Origin: Candidatus Woesearchaeota archaeon
Lineage (GTDB): Archaea > Nanobdellota > Nanobdellia > Woesearchaeales > ARS49
Length of the DNA: 64,000 bases
NCBI GenBank assembly: GCA_017609645.1
Contig: JAFCDQ010000001.1
Span: 515,718 to 579,717 of the forward strand
Reading direction: 5' to 3'
Shown: positions 1-64,000 of the stretch, piece after piece
How positions within the stretch are numbered: the stretch's first letter is position 1
Layout of the letters: every line of letters begins with the position of its first letter
The notes under the pieces: generated by a model
Databases searched by the model: none
What the model saw: the letters and a program-made list of their open reading frames with translations, nothing else
What the model was told of the DNA's origin: nothing
Program-made: the position numbers and the translations under genes

Positions 1-1
1 T

Positions 2-913
2 TTCAGTTTAGCAGATAATGCAAAAACACAGTTGGATTATAATATTATTTTTGAAGAAATCACAGACTTAGGAGATAAATTAATTCTAGATAATTTCGAA
101 ATCTTAAAAACTGTTTTAAAGAAAAATAAGAAAAAAGAACTTGAATTAATTGCTTTCTTTTGCATAGAAAACAGATTAAATGCAAAAGACTTCAAAACTC
201 TTAATAAAAAAGAATTTAGTTATGAAAATAAAATAAAACCGCTTTCTTTTGATAATAATATATTCATTTCACTCCTGCCGAAAAAAAAGAATGAAAGGCC
301 CAAAAAAATAATTTATAATTTTGTTGAAAATTTGTCAAAAATTATCACAACAGAAATTTTTAATGATGAGTTCTTTAATGAAGACAGATTAATTATTGCA
401 TACACTATGAAAACTAAAAAAATGGATAAGATTTTATCAAGATTAACTAAAGAATATTGTGCGGCAGGTTGTGAAAGCATACCTGTAGGTTGTTGTGATC
501 AAACAAGTTATTATTTTATGGGAATAAATGATAAAATGGTCAAATTACAGGAGAAGGAAGCTAAAAACAATGGCTGGCTTGACTTTCCATCAAACTGCAG
601 ATATCATACAAGCAAGGGCTGTAAATTAAAGTTATTCAAATCTCCTATTTGTCTTGGTTTTATTTGCGATCCTTTAGAAAAAGCGATCAGAGATGATTTT
701 GCTTGTGACTCTGCTGAATTGTTTATTGCTGATTTGAAACATTTAATCGATTTCGCAAGTTATTTTGCATATTGTGATTCTCTTTCTTATTCTGAATATT
801 TTGAAGAACTTTTTAAGACAATGGATTCTATGATTGCTAATGGAAACAAGCTTGTTGAGATTAAAGAATCATATTCTTCTATTAAACCAAAAAAACAACA
901 AATATATTTATAA
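2..913 (+). CDS. Cys-rich protein, YkgJ-like putative metal-chelating (partial at window start)
   Basis: ORF open to the window edge; motifs CAAGCESIPVGCC and CRYHTSKGCKLKLFKSPICLGFIC. Confidence 0.6.
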   Translation, partial: FSLADNAKTQLDYNIIFEEITDLGDKLILDNFEILKTVLKKNKKKELELIAFFCIENRLNAKDFKTLNKKEFSYENKIKPLSFDNNIFISLLPKKKNERPKKIIYNFVENLSKIITTEIFNDEFFNEDRLIIAYTMKTKKMDKILSRLTKEYCAAGCESIPVGCCDQTSYYFMGINDKMVKLQEKEAKNNGWLDFPSNCRYHTSKGCKLKLFKSPICLGFICDPLEKAIRDDFACDSAELFIADLKHLIDFASYFAYCDSLSYSEYFEELFKTMDSMIANGNKLVEIKESYSSIKPKKQQIYL

Positions 914-937
914 ACTCTCTCTCAATTTTTTGTAGAA

Positions 938-1690
938 TTAAACAGATGGGGGAACAGGTTCTGGAGTTTTATCTTTTTTTCTGCTAAATAATCCTTTAAA
1001 GATGCTTTTAATTCCTCTGTACGCATTACTTACAAGATGAGTAGTCATTACTAATGGCACTGAAGCAATTCCTGCTACAGGACTTACATATGATGCAAAT
1101 GCAGGTATCAAATAACGATAACTTTGTCCTTTATCTTTTTCTTTTAAGCTTTTGTAAGCTTTTCTTGAAGCTTTATATTCTTGATATAGTGCAACAGGGA
1201 AAAATGATCTTGCAAGAGCATATAATGTTGGACTGTTTTTTTCTTCAAAATCTTTAGCATGTCCTAATTCATGCAATCCAATTGCAGGAACATTAGAGTA
1301 AACAGTTGCTGTTTTTGTAAAAGGATTATAATGGTCTGATCTTGTTAATTTAGACTGTAATCCGCCAAGTAAAGTAGTAGGAATTCCTAACAAAATTCTG
1401 CCTAGCAAAGATGTTTTTTTCAGTCTGTCATCTTTAAATAATCTGTAAAGATCTTTGAATATTCTGGAATGCCCTATTCTAACAGTTGTGTTTTCTAATC
1501 CTGAATCTTCCAGATATTTTTGAACATAATCCTGTGTTTCCTCTTTTGGATAACTTCCAATTTTTGTGCTTAAGAATAATAGTTTTGTTGGCAAATTACC
1601 TATGAAACTTAAACTTCTTGAAATAGGGTCATCTCTCTTGATTTCCAGAGTATTTGTTCCAATTTCCAAAACCTTTTTTTCTAATGACAT
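938..1690 (-). CDS. Putative zinc metallopeptidase / membrane-associated protein
   Basis: HExxH motif in VPAIGLHELGHAKDFEE; hydrophobic segments. Confidence 0.5.
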   Translation of the reverse strand: MSLEKKVLEIGTNTLEIKRDDPISRSLSFIGNLPTKLLFLSTKIGSYPKEETQDYVQKYLEDSGLENTTVRIGHSRIFKDLYRLFKDDRLKKTSLLGRILLGIPTTLLGGLQSKLTRSDHYNPFTKTATVYSNVPAIGLHELGHAKDFEEKNSPTLYALARSFFPVALYQEYKASRKAYKSLKEKDKGQSYRYLIPAFASYVSPVAGIASVPLVMTTHLVSNAYRGIKSIFKGLFSRKKDKTPEPVPPSV

Positions 1691-1810
1691 ACTGAATAAT
1701 AAGCACTACTAGTATTTAAACCTTTCCTTTTTATACTACTCAGAGGTAGTGAAGATAAGACTCTTAAATATACCAAATATATTTATAAATCAGCCTTCTA
1801 TCAATACAGT

Positions 1811-2539
1811 ATGCACGACAGGATATTTCATCTATTAGTTGAGCAAGACGAAATCAGCTGGAAGTCTATGATTTTTGACTTAGTCAAAAAAGAAGGCTCA
1901 AACCCCTGGGATGTTGACATCTCAAAATTAACAGAAAAATACATTGAAAAAATTAAAAATTTAAAACAAGCAAATCTTAAAGTATCTGGCAAAGTAGTTC
2001 TTGCAGCAGCTATCTTATTAAGAATCAAATCTATTAAATTAGTTGGTGATGATTTAAGTGAGTTTGACAGATTAATCGCAGGAGAGGTCAGTGAAGAAGA
2101 ATTCTATGATGATTTGGCAAGAGAATTAGCACAAGGAGAAGAAAAACCAAAAGAAGCAATCAATTATGAACTGCTTCCAAGGCTTCCACAACCTAGAAAA
2201 AGAAAAATCAGTGTCTTTGAATTAGTAAATGCATTAGAAAAAGCATTAGAAGTCAAACAAAGAAGAATATTAAGAAGAACTCCTCCGCATATTGATGCGC
2301 CTGTAAAGAAGTTTGACATCAGCAAAGCAATTAATGACTTAGATTTGCGAATTAAAGGACTAATAAATTCAAAAAATCAATTAAAATTCAGTGATTTATT
2401 ATCAGAACAAACAAGCGATGAAATAGTATACACATTTTTGCCTTTATTGCATCTAAGCAATGAAGGTTATTATTATTTAAAACAAGACATACATTTTGGG
2501 GATATAATAATAGAAAAAGGTGATAAAGATGTTAACTGA
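1811..2539 (+). CDS. scpA: Segregation and condensation protein A (ScpA/kleisin)
   Basis: N-terminal FDLVKKEGSNPWDVDISKLTEKYIEKI and AAAILLRIKSIKL typical of ScpA. Confidence 0.85.
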   Translation: MHDRIFHLLVEQDEISWKSMIFDLVKKEGSNPWDVDISKLTEKYIEKIKNLKQANLKVSGKVVLAAAILLRIKSIKLVGDDLSEFDRLIAGEVSEEEFYDDLARELAQGEEKPKEAINYELLPRLPQPRKRKISVFELVNALEKALEVKQRRILRRTPPHIDAPVKKFDISKAINDLDLRIKGLINSKNQLKFSDLLSEQTSDEIVYTFLPLLHLSNEGYYYLKQDIHFGDIIIEKGDKDVN

Positions 2540-2705
2540 AAATGAAAAAATATTTTTAAAAGAATTAGTCAAGCAAAGATTTGATGAGTTTAAAGAAGAA
2601 AGAGCAACAATCTTTGACCAGCTGCCTTTTAAGTTCTTTAAAAGCGAGCTGGAATACGAAGGTTTTTTAAAGAAATTGCTGGAAAAACTAGAAAAGAATG
2701 ACTGA
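2520..2705 (+). CDS. Small hypothetical protein between scpA and prefoldin
   Basis: 61-aa ORF overlapping both neighbours in translationally coupled arrangement. Confidence 0.55.
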   Translation: MIKMLTENEKIFLKELVKQRFDEFKEERATIFDQLPFKFFKSELEYEGFLKKLLEKLEKND

Positions 2706-3120
2706 AAAACAAGTAGATCCTAAGAATGAGCAATTGATTCAGCAAAAGTATACTGAACTGTATCAAATAGATATGAATATGCGGCAATTACAGCAGCAAA
2801 TAGAAGCTATCAACCAGCAAATTGTAGAATTAGAAAATATTTTACAAAGCCTGGAGGATTTAAAGAAAATTGACAAAGATGCTGAAGCTACCTGTATGTT
2901 CACACCAGGTATTTTTGTCAAAGCAAAAATAACAGATAATCAAAATGTCTTATTAAATGTCGGAGGAGGAACAATTGTAGAAAAACCAATTGATGATGCC
3001 AAAGATATTTTGCAAAAACAATCACTTGAACTGCAAATTTTACAGGATGAATTGCTGCGTAATCTAGACCACTTCACTGAAAAAGCCAACAAGTTAAAGG
3101 AAGAATTCCAAACCTTGTGA
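2698..3120 (+). CDS. pfdA: Prefoldin alpha subunit
   Basis: Coiled coils flanking CMFTPGIFVKAKITDNQNVLLNVGGGTIVEKPIDDA; directly upstream of ftsY. Confidence 0.85.
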   Translation: MTEKQVDPKNEQLIQQKYTELYQIDMNMRQLQQQIEAINQQIVELENILQSLEDLKKIDKDAEATCMFTPGIFVKAKITDNQNVLLNVGGGTIVEKPIDDAKDILQKQSLELQILQDELLRNLDHFTEKANKLKEEFQTL

Positions 3121-4415
3121 AAATGTTTAAATTTCTAAAAAACAAATTAAAAAAAGTTGTTGACAAGTTCTCTAAAAAGGTTGATGAAGAAGCTGAAGAA
3201 AAAAAAGAAGAAATTATTGTTGAAGAGCCTAAGGTTGAAGAAAAAAAAGAAGTAGTTACAGAAGAAAAAATTGTTATTGAAAAAGAGATTGAAGAGCCTA
3301 AGGTTGAGGAGAAAGTTGTTGAAAAAGCTGAAATAAAAAAAGAAGAACCTATTTTTAAAGAAGTTGACGAAATTATAGAAGCGGCAGAAGAAAAAGCCAA
3401 AGAACCAGAAATAAAAGAAGAAACTATAGTTACAGAAACACCTAAAAAAATAATCACAGAAAAAGTAATTGAAACAATCAAAGAAACTCCTAAAGAAAAA
3501 ATAATTGAAAAAAAAGAAATCATAACAGAAGAATCTAAGAGAGGATTTTTTGGCAAAATCAAGCAGGTTCTGACAACTAAGAAAATTAATGAGAAAAAGT
3601 TTGACGAATTATTCTGGGATTTAGAATTAGCATTATTAGAAAACAACACGGCATTAGAAGTCATTGAAAAAATAAAAAAAGACATGAAAAAAGTTCTTGT
3701 AGACAAACCAGTTCCAAAAGGACATGTAGAAGAACTAATAACATCAACTTTAAGATACAGCATAGACGAATTATTCATGCCAAATTATGATCTTGTTCAA
3801 AAAATCAAAGAATCAGACAAAAAACCATACGTAATCTGTTTTGTAGGCATAAATGGAAGCGGAAAAACAACAACAATAGCAAAAGTAGCACACTTATTGA
3901 AAAAAAATGGACTAAGTGTTGTACTAGCTGCAGCAGATACATTCAGAGCAGCTGCAATAGACCAATTACAAATACACGGCGACAAACTAGGAGTTAAAGT
4001 AATCAAACATGATTATGGAAGTGATCCAGCAGCAGTAGCATTCGATGCAGTTAAGCATGCAGAATCAACAAAAAAAGATGTAGTATTAATAGATACAGCT
4101 GGCAGAATTCACAGCAACACAAACTTAATGGCAGAATTAGAAAAAATAGTCAGAGTTTCAAAACCTGACTTAAAATTATTTGTTGGCGAAAGCATCACAG
4201 GAAATGACTGCACAGAACAAGCAAAGAAATTTGATGATGCAATAAGAATTAATGGAATAATATTGTCAAAAGCAGATGTAGATGATAAAGGCGGAGCAGC
4301 AATTAGTGTTTCATTTGTAACAAGAAAACCTATTCTTTATTTAGGAACTGGCCAGGAATATGATGACTTACAATTATTTAACAAAGAAGATCTTCTAAAA
4401 AGTATTGGACTTTAA
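3117..4415 (+). CDS. ftsY: Signal recognition particle receptor FtsY with long acidic/Lys-Glu N-terminal extension
   Basis: SRP GTPase motifs GINGSGKTTTIAK, DTAGRIHSN, LSKADVDDKGGA. Confidence 0.95.
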   Translation: MKMFKFLKNKLKKVVDKFSKKVDEEAEEKKEEIIVEEPKVEEKKEVVTEEKIVIEKEIEEPKVEEKVVEKAEIKKEEPIFKEVDEIIEAAEEKAKEPEIKEETIVTETPKKIITEKVIETIKETPKEKIIEKKEIITEESKRGFFGKIKQVLTTKKINEKKFDELFWDLELALLENNTALEVIEKIKKDMKKVLVDKPVPKGHVEELITSTLRYSIDELFMPNYDLVQKIKESDKKPYVICFVGINGSGKTTTIAKVAHLLKKNGLSVVLAAADTFRAAAIDQLQIHGDKLGVKVIKHDYGSDPAAVAFDAVKHAESTKKDVVLIDTAGRIHSNTNLMAELEKIVRVSKPDLKLFVGESITGNDCTEQAKKFDDAIRINGIILSKADVDDKGGAAISVSFVTRKPILYLGTGQEYDDLQLFNKEDLLKSIGL

Positions 4416-5353
4416 ATTATCATCATCAACAATTTCGCAATAAACACAACATAAATCAAAACATACATCAAACCTTCCCAAATATGAATCTTCTTGCTAA
4501 TTCCTGAGAAACAAACTAATAAAGTTGCAACAATCAAGAAAGGCAGGCCAATAGTCAAAGTAACATTACTAACTGTTAAAGTTTTGAATAATGCAGGAAC
4601 TCCAACAACTAAAGCTGAATTAAATATATTTGAACCAAAGATATTTCCTAAGCCCATTTCAAAATTTCCTTTCATAGCAGCTGTTATTGTTACAACTAAT
4701 TCTGGTAAACTAGTGCCAATAGCTAAAGCAGTAATTGACAATACTCCTGTTCCCACTCCTAGTAATCCTCCTAATGTTATGATTGAATCTACTGTAAATT
4801 TTGCACCTAAATAAATAAAGAAAGCACTTACAATAATTCCTAATAACAATAATGATTTATTTGCTTTTACTTTTCTGACTTTTTTCTGTGTTACAGCACA
4901 TCTATGTTTGGTTGTGTAAATAATATAAAATGCGATTACAAACAAGGAAATGATTCCTTCAAATAATGTAATTGAACCATCAATCAGAAATAATACAAAT
5001 AAAGCCTGGCTTGCTAATAATAAAGGAATATCAATATCAATCAAATCTCTGTCAACTTTCAAAGCTCTAGCAAATATTGCACCTACACCAATTACTAATA
5101 ATATATTTGCAATATTACTTCCTACAACATTATCTAATACTATAGATACTTGGCCTTTGATTGTTGCTATTATGCTTGTTACAAATTCAGGCAGACTAGT
5201 TCCTAAAGCAACAATCGTAACACCAATAATGAATTGAGAAATTCCTAATGATTCTCCTAATTTCTGGCTGAATTTAACAAAATAACTAGAACTCTTGATA
5301 AGCACAAACATACTTACTATGAATATTATTGCCCAAACAAACCAAGGTAACAT
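4412..5353 (-). CDS. Na+/Ca2+ exchanger (CaCA) family protein
   Basis: Two alpha-repeats: ALGTSLPEFVTSI...GSNIANILL and AIGTSLPELVVTI...GSNIFNSALV. Confidence 0.9.
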   Translation of the reverse strand: MLPWFVWAIIFIVSMFVLIKSSSYFVKFSQKLGESLGISQFIIGVTIVALGTSLPEFVTSIIATIKGQVSIVLDNVVGSNIANILLVIGVGAIFARALKVDRDLIDIDIPLLLASQALFVLFLIDGSITLFEGIISLFVIAFYIIYTTKHRCAVTQKKVRKVKANKSLLLLGIIVSAFFIYLGAKFTVDSIITLGGLLGVGTGVLSITALAIGTSLPELVVTITAAMKGNFEMGLGNIFGSNIFNSALVVGVPALFKTLTVSNVTLTIGLPFLIVATLLVCFSGISKKIHIWEGLMYVLIYVVFIAKLLMMII

Positions 5354-5415
5354 AATTTCTCCTCTTTTTTATCAAAATACGTCTTTTTTAGTTATAAAGG
5401 TTTCTATGAGGGGTA

Positions 5416-6063
5416 TTATAACTTCCCTTCCCATTCTTTAAAAAATCTCTTCAAGAAATCTTTCATAAATTTATGTCTTTCTTTTGCAATTTCTTTTCCA
5501 GTTTTTGTATTCATCATATCTTTTAATTTTAATAATTTCTCATCAAAATGATTTATTGCAGAACCTCTTACAGTATCTGGGCTATATTTCTTTGTTTCTT
5601 CTCCAGGCACCCACATTGGATTATTATGATGGCTTGCGCACATAAAGCAACGAGCTATTCCAATAGCGCCGATAGCATCTAGATTATCAGCATCTTGTAA
5701 AATTTTAGCTTCAATTGTCTTAGGTTTTTTACCTTTAGCAAAACCATAAGTTTCATGAGTTTCTATGCAATGCAAAACTGAATCAATTTTATTTTTTGGA
5801 AATTTTACTTTTACAAGCATTTTTTTGATTATTTCAAGTGCTTCTCCTTTATAATGCAATTTTCCTGTTTTCTTTTCCCAAGGTCTTAGCACATCATGCA
5901 ATAATGCTGCTGCCCCAATCACTAATTTATCTCCGCCTTCTTTTGCGCTAATTTTCCTTGATAAATTAAAAGTTCTGATTGCATGATTTAAGTCATGACC
6001 GCTTGGATCAAATTTTAAGAATTCTTCAGCCTTTTTTTCAATTTCTTTAAACAACTCTTTCAT
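5416..6063 (-). CDS. HD-domain phosphohydrolase
   Basis: HDLNHAIRT, AALLHDVLRP, ILQDADNLDAIGA motifs. Confidence 0.85.
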   Translation of the reverse strand: MKELFKEIEKKAEEFLKFDPSGHDLNHAIRTFNLSRKISAKEGGDKLVIGAAALLHDVLRPWEKKTGKLHYKGEALEIIKKMLVKVKFPKNKIDSVLHCIETHETYGFAKGKKPKTIEAKILQDADNLDAIGAIGIARCFMCASHHNNPMWVPGEETKKYSPDTVRGSAINHFDEKLLKLKDMMNTKTGKEIAKERHKFMKDFLKRFFKEWEGKL

Positions 6064-6148
6064 AATCTATAATAAGTGACTGGTTTTTAAAAGATTTATG
6101 CAATCTCCAAAACATTTTAAAACCACTTTAGCTACTCACACCAATACC

Positions 6149-6220
6149 GGGCGCTTAGCTCAGTGGTAGAGCGCAACGTTCGCAACGTTGAGGCCGCGAG
6201 TTCGATCCTCGCAGTGTCCA
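6149..6220 (+). tRNA. tRNA-Ala(CGC)
   Basis: Cloverleaf: GGGCGCT/AGTGTCC acceptor with G3:U70, D stem GCTC/GAGC, anticodon arm CAACG-TTCGCAA-CGTTG, T arm GCGAG-TTCGATC-CTCGC. Confidence 0.93.
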
Positions 6221-6363
6221 TTGTAGTAAAAAACAATCGACCAAAGGGAGATGATCCTAACCGTAGGTTAGCGAGACTTCCGTAGCGTCCATTCAAAATC
6301 ATAAATCTCAAAACATTTATAAAACATTAAGCCCTATATATAGGTTAAAGAGTGTGAACAGTT

Positions 6364-8082
6364 ATGATTGAAGGTTTTTTTATAGAGTTTAGCCTTATTG
6401 TTCTTATCGCAGTAGTTTGCGCAGGTATTATGCGTTTTCTAAAGCAGCCTTTGATTATAGGATATATTCTTGCAGGTATTTTAATTAGCCCTTATGCTTT
6501 TAATTTAGTAAGTTCTGCTGCTGCTATGTCTACTTTAGCTCAGATTGGTATCGCGTTACTTTTGTTCATGGTTGGTCTTAATCTTAATCCCAAGCATATT
6601 AAGGATGTTGGCAAGGTTTCTCTTTTCGCAGGTCTTGCTCAAATCGTTTTTACATTCCTTATTTGTTTATTTATAGCAAATCTTGTTGGTTTTCCTATAA
6701 TTATCTCAATATATGTTGCTATTGCACTTACTTTTAGCAGTACTATTATTGTGATGAAACTTTTGTCAGACAAAGGCGATATTGACAGTTTGTATGGCAA
6801 AATCTCAGTTGGTTTTCTTATTGTCCAAGACTTAGTTGCTATTGCTGCTTTGATGGTTATTTCTTCTATGTCTAATAATAATATTACTTTTTCAAGTTTT
6901 GCTTTAGAAACAGTACTGAAAGGAATTATTCTTTTTATTTTACTGTTCTTGTTTGGCATTTCTCTCTTGCCTCGTATTATCAAATTCGCAGCTAAATCTC
7001 AAGAGTTTTTGCTTTTGTTTTCAATAGGATGGTGTTTAGCTCTTGCAACTGTTTTTTCTATTTTCGGCTTTTCTGTTGAAATTGGAGCTTTACTCGCAGG
7101 AGTCACTCTTTCGCTTTCGCCTTATCGTTTTGAGATTAGCGCTAAATTAAGGCCTTTACGTGATTTTTTCATTGTTTTGTTTTTTATTTTACTTGGTTCA
7201 CAGATGGTTTTCTCGAGTTTTAACATATTTTTGATACCTATCATTTTGTTTTCTGTTTTCACTTTATTGATCAAACCAGTAATTATTATGATTTTGTTAG
7301 GTTTGTTTGGTTATACTAAAAGAACTAGTTTCTTGACAGGTATTACTTTAGCTCAAATAAGCGAATTTTCTTTTATTGTTATTGCTTTGGGTGTAAAGGT
7401 AGGCCATCTTCCTCAAGAAATTTTATCTCTTGTTGCTTTTGTAGGATTAATCACTATTGCAGGTTCTACTTATTTTATTTTGTATGTTAATAAGTTGTAT
7501 AAAATATTTTCTCCTTATCTTAAAATTTTTGAGAGAAGATCCAAAAAGATTGATGAACATAAATATCATTCAGATAAATCTTATGATATTATTTTATTTG
7601 GTTTGAATAGAGTTGGTTATGATTTGCTTAATTCTTTTAAGAAAATTAAAAAGAATTTTTTGATTGTTGATTTCAATCCTGAAACTGTTTTAGATCTTGC
7701 TAAACAAGGTGTTGATTGTCGTTATGGGGATGCGGGTGATTCTGAATTATTGAATGATCTGAATTTGCAAAAAGTTAAAATGGTGGTTTCTACTATTCCT
7801 AATTTTGATACTAACTCGTTGCTTATCCAAAATATAAGGAAGAAAAATAAGAGAGCCATCATCATTGTTGTTTCTCATGATATTGAAAAAGCCATAACTT
7901 TGTACAAGCAAGGCGCCACTTATGTTATTATGCCTCATTTCCTTGGCGGAACTCATACATCTGCAATGATTGAAGGATTTGGATTTAATACAAGTAAATT
8001 CTTAAAAAAGAAGATTGAACACACAGCTCATTTAAAAAAGCGTAAAAAGATTGGTCATGACCATCCTAAGCATTCTTATTAA
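6364..8082 (+). CDS. Kef-type cation/proton antiporter with C-terminal TrkA-N (RCK) domain
   Basis: CPA2 membrane domain followed by DIILFGLNRVGYDLL...NFLIVDFNPE Rossmann segment. Confidence 0.9.
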   Translation: MIEGFFIEFSLIVLIAVVCAGIMRFLKQPLIIGYILAGILISPYAFNLVSSAAAMSTLAQIGIALLLFMVGLNLNPKHIKDVGKVSLFAGLAQIVFTFLICLFIANLVGFPIIISIYVAIALTFSSTIIVMKLLSDKGDIDSLYGKISVGFLIVQDLVAIAALMVISSMSNNNITFSSFALETVLKGIILFILLFLFGISLLPRIIKFAAKSQEFLLLFSIGWCLALATVFSIFGFSVEIGALLAGVTLSLSPYRFEISAKLRPLRDFFIVLFFILLGSQMVFSSFNIFLIPIILFSVFTLLIKPVIIMILLGLFGYTKRTSFLTGITLAQISEFSFIVIALGVKVGHLPQEILSLVAFVGLITIAGSTYFILYVNKLYKIFSPYLKIFERRSKKIDEHKYHSDKSYDIILFGLNRVGYDLLNSFKKIKKNFLIVDFNPETVLDLAKQGVDCRYGDAGDSELLNDLNLQKVKMVVSTIPNFDTNSLLIQNIRKKNKRAIIIVVSHDIEKAITLYKQGATYVIMPHFLGGTHTSAMIEGFGFNTSKFLKKKIEHTAHLKKRKKIGHDHPKHSY

Positions 8083-8123
8083 TAGAAAACCTTTTAACTC
8101 TTAGATTTCTCCCAGTCCCAGAG

Positions 8124-8195
8124 GGGCTGGTGGCGAAATGGTATCGCGTCCGCTTGGCTGGCGGAAGACTGCGGGTTCGACTCCCGCTCAGTCCA
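8124..8195 (+). tRNA. tRNA-Ala(GGC)
   Basis: GGGCTGG/TCAGTCC acceptor with G3:U70; anticodon arm TCCGC-TTGGCTG-GCGGA; T arm GCGGG-TTCGACT-CCCGC. Confidence 0.93.
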
Positions 8196-8196
8196 T

Positions 8197-8829
8197 ATGA
8201 AAGGAATAATATTTGATTTTTGGGGTACACTGGTTGAAAACGGTACTTACAGTCCTATGAAGCAGACTTATAAGATGCTTAGAATAAGACTGCCATTTTC
8301 ACAATTTGTAGTTAAATTTGAAAAAATCTTCATGACAAAAACTTTTCAAAGCAAAGCAGAGTCTTTCAAAGAAGTATGCAAAGAATTTAATCTCAACTGT
8401 CCTGATTTTGTAATTGACAAATTAATAGGATTGTGGAATAAAAACATGCTTTTAGCACAACCTTATGACGAAACAGAAGAAGCTCTAAAAAAATTAAAAG
8501 AAAAAGGAATCAAACTAGCAATCGCAACAAACAATCCTGACCAAACAATAGAACTTGTACTGGAAAAATTCAACTTAAAACAATATTTTGACGTGATATT
8601 AATAAGCTGCAAAGAAGGCAAATTAAAAATAGACAAAGAATTTTATCAAAAAGCAGCAAAAAAACTAGGCCTGAAAAAAGAAGAAGTAATAATAGTTGGA
8701 GACAGCATACCAAGCGACATAAAAGGAGCAGAAAACGCAGGCATCAAAAGTATATTAGTTGACAGACGCAATACAAGAGATTTTGAAAATAAAATAACAG
8801 ACCTAAAACAATTATTAGAGGTGGAATAA
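8197..8829 (+). CDS. HAD-superfamily hydrolase
   Basis: FDFWGTL, IATNN, VGDSIPSDIKGAENAG motifs. Confidence 0.9.
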   Translation: MKGIIFDFWGTLVENGTYSPMKQTYKMLRIRLPFSQFVVKFEKIFMTKTFQSKAESFKEVCKEFNLNCPDFVIDKLIGLWNKNMLLAQPYDETEEALKKLKEKGIKLAIATNNPDQTIELVLEKFNLKQYFDVILISCKEGKLKIDKEFYQKAAKKLGLKKEEVIIVGDSIPSDIKGAENAGIKSILVDRRNTRDFENKITDLKQLLEVE

Positions 8830-9222
8830 ATGGATTGTATTTTTTGCAAGGTTATAAAAAAAGAAATTCCAGCCAGCATTATTTTTGAAAATGATAATAT
8901 TCTGGCATTCTTAGACATAAACCCAGTCAATAAAGGACATGTGCTAGTTATTCCTAAGGCGCATTACGAAACTTATTTTGAAACACCTGATGAAATCTTA
9001 TCAGAAATGGCACCTATCCTCAAAAAGTTAGGTAAAGGTATTAAGAAAGCAACTAATTGTGATTTTTGTGTTATTAATGTATACGGCATAGATGTTCCAC
9101 ATTTGCATATTCACATAATTCCAAGATTTCATGATGACGGCTTAAGAGCATGGCCTGCTAAGAAATATGCAGATACAGAAGAATTGAACAAATTTAAAGA
9201 GTTGATTGTAGAGAGTTTGTGA
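8830..9222 (+). CDS. HIT-family hydrolase
   Basis: CIFCKVIKKEIPAS...HLHIHIIPR histidine triad. Confidence 0.95.
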   Translation: MDCIFCKVIKKEIPASIIFENDNILAFLDINPVNKGHVLVIPKAHYETYFETPDEILSEMAPILKKLGKGIKKATNCDFCVINVYGIDVPHLHIHIIPRFHDDGLRAWPAKKYADTEELNKFKELIVESL

Positions 9223-9467
9223 TGACAAAAAAATATTGGTGGATGGACATAAAAGATAAAACTATAATTAGTAAAACTAGATTTTGTCCTCCTCATCGTT
9301 GGCCTCATAAAATTATTTTCTTTGGCAAAAAGATTTGTGATGAACCCTGTCATTTTCATAAGAAAAAGTGGAGAATGTTTCATCACTGTAATTTCTGCAA
9401 AATTCTCAAATGTCCTAATTATAAGTATATGCTGAAAAAGTACAAAGAACATAATGATTCTAACTGA
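9219..9467 (+). CDS. Small Cys/His-rich protein
   Basis: 82-aa ORF overlapping the HIT stop; CPPH, CDEPCHFH, CNFCKILKCPN clusters. Confidence 0.5.
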   Translation: MMTKKYWWMDIKDKTIISKTRFCPPHRWPHKIIFFGKKICDEPCHFHKKKWRMFHHCNFCKILKCPNYKYMLKKYKEHNDSN

Positions 9468-9512
9468 TTTAGACTAGAAAAAGATATAAACTTATTATTT
9501 ATTCTTTATTCT

Positions 9513-11372
9513 ATGGGGGAAAAATTAGCCATTCTAGATTCTGGAGCACAATATGGCAAAGTCATTGATAGAAGAATTAGAGAATTAAATGTTGAGTCAG
9601 AGCTTCTTCCTCTGAACACTTCTTCTGAAAAATTAAAAGAATACAAAGCAATTATTATTCCTGGCGGTCCTGAAAGTGTTTACGATGAGAATGCCCCTGA
9701 ATTTAATCCTGAATTATTTAATTTAGGTATTCCTATTCTTGGCATTTGTTATGGAATGCATTTAATTAATTATACTGCAGGAGGCCAGATTAAAACGAAA
9801 GATATCAGGGAAGATGGTCAAGAATATATTTCAGTTGATATTTCTTCTAAATTATTCAAAGGTTTGAGTAAAACAGAAAAAGTTCTACTTACTCATGGAG
9901 ATAGTGTAGAGTTTGTTGCAGACGGTTTTGAGCTCACTGCGGAATCAGATGGTATTGTTGCAGCTATTGAAAATGAAGAGAAAAAAATATATGGAATACA
10001 ATTCCATCCAGAAGTTGATTTAACTGAAAATGGCAAGCAAGTTTTTCATAATTTTCTTTACAATATTGCTGGTTTTTCAGGAGATTATACTATGGAAAAC
10101 AGAGAAGAAATAGCAATTAAGTATCTTAAAGAACGTGTTGGTGATAAAAAAGTTCTTGTTTTAGTCAGCGGGGGTGTTGATTCTACAGTTCTGATAACTT
10201 TATTAAATAAAGCATTAGGTCCTGATAGAATTTATGCAATTCATATTGATAATGGTTACATGAGATTAAATGAAAGCCAAAAAGTCAAAAAAGCTTTAGA
10301 AGAACAAGGCTTAGACTTAACAGTCATCGAAGCTCAGGAAGATTTCTATTCAGCAACTACTATAATCAATGGTAAAGAAACAAAGCCTTTGAGGGAAACA
10401 ACTGCTCCTGAAGAAAAGAGAAAAATCATCGGCGATACTTTTATGAGAGTTGCTGAGAAAGCAATGAGAGATCTTAATTTAGATTGGTCTGAAGTTTATC
10501 TTGCTCAAGGAACTTTAAGGCCTGATTTGATTGAAAGCGCTTCAGCACTTGCAAGCGGCAAAGCAGATATCATTAAAACACACCATAATGATACAGAACT
10601 TGTTCGAGAATTAAGAAAAAAAGGCAGAATAATAGAACCTTTGAAAGATTATCATAAAGATGAAGTTAGAGTTCTTGGTTCAATGTTAGGATTGCCTGAT
10701 GAACTTGTTTGGAGACAGCCTTTTCCAGGTCCTGGCTTGGCGGTGAGAATTTTGTGTGCAGATGCACCATATATTACTGATGATTTTGACAGTATTAATG
10801 AAAAATTGAAAGATTTCAATACTTCTAATATCTTTGCTACTCTGCTGCCTGTAAGAACTGTCGGTGTTCAAGGCGATGGCAGATCTTATAGTTACCTTGC
10901 CGCTTTGTATGGAGAGAAAGATTGGGAAGAATTATTCAGAATTGCTAAAGAAATTCCTAAAAAGATTCATTCTATCAACAGAATTGTTTATCTTTTTGGT
11001 GATGATATTAAAGAGCCTGTGAAAGAGATAACTGAAACTTATCCTACTGAAGATGTGATAAAACAATTACAGCAAGCTGATGATATTGTTAATAATGTTT
11101 TATTTGAATATGATTTAATGAAAAAATTAAGTCAAGTTCCTGTGCTTTCTTTTCCTGTGAATTTTGGAATTCCTAATGCAAGATCTATTGGAATAAGAAC
11201 AATAGTTACTAAGGATTTCATGACAGGTTATGTAGCTAGGCCTGGAATAGATATTCCTGAATCTGCTCTTGATAAAATAGTTGCTAAAATCTCGACCCAA
11301 GTTAAGCCTAAAGTTGCTAAAGTTGCTTATGATCTCGCTCCTAAGCCTCCTTCTACAATAGAATGGGAGTGA
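9513..11372 (+). CDS. guaA: GMP synthase, fused glutaminase + ATP-pyrophosphatase
   Basis: GICYGMHL, HPEVD (GATase); VSGGVDSTV, FPGPGLAVRI, C-term RPPSTIEWE-like (KPPSTIEWE). Confidence 0.95.
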   Translation: MGEKLAILDSGAQYGKVIDRRIRELNVESELLPLNTSSEKLKEYKAIIIPGGPESVYDENAPEFNPELFNLGIPILGICYGMHLINYTAGGQIKTKDIREDGQEYISVDISSKLFKGLSKTEKVLLTHGDSVEFVADGFELTAESDGIVAAIENEEKKIYGIQFHPEVDLTENGKQVFHNFLYNIAGFSGDYTMENREEIAIKYLKERVGDKKVLVLVSGGVDSTVLITLLNKALGPDRIYAIHIDNGYMRLNESQKVKKALEEQGLDLTVIEAQEDFYSATTIINGKETKPLRETTAPEEKRKIIGDTFMRVAEKAMRDLNLDWSEVYLAQGTLRPDLIESASALASGKADIIKTHHNDTELVRELRKKGRIIEPLKDYHKDEVRVLGSMLGLPDELVWRQPFPGPGLAVRILCADAPYITDDFDSINEKLKDFNTSNIFATLLPVRTVGVQGDGRSYSYLAALYGEKDWEELFRIAKEIPKKIHSINRIVYLFGDDIKEPVKEITETYPTEDVIKQLQQADDIVNNVLFEYDLMKKLSQVPVLSFPVNFGIPNARSIGIRTIVTKDFMTGYVARPGIDIPESALDKIVAKISTQVKPKVAKVAYDLAPKPPSTIEWE

Positions 11373-11419
11373 TTTTACGTTACATTTTTAAAAGCTGAGC
11401 CTCCTTTCTAGAATTAACG

Positions 11420-11549
11420 CCGCTGTAGCTCAGTCTGGTTAGAGCGCCACATCATAAATGAGGCGAGGCTCATAGCTCTCTGGAAGCTAGACCTTCTACT
11501 TGAGAAGGAGATACGTGGAGGTTCACGGGTTCAAATCCCGTCAGCGGCA
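11420..11549 (+). tRNA. Interrupted tRNA, best candidate tRNA-Met(CAT), with a ~55-65 nt structured intervening sequence in the anticodon region
   Basis: GCCGCTG/CAGCGGC acceptor, D arm GCTC-AGTCTGGTTA-GAGC, T arm ACGGG-TTCAAAT-CCCGT; anticodon half-stems CCAC...GTGG separated by the insert; ATCATAA before the insert suggests CAT. Exact exon boundaries and anticodon not certain. Confidence 0.75.
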
Positions 11550-11663
11550 TTAGTTCTGTAATTCTTTTGACATGTCACTTTAGTGGCTTGTCCTGGCTTT
11601 AGCCAGGTGACAATCCCGCCGGCGGCATAACCTTTAAAAACAGCCTCATTTTAGCTTTATTGT

Positions 11664-12071
11664 ATGGTTTGGTCTCTTATATTATCATATCTAATTGTAA
11701 TCATTATTTTGTTTTATGCGGGTTTTAATTTTCAAATAAAGAACTTCCTGATTAGAAAACAATCTTTTAGTTGTAAAAGATGCGGTAGATGCTGCAAACT
11801 TTTATTAAAACTTAATGAAGAAGATATTGAAAGAATTAAAACAAAAGGCCATAAGGATTTTCATGTTGTTAAAAAAGGAAAGTGTTGTATGAAAAGAATT
11901 AATGACTATTGTATTTTTTTAAAACTTAATAAAGGCATTTGTAGTTGTTCAATTTATGAGTATCGCCCTAAAATATGCAAAAAGTTCCCTAAGCTTAAAT
12001 CTTTTGGCAAGGCTGTTTATGATCACAGATGTAATGCGTTCAAACGCCCAAGATTTCTTAGACTATTTTAA
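11664..12071 (+). CDS. YkgJ-family putative metal/Fe-S binding protein with N-terminal TM
   Basis: CKRCGRCCKLLL ... CCMKR ... CSIYEYRPKICKKFP. Confidence 0.75.
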   Translation: MVWSLILSYLIVIIILFYAGFNFQIKNFLIRKQSFSCKRCGRCCKLLLKLNEEDIERIKTKGHKDFHVVKKGKCCMKRINDYCIFLKLNKGICSCSIYEYRPKICKKFPKLKSFGKAVYDHRCNAFKRPRFLRLF

Positions 12072-12078
12072 CCTAAAC

Positions 12079-12086
12079 TTTAAAAA
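12079..12086 (+). promoter_or_regulatory. Putative archaeal TATA box (TTTAAAAA) for the outer tRNA-Ser
   Basis: Centre lies ~29 bp upstream of the outer tRNA 5' end at 12112; equivalent TTTTAAAA elements precede the tRNAs at 6149 and 11420. Confidence 0.5.
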
Positions 12087-12111
12087 CCCTGAACTATTCC
12101 TTACAATTATT

Positions 12112-12481
12112 GCCGACGTCGCATACACAAAAATCCCTTTCGTGATTTTTGGTCGCGACTTCATCACTCACGATGTTCGTGCCGCAGTCGCATAATCTGG
12201 TATTGCGCTGGTCTTGAAAACCAGTTTCCGCAAGGATACAAGGAAATGCTAAGCATTTCCTGTACACAAAATCAAAGATTTTGTTATACAAGAAAAAATC
12301 CACTAAACAAAGCCGACGTCGCATAATCTGGTATTGCGCCGGTCTTGAATTATAAACAAGCTAACCGGTTTCCGCAAGGATATCCCGGTTCAAATCCGGG
12401 CGTCGGCGTCACAGGTGGATTTTTTTCTGTATACAAAATCAAAGATTTTGTTGTATCCCGGTTCAAATCCGGGCGTCGGCG
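12112..12481 (+). tRNA. Outer tRNA-Ser(TGA), interrupted twice: exons 12112-12125, 12195-12238, 12456-12481
   Basis: Joined exons give an 84-nt type II tRNA-Ser with GCCGACG/CGTCGGC acceptor, anticodon arm CTGGT-CTTGAAA-ACCAG, variable arm TTTCC-GCAA-GGATA, T arm CCCGG-TTCAAAT-CCGGG, discriminator G. Exon boundaries ambiguous by repeats (8 nt at site 1, TA at site 2). Confidence 0.65.
12312..12408 (+). tRNA. Inner tRNA-Ser(TGA) with a 13-nt anticodon-loop intron (12350-12362)
   Basis: Complete type II cloverleaf; anticodon arm CCGGT-CTTGAA[TTATAAACAAGCT]A-ACCGG; intron at canonical 37/38; mature length 84 nt. Confidence 0.9.
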
Positions 12482-12503
12482 TATTTTTCATTTAGGGGGT
12501 AAA

Positions 12504-13118
12504 ATGCAAAAACTAACAAAAGAAATTGCTTTAAATTATTTAACAGAAGCATCTAAATTAAATCCAGGGCCTTGGGTTGAACACTCAAAATATGTAGCTC
12601 AAGCAGCAAGAAATATTGCTAAAAAATTAAAACTAGATTATGAAAAAGCTGAAATATTTGGTTTAATTCATGATGTAGGCAGAAGATTTGGAAAAACACA
12701 TATGAAACACACCATAGATGGATATCATTTTTTTATAAAAGAAGGTTTTCCCGACGCAGCAAAAATATGTTTAACACATTCTTTTCCAGCAAAAAGTATA
12801 GGAGATTATGCGGGAAAAAGAGATTGTTCTGAGAAAGATCACAAATTTATGAAAGATTTTATCAGTAAAACTGAATATGACATTTATGATAGATTAATCC
12901 AACTATGCGATTCCTTAGCACTTCCTTCAGGTTTTACAATAGTTGAAAGAAGATTAATTGATGTTGCAATAAGAAAAGGCATAAATGAAAACAGTGTTAA
13001 CCGTTGGAAGGCTTATTTAGAAATACAAAAAGACATTGAAAAAAAAATAGGGTGTTCAGTTTATTCATTGCTGCCAGGGATTGAGGAGAACCTTAAGAAA
13101 CCCATAGATTATTTGTAA
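12504..13118 (+). CDS. HD-domain protein (start corrected from 12345; upstream part of the ORF is tRNA)
   Basis: In-frame ATG at 12504 (MQKLTKEIALNYL); motifs HSKYVAQAAR, LIHDVGRRFG. Confidence 0.85.
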   Translation: MQKLTKEIALNYLTEASKLNPGPWVEHSKYVAQAARNIAKKLKLDYEKAEIFGLIHDVGRRFGKTHMKHTIDGYHFFIKEGFPDAAKICLTHSFPAKSIGDYAGKRDCSEKDHKFMKDFISKTEYDIYDRLIQLCDSLALPSGFTIVERRLIDVAIRKGINENSVNRWKAYLEIQKDIEKKIGCSVYSLLPGIEENLKKPIDYL

Positions 13119-13133
13119 AATATTTTTTCCAAA

Positions 13134-13727
13134 ATGATTTTCAAAAAACCAAAATTCACTCTTGATAATGATTTTCTTAAAGATAAATTATATGAGGATT
13201 CTTTGCTAGGTTTCAATGTTTTAAAGAAATCCGACATTACTTTAAACAAAAAAGAACTGACTTTATTTTATCCAGGCGCTGCAAATGACATAATAAGACC
13301 TTTGTTACTGCTTGATGCGCTTGCTAATTTCAAACAAGCAACTATCATTCTTGCTGATACTCACTTAAATTCAAATTCTGTTTTAGAAATGATGCAAAAC
13401 CTGACAAACATTAAAAAATTCAAGAAAAAAAATAATTCTCTAACTTTCAAATTCAAAAATAAAGAAATTAATTTTGTTTTCAAAGAATGTGATATTTTAA
13501 AAAGTGAAATTCCTGAGTTTGACATTTATTTTGAAAGAGCATTTCAACTATTCAGAAAAGATGCAAAAGAATTCATTCCAAAAATAATCGCAAAAGCAAA
13601 TAAAGATGCTTTGTTGATATCAGATTACCTTGATTTTAAAGATGAAACATTAAAAAAAATAAATTTTCCTAAAGAATTAAATTATATTGGTTTTTACAAA
13701 AAATCAGGAGTATTAAGAAAACTTTGA
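13134..13727 (+). CDS. Hypothetical protein, possibly Rossmann/methyltransferase-like
   Basis: LTLFYPGAANDIIRPLLLLDAL segment; weak. Confidence 0.45.
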   Translation: MIFKKPKFTLDNDFLKDKLYEDSLLGFNVLKKSDITLNKKELTLFYPGAANDIIRPLLLLDALANFKQATIILADTHLNSNSVLEMMQNLTNIKKFKKKNNSLTFKFKNKEINFVFKECDILKSEIPEFDIYFERAFQLFRKDAKEFIPKIIAKANKDALLISDYLDFKDETLKKINFPKELNYIGFYKKSGVLRKL

Positions 13728-14204
13728 ATGCCATTCCTCAAACTTTTTTACGTTTTCTTCACCATATTTACTTAATCTTTTTTTAATTTCTTCAACATCT
13801 CTAAAACCATTTGATTTAGAATGAAACAAATCAGCATAAGCAACAATCTCTTCTTCAATAGTTAAAGGAATCATATCTTTTTTAGGAAGGGGCAAATTTT
13901 GTTTCTCAACATCTTCTTTTGTCAAACCAACACCAATATGTCTCTCACATACTAAAGCATGTTTTGGCAGACCTTCTTTTTCCAGGATTTCTTTTCCTTT
14001 AATGCCATGCAAGATATATTTTCCTTCTCCTGTAACTCCAATATCATGCAATAAAGCAGCTTCTCTGACAAATTCAACATCTGCGCCAACTTTTTTAGCA
14101 ATCTCAACAGCTTTTTTAGCAACTGCTTTACTATGTTCTAATAAAATCTTAAATTCTTCAGAATCTTTGTCATGATATTTCTCAAGCAGTGCTATTGGGT
14201 CCAT
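13713..14204 (-). CDS. HD-domain protein (TIGR00295-like)
   Basis: LLEHSKAVAKKA, EAALLHDIGVTGEGKYILHGIKG. Confidence 0.8.
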   Translation of the reverse strand: MDPIALLEKYHDKDSEEFKILLEHSKAVAKKAVEIAKKVGADVEFVREAALLHDIGVTGEGKYILHGIKGKEILEKEGLPKHALVCERHIGVGLTKEDVEKQNLPLPKKDMIPLTIEEEIVAYADLFHSKSNGFRDVEEIKKRLSKYGEENVKKFEEWHSKFS

Positions 14205-14231
14205 AAGTCAATAGAAAAAGCTGAATTGTTT

Positions 14232-14429
14232 TTATAGGTTTCTAAGTTTAGGATTATGATGAGCAGGCGGATAATATTCCATGTCATTTGCATGACCAAA
14301 ATGATATGGGTTACCTTCGGACACTATTTTTTTTATCTCTGCTTTTGAATATGAACAATATTTTATTTTAGCAATAATATTTTGTTCTCGATCTTTTTTA
14401 TCTATTCCTTTGGATTTTTCTTGACTCAT
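14232..14429 (-). CDS. Small hypothetical protein
   Basis: 65-aa ORF between two minus-strand genes. Confidence 0.4.
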   Translation of the reverse strand: MSQEKSKGIDKKDREQNIIAKIKYCSYSKAEIKKIVSEGNPYHFGHANDMEYYPPAHHNPKLRNL

Positions 14430-14437
14430 TTTTCTAT

Positions 14438-15049
14438 TTATGCAGGTTTTTCTGGATTTGGTTTGTCGTTATCATGAATTCTTATCTTTCCATTTTCATC
14501 GAACATATCCTGAGGTAATCTGTTTGTCGTAAAAAAAATTTTAGAGGGACCAGGCGCATAAAAAACAGTTCCCTCATCTTCAGATTTTTCTGGATTTTTT
14601 TGGTCGTTATCACAAGAAATTATAGTTCCCTCTTTGCAAATAAAGTTTATAGGAAATTTATATTCACCAAAAAAATCAAAATCAGATTTTCCCATACTTT
14701 CTTCATGGGATACTGCAAATTCATTTAAATGGTCATGGATTTTTTGAAAAATCTCAGCAATTTTTAGACCTAGATTTGATTGATAATTATCGCAAGGAAT
14801 TGCCTTTCCATCTTGGTAAATAAAATTCTTCGGAGTATCTGAAGTATAATAAAAAAATGATCCATCAGTTCTGAACATGCAATGTCCTATTTCGTTCTCA
14901 AGTAGTTCATCTGTCACAAATCCATTTATACGGCCAGATATCTTTTCAATAGGTTTTTGCAAAGTTTTTTCAATTGTTTTTGGATCTTGATCTAAAGAAA
15001 TTCCTTTTATATCCCCTAATGAATTTCCTAATTCATATTCTTGATTCAT
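14438..15049 (-). CDS. Hypothetical protein with repeated DN-type motif
   Basis: 203-aa ORF; three related G-x5-(C/H)DN segments. Confidence 0.55.
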   Translation of the reverse strand: MNQEYELGNSLGDIKGISLDQDPKTIEKTLQKPIEKISGRINGFVTDELLENEIGHCMFRTDGSFFYYTSDTPKNFIYQDGKAIPCDNYQSNLGLKIAEIFQKIHDHLNEFAVSHEESMGKSDFDFFGEYKFPINFICKEGTIISCDNDQKNPEKSEDEGTVFYAPGPSKIFFTTNRLPQDMFDENGKIRIHDNDKPNPEKPA

Positions 15050-15181
15050 TTTATATTACCTCATATTTAATAAATAAAAATATACTTATTCTTATTTAAA
15101 GCTTTCTATCCTTTAACCACTCCTAAGTAAGTGCCAAACTAGTTCCAAAGATTTTTAAAAATATGATTAAAGTGTAGTTCC

Positions 15182-16429
15182 ATGGATTACATATCTGACT
15201 TTCACATCCACAGCAGATTTGCAAGAGCTTGTTCTAAAAAGACAGATCTTCCTTTATTAGAGAAATATGCTAAAATCAAAGGAATCAATCTATTAGGAAC
15301 AGGTGATGCTCAGCACCCTCAATGGCTAAAAGAATTAAAATCAGAATTAACAGAAAAAGATGGCATAGCATATACAAAAACAAACTTTCCTTTTGTATTA
15401 CAAACAGAATTAAGTTTAGTATATACTCAAAACGACAAAGGAAGAAGAGTTCATGTTGTAATTCTCCTGCCAAGTTTTCAAGCAGTTGATCAATTAGTTG
15501 AAATGCTTCTAAAAAGAGGACGGATTGATTATGACGGCAGACCAATTTTCAAAATACCTCTGCCAGAACTTGTTGAACTTTTAAGAAACATTGATGAAAG
15601 AATTGAAATCATTCCAGCACACGCATGGACTCCTTGGTTTGGCATCTTCGGAAGCATGTCAGGCTTTGACAGCTTAAAAGAAGCTTTTCAAGACCAAACA
15701 AAACATATCCATGCAATTGAAACAGGCTTAAGTTCAGACCCTGAAATGAACTGGAGATTAAAAGAACTAGACAAAATCAGCATTGTGAGTTTTTCAGATG
15801 CGCATAGTTATTGGCCATGGCGAATTGGCAGAGAAGCAACAACTTTCAACCTTAAAGAATTAAATTACGACAACATAATAAAAGCAATAAGAAAGAATAA
15901 TTTTAAAGAAACTTTTGAATTTTTCCCAGAACAAGGTAAGTATCATTATGACGGCCACAGAAACTGTCATGTTTGTTTCTCTCCTGAAGAAAGCAAAAAA
16001 CATAATTATATCTGTCCTGTCTGCAAAAAACCATTAACATTAGGTGTAGAGTATAGAGTTGAACAATTAGCAACAAGACCTGTAGGAATCAAGCCAGAAC
16101 ATGCAAAACCTTTCAAAAAATTAATTCCTCTAATGGAAATTATTGCAGCAGCTACTAAAGTAGGTGTTGCTTCTCAAAAAAATTGGGCAATTTTTAATGA
16201 TTTAATTAAAAATTTCAAAAATGAATTTAATATTCTTCTCAAAGTTCCAGTAGATGAAATTAAAACAATTTCAGGAGAAAAAATAGCAGACTATATTAAC
16301 AGAAATAGATTACAAGAAATCAAGTTCCAACCAGGTTATGATGGCGAGTATGGCAAACCTTTATTTGAAAAACAAGAAGAAACAAAAAAACAAATCAAAA
16401 TACCTCAAAAAAATCTCTCAGAGTTCTAA
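15182..16429 (+). CDS. PHP-domain DNA endonuclease, endonuclease Q-like
   Basis: SDFHIHSRFARACS, LLGTGDAQHP, IPAHAWTPWFG, FSDAHSYWPWRIGREAT plus CxxC zinc segment CHVC/CPVC. Confidence 0.88.
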   Translation: MDYISDFHIHSRFARACSKKTDLPLLEKYAKIKGINLLGTGDAQHPQWLKELKSELTEKDGIAYTKTNFPFVLQTELSLVYTQNDKGRRVHVVILLPSFQAVDQLVEMLLKRGRIDYDGRPIFKIPLPELVELLRNIDERIEIIPAHAWTPWFGIFGSMSGFDSLKEAFQDQTKHIHAIETGLSSDPEMNWRLKELDKISIVSFSDAHSYWPWRIGREATTFNLKELNYDNIIKAIRKNNFKETFEFFPEQGKYHYDGHRNCHVCFSPEESKKHNYICPVCKKPLTLGVEYRVEQLATRPVGIKPEHAKPFKKLIPLMEIIAAATKVGVASQKNWAIFNDLIKNFKNEFNILLKVPVDEIKTISGEKIADYINRNRLQEIKFQPGYDGEYGKPLFEKQEETKKQIKIPQKNLSEF

Positions 16430-19245
16430 TCTTTCTTAATAAAATTAACAGCAACAATTCCGCCAATTGCCAACACAACTAATATCATTGCAAATATTGA
16501 AACTCCATCACCTTTCTCTGTTACTAATTCATTATCAATTATTGCTGCGGAAATAATTGGTGAATCTCCGCCTTCACCAAATTCTTCATTACAAAAGTTT
16601 TCACAATAAACTTGAGGCAAACCACATCTAATTCCTTCAGAAATACATTCTTCAGCAGATTCCTGCCAAGAAAGCCAATACTGTGCACAAGTATGCCATT
16701 CTTCAGGAGGAAGTTCTGGGTCACAAACAAAACAACCTTGCGCATCTTCTTCAGGAGGTGTTGGGAATATTTCTGTACACCATAAGTCATAAGAAAGTTG
16801 AGGCAGACCACATCTTTCACCTTCAATAAGACAATTTTCAGCAGATTCAAGTGTTTCAAGCCAAGTCTGCACACAAGTATGCCAATTATCATCTTCAGGA
16901 CAATCATAACAATTATCTGGAAGAATAATTTCTGATTCAGTAAATTCACAAATACATTGTTCTGTGCAAGGTCCTGTTTTCCTGATTATTGTTTCTCCTT
17001 CTTGTAAATCTTCTTGGCAAATTGGTGTAACAACTGGATCACATTCTTCAGATTCTGTACCGCATAAGTCTCCTCCCTTTAATTCTTCTTCCCCACTCAT
17101 ACATATGCACTTTTCCATTACATTAAGTAACATTCCTGAGCTTATAGCATATTTTGTTTCTATTATTCCTCCTTCAGTTTCTTGCTCTTCAATTAAAATA
17201 TCTATTCCTTCATGTGTTTCTAATCTAAAATTTATAGGACAATTGCCTTGTTTACAAAGAGGTACAATGTCAGTAAGAATAATCATTTTTTCTTCTTGAT
17301 CTATATCATCAGTGCAATCACAGTTATAATCTGGAATACAATTTTTTCCGTCAGGACTACACTGTCCTGGTGTGGGTATATACGTTAATTCATAATAATC
17401 ACAACTTTCTCCAGATTCACATACTTCTCCTCCAGTCACTTCTTGTCCGCTTTCACATTCACAATCTACATTACAAATTCCTGTTTCATCACATTCTTCA
17501 TCTACACCATAACAAGGAGGCTCTTCTACTCCGTTGCATAATGCTTTTGTTAATTCTGTTAAATCAGTTGGCTGTGAAATAAACACATCACAACCACAAT
17601 CAGCATTACATATTCCTATGGCACTATTCTTAACACAACCAATACCAGGAGGATCGCAAGCTTCTCCTGGCTTATCAACATAATAATCACCACAACCTTG
17701 AGGAACAGTTCCTATAGGAACACATTGACAATTAGGACTGCACCAGCCTGTAACCGTTCCTACATTACATTGATTACCCGGCTTTTCACATTGTTCTAAT
17801 AATCTCATTGAATTTGGAGTTTGAACTGCGCCATCACCACAATAAGTAAACAAAGCACCTAAAGGCTCTGGACACGCACAATCATCAGAACAAATACTGC
17901 TTAAACCACTGCCTGCTTCACATATTTCTCCTGGAGACTCACATTCCTCACCTAATTCTAATTCAACTTCATTATTTCCACAATAACCGCCAGTTGCGGC
18001 TTCACCTGATATTGTACATCTACACGCATCAGTACAAGTTCCCATCTGATAACCAAAAGCCATTCTTACTGTTGTACCTAGAATTCTTAAAACATGAATA
18101 TAACCTTTATTACTAAATTGTTCAATTTCGCCTTCTGGAATTAACTTATAAATTCCATCAACAATAATAACAGCTTCATTAGTTCCAATATCATTAACAA
18201 TAATTTCATGGCCGTCAACATAATGATAATTACCTTTACTAACTTCAAAAACAGAAAAAGCTTCTGTTAAACAATCACTATTAGGAGGATCGCATCTTTC
18301 ATTATCTGCAATAACAAAATTACCACAAACCTCTTGCTGATCAACAATACCTGGCACAATAGTTCCTGACTCAAAATCAATCTCAGTGCCAGGCCACATT
18401 GCTAAATAAGCATCAACCAAATCTTTTGGCGTTTCATTACCTTCAAAAAATATCCTAACAGTAATATTATCACTCATCCACATATTATAATACTCATCAT
18501 CAATGTCATAAGAAGACAAATAATTCGTGCCATATGCCTTATAATTCTGAATAAATAAACTCCAAGGAGCAAGAATAGCTTTTGCAGCGCTCATAGTTTC
18601 CACTTCTGTAATTTCAACAATAGCTTTATCATTATCTTTCACATACTCTGCAGTATAAGTCATGACTCTCTCACCACTAAAAGTTCTCTGCTCTTTTTTG
18701 GAAGACAAGAACACAAAATCACTTTCGTCATCTTCACTAACCCAATTACTATAAGGCTCTTCTGGCAAAACCCTGAAAAAAGTCAGCATCCATTGATTAT
18801 CATTACATTCAAAACCCTCATCTAATTTATTACAACCATAAAGAACAACATAATTCTCTCCAATATCAAAAGTATCTCTTGTAATCTTAATATCTGCTTT
18901 AGCAGTCTTACCGATGTACCAATCTTTTAACTTCTTACCATCTGCAAGCTCAAACATCTCCCAAATAGAACTTCTTGTATTAAAATAATAACCAAACCTG
19001 TAAATAAAATCATATTCTAAAATTTTTGCTCTTAAAAACTCCTGATAACCTATATCTTCAGGATAAACAAACATATTCTTAGGCCTTGCTGCCCAGTCAG
19101 GAAAAGCATGCAGTCCTTCAACTGCTCTTCCTAATAACGGACCTTGCCTGCCTGGTGCTTTAGGACTTGTAGGAAGATTTGCTTCTTCGCAAGCTATCAC
19201 AAATAATAAAAAAACTAATGTTAAGGCAATTATTCCTTTTTTCAT
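16426..19245 (-). CDS. Large Cys-rich putative lipoprotein with C-terminal TM
   Basis: Lipobox-like LLFVIACEEA; many CGD...GExCD-type Cys motifs; C-term FAMILVVLAIGGIVAVNFIKKD. Confidence 0.7.
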   Translation of the reverse strand: MKKGIIALTLVFLLFVIACEEANLPTSPKAPGRQGPLLGRAVEGLHAFPDWAARPKNMFVYPEDIGYQEFLRAKILEYDFIYRFGYYFNTRSSIWEMFELADGKKLKDWYIGKTAKADIKITRDTFDIGENYVVLYGCNKLDEGFECNDNQWMLTFFRVLPEEPYSNWVSEDDESDFVFLSSKKEQRTFSGERVMTYTAEYVKDNDKAIVEITEVETMSAAKAILAPWSLFIQNYKAYGTNYLSSYDIDDEYYNMWMSDNITVRIFFEGNETPKDLVDAYLAMWPGTEIDFESGTIVPGIVDQQEVCGNFVIADNERCDPPNSDCLTEAFSVFEVSKGNYHYVDGHEIIVNDIGTNEAVIIVDGIYKLIPEGEIEQFSNKGYIHVLRILGTTVRMAFGYQMGTCTDACRCTISGEAATGGYCGNNEVELELGEECESPGEICEAGSGLSSICSDDCACPEPLGALFTYCGDGAVQTPNSMRLLEQCEKPGNQCNVGTVTGWCSPNCQCVPIGTVPQGCGDYYVDKPGEACDPPGIGCVKNSAIGICNADCGCDVFISQPTDLTELTKALCNGVEEPPCYGVDEECDETGICNVDCECESGQEVTGGEVCESGESCDYYELTYIPTPGQCSPDGKNCIPDYNCDCTDDIDQEEKMIILTDIVPLCKQGNCPINFRLETHEGIDILIEEQETEGGIIETKYAISSGMLLNVMEKCICMSGEEELKGGDLCGTESEECDPVVTPICQEDLQEGETIIRKTGPCTEQCICEFTESEIILPDNCYDCPEDDNWHTCVQTWLETLESAENCLIEGERCGLPQLSYDLWCTEIFPTPPEEDAQGCFVCDPELPPEEWHTCAQYWLSWQESAEECISEGIRCGLPQVYCENFCNEEFGEGGDSPIISAAIIDNELVTEKGDGVSIFAMILVVLAIGGIVAVNFIKKD

Positions 19246-19255
19246 TGTTTCAACT

Positions 19256-20188
19256 TTAAACTTTTTTCAAATCTGAAGGATACTTTGCTAAATAAGCATT
19301 TATAATCTCGCTGTTTGCAAACTCAGCAGTAAAAGTCTGGACAAAGATTAACTTTTTCCCTGAAGTCCACATAGCATTTCTAGCATTCTCAACATCTAAA
19401 TAAACAGCTATACTGCTTCCTTTATGTTCTTTAAATCCTTTATTCACAATATCCTTAAACATAGTATTCATGGCTTTATTCAAATCACCTTTTGAAGGCA
19501 CGTCAAACACCATTGCTTTAACTTTTAATCCAGAATCTGGGAAAATATACTCTGCGTCATATCTCATAACAAGTATTTCTTCAAAGTTATCTTCTTCTGA
19601 AAGAGTATTCTGTAAAATAAATGGCTCAATGTTTTTATTAATTACCATCTTTCCAATGTTTTGACCTGCTGGAGCAGCACCTGCAGGTTTTTCTTTCAAA
19701 TTAAATCCAGTAATCATCCATTTATTATTGTTGCACAACCATTTACTGCCTAATTTCTTACAAGCATAAACAACAATATGATTCTCTCCATAATCAAACT
19801 TATCTAAAGAAGCTTTGATATTGCCTACAGCAGAACCTTTAATCCAATCACCGACGGTTTCCCCGCCAAATAAAACAATAGGCTCCCATTTGTTTGTTTT
19901 TTTATTATGAAAATAAGCTTTATTGTAAATCAAATCATGTCCTGCAATATTCATAGTAATAGTCTTATCAGCAAAACATTCTTTAGAACTTAAAGCAACA
20001 TTTTGAGCCTGCACAGACCAAGGTGGAATGCCAATAGCCAGCCCAGCTCGTGCCACAGCCTGGCCTCCTGGTGTTGGCGGTGGTGGGGGAAGAGCTTTAT
20101 CATAATATTCTTGTTTTTCACCTGGTTGGCAGCCAATTAAAAAAGCCAATAATAGCAAAATAGTCAGTATCTTTTTCATTAAATTCAC
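19256..20188 (-). CDS. Putative lipoprotein homologous to the N-terminal part of the 16426-19245 protein
   Basis: Lipobox LLAFLIGCQPG; shared DxxxYGENxxVxYxCxKL...C(N)xNxWMxTxF pattern. Confidence 0.7.
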   Translation of the reverse strand: MNLMKKILTILLLLAFLIGCQPGEKQEYYDKALPPPPPTPGGQAVARAGLAIGIPPWSVQAQNVALSSKECFADKTITMNIAGHDLIYNKAYFHNKKTNKWEPIVLFGGETVGDWIKGSAVGNIKASLDKFDYGENHIVVYACKKLGSKWLCNNNKWMITGFNLKEKPAGAAPAGQNIGKMVINKNIEPFILQNTLSEEDNFEEILVMRYDAEYIFPDSGLKVKAMVFDVPSKGDLNKAMNTMFKDIVNKGFKEHKGSSIAVYLDVENARNAMWTSGKKLIFVQTFTAEFANSEIINAYLAKYPSDLKKV

Positions 20189-20757
20189 CTCTCTTTTAAT
20201 GCCTTATTTATCTCTACTTGTGTATATCCTGCTTGCTGTAATAAAGGCTTTATTTGTTCTATCCTATAACCTTGCTGCGTTGATTGTTTAACATATTTTT
20301 TAATCGCATCAATAGTCTCTTTTTCTTGTTTCTTTTTCTGCAAAAACATATAAGCAATAATTCCTCCAACTCCTAATAAAAGAATAATATCAATAAAAGT
20401 TCCGAAAAAACCACCTCCAGCACTGCCTGGTGTTTCATAATAACCAGCACTCTCGATTTTATCTTCAAGAAGTTCTAACTGTCTTTTCACATCTGTTAAT
20501 TCACTCTCTGTACCTGAAACTCTTTGAGAAACACTAGTGATTTCATTCACCTTTGATTTTAATTCATTCACATCATACTGCAAATCATCGCTTGTAGTAG
20601 GCTGTTCAAAAGAAGGCATAGAAGGTGGAGGAGGCAAGTCAGTAACTGCAGCTCCACTTAACCTTGATTTATTTTCAAGAGTGAAATGAGTATTGACTGC
20701 TAATAAAGAAAAAACCACGATAATCGTAAATACTAAAATCACCTTTTTTAAGCTCAT
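20185..20757 (-). CDS. Membrane protein with coiled coil and C-terminal helical domain
   Basis: N-term signal/TM, ELKSKVNEI coiled coil, second TM, C-term IEQIKPLLQQAGYTQVEINKALKER. Confidence 0.6.
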   Translation of the reverse strand: MSLKKVILVFTIIVVFSLLAVNTHFTLENKSRLSGAAVTDLPPPPSMPSFEQPTTSDDLQYDVNELKSKVNEITSVSQRVSGTESELTDVKRQLELLEDKIESAGYYETPGSAGGGFFGTFIDIILLLGVGGIIAYMFLQKKKQEKETIDAIKKYVKQSTQQGYRIEQIKPLLQQAGYTQVEINKALKER

Positions 20758-20854
20758 ACTAATCCTATATTCTTCTCTTTTTATATATAAATGTTTGTCA
20801 TTATTTTACGTTTTTAAGTAGAATTTATAAATAATCAATACTATTGCTATACCT

Positions 20855-21868
20855 ATGCCAAAAAAAAAGGTGAAAGAAGATGGCAGATATAGAAAGCCTT
20901 TTGCTCTTGTTATTTTCCATTTTTTAGTTTTTGTGGTTCTAGCTATTTTAATTTATTTAGATGCAATCGATCTTTATAAATTATTTTTCATCACTCTCGG
21001 TTATTTTGTTTTTGCTTATTTTTTGTTTAGATTATTCGCACAAAAAGAAATCTTGAACAAGGAATTTAGAAAAGGATTCTTTGAAATTTTTTTGATTTCT
21101 TTAATAGCTCTTTTCTTTTTTTTAGGAGCAGACATGTTAAGAGAAACGGCTACTTCGATTGAGTTAATTTTGCCTTTTGAAAATAATAATTTTAAACTGG
21201 AATTTAATCCACAGAATAATACAGTCTTAAATGATTTAAGGTATTTTTACGATTTTGACAACCAGCAAGGAGAAGTTTCTTTTATAATACATAAAATCAA
21301 TCCAGAAGTTAAGATTTCTAATTTCATACTAGAAGTTCCAGCAAAAATCAAAATTAATGACTTTATATTATATAAACAAGAAAAAGTCTTAACACAAAAT
21401 GTTGATTTCAAAGCATCTCAAATTGAAAATATTATTTCATTTAATGATTTTAAAATTGATTTAGATACTGTTGTTGTTAAAATTTCTCTTCAAGGGCGTG
21501 ATTTAATTCCTAATGGAAGATTTAGATTCAGAACTTTTGCAAAACAAGCTTATGCAGAAGAAAGAGCCACTATTTTATTTTTTTCTAATAACTATAAATG
21601 CAGACATTATTGTTTTGGTGATTTGATTAATGCGATTCCAGAAATAGGAACCAATACAATGAAATTCAAATATCCTAAAGATTACTACCTTGGTGTGGAT
21701 CATCCACCTAAACTGCTTGAGCAAGTGCTGAATTTAAATATGTTTTCTTCAAAAGATCAAACAAAAAGAGACAGATTTGAAAATATTTATTTTAGTTTGC
21801 TTATTACAAGTTTAGTGCTTTCAGCAGAAGTTTTGAGAAGGTTTATTCTGCTTCTACATATTAAATAA
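20855..21868 (+). CDS. Multi-TM membrane protein, hypothetical
   Basis: Three N-terminal hydrophobic helices and an extracellular-like domain. Confidence 0.55.
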   Translation: MPKKKVKEDGRYRKPFALVIFHFLVFVVLAILIYLDAIDLYKLFFITLGYFVFAYFLFRLFAQKEILNKEFRKGFFEIFLISLIALFFFLGADMLRETATSIELILPFENNNFKLEFNPQNNTVLNDLRYFYDFDNQQGEVSFIIHKINPEVKISNFILEVPAKIKINDFILYKQEKVLTQNVDFKASQIENIISFNDFKIDLDTVVVKISLQGRDLIPNGRFRFRTFAKQAYAEERATILFFSNNYKCRHYCFGDLINAIPEIGTNTMKFKYPKDYYLGVDHPPKLLEQVLNLNMFSSKDQTKRDRFENIYFSLLITSLVLSAEVLRRFILLLHIK

Positions 21869-21995
21869 TGTACTTTAAGGCTTTATGACAAAAATGTCCC
21901 AGAATTATATACTATATGATACAATATAATATAAGTATTCAAAGCTATATAATATATTTATGACTTAGTAGTAAAAAACACGAGGTAGGTTAAAA

Positions 21996-22220
21996 ATGGA
22001 AGAAAAACAAAGTAAAGATGAACAAATCGGCTTTCACAAAGGAGCCTTGACAACTCTTGCTAAAGAAAGACAAGAGCTGGCTAAAATGATAGGCATAGTT
22101 GAACAGTTGATGGCTGCTCATTTGCAAGAACTGAAAAAGCTAGGAGTTGACCTTGAAGAAGAAGCTAAAAAAGCTGTGAAATCTAAGGAAGCTCCATTAG
22201 AAGATCAGTTAAAAAAATAA
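21996..22220 (+). CDS. Small helical hypothetical protein
   Basis: 74-aa ORF with good start context. Confidence 0.5.
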   Translation: MEEKQSKDEQIGFHKGALTTLAKERQELAKMIGIVEQLMAAHLQELKKLGVDLEEEAKKAVKSKEAPLEDQLKK

Positions 22221-22231
22221 ACTAAGTAAAA

Positions 22232-23074
22232 ATGTATTCAACAAATAACTGTAGTGGGTGTAGTTTTTCTTATTCGCCTAGCTGCAGTTCTAAATTTTAT
22301 TCTTCTTGTTCAAGCAATTCTTTAAGTCTAGAAAATACTGTTGCATACTCAATGGCTGATTCAAGCACAGAAGCTAATGCAAACATCTGTAATTTTGAAC
22401 AAATGGTTGAAAGTATATATGATAAAAATAATTATCAAGGGATTAAAAACAAAGACGCAATGCTTAACAGCACTGACACAAAATATTTTACTAATAACCA
22501 GAATTTTAATCCATTGTCTTTCTTAAATCCAGAAAGACCGCAGACAGCGTTTGTAACAAATGTTGAAGAATTAAAACCAATAATCACAGAAGCTTTTGAA
22601 AAATTAATGGAACAAAAATTTCCTGACAATGTTTCAATAAGAATCTGCAGCGAACAAGAACTGCAAAAAATTCATGAAAAGAATGGAGGACTTTGGACTC
22701 CAACAATACAAGGATTCTCTCTAAACAGAAATGGCAAAGGCATAAATGAAATTTTTGTCAAACAAGATGCTTTAGACAGCATGATGCTGACAATTGGACA
22801 TGAACTTGGACATGTCATGACATCAACACTGCAAAACTGTATCGACGAAGAAGCAAAAGCATTCGCATTCTCAATTGCGTGGGTGGAAACAATCAAAGAA
22901 CATAATATTGCCAACCTTGCAGCTAATGTTAACACAAAACCTGCAAAAAACGGTCTTCACGACAAGGCTTTTGGCTTTTTAATTCATATTTTAAACCAAG
23001 GAAAGACTGCTTTCCAGGCTTTCAAAGAAATAGCTAAAGGAGAGTTTAGCTCAAAACAAATAATAAACAATTAA
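22232..23074 (+). CDS. Putative HExxH metallopeptidase with Ser/Cys-rich N-terminus
   Basis: LTIGHELGHVMTSTLQNCIDEEAKAFAFS; N-term CSGCSFSYSPSCSSKFYSSCSS. Confidence 0.6.
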   Translation: MYSTNNCSGCSFSYSPSCSSKFYSSCSSNSLSLENTVAYSMADSSTEANANICNFEQMVESIYDKNNYQGIKNKDAMLNSTDTKYFTNNQNFNPLSFLNPERPQTAFVTNVEELKPIITEAFEKLMEQKFPDNVSIRICSEQELQKIHEKNGGLWTPTIQGFSLNRNGKGINEIFVKQDALDSMMLTIGHELGHVMTSTLQNCIDEEAKAFAFSIAWVETIKEHNIANLAANVNTKPAKNGLHDKAFGFLIHILNQGKTAFQAFKEIAKGEFSSKQIINN

Positions 23075-23089
23075 CACAGGTGAAAAAAA

Positions 23090-24949
23090 ATGGCTAAGAA
23101 AAAAACAACCAAATCAAATAAAAAAGAAAAAGAGAAAAAACCTAAAGATGAAAGACAAGAAATGCTGAAAGAAATTCAGAAAAGACTGCCTAAAGAAGTC
23201 CAGGAAAAAATTGAAAAATTAAAACCAAAACTTGATACTTTCAAAAAAGCAATAATTTCTAAATTTGACAAATACATAATGGGTATTGCGTTATTGCCAA
23301 CACCTAAACATTTTCCTAGAGACATGAGCGAAAAAGATGTTGAGAAAGAGAAGAAAAAGAATAATATATTGGTGCTTATTGATGATTCAGAGCCAACTAA
23401 AATGTCTAAAGGAGAATTAAAAGAAAAACTTTCTGTTATAATTAATGAAGTTGCAAAAGAGACTGACGAAAGTTTCACGCCTCAAACCTTACTGCTTACA
23501 GAAGTTTGGCAGAATTGTTATGACGGCAAGTATGAACTTTTGCCATTAATTGCATTATCAGCGCCTATTTATGATACAGGTATGCTTGCTGCAATTAAAA
23601 TAGCAGAACTGCATAAGTCTATGGTTATCAAGAAATTTGAAAAATACATTATAACTTATGCATTAGTTGGAAGTATTGTCCAAGGTAAGGCAACCCCAAC
23701 AAGTGATATTGATGTTTTTCTTGTAATAGACGATACAGATGTCAAAAAAATGAGCAGAGCAGAATTAAAAGACAAGCTCAGGGCTATTATAATTGGCATG
23801 GGCATGGAAGCTGGTGAAATGACAGGAATCAGAAACAAGATTAATATTCAGGTCTATATTTTGACAGACTTCTGGGATTCTTTGAAAGAAGCTAATCCAG
23901 TTATCTTTACAATGTTAAGAGATGGTGTACCCTTCTATGACAGAGGAACATTCATGCCATGGAAACAATTGCTAAAGATGGGAAAAATAAAACCATCAAC
24001 AGAAGCAATTGATATGTACATGAGTTCTGGAGAGCAAATGCTTGACAGAGTAAAAGGAAAGCTTAAAGAGATGGGAACAGAAGATTTCTTCTGGAGTATC
24101 TTCACTCCTTCACAAGCTGCTTTAATGTTGTATGGAGTTCCGCCTCCTACCCCTAAAGAACTTGCAGGTTTATTGAGAGAAATCTTTGTAAAGAAAGAAA
24201 AAATGCTTTCTGAAGATGATATAAAAATCCTTGAAAAAGTTCTTGACTATAGAAAAGGTGTCGAGCATGGAACAATCAAGGAAATAACAGGAAAAGAACT
24301 CGATGAAATGCTTGAAATGAGCCAGAAATATATGAAAAGATTGAAGCTGTTGTTCGGCCAGATTGAAAGAAAGAAAGATCAGGAACAGATGCAGGAAATC
24401 TCTGAACATGTTGCGACAGCAATAAGAGATGTTTTAAGTTATGAAAATGTGACCAGAGTTCCTGAAACAAAGATGGTGGAAATATTCAACAAGGAATTAG
24501 TAGAAACAGGAAAAGTTCCTGCAAATCTCTTGAGACTTGTAAAATCAGTCTTTGCTCTGCAAAAGAAAAAAGAATTAGCAAAGATAGACATACAAAAATT
24601 CAAGAAAGAAGCAAAAGAATTGCTGAAATTCCTGATAGAATATTTGCAGAGAAAAAGAGCAAAAGATCTTGAAAGAGCCAAACTTAGAGTAAAATATGGC
24701 GAAAAACTTGCTGAAGTAACTTTGCTTGGCAATAAAGCTTTCTTAATAATGGATGTTACAGCTGACAATAAAGAAATGAAAGTTGCAGACGTTAACAAAG
24801 ATGGAAGCCTTGCGAACTTAAAGAAAGCAAAAGAAGAAGATTATGAAAGATCTCTTGCAAAAGTAGCAGTTCCAGTCAAAGTAGAACTAAGCGACTCTTT
24901 ATTCAAAAGCTTAGAAGGAATATTTGGAACTTATGAACTGATTCTTTAA
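23090..24949 (+). CDS. Nucleotidyltransferase-domain protein, two tandem NTase-like domains (first degenerate) plus helical C-terminus
   Basis: YALVGSIVQGKATPTSDIDVFLVIDD (GS...DxD); earlier NNILVLIDD copy lacks the GS motif. Confidence 0.75.
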   Translation: MAKKKTTKSNKKEKEKKPKDERQEMLKEIQKRLPKEVQEKIEKLKPKLDTFKKAIISKFDKYIMGIALLPTPKHFPRDMSEKDVEKEKKKNNILVLIDDSEPTKMSKGELKEKLSVIINEVAKETDESFTPQTLLLTEVWQNCYDGKYELLPLIALSAPIYDTGMLAAIKIAELHKSMVIKKFEKYIITYALVGSIVQGKATPTSDIDVFLVIDDTDVKKMSRAELKDKLRAIIIGMGMEAGEMTGIRNKINIQVYILTDFWDSLKEANPVIFTMLRDGVPFYDRGTFMPWKQLLKMGKIKPSTEAIDMYMSSGEQMLDRVKGKLKEMGTEDFFWSIFTPSQAALMLYGVPPPTPKELAGLLREIFVKKEKMLSEDDIKILEKVLDYRKGVEHGTIKEITGKELDEMLEMSQKYMKRLKLLFGQIERKKDQEQMQEISEHVATAIRDVLSYENVTRVPETKMVEIFNKELVETGKVPANLLRLVKSVFALQKKKELAKIDIQKFKKEAKELLKFLIEYLQRKRAKDLERAKLRVKYGEKLAEVTLLGNKAFLIMDVTADNKEMKVADVNKDGSLANLKKAKEEDYERSLAKVAVPVKVELSDSLFKSLEGIFGTYELIL

Positions 24950-25029
24950 TTTTTTTATTTTTATTTTTTATTTTTTTAATAACATTTATAAGTGCTAAAA
25001 CTATATTATTCTAAAAAAGAGGTTGAACT

Positions 25030-26232
25030 ATGTCGCCATTATTGATGATACTGATAGCATTAGTATTAGCTTTTATTCTCTCAGAGATATTCAAGATGCT
25101 TGGCCTGCCAAGAGTTGTTGGACAAATCACTGCAGGAATAATTCTAGGAATAGGGTCCATCAAGATGGTTGTTTTCAGTGTTGAAAACTATGAAGTTCTG
25201 ACTTTTCTCGCAAATCTAGGAGTAATTTTATTATTTTATTATCTTGGATTAGAACTTGACTTACGTTCTTTTGCAAAGCACATAAAGAGATCTGTGACAA
25301 TATCTCTCTTTAAAGCATTAACACCGTTGATTGCAGGTTTTCTCATAATGAAATATGCATTAGGATTTAATGCATTAAGCAGTTTGATGATAGGCTTGGC
25401 ATTATCTGCAGGAGCTCAATCAGTGTCTATTGACTTGCTTGAAGAACTAAAGATGCTGAAATCAAAAATAGGTACGATGATAGTGCGTGTAGGAGTAATA
25501 ACTGATATGTTTGAAATTTTCATAGTAGCTATTATCTTGGCATTATTTCAAATGACTGTTAAACAATTGACAATTACAACTTTAGCGCTTAATATACTCG
25601 CTTTTTTTGTATGTATATTTTTTGCAAGAATATGGTTTATCCCGCACTTCTTTAGATTTTTAGGACCAAAATCAAGTACAGCACGATTCATGGGCGCAAT
25701 GATTGTTGTTCTTTTGATAGTAGCGTTGTCAGATTTTTTCGGACTAGGAACACTAATCGGAGCAATTGTAGCAGGAATACTAATGAGAAGAAGCATATAC
25801 AAAGATGCTAAAATTCCAAACTGGGAAGAACATGACATTGCAAGATCAATTCACATAATTTCTTTTGGTTTTTTAATACCCTTATTCTTTGTCTGGGTAG
25901 GTTTAATGACCGACATAACTTTGATAACTCAACATTATTTCTATGTAATCTTATTCGTCATAATTGTTTTGCTCTTCGGAGTAGGAGGAACTTTACTTGG
26001 AGTGCTCTTATCAAAAGGTAAATTCAAAGAAGGAATTATACTAGGATTTGGTTTAACTCCAAAAGGAGACATTGGTTTTGTCATAGGAGCTCTAGCCTTC
26101 GAAGCAGGGATTATTTCAGAACAAATTTTTACTTCTTTGATTTTAATGGCATTAATTGTGACAATAATATCTCCAATAATATTTAATAAACTAGTTCTGA
26201 AATATGTTAAAAAAAGAGCTTCTCGTCATTAA
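25030..26232 (+). CDS. Cation:proton antiporter (CPA2/Kef family), no RCK domain
   Basis: GLPRVVGQITAGIILG, FYYLGLELDL, FGLTPKGDIGFVIG. Confidence 0.85.
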   Translation: MSPLLMILIALVLAFILSEIFKMLGLPRVVGQITAGIILGIGSIKMVVFSVENYEVLTFLANLGVILLFYYLGLELDLRSFAKHIKRSVTISLFKALTPLIAGFLIMKYALGFNALSSLMIGLALSAGAQSVSIDLLEELKMLKSKIGTMIVRVGVITDMFEIFIVAIILALFQMTVKQLTITTLALNILAFFVCIFFARIWFIPHFFRFLGPKSSTARFMGAMIVVLLIVALSDFFGLGTLIGAIVAGILMRRSIYKDAKIPNWEEHDIARSIHIISFGFLIPLFFVWVGLMTDITLITQHYFYVILFVIIVLLFGVGGTLLGVLLSKGKFKEGIILGFGLTPKGDIGFVIGALAFEAGIISEQIFTSLILMALIVTIISPIIFNKLVLKYVKKRASRH

Positions 26233-26243
26233 CTTTTTTTACT

Positions 26244-26621
26244 TTAACTTAAAGACAGTTGAGGTATCTTTATAACTCTATGCAGAAATTCCATTGTTCT
26301 CAAATTTTTATCTACTTCATTTTCTCCCTTGAAAATTGAAGTATATAATTCATAAGCTTTTACTTCTAAAACACTGCCTTCAAAAAATCTTAAAAATTTA
26401 CTGCGTATTGTTTCTAATAAATACTCAATTCCAGAATCAAGTGCTTCATAGATTGGACTTAAACAATTTTCTAAAGGTTCTTTTATGCAGTTTCCTTTAT
26501 ATTCTTTATAACTGTTTACTCCAAAATATTCTTGTATTTCATCCACCCGAAAACATAAAGAAAGGGGGTTTTTATAAAAGTTTCTTGAATTACTTAATTT
26601 TTCTTTAAGGTCTTTCAACAA
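26244..26621 (-). CDS. Hypothetical protein
   Basis: 125-aa ORF overlapping the end of the NTase gene. Confidence 0.5.
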   Translation of the reverse strand: MLKDLKEKLSNSRNFYKNPLSLCFRVDEIQEYFGVNSYKEYKGNCIKEPLENCLSPIYEALDSGIEYLLETIRSKFLRFFEGSVLEVKAYELYTSIFKGENEVDKNLRTMEFLHRVIKIPQLSLS

Positions 26622-27411
26622 CTTTCTTCAAATCATTTATGAATTCTTTTGCTCTCTTCTTGTACTTAGAGAATTCATTTCCAGAAATCTTAGTCAATTC
26701 CCTGTGCATAATTTTCTTTGCAAGTTTATAGAAAAATTCCATTGTGATGACATGCTTTTTGTTAAGCAGACCTCTCTTCACTAATTTCTGATCAAGCAAG
26801 CCAGGAACCATTTTAGGAATAGGAGGGACTTCTCCCATTTTCATCAAAGCAGCATGTGACGCATCAATCACTGCCCAATACAAATCAAGAGTGGCCTGCA
26901 CAATATGCCATTCTGCATTCAAAACAGAAGCAGGAGCTCTTGTAAAATAAGTCCAAATACTTTCTTTTGTCGGTCGAATTTTTCCCTGAAACAAAAGCTG
27001 CTGAGCAGGTTCAAAAATACCCACATCAAACAAAGGAACGCCATCTCTTAACATATTAATTACAATTGGATCTCCATTACGAACACTTTCCCAAAAAGAA
27101 GTCAATTTTAATGTTGTAATATGCAGTCTTTTGCTTATTTTTGAGGCGGTGTTTTCTACAATCACCCTATATGATTGAATAACTTCTGGGCTTAGAATTT
27201 GAGTTAAATCGTCAATAAGCAATAAAACATCAATATCTGGCTCATAAACAGGATGCTCAACACGAGCGGTGCTTCCAAACAAAATTGCTGACTTTAAGAA
27301 TGTCTTAAGCTCTACTTCCAAAGCAAGCGCAAACTTTTTTGCAAGCTCATAGTCTGTACTAATAAATTTAGGAATATTAGGATGTTTTCTTTTATCTACC
27401 TTGAACTTCAT
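26605..27411 (-). CDS. Nucleotidyltransferase-domain protein (MNT-type) with helical HEPN-like C-terminus
   Basis: AILFGSTARVEHPVYEPDIDVLLLIDD; C-terminal helical region; paralogous to 23090-24949. Confidence 0.75.
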   Translation of the reverse strand: MKFKVDKRKHPNIPKFISTDYELAKKFALALEVELKTFLKSAILFGSTARVEHPVYEPDIDVLLLIDDLTQILSPEVIQSYRVIVENTASKISKRLHITTLKLTSFWESVRNGDPIVINMLRDGVPLFDVGIFEPAQQLLFQGKIRPTKESIWTYFTRAPASVLNAEWHIVQATLDLYWAVIDASHAALMKMGEVPPIPKMVPGLLDQKLVKRGLLNKKHVITMEFFYKLAKKIMHRELTKISGNEFSKYKKRAKEFINDLKKVVERP

Positions 27412-27543
27412 ATTCAGCTTTTTAGTCTTCTGTTTTTAATAGGTTTTACTATCACTTAAAAATGACTATTTGTCCTTGCTAGTGTTTTTCTTAATCCTTA
27501 GTAATTCAAAAAGTTTTTATACTGCCTCTTATCAATTTTTTTA

Positions 27544-28086
27544 ATGAAGACTAACTCAGAAAAAACAGAATTAGAACAATTAATCAAACAAATTCTAAAA
27601 CCAATTGAAAAAATTGAAGAAACAGAATCGCACGAAAATGAAAAAATTGAAGATTTTTTGGAGGAAATTGATATTGATAAAATAGAGGCGGATGAAAAAG
27701 ACTTTTTAGAAAATCTAGATGAAAATGAAGGAACTTATAATTTATTTATGAAAGAAGTAATGCCTGATTCTTATAAATTAAGATTTGGCTATGGCGGTGA
27801 AGCTTTTGAAGGTTATTATGACAGTGTAATTGAAAGCGTCAGAAAAACAAAAGGAACGTCCTTTAGCAGCATGGGCGCAGAATATGAATACGAAACTCTG
27901 CAAAACTCTCTTGTAATAATAAGATGCGCTAAAGAATTCAAATCAGATGCTTTAGTCCTTGATTCATCAAAAAAAGCTTGTGTAGAAGCAGCCAAAGCAC
28001 AAAGCTTGACATGGTGGCAGGTACTTTATGAATTAGAGAGCAAAGTTATTTTTTGTACACAAAATATAGGTGGTCCGTCCTTTTAA
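27544..28086 (+). CDS. Hypothetical acidic protein
   Basis: 180-aa ORF. Confidence 0.5.
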   Translation: MKTNSEKTELEQLIKQILKPIEKIEETESHENEKIEDFLEEIDIDKIEADEKDFLENLDENEGTYNLFMKEVMPDSYKLRFGYGGEAFEGYYDSVIESVRKTKGTSFSSMGAEYEYETLQNSLVIIRCAKEFKSDALVLDSSKKACVEAAKAQSLTWWQVLYELESKVIFCTQNIGGPSF

Positions 28087-28663
28087 GAAAGCCTCGAGTA
28101 TCATTTTCAAAATTCTTTAAGTGGACAAAATCCTTATTGTGAAATTCAATTAATTTTTCTATAGTGCTTATTACTTGTTTGTGCGCAGGAAAACTAATGG
28201 TTTCAGGTACATATAAAGCAATTTTTGCTTTTGTCCTCAATAATTTTGGCAGTTTTTTGATGATCCCTTGCGCGCCTCTATAGTCTCGAATATACGTAGG
28301 GTCAATAAAGAAAAAAGAGTTTTCATCTGCAGCTCTTAAATATTTTTTAAAGCTTTTTTGCCATTCACTGTTAATTTCCACATTTTCAAAAACATTTTTT
28401 ATGACTTCACTTAATTTTTTCTTTCTTTCTTTGTCTTTCTCATTTAAGTGTGCTTCATAGCTTTCTGTTCTTTTTTGTATTGTGTTCAAAACAAGAAAAC
28501 TTGATCCTTCATATGATTCGCCATTTTCTAGTCTATAAATGCCTTCTCCTGAATGGAATTCAAAAAATTTAAAATGATTTTTATTAGATGTATCTGAAAC
28601 AAAAAGCCAAAGATTATATTTCTTGAATTCTTCAGTTTGATTATTGGGAGTATATCCGACCAT
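28046..28663 (-). CDS. Hypothetical protein
   Basis: 205-aa ORF adjacent to the NUDIX gene. Confidence 0.5.
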   Translation of the reverse strand: MVGYTPNNQTEEFKKYNLWLFVSDTSNKNHFKFFEFHSGEGIYRLENGESYEGSSFLVLNTIQKRTESYEAHLNEKDKERKKKLSEVIKNVFENVEINSEWQKSFKKYLRAADENSFFFIDPTYIRDYRGAQGIIKKLPKLLRTKAKIALYVPETISFPAHKQVISTIEKLIEFHNKDFVHLKNFENDTRGFLKRTDHLYFVYKK

Positions 28664-28664
28664 T

Positions 28665-29369
28665 TTACTTTACTTTCATGTCTGTTAATTCACCATTGCC
28701 CTTGTCAGTCATCATCACTTCCTTATATGTAAATCTCTTGTCAAGAAGTTCTTTAATCATGAGCGTATCAGAAGGAATTATCTTTGCTGGAAGGTTGTTT
28801 AAGTCGAACCAGTCAAGTTCACCTTCTTCTCCGTGGTTCAAGTCTGTTTTTTTGGTGGATAACTCACATAAGAATAAAACAAACGCGTGCTTCACTAAAT
28901 CTTTTTCTTTTACTCTCTCATGTAAAACTCCGCGAATTCCTTCAAAACTACAATCAAGTCCTGTCTCTTCTTTAGCTTCTCGCAGAGCGCATTCTTCTAT
29001 AGATTCATTTAATCTTAATTTGCCGCCAATCATTCCCCAATAACCCTGATAGGGTCTTTTAGCTCTTCTCAACAAACAAATTTTATTCTTATTTGTTATA
29101 GCCGCCACAATTACTGTCAAAGGACCTTTTTCTTTTCCTGTAATATGTGCAAAAAAAGGAATCATTTGTTCTGCTTCTTTTGTTAAAAGATAATATTCAC
29201 CATCTTTTTCAAGAATTTTCTCTTTAAGCATAGCATTTAAGTGATAACTGAGAGAATTTGAAGGTATGTTGAGAATTTTTTCTATTTCATTAAATTTCAA
29301 CATTCTTTTTTTTACAAATAGATTGAATATTTCTTCTCTTTCCTTTTTAGCAAGATTTTTTTCCATCAT
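28665..29369 (-). CDS. HTH-NUDIX fusion protein
   Basis: N-term winged HTH (NIPSNSLSYHLNAMLKE), NUDIX box GGKLRLNESIEECALREAKEETGL. Confidence 0.88.
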   Translation of the reverse strand: MMEKNLAKKEREEIFNLFVKKRMLKFNEIEKILNIPSNSLSYHLNAMLKEKILEKDGEYYLLTKEAEQMIPFFAHITGKEKGPLTVIVAAITNKNKICLLRRAKRPYQGYWGMIGGKLRLNESIEECALREAKEETGLDCSFEGIRGVLHERVKEKDLVKHAFVLFLCELSTKKTDLNHGEEGELDWFDLNNLPAKIIPSDTLMIKELLDKRFTYKEVMMTDKGNGELTDMKVK

Positions 29370-29427
29370 TTTGTTTAAAGAACAAATTCCTTAATATAAT
29401 TTTCCTCAAGAAAGTTTGAGTATGGTT

Positions 29428-30141
29428 TCAATTTTCTTCTACTTTTTCTAACACAAAAGCTCTATTTCTCTTATCGCTATCAGGAAAAGGCTGTCTGTAG
29501 CATTGTATTGAAGTGTCAACCCATGCCTTGAAACCAAGTTTTTTTACAGCATCCTCAAAAAAAGAAATTGATTCTGAAAGAACTTTGTAAGGTTTTCTAA
29601 AACTTACTCTCTCTATGACATCTCTTTTCACAAGACAACAGCTTAATGCCGCAGCACCCACTTCAATCATCATTTCCTGAATTAATGCTTCTGGTCTTAA
29701 TAAATTAAGAAAACCTTCGTGTTCAGAAACTTTGTAAATAGGAGGGGCAAAAATCTTTTCTCCTGCAATTATCATGAAATTCAAGTAAGCCGCAGTTATT
29801 ATCTCCTTATCTTTTTCTAATAATTTAACTAAAATATTTCTTGGCAGAATCATATCTGAATCAAGAAACAAAATATGATCATAATTCTTATTTGTTATAA
29901 AATACTCTCGGGCCAAGTTTTTATTACTTATTGCCTGTTCTAATTCTTTTAAACATTCTTCTGAATTCTTAAGAACTTTAAATTTCGTTTCTGTCAGTTT
30001 CATAAAATATTTATAATTTCTTTTTGAAATTAAAAAAACCACATCAAATTTACCTTTTAATTTCTTGAATTGTGCTGTGAACTTGTCAAATAAATGCACA
30101 TTATTATCGTCAGGACTTACCACAATCAATGTTTTTGCCAT
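29428..30141 (-). CDS. Glycosyltransferase-like protein (GT-A fold)
   Basis: YDHILFLDSDMILPRNILVKLLE. Confidence 0.65.
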   Translation of the reverse strand: MAKTLIVVSPDDNNVHLFDKFTAQFKKLKGKFDVVFLISKRNYKYFMKLTETKFKVLKNSEECLKELEQAISNKNLAREYFITNKNYDHILFLDSDMILPRNILVKLLEKDKEIITAAYLNFMIIAGEKIFAPPIYKVSEHEGFLNLLRPEALIQEMMIEVGAAALSCCLVKRDVIERVSFRKPYKVLSESISFFEDAVKKLGFKAWVDTSIQCYRQPFPDSDKRNRAFVLEKVEEN

Positions 30142-30234
30142 TTTAACTAGATTTATAGGCTCTGTTTTAAATATTTTGTTTTTTCAGAAGAGAAAAGCTT
30201 AAAAAAAGACCTGGAATCCCTCTTTTAATAGGGG

Positions 30235-30747
30235 TTGAAGATGAATAAAACTATTGATGATTTATTTGAAGATATTTTCAGATATAAAGAATATAATAAA
30301 CAATTCAAACGCAAGGTTTTGGGTGATTGTGAATTTGTCAGACCTATTGGAGAGTTTGAAAAAAATATGCCTTATATTATTTCTAATCTTCAATATACTG
30401 TGCAAAAGACTTTAGATCATTTTGATAATTGCGAAAAAGTTGAAAATTGGCTTTATAAGATTATCACTAAAATTGATGCAGCGCTTGTTCAGAATATAGA
30501 GAATACTGAACGTTTGCCTAAATATTTAGATAAGTTGAAGTTCATAGAAGAACATCATAAGAAATTTAACAAAGAGAATGGAAAATTAACGAAAGAACTC
30601 TGCCGTATCACAAATAAAATTGTTGAAAGTAAAATAAATTTTTATTCAGCATGTAAAATCGTTTTTCAACATGTTGAACAGTTAGAAAAAGCATATAAGA
30701 AGAATATTTTTTATTCTTTTAAGAAATTTTTCAAAAAAGCTAGTTAA
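30235..30747 (+). CDS. Hypothetical helical protein
   Basis: 170-aa ORF, likely co-transcribed with the CYTH gene. Confidence 0.5.
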   Translation: MKMNKTIDDLFEDIFRYKEYNKQFKRKVLGDCEFVRPIGEFEKNMPYIISNLQYTVQKTLDHFDNCEKVENWLYKIITKIDAALVQNIENTERLPKYLDKLKFIEEHHKKFNKENGKLTKELCRITNKIVESKINFYSACKIVFQHVEQLEKAYKKNIFYSFKKFFKKAS

Positions 30748-30748
30748 G

Positions 30749-31276
30749 ATGAAAGAAATTGAAATAAAATCATTGCTCACAAGAGAGAAATATGACTCAC
30801 TTAAAGAAATTCTTCCCCAGAAATTCAAAAAGATTAATGAAGATTCTATAACTACAGTTCGTTTCAAACCAAAAGACATTAGAGTAAGATTTTCTGACAA
30901 GATTAATGAACTTGTTTTTAAAGATGGAGATCCAACTACTTTTTCCAGAAACGAGATTTCTATTAATCTCAAGGACAGGGATGAATGTCAGAAAATGATT
31001 TCTTTGCTTAGACATATTGGATTTAATGATGATCCTGCGTGGATTCAGCACAAGCATGAGTTTATTTGTGAACATAATGGCCATGAATACACTCTTTCTC
31101 TACAGCATATAGAGAATTTTGCTTATTTACTTGAAGCAGAGATTATTGCTGATTCTGAAGAGCAGCATATTTCAAATCTTAAACAGATATTAACTGATTT
31201 AGATTGTACGATTATTGATGCAGAAGAGTTTAAAGCTAAGATAAATGAGTATATTAAGAATTTCTCAAAGAAATAA
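30749..31276 (+). CDS. CYTH-like domain protein
   Basis: MKEIEIKSLL start, VRFKPKDIRVRFSD, LLEAEI motifs. Confidence 0.6.
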   Translation: MKEIEIKSLLTREKYDSLKEILPQKFKKINEDSITTVRFKPKDIRVRFSDKINELVFKDGDPTTFSRNEISINLKDRDECQKMISLLRHIGFNDDPAWIQHKHEFICEHNGHEYTLSLQHIENFAYLLEAEIIADSEEQHISNLKQILTDLDCTIIDAEEFKAKINEYIKNFSKK

Positions 31277-31402
31277 TTATTCTTCCTCTTCTTCTGCTTT
31301 TTTCTTAAGTTCTTCTAATTCTTCGTCATCTTTCTTCTCTATCTCTTCCCATAACTCTTTGACTTCGTCTTCTTCACTCTTTTTTTTCTTTTCTTCAGTC
31401 AT
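31277..31402 (-). CDS. Short charged ORF directly downstream of rps7
   Basis: MTEEKKKKSEEDEVKELWEEIEKKDDEELEELKKKAEEEEE*; starts 8 nt after the rps7 stop; absent from the supplied ORF track. Confidence 0.4.
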   Translation of the reverse strand: MTEEKKKKSEEDEVKELWEEIEKKDDEELEELKKKAEEEEE

Positions 31403-31409
31403 TTTAGAA

Positions 31410-32006
31410 TTATCTGCTTGCGTCAGCTTGTCTTTCAATTTCAAGTTTTTTCTTGATTGCTATACTCTTATTCTGATCTAATTGGAAAGCAGCAAGCAAT
31501 TCCTCTGCCAGAGCTTGAGGAAAACTTTTCTTCTTATTAAAACATTTCTCATAAGTGCCCTGAGCAAAAAACTTAAGAGCAATATCAATTCTTCTCTGAG
31601 GAGCACAATCAACAGCTTTAGGATATCTTGCTCCGCCGTATTCAATCGTAACAATTTCTTCACGAGGTGCTGCATTTTCTATGGCCTTAACAAAAATTTC
31701 AATAGGATTCTTGCTTATTTTTTTCTCTAAAATCTTGAATGCTTCTTCAACATTTTTATATGTCTTAGGAGCAGCTCCACAGCAATGCCCAGAACTCTTT
31801 TTATGTTTCTTACCCTTATGGCCAGGCACCATAAGCCTGTTAATCAATCTCTCAACAATAAAAGTTCTGCTTTTATGAAATCTCTTACCAGCATATCTTG
31901 CGCCAGTCTTTGGCACAATTCTTGGAGCCAGAGAAATATATTTTTGCAAACCTTTATCCTCTACCGTGATTTCTTCAACACCCCATCTGTTAAATGCTTT
32001 AATCAT
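31410..32006 (-). CDS. rps7: 30S ribosomal protein S7 (uS7)
   Basis: KAFNRWGVEEI, GARYPKAVDCAPQRRIDIALKF; internal Met start avoids overlap with rps12. Confidence 0.93.
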   Translation of the reverse strand: MIKAFNRWGVEEITVEDKGLQKYISLAPRIVPKTGARYAGKRFHKSRTFIVERLINRLMVPGHKGKKHKKSSGHCCGAAPKTYKNVEEAFKILEKKISKNPIEIFVKAIENAAPREEIVTIEYGGARYPKAVDCAPQRRIDIALKFFAQGTYEKCFNKKKSFPQALAEELLAAFQLDQNKSIAIKKKLEIERQADASR

Positions 32007-32010
32007 ATTA

Positions 32011-32448
32011 TCACTTTCTTGCTTTCTCAATCTTGCCTTTTAACAAGGCATTAAGACTTTGATCATTAACTTTCAAAACTTGCCATCTCACACCAGGAAT
32101 ATCGCCTTTAGACTTGCCTTTCTTTCCGCCAATACATTCAACCATTACTTCATCATGTTCATCAACAAGCTTTTGCGCGCCATCACCTGGCAAAAACGCA
32201 GTAATCTGCCTTCCATTCTTGACTAACTGAACTCTGACACACTTTCTCATAGCGCTGTTAGGCTGCTTAGCTTCTAATTGAATCTTCTCAAGAACAATAC
32301 CTTTTGCCTGGCTTGAACCAACTAAAGGATCTGCTTTCTTCTTTAAACCGTAAATCTTCCTAACATAACTCTCTTTAAGCAAAAGACTGTTGTGTCTTCT
32401 TTTTTGCAATGCCTTTGCTGTATTCAATCCTTGGGATTTATTTGCCAT
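32011..32448 (-). CDS. rps12: 30S ribosomal protein S12 (uS12)
   Basis: [31 protein letters not shown]. Confidence 0.97.
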
Positions 32449-32458
32449 TTTATTTTTG

Positions 32459-32872
32459 TTATTTTACCTTCAGTTCTTTAATCGGAAAGAACCTTTGCAC
32501 AATCTGTTCAAATGCACGCAAAATAGATGCGTTTCTGCCTATGAGCAAGCCACGGCTTTTTAAATCTTTTGCTGTCATAGTGACGATGCCGTCTTCTTCC
32601 TGAACATCTTCCAATTGAATAGGCGCCACCAGACTTTTAATGAATTCTTCCACTTTATCGCTATGGCCGGCAATCTTAATCTTAGTTTTCAGATTTCTCT
32701 CAAGATGCTTGACATTAATTCCTTTAGGGCCGACAGCAGTGCCTACATCACTCATTTTGACAATATAAATGACTTGGTTCTCCTGCAAAATACAGTCTTT
32801 AGCTGCAACTTTAGTAATATTTTCAAAAATTGTGATAAAATGCATTGCTTTAGCGTCGTAAACTTTCTTCAT
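32459..32872 (-). CDS. nusA: Archaeal NusA-like KH-domain transcription factor
   Basis: [36 protein letters not shown]; operon position. Confidence 0.9.
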
Positions 32873-33144
32873 TTGAGAACTCCTAGAACAGAGACAAAAA
32901 ATTGTTTTTTACATAATACACCTAACTCTTCATTACTAAACTCAGAAATTTCGACTTTCACGCCAGCTAATTTGCATTTTCTTTCTAACTCTTCTTTTAT
33001 TTCATCAGAAATATTTTTAGCTAAAATAATCTTTTCCAGCTTGTTACTTAAAAGTTTTCTTTTAGTTTCATTCAAGCCAAGAACTATCTTTTTCTCAGCA
33101 AATTTTTTCTTTAATTCTTCTGCGAAATCTTCATTTTTTGCCAT
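32869..33144 (-). CDS. L30e/L7Ae-like protein
   Basis: 91-aa ORF between rpoA2 and nusA, the canonical L30e position. Confidence 0.75.
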   Translation of the reverse strand: MAKNEDFAEELKKKFAEKKIVLGLNETKRKLLSNKLEKIILAKNISDEIKEELERKCKLAGVKVEISEFSNEELGVLCKKQFFVSVLGVLK

Positions 33145-33146
33145 TT

Positions 33147-34301
<1,155 letters not shown>

Positions 34302-37004
34302 TCATTTAGCTAATTTGTTTAACCTTTCAATATCGATAATACCATTTTCAGATCTTGAAACATCAATATTATCCTCGCCATACAAGAATTGAATAATTCT
34401 TCCATTAGCATCTCTAACTGTTCCGTCGTACTCAACTCTCAAATCCTGCAAAGTATTTGCTAATCTTCTGTATAAATAACCTGACTTAGGAGTTCTTAAA
34501 GCAGTATCCATTAAAGCATCCCTGCCTGTCATGGCAATAAAAAATAATTCATGAGGTTTTAAACCCTGTTTGAAACCAATACTCACAAAACCATGAGCTT
34601 TAGTTCCAAGATCGCCTTTACTAAAACAACTTAAAGTTCTTCCTTTGTAACCTTTTTCAATCCTTTTACCTCTTAATGCCTGCTGACCGACACAAGCAGC
34701 CATCTGAACAATATTCAAAATATTACCTCTAGCTCCTGAATTAATCATTGCAACTGTCTGATTTGTTTTATCATCAACGTGATCCTTAACAACTTTACCA
34801 ATAGCATTTCTTGCTTTGTTAAGTCTTTCAAGAATCTTAAGCTCTAAAGTTTCTGCAATACTTCGTCCAGGAAATGCTTCTAAATCATTTGCTTTATATT
34901 GGTCAATAAATTCCTGCACTTCTGCTTCAGCATCTGTTAAAATCTTATTAATTTCTTCAGTAGCGCGGTCTGGCAAATCCTCATCAGCTAAACCAGATGT
35001 TAAACCGCAAATCATCAAATATTCACAGCCAAGTTTTTCAATCTGGTGCAGGATTTCAACAGTCTTTGCAGGACCATAATTCTTATGCAAAGTCCTTAAC
35101 AACAAACCTTCACCTTCTCCGCCAATAGATTTACTATCAATATAACCTTTGACAATTTTTCCATCTTCAATAATAATTTCATCGCCTGATTTAGTCTTGC
35201 CAATATAATCACAACCTTCAGGAAGCAGATAACTAAATATTTCATTTCCATTCAATTCCTTCTTGTTAGGAAATTTTGAAAAATCAGTCACGCCAACAGA
35301 ACAAAGCAATTGCATTGCATCTTCTTTTAACATCTTGCCTCTCTTAGTTAACAAATAATTACCGGAAATAGCATCCTGAATACAGCCAATAACACTTAAA
35401 CCATACCTAGGACTGATGATTTGTGTCTGCACTTCCATCAAAATTTCAGCTTCTGCTCTAGACTCTTCTGTCTGAGGAATATGAAGATTCATCTCATCAC
35501 CATCAAAGTCTGCATTATATGGATTACATACTGCTGGATTGATTCTTAATGTTTTATATGGAAGCACCCTAACTCTGTGGCACATCATACTCATCCTATG
35601 AAGACTTGGCTGCCTGTTAAATAATGCAATATCGCCGTCAAGAAGATGCCTTTCAATAACATAACCTGGTTGAATTTCCTCAAGCAAAGCTTCTTTTGTT
35701 TCTTCAGTAATCTTTTTCTTTTTACCATCAGGCCTGACAACATAATTAGCTCCTGGATATTTTGTTGGGCCTTTTTCAACAAACTTTTTCAAATAATTAA
35801 GATTCCATTCATTCACTGTTTCAGGAACAGTCAATTTTTTAGCAGTAATGTTTGGAACACCAACTTCATTAATTCCAAGCATAGGATCAGGAGAAATAAC
35901 AGTTCTTGCGCAAAAGTTTGTTCTTTTTCCTGCTAGATTGTGTCTGATTCTTCCTTCTTTACTCTTTATTCTCTCAGTAATTGTTTTCAAAGGCTGGCCG
36001 CTCCTGTGTCTTGCAGGAGGCAATTGACTAATAGAATTATCAAAAAAAGTTGTAACATGATACTGTAATAAATCCCAAAGGTCTTCTATAATTATTTCTG
36101 GCGCGCCTGCATTAATATTTTCAAACAATCTCTGATTAATCCTGACAATATCACCTAATTTATGAGTCAAGTCATCCTCACTTCTTTCACCAGATTCAAG
36201 AGTAATAGAAGGTCTCACAGTAACAGGAGGAATTGCTAAAATAGTCAAGACAACCCACTCGGGTCTTGCTGCAATAGGATTTAAACCAAATAATTCACAA
36301 TCATCATCAGTAATCTTTTCCAACCTGGCTCTTATCTCAACAGGACTAATCCTTCTCTCACCTTCAATAAAAGTGGTAGGCTTTTCAAGACTTATCTTTA
36401 ATTGCTTAGATTTACAATGAGGACATTTAGTAGTTGTTTTCAAACCATCAATAATATTCTTCACAGCAATCCATTTAGCTTCCACGCCGTGTTCTTGTTC
36501 AATCTTGCTAAGATATGATTTATATTTTGGAATTTTATCCTGAGGAATAAGAATCCTTCCGCATTCCCTACAAAAACTTCTAAGCATTAATTGAATAACC
36601 CTGACAAATTTCACGTGAATAACAGACCGTGCCAATTCAATATATCCAAAATGGCCGACGCATTCTTTCAACTTTCCGCCGCAAGTCTTACATCTTAGTC
36701 CAGGATCAATAACACCTAATCTTACATCCATCAGACCGCCATCAACAGGATAACCTTCTTTATCATAAAGTTCTGGAGTAACAATTTTAGCAGCGGACAT
36801 CTTCTTGACAATTCTTGGACTTAAAACACCAAAAGAAATATTAGCTACCTGCTTGAAGACTGGCTGATAATGAGATTCTATATTTTCTCTTGAAAGTTTT
36901 TCTTTCTCAATCTTTGAAATAGTCTCTTCACTTTCACTTCTTTCTACTTCTTTCTTTTTTGTTTCTTCATCCAAAATTTCTTCTGCTTTTTTTCTTTTTG
37001 CCAT
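34302..37004 (-). CDS. rpoA1: DNA-directed RNA polymerase subunit A'
   Basis: NADFDGDEMNLHIPQ catalytic motif. Confidence 0.97.
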   Translation of the reverse strand: MAKRKKAEEILDEETKKKEVERSESEETISKIEKEKLSRENIESHYQPVFKQVANISFGVLSPRIVKKMSAAKIVTPELYDKEGYPVDGGLMDVRLGVIDPGLRCKTCGGKLKECVGHFGYIELARSVIHVKFVRVIQLMLRSFCRECGRILIPQDKIPKYKSYLSKIEQEHGVEAKWIAVKNIIDGLKTTTKCPHCKSKQLKISLEKPTTFIEGERRISPVEIRARLEKITDDDCELFGLNPIAARPEWVVLTILAIPPVTVRPSITLESGERSEDDLTHKLGDIVRINQRLFENINAGAPEIIIEDLWDLLQYHVTTFFDNSISQLPPARHRSGQPLKTITERIKSKEGRIRHNLAGKRTNFCARTVISPDPMLGINEVGVPNITAKKLTVPETVNEWNLNYLKKFVEKGPTKYPGANYVVRPDGKKKKITEETKEALLEEIQPGYVIERHLLDGDIALFNRQPSLHRMSMMCHRVRVLPYKTLRINPAVCNPYNADFDGDEMNLHIPQTEESRAEAEILMEVQTQIISPRYGLSVIGCIQDAISGNYLLTKRGKMLKEDAMQLLCSVGVTDFSKFPNKKELNGNEIFSYLLPEGCDYIGKTKSGDEIIIEDGKIVKGYIDSKSIGGEGEGLLLRTLHKNYGPAKTVEILHQIEKLGCEYLMICGLTSGLADEDLPDRATEEINKILTDAEAEVQEFIDQYKANDLEAFPGRSIAETLELKILERLNKARNAIGKVVKDHVDDKTNQTVAMINSGARGNILNIVQMAACVGQQALRGKRIEKGYKGRTLSCFSKGDLGTKAHGFVSIGFKQGLKPHELFFIAMTGRDALMDTALRTPKSGYLYRRLANTLQDLRVEYDGTVRDANGRIIQFLYGEDNIDVSRSENGIIDIERLNKLAK

Positions 37005-37010
37005 TTTAAC

Positions 37011-38813
37011 CTAATATTTTGCTTTTAATTTTAATTTTGGATAAACACCCAAAGCTTTTAACTCGTCTAATATAAGCTTGAACGCATAACTAATTTCAAC
37101 ATCATTAATCTCAACCTTTTCTCCGCAAACAGGACAATATTTCTTGTCTTTTACATAATCCTCAATAGCGATCAAACCGCACTCTTCACAAACAGGCACT
37201 ATAGTCTTATCAGAATCAAATCTCTCTTTAAGCAGCAAACTTGCTCCATGAGCAACAAAAGTATCTTTTTCCATCTCTCCTAACCTTAAACCGCCTTCTT
37301 TTGCCCTACCTTCTGTAGGCTGCCTTGTTAATAACTGAATAGGTCCTCTTGCCCTGCTTTGAATTTTATTAGCGACCATGTGTTTTAATCTTAAATAGTA
37401 CATATTTCCAATAAAAATTCTTGCTAAATATTTTTCACCAGTAATTCCATTATACATCATCTCTGTGCAGTCTTCTTTAAACCCTAAACTAACAAGCTCT
37501 GCTCTTAATGCTTCTTCAGGCTCGTTATCAAAAGTAGTTGCGTCAATATATCTCCCTGCCAATGCTCCTGTTTTTCCTGCTAATAATTCTAACATATGAG
37601 AAACAGTCATTCTGCTTGGAATACCATGAGGAGAGAAAATTATATCAGGCACGATACCTTTAGCACTATAAGGCATATCACTTTCAGGAACAATCAAGCC
37701 TACAACACCTTTTTGACCATGACTGCTTACAAACTTATCACCAACTTCAGGAATTCTAGGATCCCTAATCCTTACCTGAACAAGTTTATTACCTTCTTCA
37801 TTTTCAGTAACAGCAACAAAATCAATAATACCTCGTTCGCCATGCCTTAAAGAAATACTGCTCTCTCTTCTAATATTAGAAGCTAAACTATATTCATCTA
37901 AAGAACTCAAGAATCTAGGAGGGCTGACTTTGCCAATCAGGACATCCTCTTCCTTAACTTTCGCTTCTGGAAAGACAATGCCGTCATCTTCAAGCAGCCT
38001 GTAATCCTGCTCGCTTTTATATCCTTTAACATCTTTATCAGGAATAGAAATTTGATCCATCAAGCCGCCAGAATATCTAAGCTCTTCACTAATCGCAGGT
38101 CTGTAATAAGTAGCTCTGCCAAAACCTCTATCAATACTGCCTTTATTAATCACAACAGCGTCTTCCATGTTATAACCTTTGTAAGTCATCACAGCAACAA
38201 TAATATTTTGACCGCTAGGATGTTTATCATAATTAGAAAGTTCGTGCATAATACTTTGAGCAAGAGGCATTTGAGGATAATGAAGAAGATTCACGTCCAT
38301 ATCCATCCTTTGAGGGAAATTTGCAGTGTACAAACCAACACTCTGCTTAAGATTCTTATTTCCAATAATCAAACGAGCTCCCTGCAAATAATCACCAAAA
38401 GGAACTAAACTTGTAGCTAAACCAAACATTGCAAGAGGAGAAATTTCCAAATGAGTATGCTCTGGAGTTAACTCATCTTCCCTAAAAGCAACCAAAGAAT
38501 TTTCTTCTTCTGCAGCATCAAGAAACTCAATAATGCCCTGCTGGACTAAATCCGTCCAATTAATTTCATTTTTTTGAAGTTGTTTAATATGCTTGTCTGT
38601 AAGTAAAGGGATGCCTTCTTTAACAATAATCAAAGGTCTTAAAACCCTTCCCCTGCTTGATTCAATCATTAACTGATCCAACTCATGATCGTAAGAAACA
38701 TTAGCTTGATAATGAATTCCGCCCTGCCTTCTCTCGCTCTTAAAAGACTCTATAAACTCGTCTTTATTCTCAACGTCTCCAGCAAACTTTCCATTAAGGA
38801 AGACTTCAGTCAT
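37011..38813 (-). CDS. rpoB1: DNA-directed RNA polymerase subunit B'
   Basis: GYNMEDAVVINKGS, SSHGQKGVVG, MVANKIQSRARGPIQLLTRQPTEGRAKEGGLRLGEME. Confidence 0.97.
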   Translation of the reverse strand: MTEVFLNGKFAGDVENKDEFIESFKSERRQGGIHYQANVSYDHELDQLMIESSRGRVLRPLIIVKEGIPLLTDKHIKQLQKNEINWTDLVQQGIIEFLDAAEEENSLVAFREDELTPEHTHLEISPLAMFGLATSLVPFGDYLQGARLIIGNKNLKQSVGLYTANFPQRMDMDVNLLHYPQMPLAQSIMHELSNYDKHPSGQNIIVAVMTYKGYNMEDAVVINKGSIDRGFGRATYYRPAISEELRYSGGLMDQISIPDKDVKGYKSEQDYRLLEDDGIVFPEAKVKEEDVLIGKVSPPRFLSSLDEYSLASNIRRESSISLRHGERGIIDFVAVTENEEGNKLVQVRIRDPRIPEVGDKFVSSHGQKGVVGLIVPESDMPYSAKGIVPDIIFSPHGIPSRMTVSHMLELLAGKTGALAGRYIDATTFDNEPEEALRAELVSLGFKEDCTEMMYNGITGEKYLARIFIGNMYYLRLKHMVANKIQSRARGPIQLLTRQPTEGRAKEGGLRLGEMEKDTFVAHGASLLLKERFDSDKTIVPVCEECGLIAIEDYVKDKKYCPVCGEKVEINDVEISYAFKLILDELKALGVYPKLKLKAKY

Positions 38814-40300
38814 TGTTTAATCTCCTCCTTTAAACCAAAAGTTTTCATTGCTTGAATAAGATCTTTTTCTTTAGTTGCTCCTGATACTGATGATAAAATT
38901 GCAAGGTTTTTTCTAAGACCAATATTAGTACCTTCTGGAGTTTCTGCAGGACATAATCTGCCTAAATGAGTCGCGTGCAATTCTCTTGCTTCAAAATTTT
39001 CCTGAGAAGAAGACAAGGGGCTGACAACTCTTTGCAAATAAGACATAGTATTCAAGAAATTTAATCTCTGAATTCTTTGGCTAACTCCTTTTCTTCCGCC
39101 AACCCAATTACCTGTGGCCATAGCTCCATAAAGCCTGTTAGTCAAAAGTTTATCCCTGATAATTGCTTTAACACTAGGGAATTTCCCTCTCTTCACAATT
39201 CTTTGGAAGTTGTAAAGCATATCGCCGACAAGAACTTTTAAGTTAGTCCTGAACAAGTCAGAAAGAAGCTCTCCTGAAAGTTTAATTCTTTTATTCATGT
39301 AATGATCTTTATCATCTTTGCTTTTTTCTCCTCTTGCGACCATAATATATTTCTTCAAATACTTGCAGATGTTTTTTGCTTTAGCCCGCCTATTTTCCTT
39401 ATCTGTACCAATGTGAGGAAGCAAATACTTATCAATAATCTCCTGAATTCTTTCAAGCCTTGCTTCTTTAGGCTGAGTCAAACCAATTTGTTTACCTAAT
39501 TTATCTAATGCTTCTTCTTCTGTTTTAACATCAGAAAAAGAGAACAAATTAATCAAGACACTGTCATCCTGTCTTTCCTTGAAAATTTCAGTCATTATCT
39601 CTTCATCTTTCAGCATGCCTAAAGCTTTCAATAAAAGCATAATAGGAGTTCTTTTTACTCTAGTAAAACTAATATAAAATAAAGAATCTTTCATCTGTTC
39701 AACTGTATGAGGAATCTTATAAGGTCCAAATTCACTAAAAACTTTTCCGATGAATTTCACAGGCCCGTCACTCTTTTCAACCAAAAACCTGTTAGCACCT
39801 AAATCTTCAATATGAACCAACACTCTTTCTGTGCCATTGATTAAAAAATATCCGCCAGAATCATCTGGATCCTCGCCTTTCTTTATTAGATCTTCTCTAT
39901 TCAACTTATTCAAATAACAAAACTTACTATGCATCATTATAGGCATACTTCCAACTTGCGTTGTGAACGTTTCTCTTTGAACATTATTAATATGAGAACT
40001 TACTTCAATAAATACAGGAGCAGCATAACTTAATTTTCTCAATCTGGCTTCTACAGGATAAACAGGCCTTTTGCTTCCGTCAGCTTCAGTAATTTCCGGA
40101 CGGCCAATCCAAATCTTATCAAGCTTTATTTTAAAACTCTCAACATTAGGAGGAATGATAGTAGGTTCTATTTCCTTGTTTTCATCTAAAATCTTTTGAA
40201 GTTCATGCTCGATAAAATAATTAAAAGACTCAATTGTAGATTTAACAAAACCATTATCTTCTAAAAATTTCTTTATCAAGAGTTTACTGTAACTAGCCAT
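38810..40300 (-). CDS. rpoB2: DNA-directed RNA polymerase subunit B''
   Basis: GGYFLINGTERVLVHIEDL, ATHLGRLCPAETPEGTNIGLRKNLA. Confidence 0.97.
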   Translation of the reverse strand: MASYSKLLIKKFLEDNGFVKSTIESFNYFIEHELQKILDENKEIEPTIIPPNVESFKIKLDKIWIGRPEITEADGSKRPVYPVEARLRKLSYAAPVFIEVSSHINNVQRETFTTQVGSMPIMMHSKFCYLNKLNREDLIKKGEDPDDSGGYFLINGTERVLVHIEDLGANRFLVEKSDGPVKFIGKVFSEFGPYKIPHTVEQMKDSLFYISFTRVKRTPIMLLLKALGMLKDEEIMTEIFKERQDDSVLINLFSFSDVKTEEEALDKLGKQIGLTQPKEARLERIQEIIDKYLLPHIGTDKENRRAKAKNICKYLKKYIMVARGEKSKDDKDHYMNKRIKLSGELLSDLFRTNLKVLVGDMLYNFQRIVKRGKFPSVKAIIRDKLLTNRLYGAMATGNWVGGRKGVSQRIQRLNFLNTMSYLQRVVSPLSSSQENFEARELHATHLGRLCPAETPEGTNIGLRKNLAILSSVSGATKEKDLIQAMKTFGLKEEIKQ

Positions 40301-40548
40301 TACACAACCCTCCGATAAAAAATAGTAGTGCCTGCTGTAGCACTTGCCCTAGTGATCTTGATAATTTCATCTTCGTTCACATCTAATCCTGTTAATGCAG
40401 GATCTGTCTTCAGTATCCTAGGAAGGTTGTCAAGAACCAAACCATGCTTTTCAAACAATTCTTTTTTCTCTTTCTCACTAGTTTTAGAATGTTTAGGGAC
40501 TAGAATGTGTTTTGAAACATCAGATTTTTGAATCATTTTTTTCACCAT
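40300..40548 (-). CDS. rpoH: DNA-directed RNA polymerase subunit H
   Basis: HILVPKHSKTSEKEKKELFEKHGL...LPRILKTDPAL. Confidence 0.95.
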   Translation of the reverse strand: MVKKMIQKSDVSKHILVPKHSKTSEKEKKELFEKHGLVLDNLPRILKTDPALTGLDVNEDEIIKITRASATAGTTIFYRRVV

Positions 40549-40585
40549 ATTTCCAAAAAATTTTAAGGTAGTTTGACATTAAAAC

Positions 40586-40703
40586 CGGACCGGAAGGGAT
40601 TCGAACCCTCGACCACTCGGTTACTTCAGCAACCAAGTGCATCATATACATGACCTGGTGTGAAATAAAAGCCGAGTGCTCTACCAGGCTGAGCTACCGG
40701 TCC
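40586..40703 (-). tRNA. tRNA-Lys(TTT) with 44-nt intron (40622-40665)
   Basis: GGACCGG/CCGGTCC acceptor, anticodon arm CTCGG-CTTTTA[intron]A-CCGAG at canonical 37/38; T arm GAGGG-TTCGAAT-CCCTT. Confidence 0.93.
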
Positions 40704-40936
40704 AAGTATGAATTTTACAATTTTTTTTATTTTATTTACCGTTGCGAAAATGACATTATTACTAGAATGATTTTGTGCAGTGTCTCCCCTCATGAGCAAA
40801 AAGTCTATTTTCGGCATTTGATTCCACTCTAAGTTTATAAGCGATTTATAAATTTTTCGGTTTTTTGCTTGTTTTTCTGCCCAAAATGTTTAAATATACA
40901 ATCTATATATTGATATATATAAAAGAGGTGCAAAAC

Positions 40937-41875
40937 TTGGGAGAGCTTAGAAAGGATTATATTCTGGACAAATGGGTATATTATGCTCCTGGCAGACGCG
41001 CCAGACCAAAAGAATTATCCGCAGCATTTAGTGAAAAGCATAAAGTTGATTATTTTGCTCCAGGAAATGAAAAACAGACGCCTACTGAAATTGGTCGAGT
41101 TCCAGATAGCAAAGGAGGCTGGAAAATGCGCTGGTTTGAGAATAAATTTCCTGCATTAATGCCTGAAGGGAATTCCAGCATCATCAAAGACAATGCTTTT
41201 TTTACTCATTCCTTTTCTTATGGTTATCATGAAATTATTGTTGAGACTCCTGATGGTGAGAAACAACTTCAAGATTTTTCTGTTAAAGACACAGCCAAGT
41301 TACTTGAAGTATATTCGAAAAGAATACTTGATTTAGAAAGCAAAGAAAACATCAAATATGTTCTTGTCTTCAAGAATTTCGGCATGAAAGCAGGAGCAAG
41401 CATTGTGCACTCGCACAGCCAAGTGATGGCCACATCTATTATTCCTCCATTAGTTGCTGCGAAAATAACTGCAAGCAATAAATTTGTTGACTGTCCATAC
41501 TGCAAAATTATAGAAGCTGAAAAAAACAGTCCGAGGTTTTGTTTTGAAAATGATTTTGCAATTGCAATTTGTCCGTATGCCTCTTTCTATAATTATGAAT
41601 GCTGGATATTTTCAAAAAAACATTTGACTTGTTTTGAAGATTTTGATTTTGAAAAAACAGCAGAATTATTGCATAAAATTCTTTCTAAATTAAAAGAAGT
41701 AAATGCAAGCTATTGTTTTGCAATCCATTATTCCCCAAAAGACGCTAATCTGCACTGCCATATTGCAGTCACTCCTCAAATAGCGACATGGGGAGGTTTT
41801 GAAAGAGGAGGAGGTTTTGTGATAAACACAGTCACACCAGAAGATGCTGCGAAATTCTATCAGGGACAGGAATAA
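40937..41875 (+). CDS. galT: Galactose-1-phosphate uridylyltransferase (TTG start preferred over 40865)
   Basis: GAGGTG just upstream of in-frame TTG; HSHSQVMAT, CPYCKIIEAEK, HCHIAVTPQ. Confidence 0.9.
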   Translation: MGELRKDYILDKWVYYAPGRRARPKELSAAFSEKHKVDYFAPGNEKQTPTEIGRVPDSKGGWKMRWFENKFPALMPEGNSSIIKDNAFFTHSFSYGYHEIIVETPDGEKQLQDFSVKDTAKLLEVYSKRILDLESKENIKYVLVFKNFGMKAGASIVHSHSQVMATSIIPPLVAAKITASNKFVDCPYCKIIEAEKNSPRFCFENDFAIAICPYASFYNYECWIFSKKHLTCFEDFDFEKTAELLHKILSKLKEVNASYCFAIHYSPKDANLHCHIAVTPQIATWGGFERGGGFVINTVTPEDAAKFYQGQE

Positions 41876-43457
41876 GTATATTATAGACGCTTTTGAGGGA
41901 AATTTTATTTTCTTATCTTCAAAACCCTTATCTAGATTTGACGGGTTTTTTGTAAAATTAAACAATACATGGTATCGCACAATATCTTTTGCCAATAAAT
42001 TAAAAGAAATTCAATGCTTTAAAGAAGGAGTTTACTGCTCAACAAAAAAATCTGATATTTTTTTGGATTGTAAGGAAATCTTTGATGATAGAGTTTGGGG
42101 AAGAAATTATGAAGTTGTTGAAGACCATGACTGCCTTGTCGTAAAATTTTATAAAAAAAATGACGATAATGAAGTTCGAGGAAAAGAGTTCGCACTTTTT
42201 CTTGCATTTTACGGCGATTTTATTTTTTCACTTTTGAAAAAATGGACTGAACATAAATATTCTTTTGACAAAAACAGAAACAGCCAGCCATTTTCCCGCT
42301 TTGTTTATCAACTCGGCAAAATAGACGGCAAGTTCAGTGTAGGGGTTGATTTGAACAAAAGCAAAGCAATTGAAAATGCCAAATTAATATTTAATGAAAA
42401 TGACAAACTTACTGCTCAAAAAAAATACAAATTAAATTCTTTTGCAGCAAATGTAAAAGCTCCTAAGAAATTTTTAAAATCTGCTTTTTTTGCAGCTAAA
42501 AGTCTGCTGGAATTATATCATGACAATAATTTGATGGCAGGCATTCCCTGGTTTACTGAATCATGGGCGAGAGATGAACTAATTTCCTGCAAAGCATTAT
42601 TTCTGCTTGACAGAAAAGCTTACTGCAAAAACATAATTTTCAAATGGCTTCCGCAGCTCGAAGGACTGAACCTAAAAACTCCTTTAGGAGAGATGTCAGA
42701 TTCTTGGTGGATTTTTTTCAGAGCAGGAGAGATTTATGATTTCTTAAATGCATCAGAACACAGACAGTTAAAAGAAGCCTTAGAAAAAAATCTAGAAAAA
42801 ATAAAAACTGTTGAAGGGATTGTATTGAACAAAAAATCCACGTGGATGGACTCCTTAGAACGAGACGGGGCAATTGAAATAAATGCACTTGTTCTTGCGG
42901 GATGTAAATTGGCTGATAAATTAGGCATAAATAATTTCAGAAAAGAATTAGAAAAAAATGTCAAAGAAAAATTCTTTGACGGTAAATTTTTGAAAGACTG
43001 CGTTCATAACAGTGCAATCAGGCCGAATATTTTTATTGCATATTATGTTTATCCTGAATTATTATCTAAAAAAGAATGGGAACTTGTTTTTGATAATGCT
43101 ATTAAGAAATTGTGGCTGTCTTTTGGAGGAGTATCAACAGTAGATAAAAAATCAAAATTATTTCATGCAAAACATACTGGTGAGTTATCAGATAGTTATC
43201 ATAACGGGGATTCATGGTTTTGGATAAATAACCTTGCTGCAATTGTTTTGCATAGATTGAATAAGAAAAAATATTCGAAGTATATTAATAAAATTGTTAA
43301 AGCAAGTGCTAAAGAAATTGTAAAAATGGGTGCAGTAGAACATCACGCAGAATTAAGTGATGCAAATAAACTAAGTTCAAAAGGATGTCTTTCACAAGCG
43401 TGGAGTAATGCATTATTTGTAGAATTAATGTTTGAATTAAGCAGTAATTATTTTTAA
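41844..43457 (+). CDS. Glycogen debranching-type amylo-alpha-1,6-glucosidase (GH133-like)
   Basis: MAGIPWFTESWARDELISCKAL, MSDSWWIFF, GCLSQAWSNALFVE. Confidence 0.8.
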   Translation: MLRNSIRDRNKYIIDAFEGNFIFLSSKPLSRFDGFFVKLNNTWYRTISFANKLKEIQCFKEGVYCSTKKSDIFLDCKEIFDDRVWGRNYEVVEDHDCLVVKFYKKNDDNEVRGKEFALFLAFYGDFIFSLLKKWTEHKYSFDKNRNSQPFSRFVYQLGKIDGKFSVGVDLNKSKAIENAKLIFNENDKLTAQKKYKLNSFAANVKAPKKFLKSAFFAAKSLLELYHDNNLMAGIPWFTESWARDELISCKALFLLDRKAYCKNIIFKWLPQLEGLNLKTPLGEMSDSWWIFFRAGEIYDFLNASEHRQLKEALEKNLEKIKTVEGIVLNKKSTWMDSLERDGAIEINALVLAGCKLADKLGINNFRKELEKNVKEKFFDGKFLKDCVHNSAIRPNIFIAYYVYPELLSKKEWELVFDNAIKKLWLSFGGVSTVDKKSKLFHAKHTGELSDSYHNGDSWFWINNLAAIVLHRLNKKKYSKYINKIVKASAKEIVKMGAVEHHAELSDANKLSSKGCLSQAWSNALFVELMFELSSNYF

Positions 43458-43631
43458 TTTCTTGTCTTCACTTTCAGCACTTCTTAAATTAACTAATTTA
43501 TAATCTTTAATTTTATGTTTTTCAGCGTATTTTTTTGCGGATTCTTCTGTTTTGAAAGTCTTTGGTCTTTTAACCTTAGGTCTAACCATTGCAGCCCATC
43601 TTGCTCTTCTTTTTACTGCATTATTTGCCAT
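43437..43631 (-). CDS. Small basic hypothetical protein
   Basis: 64-aa ORF rich in Arg/Lys. Confidence 0.5.
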   Translation of the reverse strand: MANNAVKRRARWAAMVRPKVKRPKTFKTEESAKKYAEKHKIKDYKLVNLRSAESEDKKLKIITA

Positions 43632-43749
43632 GGTGTTTGAAATTAGTCATTATTATTTAAGCTTTTGCATTGTTTTGAATAACATTTAGTTAGGTAAATA
43701 CCTTAGCTTTTCACTTTATTTATATACTTCAGCGTCTTTTCAGGTTTTT

Positions 43750-44499
43750 ATGGAAGTAAAATTATCTCAAAAAACATTCAAAGCCTTGGCAAATCCGACT
43801 CGGATTGCCATCTTAAAAGAATTAGATAAAAGAAACTACACTCAATCAGAATTGGCTGAAACATTAGGTTTTGCAGTTCCAACTGTCAAGCAGCATGTTC
43901 AGGATTTAGAAAAAGCAGACCTTGTTGAAATTATTGATGAAGGTAGAAAATGGAAATACATCAAACTAACAAAAGACGGTAAAGCAATCTTGCACCCTGA
44001 AGAAAAAAAGATCTGGATTTTGCTTTCAACTTTAGGGGCAAGTATTGTTGGAGGTATTATTACAGCAACAAGAAAAATAGTTGCGCCTGTAACTGAAAAG
44101 TTTGCCGTAGTTCCTGAAATTGCTGAAGAAAGTTTAGCAGGTGCGAAAACTTTTGCTGAAGAAACTGTTAAAACAACTGCAGTTGATTCTGCAAGAACAA
44201 TTGCAGGACCTGTTGCTACAAGTGCATCTGCGCCTGGTAGTGCTCCTTTACTTCAAGAAGCTGTAGTTCAAACTGCTCAAGCACCTGTACAAGCAATTGC
44301 TCAAGAAACAATCAATCAAGCTGTTCAAGTGCCTATTATTCCTATTATTACTAAAACTCCTGAAATTATTTCACAAACTCCTATTTTGATTTATGTTTTC
44401 ATTGGTATTGCAATCCTAAGTGCACTGGGTATAGTCTTTTACTTGATTAAAAGACAAAAAAGATTAAAATGGCTTGGAAAAGTCGGAGGAAGAAAATGA
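43750..44499 (+). CDS. ArsR-type winged-helix protein with C-terminal TM
   Basis: FKALANPTRIAILKELDKRNYTQSELAETLGFAVPTVKQHVQDLEKADLVE; TM ILIYVFIGIAILSALGIVFYLI. Confidence 0.85.
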   Translation: MEVKLSQKTFKALANPTRIAILKELDKRNYTQSELAETLGFAVPTVKQHVQDLEKADLVEIIDEGRKWKYIKLTKDGKAILHPEEKKIWILLSTLGASIVGGIITATRKIVAPVTEKFAVVPEIAEESLAGAKTFAEETVKTTAVDSARTIAGPVATSASAPGSAPLLQEAVVQTAQAPVQAIAQETINQAVQVPIIPIITKTPEIISQTPILIYVFIGIAILSALGIVFYLIKRQKRLKWLGKVGGRK

Positions 44500-45233
44500 A
44501 ATTGTATAATTTTGCATTTGTATTTTTAGCTTTTGTTTTTTTGATGGGCTGCACTCAGCCTATTGTTGTTAGTGACCAAGATAAAGATGTCAATACTTTA
44601 ATGGTCGAAGGTGTTGCTGAATTTGATACTGCGCCTGATGAAGCAATTATTTCTTTTGCTATTGAAACGCAAAACAAGGACGCTAAAGTTGCTCAGACAG
44701 AAAACAAAGAGAAAGCTAATGAAGTGATGCATGCTTTATGGCTTGCAGGAATCAGCAAAGATAAGATTGAGTCTACTCATTATAACATGCATAAACTCAC
44801 TGAATGGGAACACGACAAAAGAGTAGATAAAGGTTATAGAGTAACAAATACTATTACAGTTACTCTCGAGGACTTGGATAAGGTTGGCAAGGTTATTGAT
44901 GTTGTTGTTGATGCTGGCGTTAATAGGGTAAATAATGTTGATTTTGCACTAAGTGATACAAAAAAAGCTGAAGTCAAGGCAGAAGCTTTGAGGTTGGCTG
45001 CTGAAAATGCTAAATCAAAAGCAGAAGCTCTAGCTTTAGGATCTGGTGTTACTCTTGGCAAGATTAAAAGTATTCAAGAAGTAATGTTTGATTACTATCC
45101 TATGAGAGGATATGGAGAAAAGACAATCTCTGCCAGCATGGATATGGATGAAGGAGCGTATATGCCCCCAACACCTATTAGTCCTGAGCAAGTACATATT
45201 CAGGTCAAAGTTAAGGTTGTTTATACAATCTAA
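44469..45233 (+). CDS. SIMPL-domain (DUF541) putative lipoprotein
   Basis: Lipobox FLMGCTQP; VEGVAEFDTAPDEAIISFAIETQ, VVDAGVNRVNNVDF. Confidence 0.85.
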   Translation: MAWKSRRKKMKLYNFAFVFLAFVFLMGCTQPIVVSDQDKDVNTLMVEGVAEFDTAPDEAIISFAIETQNKDAKVAQTENKEKANEVMHALWLAGISKDKIESTHYNMHKLTEWEHDKRVDKGYRVTNTITVTLEDLDKVGKVIDVVVDAGVNRVNNVDFALSDTKKAEVKAEALRLAAENAKSKAEALALGSGVTLGKIKSIQEVMFDYYPMRGYGEKTISASMDMDEGAYMPPTPISPEQVHIQVKVKVVYTI

Positions 45234-45296
45234 TTTTTTCTTTTTTTTCTTTTTGAAACCTGCCTTAGTTTTTAAAAACATTTAAATACTCTTATT

Positions 45297-46115
45297 GTGT
45301 TTTACTCTATGAAAAGAGGTGTTTATGTGAAGAGACTAACATACTTCATTATAGCGTTATTGTTATTTACAGTTGTTGCAACTGCTGCTTCCTATTATTA
45401 TTATCCGCCATATTACGGCAGTTATTCTTCAATAGCAAGAAGATACTATTATGCTCCTAGTTCTCAAGAATTATACTTTGGAAAAGATTATGTAAAGCCA
45501 TTAGGAGGATTTGGCAGTAAAGGAACACAAAGTGATTATCCAAGAGTTTCAGGAGGCGCTAAAGGATATAATAGTCCAACAACAAATCTACTAACAAATT
45601 CATTTACAAGTCAAGGAAGAAATCCTAATAAGATTAGTAATTGGGATCCACGATTTAGAGGGTTTAATCGTTTGGATACTGCAGTAATTCTTGAACCTCC
45701 TTTATTAACACAACAAGACAGATCAGGTACAAGAGTATTTACTCGAGGTACAGTAAGATTAGTCAGCCAATATGGTAATTTTGGAGCAGGAGGCGGAGAT
45801 GATACTCCTATGAGTCAAATCTTTATGCAAATAAGAGATCTTCCGCCAATTGGCACTGATACAAAATATGAATTATGGCTTTTTGATTTTGAAACCGGAC
45901 AGCCTTTAAGTTTAGGTTTGTTTTATAGTGGAATAGGTGGAACAGGCCAAGCAAGAGTTGAATTTCCAAAATCTATAGTAGATTATGATTTTGTCGCTGT
46001 AACAAAAGAACCATTTCCTGATTATGATCCAAGACCTGGAGATATTATCTTAATGGGCGCAATTGAACCATCACGCACGAAAAGCATGGCAGAATTTGTA
46101 AGGAGTTTGAAATGA
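45297..46115 (+). CDS. Secreted protein with anti-sigma-K (RskA)-like C-terminal domain
   Basis: Signal peptide; VAVTKEPFPDYDPRPGDIILMGAI. Confidence 0.5.
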   Translation: MFYSMKRGVYVKRLTYFIIALLLFTVVATAASYYYYPPYYGSYSSIARRYYYAPSSQELYFGKDYVKPLGGFGSKGTQSDYPRVSGGAKGYNSPTTNLLTNSFTSQGRNPNKISNWDPRFRGFNRLDTAVILEPPLLTQQDRSGTRVFTRGTVRLVSQYGNFGAGGGDDTPMSQIFMQIRDLPPIGTDTKYELWLFDFETGQPLSLGLFYSGIGGTGQARVEFPKSIVDYDFVAVTKEPFPDYDPRPGDIILMGAIEPSRTKSMAEFVRSLK

Positions 46116-46723
46116 ACAAGAAAATCGCAGTTGGTTTCATAATATTTCTTTTTACCAGCTTAGCTTTTGCTGGGCATGTTTATCCTGACGCTAAAGTGAC
46201 TGCTGCTGAAAAAGGAGTTTGGAGAATCACCCATTATGATCCTAGAGTCAATTATCCAAGACTAAATTCTCAAATTCCGTTAACTTCACCAGAATTAGTT
46301 CCTTTTAAAGGAACTGGAAGAGGAGGCTACCCGCCTTTCTGGCCAAGTGGATATGCTTATGTCAGAAGCACAGGCTCCAGTGGTTATCCTAAAAGCAGCA
46401 TTAAAATCACAACAAAAGATATTCCTTCCAGTTTTGAATGCAAATGTTATTTTGAAGTCTGGACAATAGATGATGACACTAATTATGCACAAAGCCATGG
46501 AGTGTTTTATACAGCAATGGGTGGTGCAGGAGCACACAGATATACTTTTAATAATTATTTAGGCATTTATGACAGAGTTGTTATAACTCAAGAGTCTTTT
46601 TATGATACTAATCCACAACCAGGAAAAATAATACTAGAAGGAGCTATTCCTCCATCAACGTATTACAATGTACAGCCAAAACAAACCGTGATGATGACAG
46701 ATGTTATTAAAAATTATTCTTGA
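46112..46723 (+). CDS. Paralogue of the upstream secreted RskA-like protein
   Basis: Signal peptide; VVITQESFYDTNPQPGKIILEGAI; overlaps the upstream stop. Confidence 0.5.
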   Translation: MNKKIAVGFIIFLFTSLAFAGHVYPDAKVTAAEKGVWRITHYDPRVNYPRLNSQIPLTSPELVPFKGTGRGGYPPFWPSGYAYVRSTGSSGYPKSSIKITTKDIPSSFECKCYFEVWTIDDDTNYAQSHGVFYTAMGGAGAHRYTFNNYLGIYDRVVITQESFYDTNPQPGKIILEGAIPPSTYYNVQPKQTVMMTDVIKNYS

Positions 46724-46849
46724 TTTTTTTATTTTCATAAATATTTTAGATTTAGATTTAGGGATATTTTGTTTACCGATTCATAAATCAATTGATGCAT
46801 AGGGGCATTAGTCGAAACATTTATATATGAATAAAAATAGGGGTGGTTT

Positions 46850-47089
46850 GTGAACAAAAACGACTTGATTAGTGATAGAATTCTTATTATATTAGCTAGT
46901 GTTAACGCGCCTCTAGAAACCAAAGAAATTGAAGCAAAGCTTTCTGAGAAAATTAAGGAAGGGATTACTCGCACTAAGGTGTTTTACAGACTGAATATTC
47001 TAAGAGGAGATGGCAAACTAAAAGGCAAATTTGTAGGGCCAGGCAAAGGAGTTTGGATCTGGTGGAGGAACAATGCATTTGAAAAGTAA
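46850..47089 (+). CDS. Small winged-helix-like protein
   Basis: 79-aa ORF preceded by TATA-like TTTATATATG; likely operonic with the giant gene. Confidence 0.55.
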   Translation: MNKNDLISDRILIILASVNAPLETKEIEAKLSEKIKEGITRTKVFYRLNILRGDGKLKGKFVGPGKGVWIWWRNNAFEK

Positions 47090-50000
47090 TAACAGAGATA
47101 TTGCTTCGCTAATGCTAGTTATAGCTCTGACTTTATTCTTGCTCTTTGGATTGCATGAAATTAATTTTGCTGAAAAAAGCAATAAAATTACTGCTGGGCT
47201 GAGTCTTGCTGTAGGAGGAAATACAACTCTTGTTGAGAATGCCACTCATGATTTTGTGTATGAAGAGCCTAATGCAAGTGAAGCAGTAGAACAAATCATT
47301 GAAGAAATTAATTTAACTCTTCCGGAAGAGATTCCTGATAATGTTACAGAGCCAGAAATAATTCCTGATAATTTAACTTTGCCAGAAGAAAATATAATTG
47401 TTCCTGATAATGTTAGTCATGATTTTGTTTATAATGAAACAAATGAAACTGAATTTAGTATTCCTGTAGTTAATGAGACAATAGTGGAAAATGTTTCTTT
47501 ATCTAAGAAAATTGTGAAAAAAGTTCCTGAAATTGATTTAAACAATGTTGTTGACAAATATTGTGAAAAAATAAGTATGTTTTTGACAAAATGTATTGTT
47601 CAGACAGAACAGGAATTATGTCATCTTGAAGGTAGGGAAATTGTTTGTAATGGAGTGATGCAAGCAACGAGTTATTCTGACAAATTGACTCTTGAGCAAA
47701 AAAATATTTTTAATGCAAAAGGAATTCCTGTTAATAAAAATGGAAAAGAAACAGAATACTTTACACCTCAACTTGGAACAAGATTTAAAGTAGATTGGAA
47801 TTCTGAAAAATACATTCATATTGGTTTTACTTCAGATGTTTTTGTTGTGCAGGACTTTTATTATGGCACTTGTGATTATACAGATAATTGTACTATTGAT
47901 GTTGGTGTTGAAATAAAACCATCACTTTCGGGAAATTTCACTCCAAAAGAAAATAATCTTATTGGCAGTTGGAATTTTGTTAGCGATGCAATAGATACTT
48001 CAAATCAACAAAATAATGGAACAGTTTATGGAGCAACACATACTTATGAAAGATATAGTTTTGATGGAGATGATGATTGTATTTATGTTGAAAACACTTC
48101 AACTTTGAATATAAGCGAAGGAACTATCCTGTTTTGGTTTAAACCAGCTAAATTAGGACAAACTTGGCCAGGCATAGTTTCAAAATGTAATGGGGATTTT
48201 ATGGCAAATTATAATATTTTAATTAAATTAAATGATGATGATTTAAAAATTCAATTAGGAGATGGCACTAATCTTCAAACATTTGATACCACGTCTAATT
48301 TTATAACAACAGACTGGAGACATATTGCAGTTACTTTTAATAGCAGCAATATCACAGTTTATTCAAATGGGGAATATCTTGAAGAAACAGCATTGACTGT
48401 TATACCTGCAGGACTTACAATTCCACTTCATATAGGTTGTAATTTTGTCGGAGCAAATCAACATTTTAATGGAAGTATTGAAAATGTTGCAATATGGAAC
48501 CTGAGTTTAAAACAAAGAGAAATAGAATTAATTTACAATGAAACTCGTTTTAACACTTCTGGAAATACTGTAACTTATTCTGGAACATTTACAGGAGGAG
48601 TATTTGATTCTATTGAAGATGCAACTAAGTGGGAAAATTTAGTTTGGGATTCAACAGAACCAACAGGAACAGATATTTCATTAAGATATAGAGTTGGTAA
48701 TTATTCTAGAATTGATGAGACAGATGGTGATTTAATTGCTTATTGGAAGTTAAATAGAAGTGATGGAACAAATGCATTTGCAGATAGTACAAACACAACT
48801 CCTGATGAAAGACAAGTATTGCATATGAAATTTAAAAATGCAACAGACTTTTATGATTTCTCAGGACGAGGAAATACTGCAACTAATGATGGAAGTGCAT
48901 ATACAAATATAGGATATACAAAAGGAGGAAGATATTTTGATGGAGTAGATGATTATCTAATAAAAGCAGCTGGTTTTACACAAATTCCTGCAGCTGGCGA
49001 AGTAACAGTAACAGTCTGGGGCAAAGACTTAGCAGTTGGTGCTGGCGGTGGAACTCATGGAGTTATAACTGGAATCTATGGTGCAGCAGGAGCAAATGCT
49101 GAAATAGTTCGTTTTAGATTAACTTCTGATGTTGCTTTTTCATTATTCAATGATTATGGCTGTGGTAAAGGTCTTACTACTGCGGGTTTTGAAGGCTGGC
49201 ATTTTTTCGCAGCTAAAGTAAGTTCAGATGCTTTAGACGATAAATGTTGTGTAAGTTTTGACGGAGGTGCTTGGGCTTGTGATAATGATGTAGATGACTT
49301 TGTAGCTTCAACACAATATATAATCGGAGATTATGGAACAGGCAGCACTTATCCTCTTGACGGAACACTTGATAACTTCAGAGTTTACAATACTTCATTA
49401 AATGATTCACAACTCAAAGAACTCTACGCAAAAGAAGCAGGAACATATGATGAAGTTGGAAGTAATCAGGGTTTTGCTAATGGAACCGGCAGAGCAGGAG
49501 GAGTGTTTGAAAGTGATGGTGCATTGAGTTTTGATGGAAAAGATGATTATATAAGTTTGGGTCATGATGCAAGTCTTGATTTTGGAGTAGACGAAGATTT
49601 CACAGCAAGCTTTTGGATGAAAACATCAGATGTTAAAAGTAGACCTTTAACTAAAGGTGCTATTGGTGGAGCGCCTGTTGCGTGGGGGCTTCTCTTTGCG
49701 GGCACTGGCGACCTTTTTGGAAAAATTCGTAATGGATCATACAACTTTCAACCATTCCAGCCAGCAGGAATTAATGTTAGTGATAATAAATGGCATTTGA
49801 TAACTTTTGTTGTTGATAGAGATGTTAATTTAATACTTTATGTTGATGGAGTTGCTGGCACAGCTATAGCAGCAGCAGGGTCTAATGTTGATTTAACTAA
49901 TAATTTTGACCTTGTTTTAGGAGCAGACGATAATGGAACCTCTATGTATTTTAATGGAACAATAGACTCTCTAGCAATTTACAACAAAGCATTAACAACA

Positions 50001-53000
50001 AATGAAATATCTGATCTTTATACTTCGTGGGGTGGATGGAGTGCTTATGATGGCAGCAGTCCAATGAGTTTAAGTGGGAGAGGAAAACTTCTGCAATATC
50101 AAGCAAAATTAGAGACCCCTGATAATTCACTAACACCTGTTTTGAATGAAGTTAATATAACAAATGAACCTGCTAAAGGAATTGATACTTGCAGAGAATT
50201 AAATATTTCAGGGCAAACTTATGCAATGAATGCAAGCATAGATAATGCAGCTGCAACTTGTATGATTATAGATAATCATTCAGTAACTTTAGATTGTGAT
50301 GGATATTATATTGATGGACAAGACAGCGGCAATGGAATTGAACTTATGAATAATATGGAAAATCTAACTATAATAAATTGCGATGTTCGGCAATTCTTCA
50401 GAAATTTAGAATCTGATTATAATGTAAATGTAACTATTGAAAACTTTACTTCATTTGATGCTGCTTATCATGGAATGGATATAGACTATCCTACTAATTT
50501 TACTTTAAGAAATATATTTGTAAATTACAGTACGTATAGAGGAATTCATTTTAGTGCTCATTATTTAGACAGCGTGACTAATATATATAATTTAACAAGT
50601 ATTAATGCTCAAAATTCTGGAAGCACTTATGCAGGATTTTATTATTATCAAGGGGCTGTTGGTTCTTTATTAAATATAACTGGATTTAATATAAGTGATA
50701 ATGGAAACTATGGATTTTATGCACGACAATATGCCACAACAATAGATCTTAATGATGGTCATATTGATAATAATGGCAATTCTGGATTTTATAGTGCAAC
50801 TACTGCAGAACCAATATTTTATTTAGATAATATAACATTCTTTAACAATTATGGAAATGGTATTTATTTAGGGTATTCAACAGGGGGAGTAATAAAGAAT
50901 TGCAACATTAGCTTTAATGAACAATATGGTTTATATTTTTATTATTCTACTGTTGGTTATAATATAACCGGCAATGATATCAAATATAATAAAGAAAGAG
51001 ATGTTTTTGTTTCTCAAGCAAGCAGCACTGGAAATGATTTTTGGAATAATAATTTTGAAGTAAATTTAATGGTAGAAGATGAAGGAAGTAATAATTGGAA
51101 CTTGACAACAGGAAATACTTGGGATAATTATGATAGTGATGATGAAGATTGTGTGGGCGCAGGAGGATTCTGTCCAAATCCTTATCTTATTGCAGGAAGC
51201 AGTGGAATGTATGATAAAAAAGCAATTTATACAGGCGTGCAAGGAACATTACAGCAATTTGATTGTCATAATTGTGTTGATTGTACAGAATATATAACAA
51301 ATTGGACTGCAAAGTTTGGAGATAACTTATCATTAACAGCTGATGTAAATAATTATGGTGCAAATTGTATTGATTTTTTAGGACATAATGGAATTTTATT
51401 TGACGGCGGAGGAAATACTATTGATGGCACTAATACTGGCTCTGTATTTTATATTTATCCAAACCCCTCTTCCCCTATTGTAGGCAGTGATTGGATAACA
51501 ATAAGAAATGTTCATGTACAGGAATTTCAAAGAGGGATTTATTCATATTATTCTCAAAACTTGACTGTTTTTAACTTTTCAGGACAAGATAATACTGTTC
51601 AAGGCGTATATCTTAACTATCTGAATATTGGAAATTTTACAAATATTGGACTTGATAATAATGATGCAGATGGATTGGATATTGCAAGTCAAATAACTAA
51701 TTCTGAGTTATTAATTCACAATATAAGTGCTTCAGGAAATGGCGATGTTGGACTTCTTATTCGAGCAAGTGCTGCAGGTAGTATGTTAAATATAACAAGC
51801 TTTAATTTTAGTAGAAATACAGATGATGGAATTGAATTGGCTTTATCTTCTGCTACCCATGGTTCATTATATCTTAAAGATGGTCATTGTGATAATAATG
51901 TAGATGATGGGTTTGTTACAGGAGCTAGTCAAGATATTCCTGTTACTTATGTTGATAATGTTAGTTTTGTTAATAACACAGGAAAAGGAGTTTATTTTCA
52001 AGGAGACGGCAGTGGAGGAGAGTTCAAGAATTGTACAATAATGTTTAATAAAGAACATGGCCTTCACCTGTACTATGATATAGATAATTATAATTTTACA
52101 AACAATACAATAAAATATAATTATGACAGAGATGTATATATTCAAGCTAATTCTCAGCTTTTTGACAACAGATTCTGGAAAAATCATTTTGAAGTAAATG
52201 CTTTAGTAGTAGATTTAGATGGAGATAATCACTGGAATTTAACTATTAGTGGAAATCAATGGGATAATTATGATAGTGATGATGAAGATTGCACTAGTGT
52301 AGCAGGATTTTGTGCAAATGATTATCAAATAGGAGGAAGCACAGGTTCATATGATAAAAAAGCAATTTACACAGGAATACAAGGGACACTTAATGACTAT
52401 AACTGCAGTACTTGCGGAGATTGCACAGAAAGAATACATAACTGGAGCATACAATTTGGAGATAACTTAACTTTAAGAGCAAATATAAATAATTTCGGAG
52501 CAACTTGTGTTGATTTTAGAGGACATAATGGAATATTATTTAATGGAAGCAATCATTTAATAGATGGAACTGGAGCAGGTAATGCATTTTCTGTTTGTTC
52601 TCCTACTAGTTCTTGCACTACGGGTTATGTAGGCAGTGACTTCATAACAATTACTAATATTAATACACAGCAGTTTGATTATGGAATGCGTACTTATTAT
52701 AATTTTAATTTAACTTTAATTAATTATACCTCATTTGATGAAGATGTAAATGGCCTGTTTTTATATTATCATGATACTGGTTATTTAGAGAATATATTTA
52801 TTAATTTTAGCGGAGATAGAGGAATAAGATTTGATAATCATCAAACAGATAGTCTTACACAATTTTATAATTTAACAATAACAGAAACTGTTGCAGGAGC
52901 AACTGAAGGATTTTATTATTATCTTCCATATGCAGGCAGTGTTTTGAATATAACACTTTTTAATATCAGCTATAATGGAGATATAGGATTTTATCAACAA

Positions 53001-54785
53001 GCTGGAGGTATCAATAGAAACATATATTTAACTGACGGATATATTGAGAATAATACAGATGATGGAGTGTATTGGTATACAGGAACTAATTCTGATTTTT
53101 TCCTTGATAATGTAAGTATCTTAGGAAATGGTGATTATGGACTTTATGTTTATGGAACTACTGGGGGAGAAATTAAGAATAGCAGGATTGCAAATAATTC
53201 AGATTATGGTCTTTATTATGTAAATACTGTTGATTCTTATAATGTTTCAAATACTAAAATTAAGAATAACACTAATCTAGATGTTTATATCGCTCATGCT
53301 AGCTGTGACGATAATAAATTTTGGAATAATACTTTTGAGAATAATAATACAAATATAAGCGATATAGGAACAGGAACTGAATGGAATATAAGCACAGGAG
53401 GAAATAGGTGGTTGAATTTTGATACTGATGCAGAAGGATGTCATGATGTTAATTTAGATGGTTTTTGTGATGATGCAAATGTAACAATTCCTGGAGCAGG
53501 AGGAGGTAAAGATGAATTGCCTTTATATGTAGGAGGAACAGCAGTTAGCTGTGGATCTAACATAACAACAGATACAACTTTAACAGCTAATCTAACATGT
53601 AATGGAACTGCTTTGAATCTTGTAGCAGATAATATTTATTTAGATTGTGATGGTTTTATAATTAGAGGAGATGGTGCTGGGGAAATTGGTATTAAAATAA
53701 ACAGCAGTGATATTAATGTAACAAATTGTTTTATTTATAATTTTACAACAGGCATTTATGCAGATCCTGGAGTTGGATTAATTATTGAGAATAATACTTT
53801 TGTTAATTCTACAAATTGCACTATTTTAGAAGACTATAATTCAAGTGTGATTAGAAATAATAGTTATCATAATTGTACTGATAATGCTATACTTTTGATT
53901 AATGAGAGCAGGCATAATAGAATTTACAATAATACAATTAATTTAAGTTGGGTTGGTGTTAATATTCGTAATGGGACTAATAATACTGTCTGGAATAATA
54001 GTTTTACAAATTCACTGCATCTTCATGCAAATGCAATAACTGGAAATTACTTTAATTCAAGTGTTGGAAACTATTGGGATGATATTTTGAGTTTGGCTAT
54101 TTATGATGCTAATAGAGATGGTTTAGGTGATTCAGGACCTGAATATCCATATAATTCGAGCAATAATGCAAATACTTCTGGAACAATTCAAGATTATAGA
54201 CCCTTTACAACTAAAACTGTTCCTGCACCAAATGTAACTTTAATTTATCCTGTTAATGATACTATTTTGAATGGAAGAAATGTTGACTTTAATTGTTATG
54301 GAGAAACTTTTAGTGCTTTAGTTAATATAACAAACATGACATTATATATTTGGGATTCAGGAAATAGTTTAATTTATCAACATACTCAAGAAGTAGGAAG
54401 TGTTTCTACTAATTCACAAAATTGGACATATATTTTACCTTCAGCAGACAGTTATAGATGGACTTGCGAAGTAAATAACACAGATGTGAATAATAGTTTT
54501 GCATTAAAGAATTATACATTTAATGTAACTTTTAGAACAGCTGTTGATAATGTTACAACAGATGTAGATACTGAGTTAAAGCCTTTTGATAGTTTAGAGA
54601 ATTTACCTCAGCAAAATAATCTAGTCGGAAGATGGGATTTTGTAGAAGATGCAACAGATACTTCTATATTTGGAAATAATGGAACAGTTCATGGAGCAGA
54701 AATAATGGAACAGTTCATGGAGCAACACATACTTTTGAGAGGTATGAGTTTGATGGGAAAGATGATGAAATTGATTGTGGTATAA
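47073..54785 (+). CDS. Giant surface protein, fragment 1 (LamG + right-handed beta-helix repeats)
   Basis: N-term TM; repeated LamG-type (AGGRYFDGVDDY, NGTIDSLAIYN) and NosD-like (NNTINLSWVGVNIRNGTNNTVWNN) segments; ends at a 26-nt tandem duplication. Confidence 0.85.
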   Translation: MHLKSNNRDIASLMLVIALTLFLLFGLHEINFAEKSNKITAGLSLAVGGNTTLVENATHDFVYEEPNASEAVEQIIEEINLTLPEEIPDNVTEPEIIPDNLTLPEENIIVPDNVSHDFVYNETNETEFSIPVVNETIVENVSLSKKIVKKVPEIDLNNVVDKYCEKISMFLTKCIVQTEQELCHLEGREIVCNGVMQATSYSDKLTLEQKNIFNAKGIPVNKNGKETEYFTPQLGTRFKVDWNSEKYIHIGFTSDVFVVQDFYYGTCDYTDNCTIDVGVEIKPSLSGNFTPKENNLIGSWNFVSDAIDTSNQQNNGTVYGATHTYERYSFDGDDDCIYVENTSTLNISEGTILFWFKPAKLGQTWPGIVSKCNGDFMANYNILIKLNDDDLKIQLGDGTNLQTFDTTSNFITTDWRHIAVTFNSSNITVYSNGEYLEETALTVIPAGLTIPLHIGCNFVGANQHFNGSIENVAIWNLSLKQREIELIYNETRFNTSGNTVTYSGTFTGGVFDSIEDATKWENLVWDSTEPTGTDISLRYRVGNYSRIDETDGDLIAYWKLNRSDGTNAFADSTNTTPDERQVLHMKFKNATDFYDFSGRGNTATNDGSAYTNIGYTKGGRYFDGVDDYLIKAAGFTQIPAAGEVTVTVWGKDLAVGAGGGTHGVITGIYGAAGANAEIVRFRLTSDVAFSLFNDYGCGKGLTTAGFEGWHFFAAKVSSDALDDKCCVSFDGGAWACDNDVDDFVASTQYIIGDYGTGSTYPLDGTLDNFRVYNTSLNDSQLKELYAKEAGTYDEVGSNQGFANGTGRAGGVFESDGALSFDGKDDYISLGHDASLDFGVDEDFTASFWMKTSDVKSRPLTKGAIGGAPVAWGLLFAGTGDLFGKIRNGSYNFQPFQPAGINVSDNKWHLITFVVDRDVNLILYVDGVAGTAIAAAGSNVDLTNNFDLVLGADDNGTSMYFNGTIDSLAIYNKALTTNEISDLYTSWGGWSAYDGSSPMSLSGRGKLLQYQAKLETPDNSLTPVLNEVNITNEPAKGIDTCRELNISGQTYAMNASIDNAAATCMIIDNHSVTLDCDGYYIDGQDSGNGIELMNNMENLTIINCDVRQFFRNLESDYNVNVTIENFTSFDAAYHGMDIDYPTNFTLRNIFVNYSTYRGIHFSAHYLDSVTNIYNLTSINAQNSGSTYAGFYYYQGAVGSLLNITGFNISDNGNYGFYARQYATTIDLNDGHIDNNGNSGFYSATTAEPIFYLDNITFFNNYGNGIYLGYSTGGVIKNCNISFNEQYGLYFYYSTVGYNITGNDIKYNKERDVFVSQASSTGNDFWNNNFEVNLMVEDEGSNNWNLTTGNTWDNYDSDDEDCVGAGGFCPNPYLIAGSSGMYDKKAIYTGVQGTLQQFDCHNCVDCTEYITNWTAKFGDNLSLTADVNNYGANCIDFLGHNGILFDGGGNTIDGTNTGSVFYIYPNPSSPIVGSDWITIRNVHVQEFQRGIYSYYSQNLTVFNFSGQDNTVQGVYLNYLNIGNFTNIGLDNNDADGLDIASQITNSELLIHNISASGNGDVGLLIRASAAGSMLNITSFNFSRNTDDGIELALSSATHGSLYLKDGHCDNNVDDGFVTGASQDIPVTYVDNVSFVNNTGKGVYFQGDGSGGEFKNCTIMFNKEHGLHLYYDIDNYNFTNNTIKYNYDRDVYIQANSQLFDNRFWKNHFEVNALVVDLDGDNHWNLTISGNQWDNYDSDDEDCTSVAGFCANDYQIGGSTGSYDKKAIYTGIQGTLNDYNCSTCGDCTERIHNWSIQFGDNLTLRANINNFGATCVDFRGHNGILFNGSNHLIDGTGAGNAFSVCSPTSSCTTGYVGSDFITITNINTQQFDYGMRTYYNFNLTLINYTSFDEDVNGLFLYYHDTGYLENIFINFSGDRGIRFDNHQTDSLTQFYNLTITETVAGATEGFYYYLPYAGSVLNITLFNISYNGDIGFYQQAGGINRNIYLTDGYIENNTDDGVYWYTGTNSDFFLDNVSILGNGDYGLYVYGTTGGEIKNSRIANNSDYGLYYVNTVDSYNVSNTKIKNNTNLDVYIAHASCDDNKFWNNTFENNNTNISDIGTGTEWNISTGGNRWLNFDTDAEGCHDVNLDGFCDDANVTIPGAGGGKDELPLYVGGTAVSCGSNITTDTTLTANLTCNGTALNLVADNIYLDCDGFIIRGDGAGEIGIKINSSDINVTNCFIYNFTTGIYADPGVGLIIENNTFVNSTNCTILEDYNSSVIRNNSYHNCTDNAILLINESRHNRIYNNTINLSWVGVNIRNGTNNTVWNNSFTNSLHLHANAITGNYFNSSVGNYWDDILSLAIYDANRDGLGDSGPEYPYNSSNNANTSGTIQDYRPFTTKTVPAPNVTLIYPVNDTILNGRNVDFNCYGETFSALVNITNMTLYIWDSGNSLIYQHTQEVGSVSTNSQNWTYILPSADSYRWTCEVNNTDVNNSFALKNYTFNVTFRTAVDNVTTDVDTELKPFDSLENLPQQNNLVGRWDFVEDATDTSIFGNNGTVHGAEIMEQFMEQHILLRGMSLMGKMMKLIVV
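54673..54723 (+). repeat. 26-nt tandem duplication (AAATAATGGAACAGTTCATGGAGCAG) breaking the giant ORF
   Basis: Second copy immediately follows the first; frame 0 to frame 2 shift matches 26 mod 3. Confidence 0.9.
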
Positions 54786-54961
54786 ATAATATTTTAAACA
54801 TAACTTATCCTTTAACGGTTGCTGCCTGGATTAAGCCTATAGAAGCTAGTTCACTTCAAGTCATTGGGGGAAGAGTTACTTTATCAGGTAATGATGCAGA
54901 ATATGGATTTTTTCTAAATACAGATATAATTTATTTTCAACTAGGAAATGGAAGCTTAGGT

Positions 54962-57313
54962 GTGGCTTCGCAATCAGACAGCACATACAATACTGATGAA
55001 TGGTATTTTATTACAGGAACTGTTAATTCTAGTGGTTTACAAACATTGTATGTTGATGGTATTGCGCAAACAGATACAGAACAAATTCAAGGAGATAGTT
55101 ATTCTAATTATAATTTTATTATTGGCAGAAGATCATATAATGCCTTATATTATTTCAATGGATCGATTGATAATTTTATGGTATGGAACACATCCTTATC
55201 AGCAGAAGAAATCACTGAACTTTATCGTGCTACACGCTTTAATACAGAAGGAAATACTGTTGATTATATTGGAAGGTATACTAATGCTATTGATTCTGGA
55301 AATGCTGCAAGTGTTTGGACTAATTTAAGTTGGATTGAAACAGAGCCAACAGGAACAACAATTGATTTAAGATATCGTCTTGGAAATTATACTCCTGTTG
55401 ATACAACCGATACTGATTTAGTTAGTTATTGGAAATTAAATAGGAGTGATGGGATAGTATTTAGTTCAAGTATTGAAAATAGTCAAGTGTTGCATATGAA
55501 ATTTGTTAATAGCACAGACTTTTATGATTTCTCTGGACAAGGAAATGATGGAACAAATGTAGGAAGTGCTTATACTGATAGAGGATATATTGGAGGAGCA
55601 AGAAGCTTTGATGGGGTGAATGATTATATGACGCTTACTCCATTTAATGTAACAGGTAATGGAACAATCAGTGTTTGGGTAAAACCAAAAGTCAATAATG
55701 TAAGACAGGCTGTTGTCGGAAAATTGCACTCGTTAGGATCTTCTGCTACTGCTGATTTCAGTCTTGAACTTAACTCTGATGGAGATATATATGTTTATGC
55801 TGCTGACAATGTAGCAGCTCAAACATGGGATACTAATATAGCTTACACAACAAATGTTTGGCAGCATATAGTAGTAACAGCTAATAGTTCGCTTTTAGCA
55901 GTTTATGTAGACGGAGTGCAAAGAGCCACAACAGCACAAACAAGAATACCTGCAGGAAACTCAAATAATTACAGTATTGGAAGATTTGGAGATTATTCTG
56001 TGGCCTTATACTTTAACGGTTTAATAGATAATGTAAGAATATATAATGGAACATCACTTAACACAACACAAATCAAAGAACTCTACTCTAAAGAAGCAGG
56101 AACTTATGATGAGGTAAGTGATAATCATGGACAAGCACAAAATAATGTTGATAGAACTGCAGGAATATTTAGTGATGATTTAGCATTAGAGTTTGATGGA
56201 AAAGATGATTATGTTGATTGCGGCAATTCAACTGATTTATTATTAGATGATGCTTTTTCAATCTCAACATGGTTTAAATGGGCAGGACCACATTCAACAG
56301 ACGCATTTACAACAATAATATCAAAATCAGCAACAGGTTTTGGTTATCACGAGAATTTTATGATACGGGTGACTAGCGCAGGAATAGTGCAGGCGCGTAT
56401 TGGAAACGGAACAGATGAAACTTCATTTAGTGGAATTGATGTTTCAGATCATAATTGGCATCATGCAGTATTAGTTGCAGATAATGGTTCTAAAACAGGA
56501 GACTTTTATGTAGATGGAGTATCAAGAGATCCAAAAGCAATATTTACTCCTATTTATACTAATGCCACAGCAAAATTAACAATAGGTATTTGGGAAGGGG
56601 CATTATATGGAGAATTTAACGGAACAATTGACTCTGTTGCTGTTTATGATAGAAGCTTAACAGCAAATGAAATATCTGATTTATACATTAACTGGTCTGG
56701 TTGGAGTACTTATTATACAAGTGGACCTGTTGATATTGGAAACTTTACTTCACGTGCTATTCAGTATCAAGCTTTGTTAAATACAAGCAATGATTCAGTA
56801 ACTCCTGTATTTGGTAGTTTTGAAACAACAGATTCAACTCCTCCTGTTATTACTTTAAATTATCCTGTTAATGATACAATATTAAATGGAAGAAATGTTG
56901 ATTTTAGATGTACTGGAACAAGTAATGCAAATATTAAGAATATAACTTTGTATATTTGGAATTCAGCAGGAGGATTAGTTTATAGTGATACTCCAACTAT
57001 GACCCCTGCATTAACTGTTTCACAGAACTGGACTTATATTTTACCAAGTGATGGAACTTATGAATATAATTGTAAAGCATTTAATGTAAATGATTTAGTC
57101 TTTGCGTTTGCTTCTCAAAATAAAACTTTTAATGTAACATTTAGAACAGGAATAGATAATGTTACAACAGATGTTAATACTGAATTAAAACCATTTGATA
57201 GTTTAGAGAATTTACCTCAGCAAAATAATCTAGTCGGAAGATGGGATTTTGTAGAAGATGCAACAGATACTTCTATATTTGGAAATAATGGAACAGTTCA
57301 TGGAGCAAAATAA
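54962..57313 (+). CDS. Giant surface protein, fragment 2 (LamG domains); frame is open back to the duplication at ~54700
   Basis: Continuation HGATHTFERYEFDGKDDEIDCG... in the shifted frame. Confidence 0.8.
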   Translation: MASQSDSTYNTDEWYFITGTVNSSGLQTLYVDGIAQTDTEQIQGDSYSNYNFIIGRRSYNALYYFNGSIDNFMVWNTSLSAEEITELYRATRFNTEGNTVDYIGRYTNAIDSGNAASVWTNLSWIETEPTGTTIDLRYRLGNYTPVDTTDTDLVSYWKLNRSDGIVFSSSIENSQVLHMKFVNSTDFYDFSGQGNDGTNVGSAYTDRGYIGGARSFDGVNDYMTLTPFNVTGNGTISVWVKPKVNNVRQAVVGKLHSLGSSATADFSLELNSDGDIYVYAADNVAAQTWDTNIAYTTNVWQHIVVTANSSLLAVYVDGVQRATTAQTRIPAGNSNNYSIGRFGDYSVALYFNGLIDNVRIYNGTSLNTTQIKELYSKEAGTYDEVSDNHGQAQNNVDRTAGIFSDDLALEFDGKDDYVDCGNSTDLLLDDAFSISTWFKWAGPHSTDAFTTIISKSATGFGYHENFMIRVTSAGIVQARIGNGTDETSFSGIDVSDHNWHHAVLVADNGSKTGDFYVDGVSRDPKAIFTPIYTNATAKLTIGIWEGALYGEFNGTIDSVAVYDRSLTANEISDLYINWSGWSTYYTSGPVDIGNFTSRAIQYQALLNTSNDSVTPVFGSFETTDSTPPVITLNYPVNDTILNGRNVDFRCTGTSNANIKNITLYIWNSAGGLVYSDTPTMTPALTVSQNWTYILPSDGTYEYNCKAFNVNDLVFAFASQNKTFNVTFRTGIDNVTTDVNTELKPFDSLENLPQQNNLVGRWDFVEDATDTSIFGNNGTVHGAK

Positions 57314-60300
57314 TGGAACAGTTCATGGAGCAACACATACTTTTGAGAGGTATGAATTTGATGGAGAAGATGATTATATTCAAAAAACAGGAGCGACTAT
57401 TTTAGATATGGTAGATAATTATACTGTTAGTTTTTGGGTTCAATTAGAAGAATTAGGAGTTGCAATGGAATTTGTTGACTTCCAAGATGCTCATTTCTAT
57501 CCTGCACTTGTCAAAGCAGCAGACAATAGACTTTTATTTTATTTAAATGCTAATTATTTCTTATATGGTGCGGGTGGAGGAGTTGGATCAATTGCTGATA
57601 CTAATTGGCATCATGTTGTTATGAAAATTGATGATAAAGGTGATATGGCAATTTACAAAGATGGCATAAATGTCAGCGGGCCTTCTGCAACAAAAACTGA
57701 TCCGATTATTGCAATGGGACAAGATATAGATATTGGTAATACTATTTGGTCTTGGCAAAATTTAAATGGTTCATTAGAAAATCTTTACATCTGGAATACA
57801 ACTTTAACAGCAGAAGAAATCCAAGAAGTTTATCGTGCATCTCGGTTTAATACAGAAGGAAATACTGTAAATTATTATGGAAGGTATACTAATGCAGTTG
57901 ATTCTGGATTTGCAAACACAACATGGAAAAACTTTTCTTGGTTAGAAACAGAACCAACTGGAACAAATATTTCAGTAAGATATAGACTAGGAAATTATAC
58001 GCCTGTTGATACAAGTGATTCTGATTTAGTTAGTTATTGGAAATTAAACAGAAGTGATGGAACAAATGCATTTGCAAATGCTAATCCTGATAATAATCAA
58101 GTATTGCATTTGAAGTTTAATAATTTAACTGACTTTAATGATTACTCAGGACAAGGAAATACAGGAACAAATAGTGGAAGTGCTTATACTGATTTAGGTT
58201 ATATTGGTGGAGCAAGGAGTTTTGATGGAACAAATGATTATGTTGATTTAGATGCTCATGTTAATAGTGTTAAAGATTTAACTACTGGAACAGTAACTGC
58301 TTGGGTAAAACCTGCTAGTGCTGGAACAACAAAAAGATTAATATCAACATCAGATAGTGGAGATGGCAGTTCATATTGGACATTGTATTTACCAGGTGCT
58401 AATGAGTTATATCTTATAGTAAGAGAAGCAGGAGTTTACATAATTAATGATGTAAGCACTGCACAATTACCAGTTAACGAATGGAGTTTTGTTGTAATAA
58501 CTCAAGACAGCACTAATTATCAAGGATATATTAATGGAGAAACTGCCGCAGGTTTAAGTGGAGCTAATAGTGGCTGGTTCAAAAACATCAGTGATACAGA
58601 CACTTTTAGAATAGGTAACATAAAATACAGTGCAATTGATAGACAGTTTTTCCACGGCAATATAGATAATGTAAGAATCTACAATACATCATTAAACACA
58701 ACACAAATCAAAGAACTTTATTCTAAAGAAGCAGGAACATACGATAGTAAAAATAGTAATCATGGAATTGCAACAGGAACAGATAGAGCAAGTGGAATAT
58801 TTAGTAATGATTTAGCATTAGAGTTTAATAGGGATGGAGATTATGTTGAAACAGGAAAAGAAAGAATAGGCAACAATTATTCTGCTTGTTTTTGGGCTAA
58901 ATCAAAAGAAGAAACATTAGGAGAACTTTATTTTGTTCTGGACTCATCATATTTAACAACTTATAATGGTTCACAAGTATATTTTTATACTAATGCGGTA
59001 AATTGGTGGATGTATGTTTATTTCGGGAACGGAACAAACAGTACAGGTTATACAAGACAACTTTTAACAACTAGCCCGCTTAATAATTGGTGTCATTTTT
59101 GTTATGTTTATAATACGACTCATATAAGATATTATCAGAATGCTAATTTATTGGGAGCGCCTGCAGTAATAACTAACATAGGTTTTGTACCTGAATCAAC
59201 TTATAATTTACATATTGGTGCAACTACTTGGAGTGGAAATGGTTGGAATGGCAGCATAGATAGTGTAGCTTTATACAATAGAACATTATCTGCAACAGAA
59301 ATATCTGATTTGTATATGAATTGGTCTGGATGGAGTGCTTATTATGGAACAAACTTTATTCCATTAAGCAATCAAAAATCCAGAGCAATACAGTTCCAGG
59401 CATTATTAAATACATCAAACAGTTCTGTTACTCCTGTATTTGGAGCCACAGATGAAAGATACATAACTCCTCCTCATTGCGGAATGATAATGACAACAAG
59501 CACAAACTTAACTTATGATTTAGACTGTAATGGAACGGCAATTTATATTGCAAAACCAAATATTTACTTAAACTGCAAAGGGTATACAGTAAAAGGAAAT
59601 GGCACAGGAATAGGTGTTAAAATAAATGATAGTGATGTGAATGTAACAAACTGCAACATACATAATTTTGTAACAGATGTTTATGCAGATCCTGGAACTG
59701 GATTAATCATAGAAAATAACAGCATACAAAACGCAAGCAACTGCACAGTATTGAATGCATTTAATACAAGCATAATAAGAAACAATACTTATTATAACTG
59801 CACTGATAATGCAATAATATTATACAATGAAAGCTTCTATAACCTAATCTACAACAACAGCATAAATTTCAGCAATATTGGAGTAACAATAATCAACAGC
59901 ACAAATAATACTGTTTGGAATAATTCATTTTATGATTCAATCACTGTGCATGCAAATGCAACCACAGGAAATACTTTTAACAGCACAACAAAAGGAAATT
60001 ATTGGGATGATATAACCACATTAAGAATTTATGATACTGATAAAGATGATATGGGTGATGCAGGACAAGATTATCCATATAAAGTTACACATAGTGCAAA
60101 TGTTGATGGGAATGTAACTGATTTCAGACCATTTGGAGCAAGATACTTTGGCTGCGGAGCAAATGTAACTTTTAATGTGACTATGCTTGATAATTTAGAC
60201 TGTAATGATACTGCGCTAAATTTAGTAGCAGATAGTTTAAGATTAGATTGTGCCAGATATATAATAAGAGGCGATGGCGCAGGATTGGTTGGATTAAAAA

Positions 60301-62726
60301 TAGAAAACGATAATGTTGCAGCAGCAAATTGTTTGATTTATAATTTCACAACAAATATTTATGCAGATCCTGGAGTTGGATTAAAAGTTCAAAATAATAC
60401 TTTAGAAAATTCAAGCAACTGCACTTTATTTGAAAAATTCAACAGCAGTATAATTAGCAATAATACTTATCGCAATTGTACTGACAATGCAATATTATTA
60501 ATAAATGAAAGTAATCATAATAGAATTTACAATAATACAATTAATCTAAGCTGGATTGGTGTTAATATCAGAAATGGAACAAATAACACAGTCTGGAATA
60601 ATAATTTTACTAATTCTTTACATCTCCATGCAAATTCCATTACAGGAAATAAGTTCAACACAACAATAGGAAATTATTGGGACGACATAACTTTACTAAG
60701 AATTTATGACACTGACAAAGATGATCTGGGAGATGCAGGGCAGGATTATCCTTATAATTCCAGCAATAATGCAAACACAACAGGAACAATAGAAGATTAC
60801 AGGCCAATAGACGCAAGATATTATGGATGCGGAATGAATTTAACATTTAGCATAGATTTGTTTACAAACTTGAATTGTAATGGAACAGCAATAAATGCAA
60901 TAGCAGACAACATAAACATAAACTGTACAGGATATTCCATATTAGGAAATGGAACAGGAACAGGAGTAAAAATGAATTCAAGCAACATAAACTTATCTGG
61001 CTGTTACATATATAATTTTGCAGAAGATGTAGTTGGAGATCCAGGAGTTGGATTGATAATTGAAAACAACAGCATAGGAAATGCAAGCAATTGCACTGTA
61101 TTAGAAGATTATAACAGCAGCATAATAAGAAATAATACTTACTACAATTGCACACAAAATGCAATCTTATTAATAAATGCAAGCGAAGACAATCAAATCT
61201 ATAGAAATATAATAAACAGAAGCTATATCGCAGTAAATTTCCTAAATGGAACAAACAATACTTTTTGGAATAATACAATCAACAGTTCGATAAAAGCAAC
61301 AGCAAACAGCATAATAGGAAACATATTTAATCAAACAGTTGGAAACAGATGGCAAGATATCTTAAGCTTATTGATTTTTGATACTGACGGCGATGAATTA
61401 GGAGATGCAGGAAGTGAATATCCCTATAATACAAGCAATAATGCAAACACAACAGGAACAATAGATGATGAAAGACCATTCACAACAAAAGTACCAGGAC
61501 CATTTATAGTTAATATAACAAGACCATCAAATAATTCAGTCTCTTCAGCAAATGTTAATATAACTTGCACGGTTATTTCTTCTGACCTTGTAAATAATTT
61601 AACTTATATTGTTTGGAATGCAAGTGGATTTGTGCAAAGAGGTTCAGTAAATCCAGGAACAGCAAATACGACTTATTCCTGGATAATAACTTTGCCAGAC
61701 GGTAATTATACTGCAGGATGCAATGCAACAAATATATTAAATCAAAGAAATGCGAGTGATGAAAATAATACATTTATAGTAGATACTGTTGCTCCAGCAT
61801 TAAAATTAGTATCTCCTCCAACTGGAACAATATATGTCACAACAGCATCAGTTACTGTGCCTTTAACTTTCCAAGTAAATGATACAACATCAGTTAATTG
61901 TTCAATTGACTTAAATGATCGAAATGTAATTAATTTCACTAATTTAGCTAGCGGTACTTATAGCCATAATGAAGTATTAGGTCCAGGAGTTTATAGCTGG
62001 AATGTAACTTGTGAAGATGAAGCTGGATGGATTAATTCAACACCGAGATGGGGTTTTACAGTACAAAGACCTCCAACAGGACCAACAGCAGGCGCTGGAG
62101 CTGGAGGATCACAAAGAATGAATTATAATGTTAATGTTGAGTCTCTATGCCTGAACAAAAAATCAAAAATCTCAGTTACCCCTGTTGTGAATGGGCAAAT
62201 CAGAGTATCTTATGAACAAGAGACTAATTGGATATATGCAGCTAATTTAGAACTTACAAATGGAAACACTTACTTCACTCCAAGTCAAATAGGCAAATAC
62301 AAATTTGATTTAATAGCAGCAGGAATTGTAACAGGAACAACAACAGCAAATGCGCAAATGTGCGCAATGGAAGAAAGACCCTTCAATATTCCTCTTATAG
62401 ACTTAGAACGTTCTACAGTGGCAAAAGAAATAAATCAAGAACAAGAAGAAACTGAAGAACCACCAAAAGAACCTGAAGTGAAAGAAGCAACACCCATCAA
62501 AACAACACCAATAATATCCGGTTTAATAGGATTAGGAATTTTAGGATTATTAGTATTCTCTCCAATAAGCCCTGTGAAAATGCGGCGGAGATACAGAGCA
62601 AGAAAAGTTGAGAAAAGATATGGAAAAATAAAGCAAAAGTTTGTCAAGCCAGTGAAAAAAACAGCAAGTGTTGAAACATTAGGCAGAAGAATGGACAAAC
62701 TAAAAAGACAATTTAAATCAAAATAA
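57258..62726 (+). CDS. Giant surface protein, fragment 3 (LamG, beta-helix repeats, Ig-like, C-terminal TM anchor)
   Basis: NGTVHGATHTFERYEFDGEDDY...; C-term IISGLIGLGILGLLVFSPISP followed by basic tail. Confidence 0.85.
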   Translation: MQQILLYLEIMEQFMEQNNGTVHGATHTFERYEFDGEDDYIQKTGATILDMVDNYTVSFWVQLEELGVAMEFVDFQDAHFYPALVKAADNRLLFYLNANYFLYGAGGGVGSIADTNWHHVVMKIDDKGDMAIYKDGINVSGPSATKTDPIIAMGQDIDIGNTIWSWQNLNGSLENLYIWNTTLTAEEIQEVYRASRFNTEGNTVNYYGRYTNAVDSGFANTTWKNFSWLETEPTGTNISVRYRLGNYTPVDTSDSDLVSYWKLNRSDGTNAFANANPDNNQVLHLKFNNLTDFNDYSGQGNTGTNSGSAYTDLGYIGGARSFDGTNDYVDLDAHVNSVKDLTTGTVTAWVKPASAGTTKRLISTSDSGDGSSYWTLYLPGANELYLIVREAGVYIINDVSTAQLPVNEWSFVVITQDSTNYQGYINGETAAGLSGANSGWFKNISDTDTFRIGNIKYSAIDRQFFHGNIDNVRIYNTSLNTTQIKELYSKEAGTYDSKNSNHGIATGTDRASGIFSNDLALEFNRDGDYVETGKERIGNNYSACFWAKSKEETLGELYFVLDSSYLTTYNGSQVYFYTNAVNWWMYVYFGNGTNSTGYTRQLLTTSPLNNWCHFCYVYNTTHIRYYQNANLLGAPAVITNIGFVPESTYNLHIGATTWSGNGWNGSIDSVALYNRTLSATEISDLYMNWSGWSAYYGTNFIPLSNQKSRAIQFQALLNTSNSSVTPVFGATDERYITPPHCGMIMTTSTNLTYDLDCNGTAIYIAKPNIYLNCKGYTVKGNGTGIGVKINDSDVNVTNCNIHNFVTDVYADPGTGLIIENNSIQNASNCTVLNAFNTSIIRNNTYYNCTDNAIILYNESFYNLIYNNSINFSNIGVTIINSTNNTVWNNSFYDSITVHANATTGNTFNSTTKGNYWDDITTLRIYDTDKDDMGDAGQDYPYKVTHSANVDGNVTDFRPFGARYFGCGANVTFNVTMLDNLDCNDTALNLVADSLRLDCARYIIRGDGAGLVGLKIENDNVAAANCLIYNFTTNIYADPGVGLKVQNNTLENSSNCTLFEKFNSSIISNNTYRNCTDNAILLINESNHNRIYNNTINLSWIGVNIRNGTNNTVWNNNFTNSLHLHANSITGNKFNTTIGNYWDDITLLRIYDTDKDDLGDAGQDYPYNSSNNANTTGTIEDYRPIDARYYGCGMNLTFSIDLFTNLNCNGTAINAIADNININCTGYSILGNGTGTGVKMNSSNINLSGCYIYNFAEDVVGDPGVGLIIENNSIGNASNCTVLEDYNSSIIRNNTYYNCTQNAILLINASEDNQIYRNIINRSYIAVNFLNGTNNTFWNNTINSSIKATANSIIGNIFNQTVGNRWQDILSLLIFDTDGDELGDAGSEYPYNTSNNANTTGTIDDERPFTTKVPGPFIVNITRPSNNSVSSANVNITCTVISSDLVNNLTYIVWNASGFVQRGSVNPGTANTTYSWIITLPDGNYTAGCNATNILNQRNASDENNTFIVDTVAPALKLVSPPTGTIYVTTASVTVPLTFQVNDTTSVNCSIDLNDRNVINFTNLASGTYSHNEVLGPGVYSWNVTCEDEAGWINSTPRWGFTVQRPPTGPTAGAGAGGSQRMNYNVNVESLCLNKKSKISVTPVVNGQIRVSYEQETNWIYAANLELTNGNTYFTPSQIGKYKFDLIAAGIVTGTTTANAQMCAMEERPFNIPLIDLERSTVAKEINQEQEETEEPPKEPEVKEATPIKTTPIISGLIGLGILGLLVFSPISPVKMRRRYRARKVEKRYGKIKQKFVKPVKKTASVETLGRRMDKLKRQFKSK
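57283..57332 (+). repeat. 25-nt tandem duplication (AAATAATGGAACAGTTCATGGAGCA) breaking the giant ORF
   Basis: Paralogous position to 54673-54723; frame 2 to frame 0 shift matches 25 mod 3. Confidence 0.9.
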
Positions 62727-62762
62727 GAAGATATTAAAACAAAAGAAACAATTAAAGAACAA

Positions 62763-63146
62763 ATGCCAATAAAACCAAAATATTGGAAAAAAGAGGTTTG
62801 GATTACAATATTCATGACTTTATTAGTGTTTTATTTCATGACAATCAGCAAACTTCCAGGCCAGATAACAGGAGCGCATGTCATTAATGAATACACGAAC
62901 TGTGAATGGGACTATCTTACTGATGAATTTTTGGCAAAAGACGTTATTTCATTAGAATTAGACAAATATTTCTATACAGAAAGACCCTTGCAGTTTTATG
63001 TACACTCTAATGACGGAGAAATCTTTATGAAAGATAACTTAATGGTATTTTTCCCAACAAAAGAATATAATACTGTGACAATAATAGCAAGAAATGAAGG
63101 AGCAAGCTGCTCAAGAACAATAAAAATAATCAATGCTCTTTCTTAA
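62763..63146 (+). CDS. Secreted/membrane-anchored hypothetical protein
   Basis: N-term TM WITIFMTLLVFYFMTI; 127 aa. Confidence 0.5.
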   Translation: MPIKPKYWKKEVWITIFMTLLVFYFMTISKLPGQITGAHVINEYTNCEWDYLTDEFLAKDVISLELDKYFYTERPLQFYVHSNDGEIFMKDNLMVFFPTKEYNTVTIIARNEGASCSRTIKIINALS

Positions 63147-63438
63147 CATGATCTTTTAAAGTCAGCAAGGCGTAAATGAAAGTTATTATCATAAACAACT
63201 CAAAAAAGCCATTAATGTGAATAGGAATGTTAATCACATCATGCATCCTTAATATTGTAAGAATTTCTTCAGCAGTATAAACTAAAAGAGCAATAAAAAT
63301 CAATTTCCAAGGGAAAATATAAATGTTCTTTTTTCTCGGAACACTAAACATCTTTACAAAAAGAACAATAGCAATAATTACAAAAATAAGATTATAAACA
63401 GGACCAACTGTTCCAAGGGCAACAAGAAATTCACTCAT
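63130..63438 (-). CDS. Small multi-TM membrane protein
   Basis: Hydrophobic helices; paralogous to the adjacent gene. Confidence 0.55.
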   Translation of the reverse strand: MSEFLVALGTVGPVYNLIFVIIAIVLFVKMFSVPRKKNIYIFPWKLIFIALLVYTAEEILTILRMHDVINIPIHINGFFELFMIITFIYALLTLKDHVKKEH

Positions 63439-63740
63439 TTAATCCACCCTCTGTTAATATTTGTCTGCACAACTAAAGCAACAAACAAGAAACCAAGAAT
63501 GACTCCTGGAAGTATATGAGTTAAAAAAGGAGATGAAAAGACACCAAATGTTCTTAAAACTCCTAATATTTCAACAACAACAAAAAATAATAACGCAGGA
63601 ATCATCCACTTCCAAGCATGCAAATACTTAATTCTTCTGGCTGCACTAAATAAGCTTAAAGCAATCAAAGCTGCGACTAATGCTAAAACAACTGCAGAAA
63701 TCTGAGAAATTCCATAAATCCAATCATAAGTCGTAAGCAA
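63435..63740 (-). CDS. Small multi-TM membrane protein
   Basis: Hydrophobic helices; overlaps the downstream paralogue by 4 nt. Confidence 0.55.
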   Translation of the reverse strand: MLTTYDWIYGISQISAVVLALVAALIALSLFSAARRIKYLHAWKWMIPALLFFVVVEILGVLRTFGVFSSPFLTHILPGVILGFLFVALVVQTNINRGWIK

Positions 63741-63808
63741 ACTTTCACCTCTTTATGACTAATAATCTTGTTTATGTATATTTAAAGCTTTCGTTACAGC
63801 AGCAAAAT

Positions 63809-63990
63809 ATAGGTGTCAAGGACACTTATTTAATGTCGCTGAGTTGATATTGTAAATAGGCACAAGGTGCGTATTAATGTCGTAGAGTTTAGTTAAGAAA
63901 TAATTGCCAAGGGCAAGTATTAATGTTGCTGTGTTTATTTTGAATATAGGCGTCAAGGACACGTATTTTATTTGCATTGTTTTTGTGAAA
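63809..63990. repeat. Array of four ~45-46 bp units, each with a small hairpin (variable stem, AAG loop)
   Basis: AAG loops at 63818, 63864, 63909, 63955 (first base); stems GTGTC/GACAC, GCAC/GTGC, TTGCC/GGCAA, GCGTC/GACAC; conserved TATTTAATGTCGCTGAGTT-like tail. Confidence 0.85.
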
Positions 63991-64000
63991 AACTAGTGTG

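Follow-up and report, generated by a model that had tools for sequence, protein, structure and literature searches.

Serine tRNA genes nested within serine tRNA genes of the same anticodon in the archaeal order Woesearchaeales

Few known genes are as constrained as those for tRNA, and the disruptions described in them, by introns or in split, tri-split and permuted form, have shaped ideas on the origin of tRNA. In the multi-intron tRNA genes of archaea, BHB introns interrupt the tRNA body at several places, including the D, V and T arms (PMC4033280). The locus described here resembles these genes, in that the body is interrupted at several places and some outer copies carry BHB introns, but its insert holds a whole tRNA gene with the host's anticodon and has ends without a BHB. 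Split and permuted tRNAs (PMC3218864) likewise have the halves of one tRNA lying apart, with complementary extensions; here, however, the halves stand in cis, 217 nt apart, around an intact tRNA gene and with no BHB at their junction, unlike split tRNAs, whose junction carries the motif and whose halves are transcribed separately. Nor does the 3' half precede the 5' half, as in a permuted gene; the order is P-X-(PQ)-Y-Q, where P and Q are the 5' and 3' parts of the outer tRNA and X and Y are complementary arms. The tRNA-Thr of Caldiarchaeum, disrupted by a mobile element, has a 5' fragment placed before an intact same-anticodon copy, an arrangement attributed to integration, with a spacer of 1.8 kb that encodes a recombinase (PMC3293823). 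Such a fragment before an intact copy is common to both systems, but the spacers here are 70-220 nt long and code for no protein, and both outer halves enclose the tRNA. Finally, a C/D box sRNA is hosted in the intron of tRNA-Trp (mentioned in PMC3218864), again a non-coding RNA gene inside a tRNA gene, with the difference that the RNA hosted here is a tRNA of the host's own identity. A full-text search of open PMC papers on nested tRNA genes and on tRNA introns in DPANN and Woesearchaeota returned no tRNA gene inside another; novelty is likely rather than certain, and nested tRNA genes are apparently an undescribed way of building tRNA genes.

The window analysed here is a stretch of 64,000 nucleotides of DNA from a small archaeon allied to Woesearchaeota, and its locus is a nested pair of tRNA-Ser(UGA) genes, the intact copy lying within an insert of the other. 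Read directly over 12090-12500, all on the plus strand, the locus consists of a 5'-end unit, P, hairpin units with the left arm, the inner tRNA, the right arm with the last hairpin unit, and Q, and direct and inverted repeats agree with every one of these pieces. A TATA-like box, TTTAAAAA, noticed in an earlier, sequence-only reading of this DNA, can be read at 12079-12086, about 29 nt before the 5'-end unit. That unit begins with a copy of the tRNA's initial 14 nt (GCCGACGTCGCATA, 12112-12125) and continues with the hairpin CAAAAATC...GATTTTTG and a spacer (12126-12180), as repeats and fold indicate. P runs from the acceptor 5' strand to the variable arm (12181-12238) and opens with the 5' end of the tRNA once more, in altered form (GCCGCAGTCGCATA, 12181-12194), while Q holds the T arm and acceptor 3' strand (12456-12481); both are recognised by reading, by repeats and by their pairing with each other. 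Between the variable arm and the T arm lies the insert of 217 nt (12239-12455), made up of TA-flanked hairpin units 1 (CAAGGAAATGC/GCATTTCCTG, 12239-12262) and 2 (ACAAAATCAAAGATTTTGT, 12265-12286), the left arm of a stem around the inner tRNA (CAAGAAAAAATCCAC, 12289-12303), the inner tRNA itself (12312-12408), the right arm of the stem (GTGGATTTTTTTCTG, 12415-12429), the arms being identified by repeats and by a pairing test, and hairpin unit 4, a copy of unit 2 by its repeats (12432-12453). The inner gene, which the earlier reading had placed intact in this gap, scores 46.7 bits against the Rfam tRNA model RF00005 (gathering score 29), one of five tRNAs in the whole window to reach that score, and contains a canonical 37/38 intron of 13 nt (12350-12362). 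The outer gene appears in the same search only as a weak partial match (12190-12224, 20.1 bits).

The sequence-only reading had assembled the outer gene from GCCGACGTCGCATA (12112-12125), ATCTGG...GGATA (12195-12238) and TCCCGG...GGCG (12456-12481). These pieces stand at those positions and join into a perfect 84-nt tRNA-Ser(UGA) whose stems have no mismatch, and the outer-specific U28-A42 pair, against C28-G42 in the inner copy, is present in the sequence. The 14 nt at 12112-12125 are, however, followed by the altered copy at 12181-12194, so that the continuous outer 5' part is 12181-12238. Joined from this start, the outer tRNA has two acceptor mismatches, with GCCGCAG mispairing with Q at positions 5 and 6.

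The genome of 1.125 Mb in four contigs contains a second such locus. Searched with the window locus, it returned C1:294747-295043 (E 7e-53, 75% identity), where a tRNA-Ser(GCU) is nested in a tRNA-Ser(GCU) (L045, C1:294751-295041). The insertion point is the same (GGATA / insert / TCCCGG), and the order of hairpins is that of the window, with equivalents of units 1 and 2 and with changed arm sequences. Both acceptors are fully paired (outer GCCGGCG/CGCCGGC, inner GCCAGTG/CACTGGC), and the two pairs in which they differ are each changed on both sides. Against shuffled sequences the folding of the window locus has z = -11.2 and that of L045 z = -9.7, and in the predicted folds of both the cloverleaf parts of outer and inner copy appear together. 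With a homologous second locus and a fold of this strength, the arrangement in the window is far beyond chance. Two further serine tRNA genes of the genome are un-nested, tRNA-Ser(GGA) (L046) with a 5'-end unit upstream, itself preceded by a similar TTTAAAAA, and tRNA-Ser(CGA) (L047) with three 3'-end copies downstream.

Comparison with related genomes, which the earlier reading had proposed, was made by searches over 60 and 362 genomes of the order, after which candidate loci were read directly. Complete nested tRNA-Ser loci were found in at least eight further genomes, with the insert at the V/T site in G027 (L026), G202 (L113), G305 (L132), G103 (L210), G042 (L215) and G353 (L217), and in the T loop in G006 (L063) and G020 (L088); the last has three layers, the outermost acceptor being paired at 7/7 positions and the middle one at 6/7. 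Partial cases occur in G100 (L133), G043 (L131, L221) and G005 (L052). An exact insert pattern gave zero matches over genome contigs, after which a looser nested pattern was adopted. The pattern 'outer variable arm + insert + inner start', run over one genome for each of 85,488 species, matched five records, all of them Woesearchaeota or 'Nanoarchaeota' MAGs. A pattern for the Q side matched nine times in 8 of the 362 genomes, against one match for its reversed control, with one of the nine (L213) possibly due to chance, the remainder of its tRNA being absent on reading. A census with a D-loop pattern gave only one true case beyond chance, and the nested-locus patterns had no match in viral contigs, phages or plasmids. 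This recurrence across related genomes shows that the arrangement is genuine: nesting recurs in Woesearchaeales, and is neither a one-off nor an assembly error. Outer copies in the related genomes range from intact through damaged to remnants of the 5' and 3' ends. Of two genomes in one genus, G103 has a nested locus, while in G104 a lone tRNA is trailed by a surplus 3' part; within another genus, G027 is nested and G022 looks like an outer 5' part fused to an inner 3' part. Partial relics surround many other tRNA-Ser genes, which indicates that outer copies decay. Apart from this, the T-loop inserts of L063, L088 and L052 have in common a palindromic stretch, TGTCRGAAATTC...GAATTTCYGAGCA, whose centre is TATA-like, despite their different anticodons (GCU, GGA and CGA).

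Several regularities run through these loci. Within a locus the anticodon is identical in all layers, while between loci it is UGA, GCU, GGA or CGA; gene conversion, or selection for viability after insertion, could account for this. The inner gene always lies inside complementary arms whose sequences are unrelated between loci. Over 12 loci the duplex energies of arms with their own partners sum to -286.6 kcal/mol, against -131.1 +/- 18.2 kcal/mol with permuted partners, and 0 of 20,000 permutations did as well; the complementary extensions expected on the halves of a split tRNA are thus present, as arms X and Y. Between outer and inner copies, ten acceptor pairs are changed on both sides (two each in L045 and L210, three each in L026 and L113), and none is broken in these four loci; L217 shows the same by reading, its outer acceptor being paired at 7/7 positions and different from the inner copy, and the outer acceptor of L132 has one mismatch. 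The outer copies of L045, L026, L113, L210 and L215 have no stem defect. The ends of most V/T inserts are also alike: of the seven complete V/T-site loci tested, six (all but L026) read GGATACAA...TTGTATC(C/T), as does one partial copy; as RNA, the inserts start with UACAA and end with UUGUA in most loci, and their hairpin units are joined by UGUACA.

The sequence-only reading had the three outer pieces spliced together as exons, a claim that the splicing signals do not bear out. In a strict BHB test (a 4-bp helix, cut after two bulge nucleotides, with every equivalent cut site tried), ordinary introns often fit or nearly fit: the inner 37/38 intron is a strict BHB with CUUG/CAAG and 3-nt bulges, and fits or near fits were obtained for the tRNA-Ser(CGA) intron and for several introns in the D, anticodon and T loops of outer copies, with ordinary-looking BHB introns in those of L026 and L113. 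The single-copy tRNA-Ala of the rRNA operon (L170, G000:C4:84666-84721 and following bases) has a strict-BHB intron in its T loop, so this organism must be able to process introns at that site. No BHB was found at 12238/12456 (best H 3/4 bp, h = 0, three equivalent cut sites) or at 12125/12195 (best H 2/4, nine equivalent cut sites), where the 8-nt repeat GTCGCATA makes the proposed D-loop junction ambiguous over nine positions. Strict BHBs were likewise absent from all eight V/T inserts (seven complete nested loci and one partial copy), from three D-loop inserts, the window's included, and from two T-loop nested inserts, and a strict scan of the window locus gave, besides the inner intron, chance-like matches only. 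A candidate BHB, GGAU-ACAA-GG/A, was rejected; it would leave five extra nucleotides, falls just under the threshold in L045, and is absent among the matches in L113. The genome encodes one EndA splicing endonuclease (PF01974), a single-domain protein of 177 aa and alpha4 size, and alpha4-type EndA is known for strict BHB recognition. Joining of the outer exons is thus not supported by the known BHB signal, though it may still occur.

Units like 12112-12180, consisting of GCCNNCGTNGCAT, a hairpin and a spacer, directly precede intact tRNA-Ser genes at L046, L132 and L209, with a more degraded form at L018. Although the 14-mer, taken as an exon, would restore a perfect tRNA, it was set aside as a true exon, its junction having no BHB and such fragments preceding intact tRNAs elsewhere; with moderate confidence, 12112-12125 can be read as a displaced 5' end. 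The units (window 12112-12180; L046 251-318; L132; L209; L018) carry the first 14 nt of the tRNA and then a hairpin, and also hold a stretch complementary to the 5' strand of the D arm (GTCGC/GCGAC or GTGGC/GCCAC) that is conserved across families; in the window GTCGC (12119-12123) pairs with GCGAC (12155-12159). Upstream of a further tRNA gene of the genome (L164, about C2:109195-109285), part of that gene's 5' end is repeated (GGGCCTATAGCATACGCCC...), so such copies are not limited to tRNA-Ser.

The explanation that we favour, by a little over even chances, is that an older tRNA-Ser copy was opened by an insert carrying an intact isoacceptor copy, and that in the window the inner gene works while the outer one is no longer matured. 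An insert of small hairpins would have separated the variable arm of the older copy from its T arm, the second, intact copy, of the same anticodon, occupying the loop of one hairpin. In favour of this stand the second nested locus of the genome and those of other genomes, outer exons that join into intact tRNAs, the pairing of enclosing arms with their own partners, the one single-domain EndA, BHBs at many ordinary introns but at no V/T insert, and the signs of decay around other tRNA-Ser genes and in G104. The anatomy, its recurrence, the locus-specific pairing of arms and halves and the lack of a BHB at the insert are observed, whereas we infer co-transcription, the order of processing and which copy is used: a single promoter upstream of 12112 probably transcribes the entire locus, and the inner tRNA would be the working product, freed at its ends by RNase P and tRNase Z, with a single splicing step by the alpha4-size EndA at the 13-nt intron. 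The outer parts, P and Q, would stay in leader and trailer, where the X:Y stem would keep them together. That the outer copy of the window is probably not matured follows from the mispairing of its continuous 5' end with Q and from junctions without an EndA signal; the structurally intact outer copies of sister loci may still be processed. Against this explanation, the five outer copies free of stem defects are more than would be expected had they long been useless, and BHB introns in two of them (L026 and L113) are odd for a dead gene.

In a second reading, possible though clearly less probable, both copies are functional. Either the insert would be removed, or the inner tRNA would be cut out first and the outer halves, held by X:Y, joined in the manner of a cis-encoded split tRNA, by a BHB-independent route or an unrecognised signal, such as the UACAA...UGUACA...UUGUA hairpin module. 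Pointing this way are the outer copies that are free of stem defects and have acceptor pairs with two-sided changes, a locus-specific X:Y pairing that would bring the outer halves together, insert ends common to most V/T loci, and the folding together of outer and inner cloverleaf parts over the whole locus. This reading has against it that no V/T insert or twin-hairpin D-loop insert has a BHB while EndA is of alpha4 size, that the inserts were never found in a tRNA lacking an adjacent intact copy, and that the window's outer copy keeps its two acceptor mismatches unless the 12112 fragment is spliced on too. A tentative form of this reading has one transcript yielding two tRNA-Ser, the nested inner one and an outer one rejoined after BHB-independent removal of the hairpin insert with its conserved UACAA, UGUACA and UUGUA; if true, it would define a new class of tRNA intervening sequence, one that hosts a tRNA.

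An unlikely reading takes the insert for a small DNA element with TA sites in tRNA-Ser as its target and a same-anticodon replacement tRNA as its cargo; selection for viability would then explain the matching anticodons in every layer. Such an element would suit the TA...TA that flanks hairpin units at V/T and D-loop sites, the CA...TG ends of these units, the anticodon common to all layers, and the sparse distribution of the Q-side matches. The sequences of the hairpin units, however, are unrelated between genomes, and the window's genome (G000) has the units nowhere outside its two nested loci, an argument against a simple mobile repeat and our reason for rejecting a dispersed MITE. G202 shows elsewhere only two looser, A/T-rich palindromes, and the D-loop unit of L131 still pairs although its TA has become TG/CA. 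Neither the dispersed copies nor the linked recombinase of a mobile element were found, the genome holding only the second nested locus; there is no linked transposase and no match in the viral, phage and plasmid collections.

Plain tandem duplication and decay, with the nested look accidental, was the main alternative named by the sequence-only reading and is improbable. Many tRNA genes here are indeed flanked by partial copies of their own ends, but the idea is too simple, since wherever the nested locus is complete, each outer half still pairs with its counterpart rather than with the inner gene. Decay of a tandem copy does not yield P-X-(PQ)-Y-Q with P:Q pairing across the inner gene and enclosing arms whose complementarity is locus-specific, nor the same arrangement at the same two sites in several families. 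An assembly artefact can practically be dismissed, for although the window comes from a draft assembly of four contigs, the same anatomy is seen at two loci of this genome and in assemblies made independently in other studies.

A tRNA gene that sits inside its own isoacceptor, in layers and at fixed sites, and does so repeatedly across one archaeal order, is a further kind of tRNA gene arrangement. If the outer copy is matured, a BHB-independent route of tRNA joining exists; if it is not, the loci record the renewal of a tRNA from inside and the decay of its predecessor to surrounding 5' and 3' fragments, a record that bears directly on a possible origin of split tRNAs. There is also a warning for annotation, in that standard scans report the inner gene only.

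Two minor observations concern other tRNA genes of this genome. Downstream of many of them (Ala, Leu, Arg, Thr, Ser and others) lies a unit of 60-80 nt (window 11550-11627; L047, L050, L154, L155, L162, L167, L168 and L169), consisting of a hairpin such as CCTGGCTTTAGCCAGG, then GTGGNAATCC, and then a copy of the tRNA's own 3' end. The upstream half of the unit has two recurring versions, GACATGTCACTTTAGTG... and CAACAGTCGACCGCAGGGAGACATA..., and the units may represent tiny integrated elements of one family, or else a conserved 3' RNA structure. In the window itself, 11419-11549 and 40586-40703 are tRNA genes with long introns (131 and 118 nt in total) that ARAGORN missed and Rfam found.

Follow-up and report, generated by a model that had tools for sequence, protein, structure and literature searches.

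A putative family of REP-like extragenic hairpin repeats with covarying stems in a Woesearchaeales archaeon

We analyzed a window of 64,000 nucleotides from the genome of a Candidatus Woesearchaeota archaeon (G000:C1:515718-579717) that ends in a short array of hairpins, and found that this array is one of several in the genome. The hairpins share their flanks and their loop, while their stems vary in sequence and stay paired. We consider it about an even chance (probability of roughly 0.5) that they are REP-like extragenic hairpin repeats of a lineage-specific family which is kept, and probably also spread, as single-stranded DNA that folds at the replication fork. REP repeats in general are believed to spread in this folded single-stranded form. 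We see the family as a polar and tandem variant of such REP-like repeats and not as a new category, since REPs with compensatory stem subfamilies have been described before.

Within the window, four hairpins with an AAG loop occupy positions 63813-63962, as had been claimed in the original prediction (Table 1). The loops start at positions 63818, 63864, 63909, and 63955, which agrees with the predicted spacing of 46, 45, and 46 bp. The conserved tail that was said to follow the hairpins is present, as is the single mismatch in the last stem. Tandem Repeats Finder independently detects the 46-bp array. Because the array is detected unaided and 31 units occur at 12 intergenic places of the genome, it is not a product of chance. 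The membrane proteins neighbouring the array at 62763-63740 gave no confident Pfam family.

Table 1. Coordinates of the hairpin units and of the terminal segment in the window.
Feature	Position	Strand	Description
Unit 1	63797..63840	+	5' flank AAAATATAG; hairpin GTGTC-AAG-GACAC (63813-63825); tail TTATTTAATGTCG
Unit 2	63845..63885	+	Hairpin GCAC-AAG-GTGC (63860-63870); conserved tail GTATTAATGTCG
Unit 3	63889..63930	+	Hairpin TTGCC-AAG-GGCAA (63904-63916)
Unit 4	63935..63977	+	Hairpin GCGTC-AAG-GACAC (63950-63962), one C.A mismatch; tail degenerate, like most last units
Contig-end segment	63970..64000	.	31 nt; contig breaks here, adjoining the array

The window closes where contig C1 ends (579717), i.e., the assembly breaks at the array, which, because the contig ends there, cannot be traced past position 64000. 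The terminal segment of C1 has no match in the genome stretches compared. On its minus strand, the end of contig C2 has the last two units nearly unchanged (104 nt at 99%) and, after them, a gene whose sequence suggests a ferritin-like product. The likeliest explanation is that C1 and C2 adjoin through the array, whose variation or repetition broke the assembly. The end of contig C4 shares roughly 85 nt with the start of C1, and the assembly keeps the two contigs separate. This overlap, together with the array shared by the ends of C1 and C2, makes it probable that the contigs follow each other in the order C4, C1, and C2 reversed, for a total of about 1.12 Mb. These positions refer to an assembly of four contigs of a 1.1-Mb genome, which is 90% complete, and to a C1-C2 join that we infer.

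The unit has the form TTTAgTTAAAATATAG, a variable stem of 4-5 bp, AAG, the returning stem, and GTATTAATGTCG, and measures about 44-46 bp. It thus comprises a 5' flank that is AT-rich and conserved and has ATAG as its last bases, the stem with its AAG loop, a G.G mismatch, and the 3' tail. The hairpin extends outward past this conserved mismatch into ATA/TAT. In nearly all units, ATAG directly precedes the stem, and the units closing an array mostly have no tail beyond GTATT. The five-bp stems are TTGCC, GCGTC, GTGTC, GCACC, TGAGC, TGCGC, and GTGCC, and the four-bp stems are GCAC, GCGC, and GTGC; TTGCC, found in unit 3, and GCAC are the commonest types in the genome. Units either stand alone or follow one another head to tail, with 2-5 per array and a regular spacing of 45-47 bp. 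Searched with a covariance model built from 14 units, the genome gave 29 units at E <= 1, and the reading of the loci resulted in a catalogue of 31 units at the 12 intergenic places, not counting a few that have decayed; the array at the contig end therefore has companions. When about 578 kb of the genome was screened without bias for perfect hairpins sharing flanks, the AAG-loop family ranked first, with 25 hairpins and 10 different stems, 24 of the 25 having the AAG loop. In two arrays (L054:9425-9530, i.e., C1:443.42-443.53 kb, and L049:6596-6690), the regular spacing is interrupted by inserted or unrelated sequence, and one of these inserts has an inverted repeat of its own, GAAAATCCTAAG...GTTAGGATTTTC.

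The original prediction held that the palindrome is the variable part of the repeat, which is the case, and that the pairing is what is maintained. Among the 19 units with five-bp stems, 98.5% of the cells are paired (77.9 +/- 2.4 in shuffles) and 26 cells have changes on both sides (7.2 in shuffles); none of 500 shuffles reaches either value, a significance that is overstated because the units are related by descent. When the partner is slid by 1-3 columns, pairing in these units falls to 26-52%. The four-bp units agree with this result. Two or three different Watson-Crick types are seen at four of the five variable-stem pairs, and of about 133 variable-stem cells only 2, which belong to the same unit, hold a G-T pair. 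The near-absence of wobbles points to DNA rather than RNA. A GCGTC/GGTGC unit pairs only via two G-T wobbles and a GCGTC/GACAC unit has one mismatch; both look like hybrids of known stems.

Two dimers, at C1:440.45 kb and C2:228.35 kb, illustrate how stems change. They have an identical 30-nt linker, AAATAAAAAACCACTTTAATGAGAATATAG, found in no other array, and their stems are GCGC and GTGCC in one case and GCAC and TTGCC in the other. GCGC and GCAC are one compensated base pair apart, and so are GTGCC and TTGCC. Hence, the maintenance of pairing is borne out by these dimers as well as by the covariation in both stem classes, and stems change faster than flanks. Selection can account for such compensated changes, and so can arm-templated copying; either suffices. 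The stem orders GCAC-TTGCC and TTGCC-GCG.. recur among arrays, which suggests that the arrays probably derive from one another. The same stem was found in adjacent units in none of 17 cases, with 2.1 expected (P = 0.10), and we do not claim that heterogeneity is enforced.

The arrays lie in divergent, convergent, and tandem gaps between unrelated housekeeping genes, with no common theme. Relative to the array, the left neighbours are in the same direction at six places and in the opposite one at six, and the right neighbours at seven and five, respectively, so that gene orientation is irrelevant to the arrays. A role as regulatory hairpins of the operon at 63740 is not supported, as the units follow no rule relative to genes and are all on one strand. 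The ten places on C1 are on the plus strand and the two on C2 on the minus strand. When C1 is joined to the reverse complement of C2, as the array shared by their ends suggests, all units are on one chromosomal strand. They are also confined to a stretch of about 456 kb, from about 437 to 893 kb, on a circle of roughly 1,120 kb. With neighbours collapsed to eight regions, our own arithmetic gives P ~0.008 for the orientation and ~0.015 for the single 456-kb arc.

The only Cdc6 match is at C1:183.7 kb, and the arrays are in the arm to its right. The GC skew, taken at fourfold sites with a correction for gene strand, is noisy: values are negative up to about 440 kb, turn mostly positive between about 460 and 970 kb, and are negative again near 1,000 kb. 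This fits replication that starts near cdc6 and terminates about half-way round the circle. The arrays would then be in one replichore, where their plus strand would be the lagging-strand template. Folded as DNA, the plus strand reaches -5.2 to -5.8 kcal/mol, against -3.3 to -4.2 kcal/mol for the minus strand.

To place the family among known elements, we compared it with REPs, insertion sequences, integrons, CRISPR arrays, and Rfam. Bacterial REPs usually have more than 100 copies and are laid out in alternating inverted BIMEs. The hairpins described here are short palindromic repeats, intergenic and dispersed, with a copy number (31 units at 12 places) well below 100. GTAG REPs have been described as short extragenic hairpins with a 5' tetranucleotide, loops of 2-3 nt, and complementary stem subfamilies, some families being restricted to one species (PMC3733652). 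Our hairpins share with GTAG REPs and their TnpA-REP (RAYT) the tetranucleotide just 5' of the palindrome, the short extragenic hairpin with a loop of 2-3 nt, and an irregularity in the stem. They also share the subfamilies with complementary stem substitutions, seen here in both the five-bp and four-bp classes, the arrangement in singletons, dimers, and clusters, and the restriction of some families to one species. As the outline anatomy is the same, the family plausibly works like a REP.

The differences are nonetheless clear. The stems measure 4-5 bp plus the G.G and ATA/TAT, a long conserved 3' tail follows them, and about 31 copies are set strictly head to tail on one chromosomal strand of an archaeal host. 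The terminal tetranucleotide is not GTAG (or CGTC): ATAG is at the stem, and GTAG is sporadic and confined to linkers. The Y1/HUH transposase TnpA-REP (PF01797) has no match in this 90% complete genome, while control genomes match; TnpB was not found in the assembly either. All units being head to tail, the alternating inverted BIME layout is absent. Filing the family as a GTAG REP was therefore rejected on account of the ATAG tetranucleotide, the missing Y1 transposase and TnpB, and the lack of inverted BIMEs. The end hairpins of IS200/IS605 and of the MITEs derived from them are similar in being folded single-strand hairpins with a guide-like 5' tetranucleotide. Relatives of IS200/IS605 act on the lagging-strand template (PMC6006769), a strand-specific trait to which the arrays can be likened. 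Unlike these elements, the arrays come with no detected TnpA or TnpB and have no left and right ends enclosing a cargo.

Like the attC sites of integrons and CALIN clusters, the family has a variable palindrome that may be read by its shape, one recombinogenic strand being an attC trait; the arrays differ in the 46-bp spacing and the lack of cassettes. We found no paired attC boxes (RYYYAAC / GTTRRRY), but three isolated single matches over the 12 places, and we rejected the attC/integron reading because the R and L boxes are never paired at the units. The sole tyrosine recombinase of the genome (PF00589), judged from its sequence, reads as Xer-like with a C-terminal zinc ribbon. Conserved parts (about 33 nt) alternate regularly with short variable ones, as in CRISPR arrays. 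The logic of repeats and spacers does not apply, however, since the variable part is a palindrome of 11-13 nt reused at many loci; in addition, the arrays are many, short, and dispersed, and no leader was identified at them. Rfam gave no family match, only a sub-threshold hammerhead match outside the array.

The search with the covariance model found no unit in 59 relatives. A pattern search of 148 other genomes of the order showed no array-like excess, with at most five scattered matches each against 30 here. Exact-pattern scans of genome_contigs and viral_contigs resulted in isolated, chance-like single matches, none of them convincing to the covariance model, and no other hairpin families with shared flanks were found in about 130 kb of each of three family members. 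The family is restricted to this genome among those searched, and in that range (59 genomes by model, 148 by pattern) the lack of homologues, one of three observations that the original prediction named as refuting it, holds; the other two do not, as further units exist and covariation is in excess. As no genus-mate was among the compared genomes, the family may be older than it appears. REP-like repeats with compensatory stems are well documented for bacteria that have TnpA-REP; for DPANN archaea, we found none described in the literature consulted.

How could such arrays be kept? If they are REP-like, they would function through their plus strand, which would fold as single-stranded DNA when a fork coming from the cdc6 side exposes it as lagging-strand template. 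A putative protein would recognize the flanks by sequence and the hairpin with its mismatch by shape, much as TnpA-REP reads the tetranucleotide, the stem irregularity or mismatch, and the loop in a strand-specific manner (PMC8266576). Arrays would spread via short single-stranded DNA copies or gene conversion, and the stem sequence would drift freely while its pairing was kept. Several observations speak against this REP-like reading. Neither a Y1 (HUH) transposase nor TnpB was found in the 90% complete assembly, which leaves no known mover, and the copy number of about 31 and the one-stranded head-to-tail layout depart from bacterial REPs. If lagging-strand targeting were all that mattered, the other replichore should have copies in flipped orientation, and none was found. 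Mobility is a candidate property of the arrays. The strong pair-coupled stems, the strict polarity, and the lack of a known mover make the family a test of whether single-stranded DNA hairpin repeats spread without an HUH transposase. A second question that it can test is what keeps the arms complementary, selection or template-switch copying, and the polarity of the arrays is a strand marker for a chromosome with an unusual skew pattern.

Some of the same observations would be expected from passive replication errors, which we regard as unlikely but still credible. Intrastrand template switching at quasi-palindromes would copy one arm onto the other, with no selection, dedicated protein, or function, while fork slippage and local gene conversion would spread the arrays on one strand. 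Stems that differ by single compensated pairs next to an identical linker are what arm-templated correction gives, and the hybrid-looking stems (GCGTC/GACAC and GCGTC/GGTGC), the one-stranded and regionally clustered arrays, and the failure to find a transposase are in line with it. Yet plain template switching has no need of flanks and an AAG loop conserved over 12 places, nor of identical unit boundaries recurring at unrelated loci. A somewhat more doubtful explanation is that the arrays are polar sites of chromosome organization or replication, akin to KOPS-type or iteron sites, bound by a nucleoid, segregation, or fork protein that needs a defined polarity. The single strand, the single chromosome arm, the regular spacing of 45-47 bp, and the housekeeping neighbours without a theme would suit such sites, but the copies are few and clustered, and none was found in the relatives, which should share so central a system. 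A protein binding the duplex leaves the compensated change of both arms unexplained. Protein-binding sites, as proposed earlier, are still conceivable, although with both arms changing together a folded single strand is a better candidate than a duplex operator.

Covarying stems would also be expected of a structured non-coding RNA made of tandem units, or of hairpins in mRNA that act on the adjacent genes, and the whole array folds better as RNA than shuffles do (z = -2.96), even if such a fold is uninformative about the units. We hold this to be the least probable of the explanations, and the proposal of a tandem ncRNA found no support: G-U pairs are almost absent, Rfam has no match, array orientation is unrelated to either neighbouring gene at the 12 places, and transcription does not produce uniformity of the chromosomal strand. 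The REP-like reading could also be extended to archaeal, transposase-independent polar arrays of single-stranded DNA hairpins, with stems rewritten by arm-templated copying, conserved flanks, and all copies on one strand, which accompany a one-signed synonymous A/T asymmetry and are tied to an unusual, possibly unidirectional replication. This extension seems to us quite improbable.

Beyond the hairpins, the composition of the chromosome shows a peculiarity. With gene strand corrected for, the skew of A over T at fourfold sites has the same sign along nearly all of the joined chromosome (C4, C1, C2 reversed) and does not flip where the GC skew of this genome does. In a single-contig relative of the order (G037, L113-L132), A-over-T is positive in all 19 measurable stretches, and the one-signed skew is not clear in two of three sampled family members. 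The arrays are on the A-rich strand. A one-signed G/C strand disparity has been reported for Microgenomates bacteria and read as a hint of unidirectional replication (PMC7143001); the unflipped asymmetry seen here suggests that replication is perhaps unidirectional. The A/T asymmetry is almost gone over G000:C1:460000-545000, which includes the window from position 1 to about 32000, as would be the case for recently inverted or acquired DNA. The window also contains another kind of repeat: at 54673-54724 and 57283-57333, the same sequence of 25-26 bp, AAATAATGGAACAGTTCATGGAGCA, is perfectly duplicated in genes for giant LamG-like surface proteins. The periods of these duplications (26 and 25) are not multiples of 3, so that the reading frame is shifted at each, and they could be due to phase variation or to duplication during assembly.
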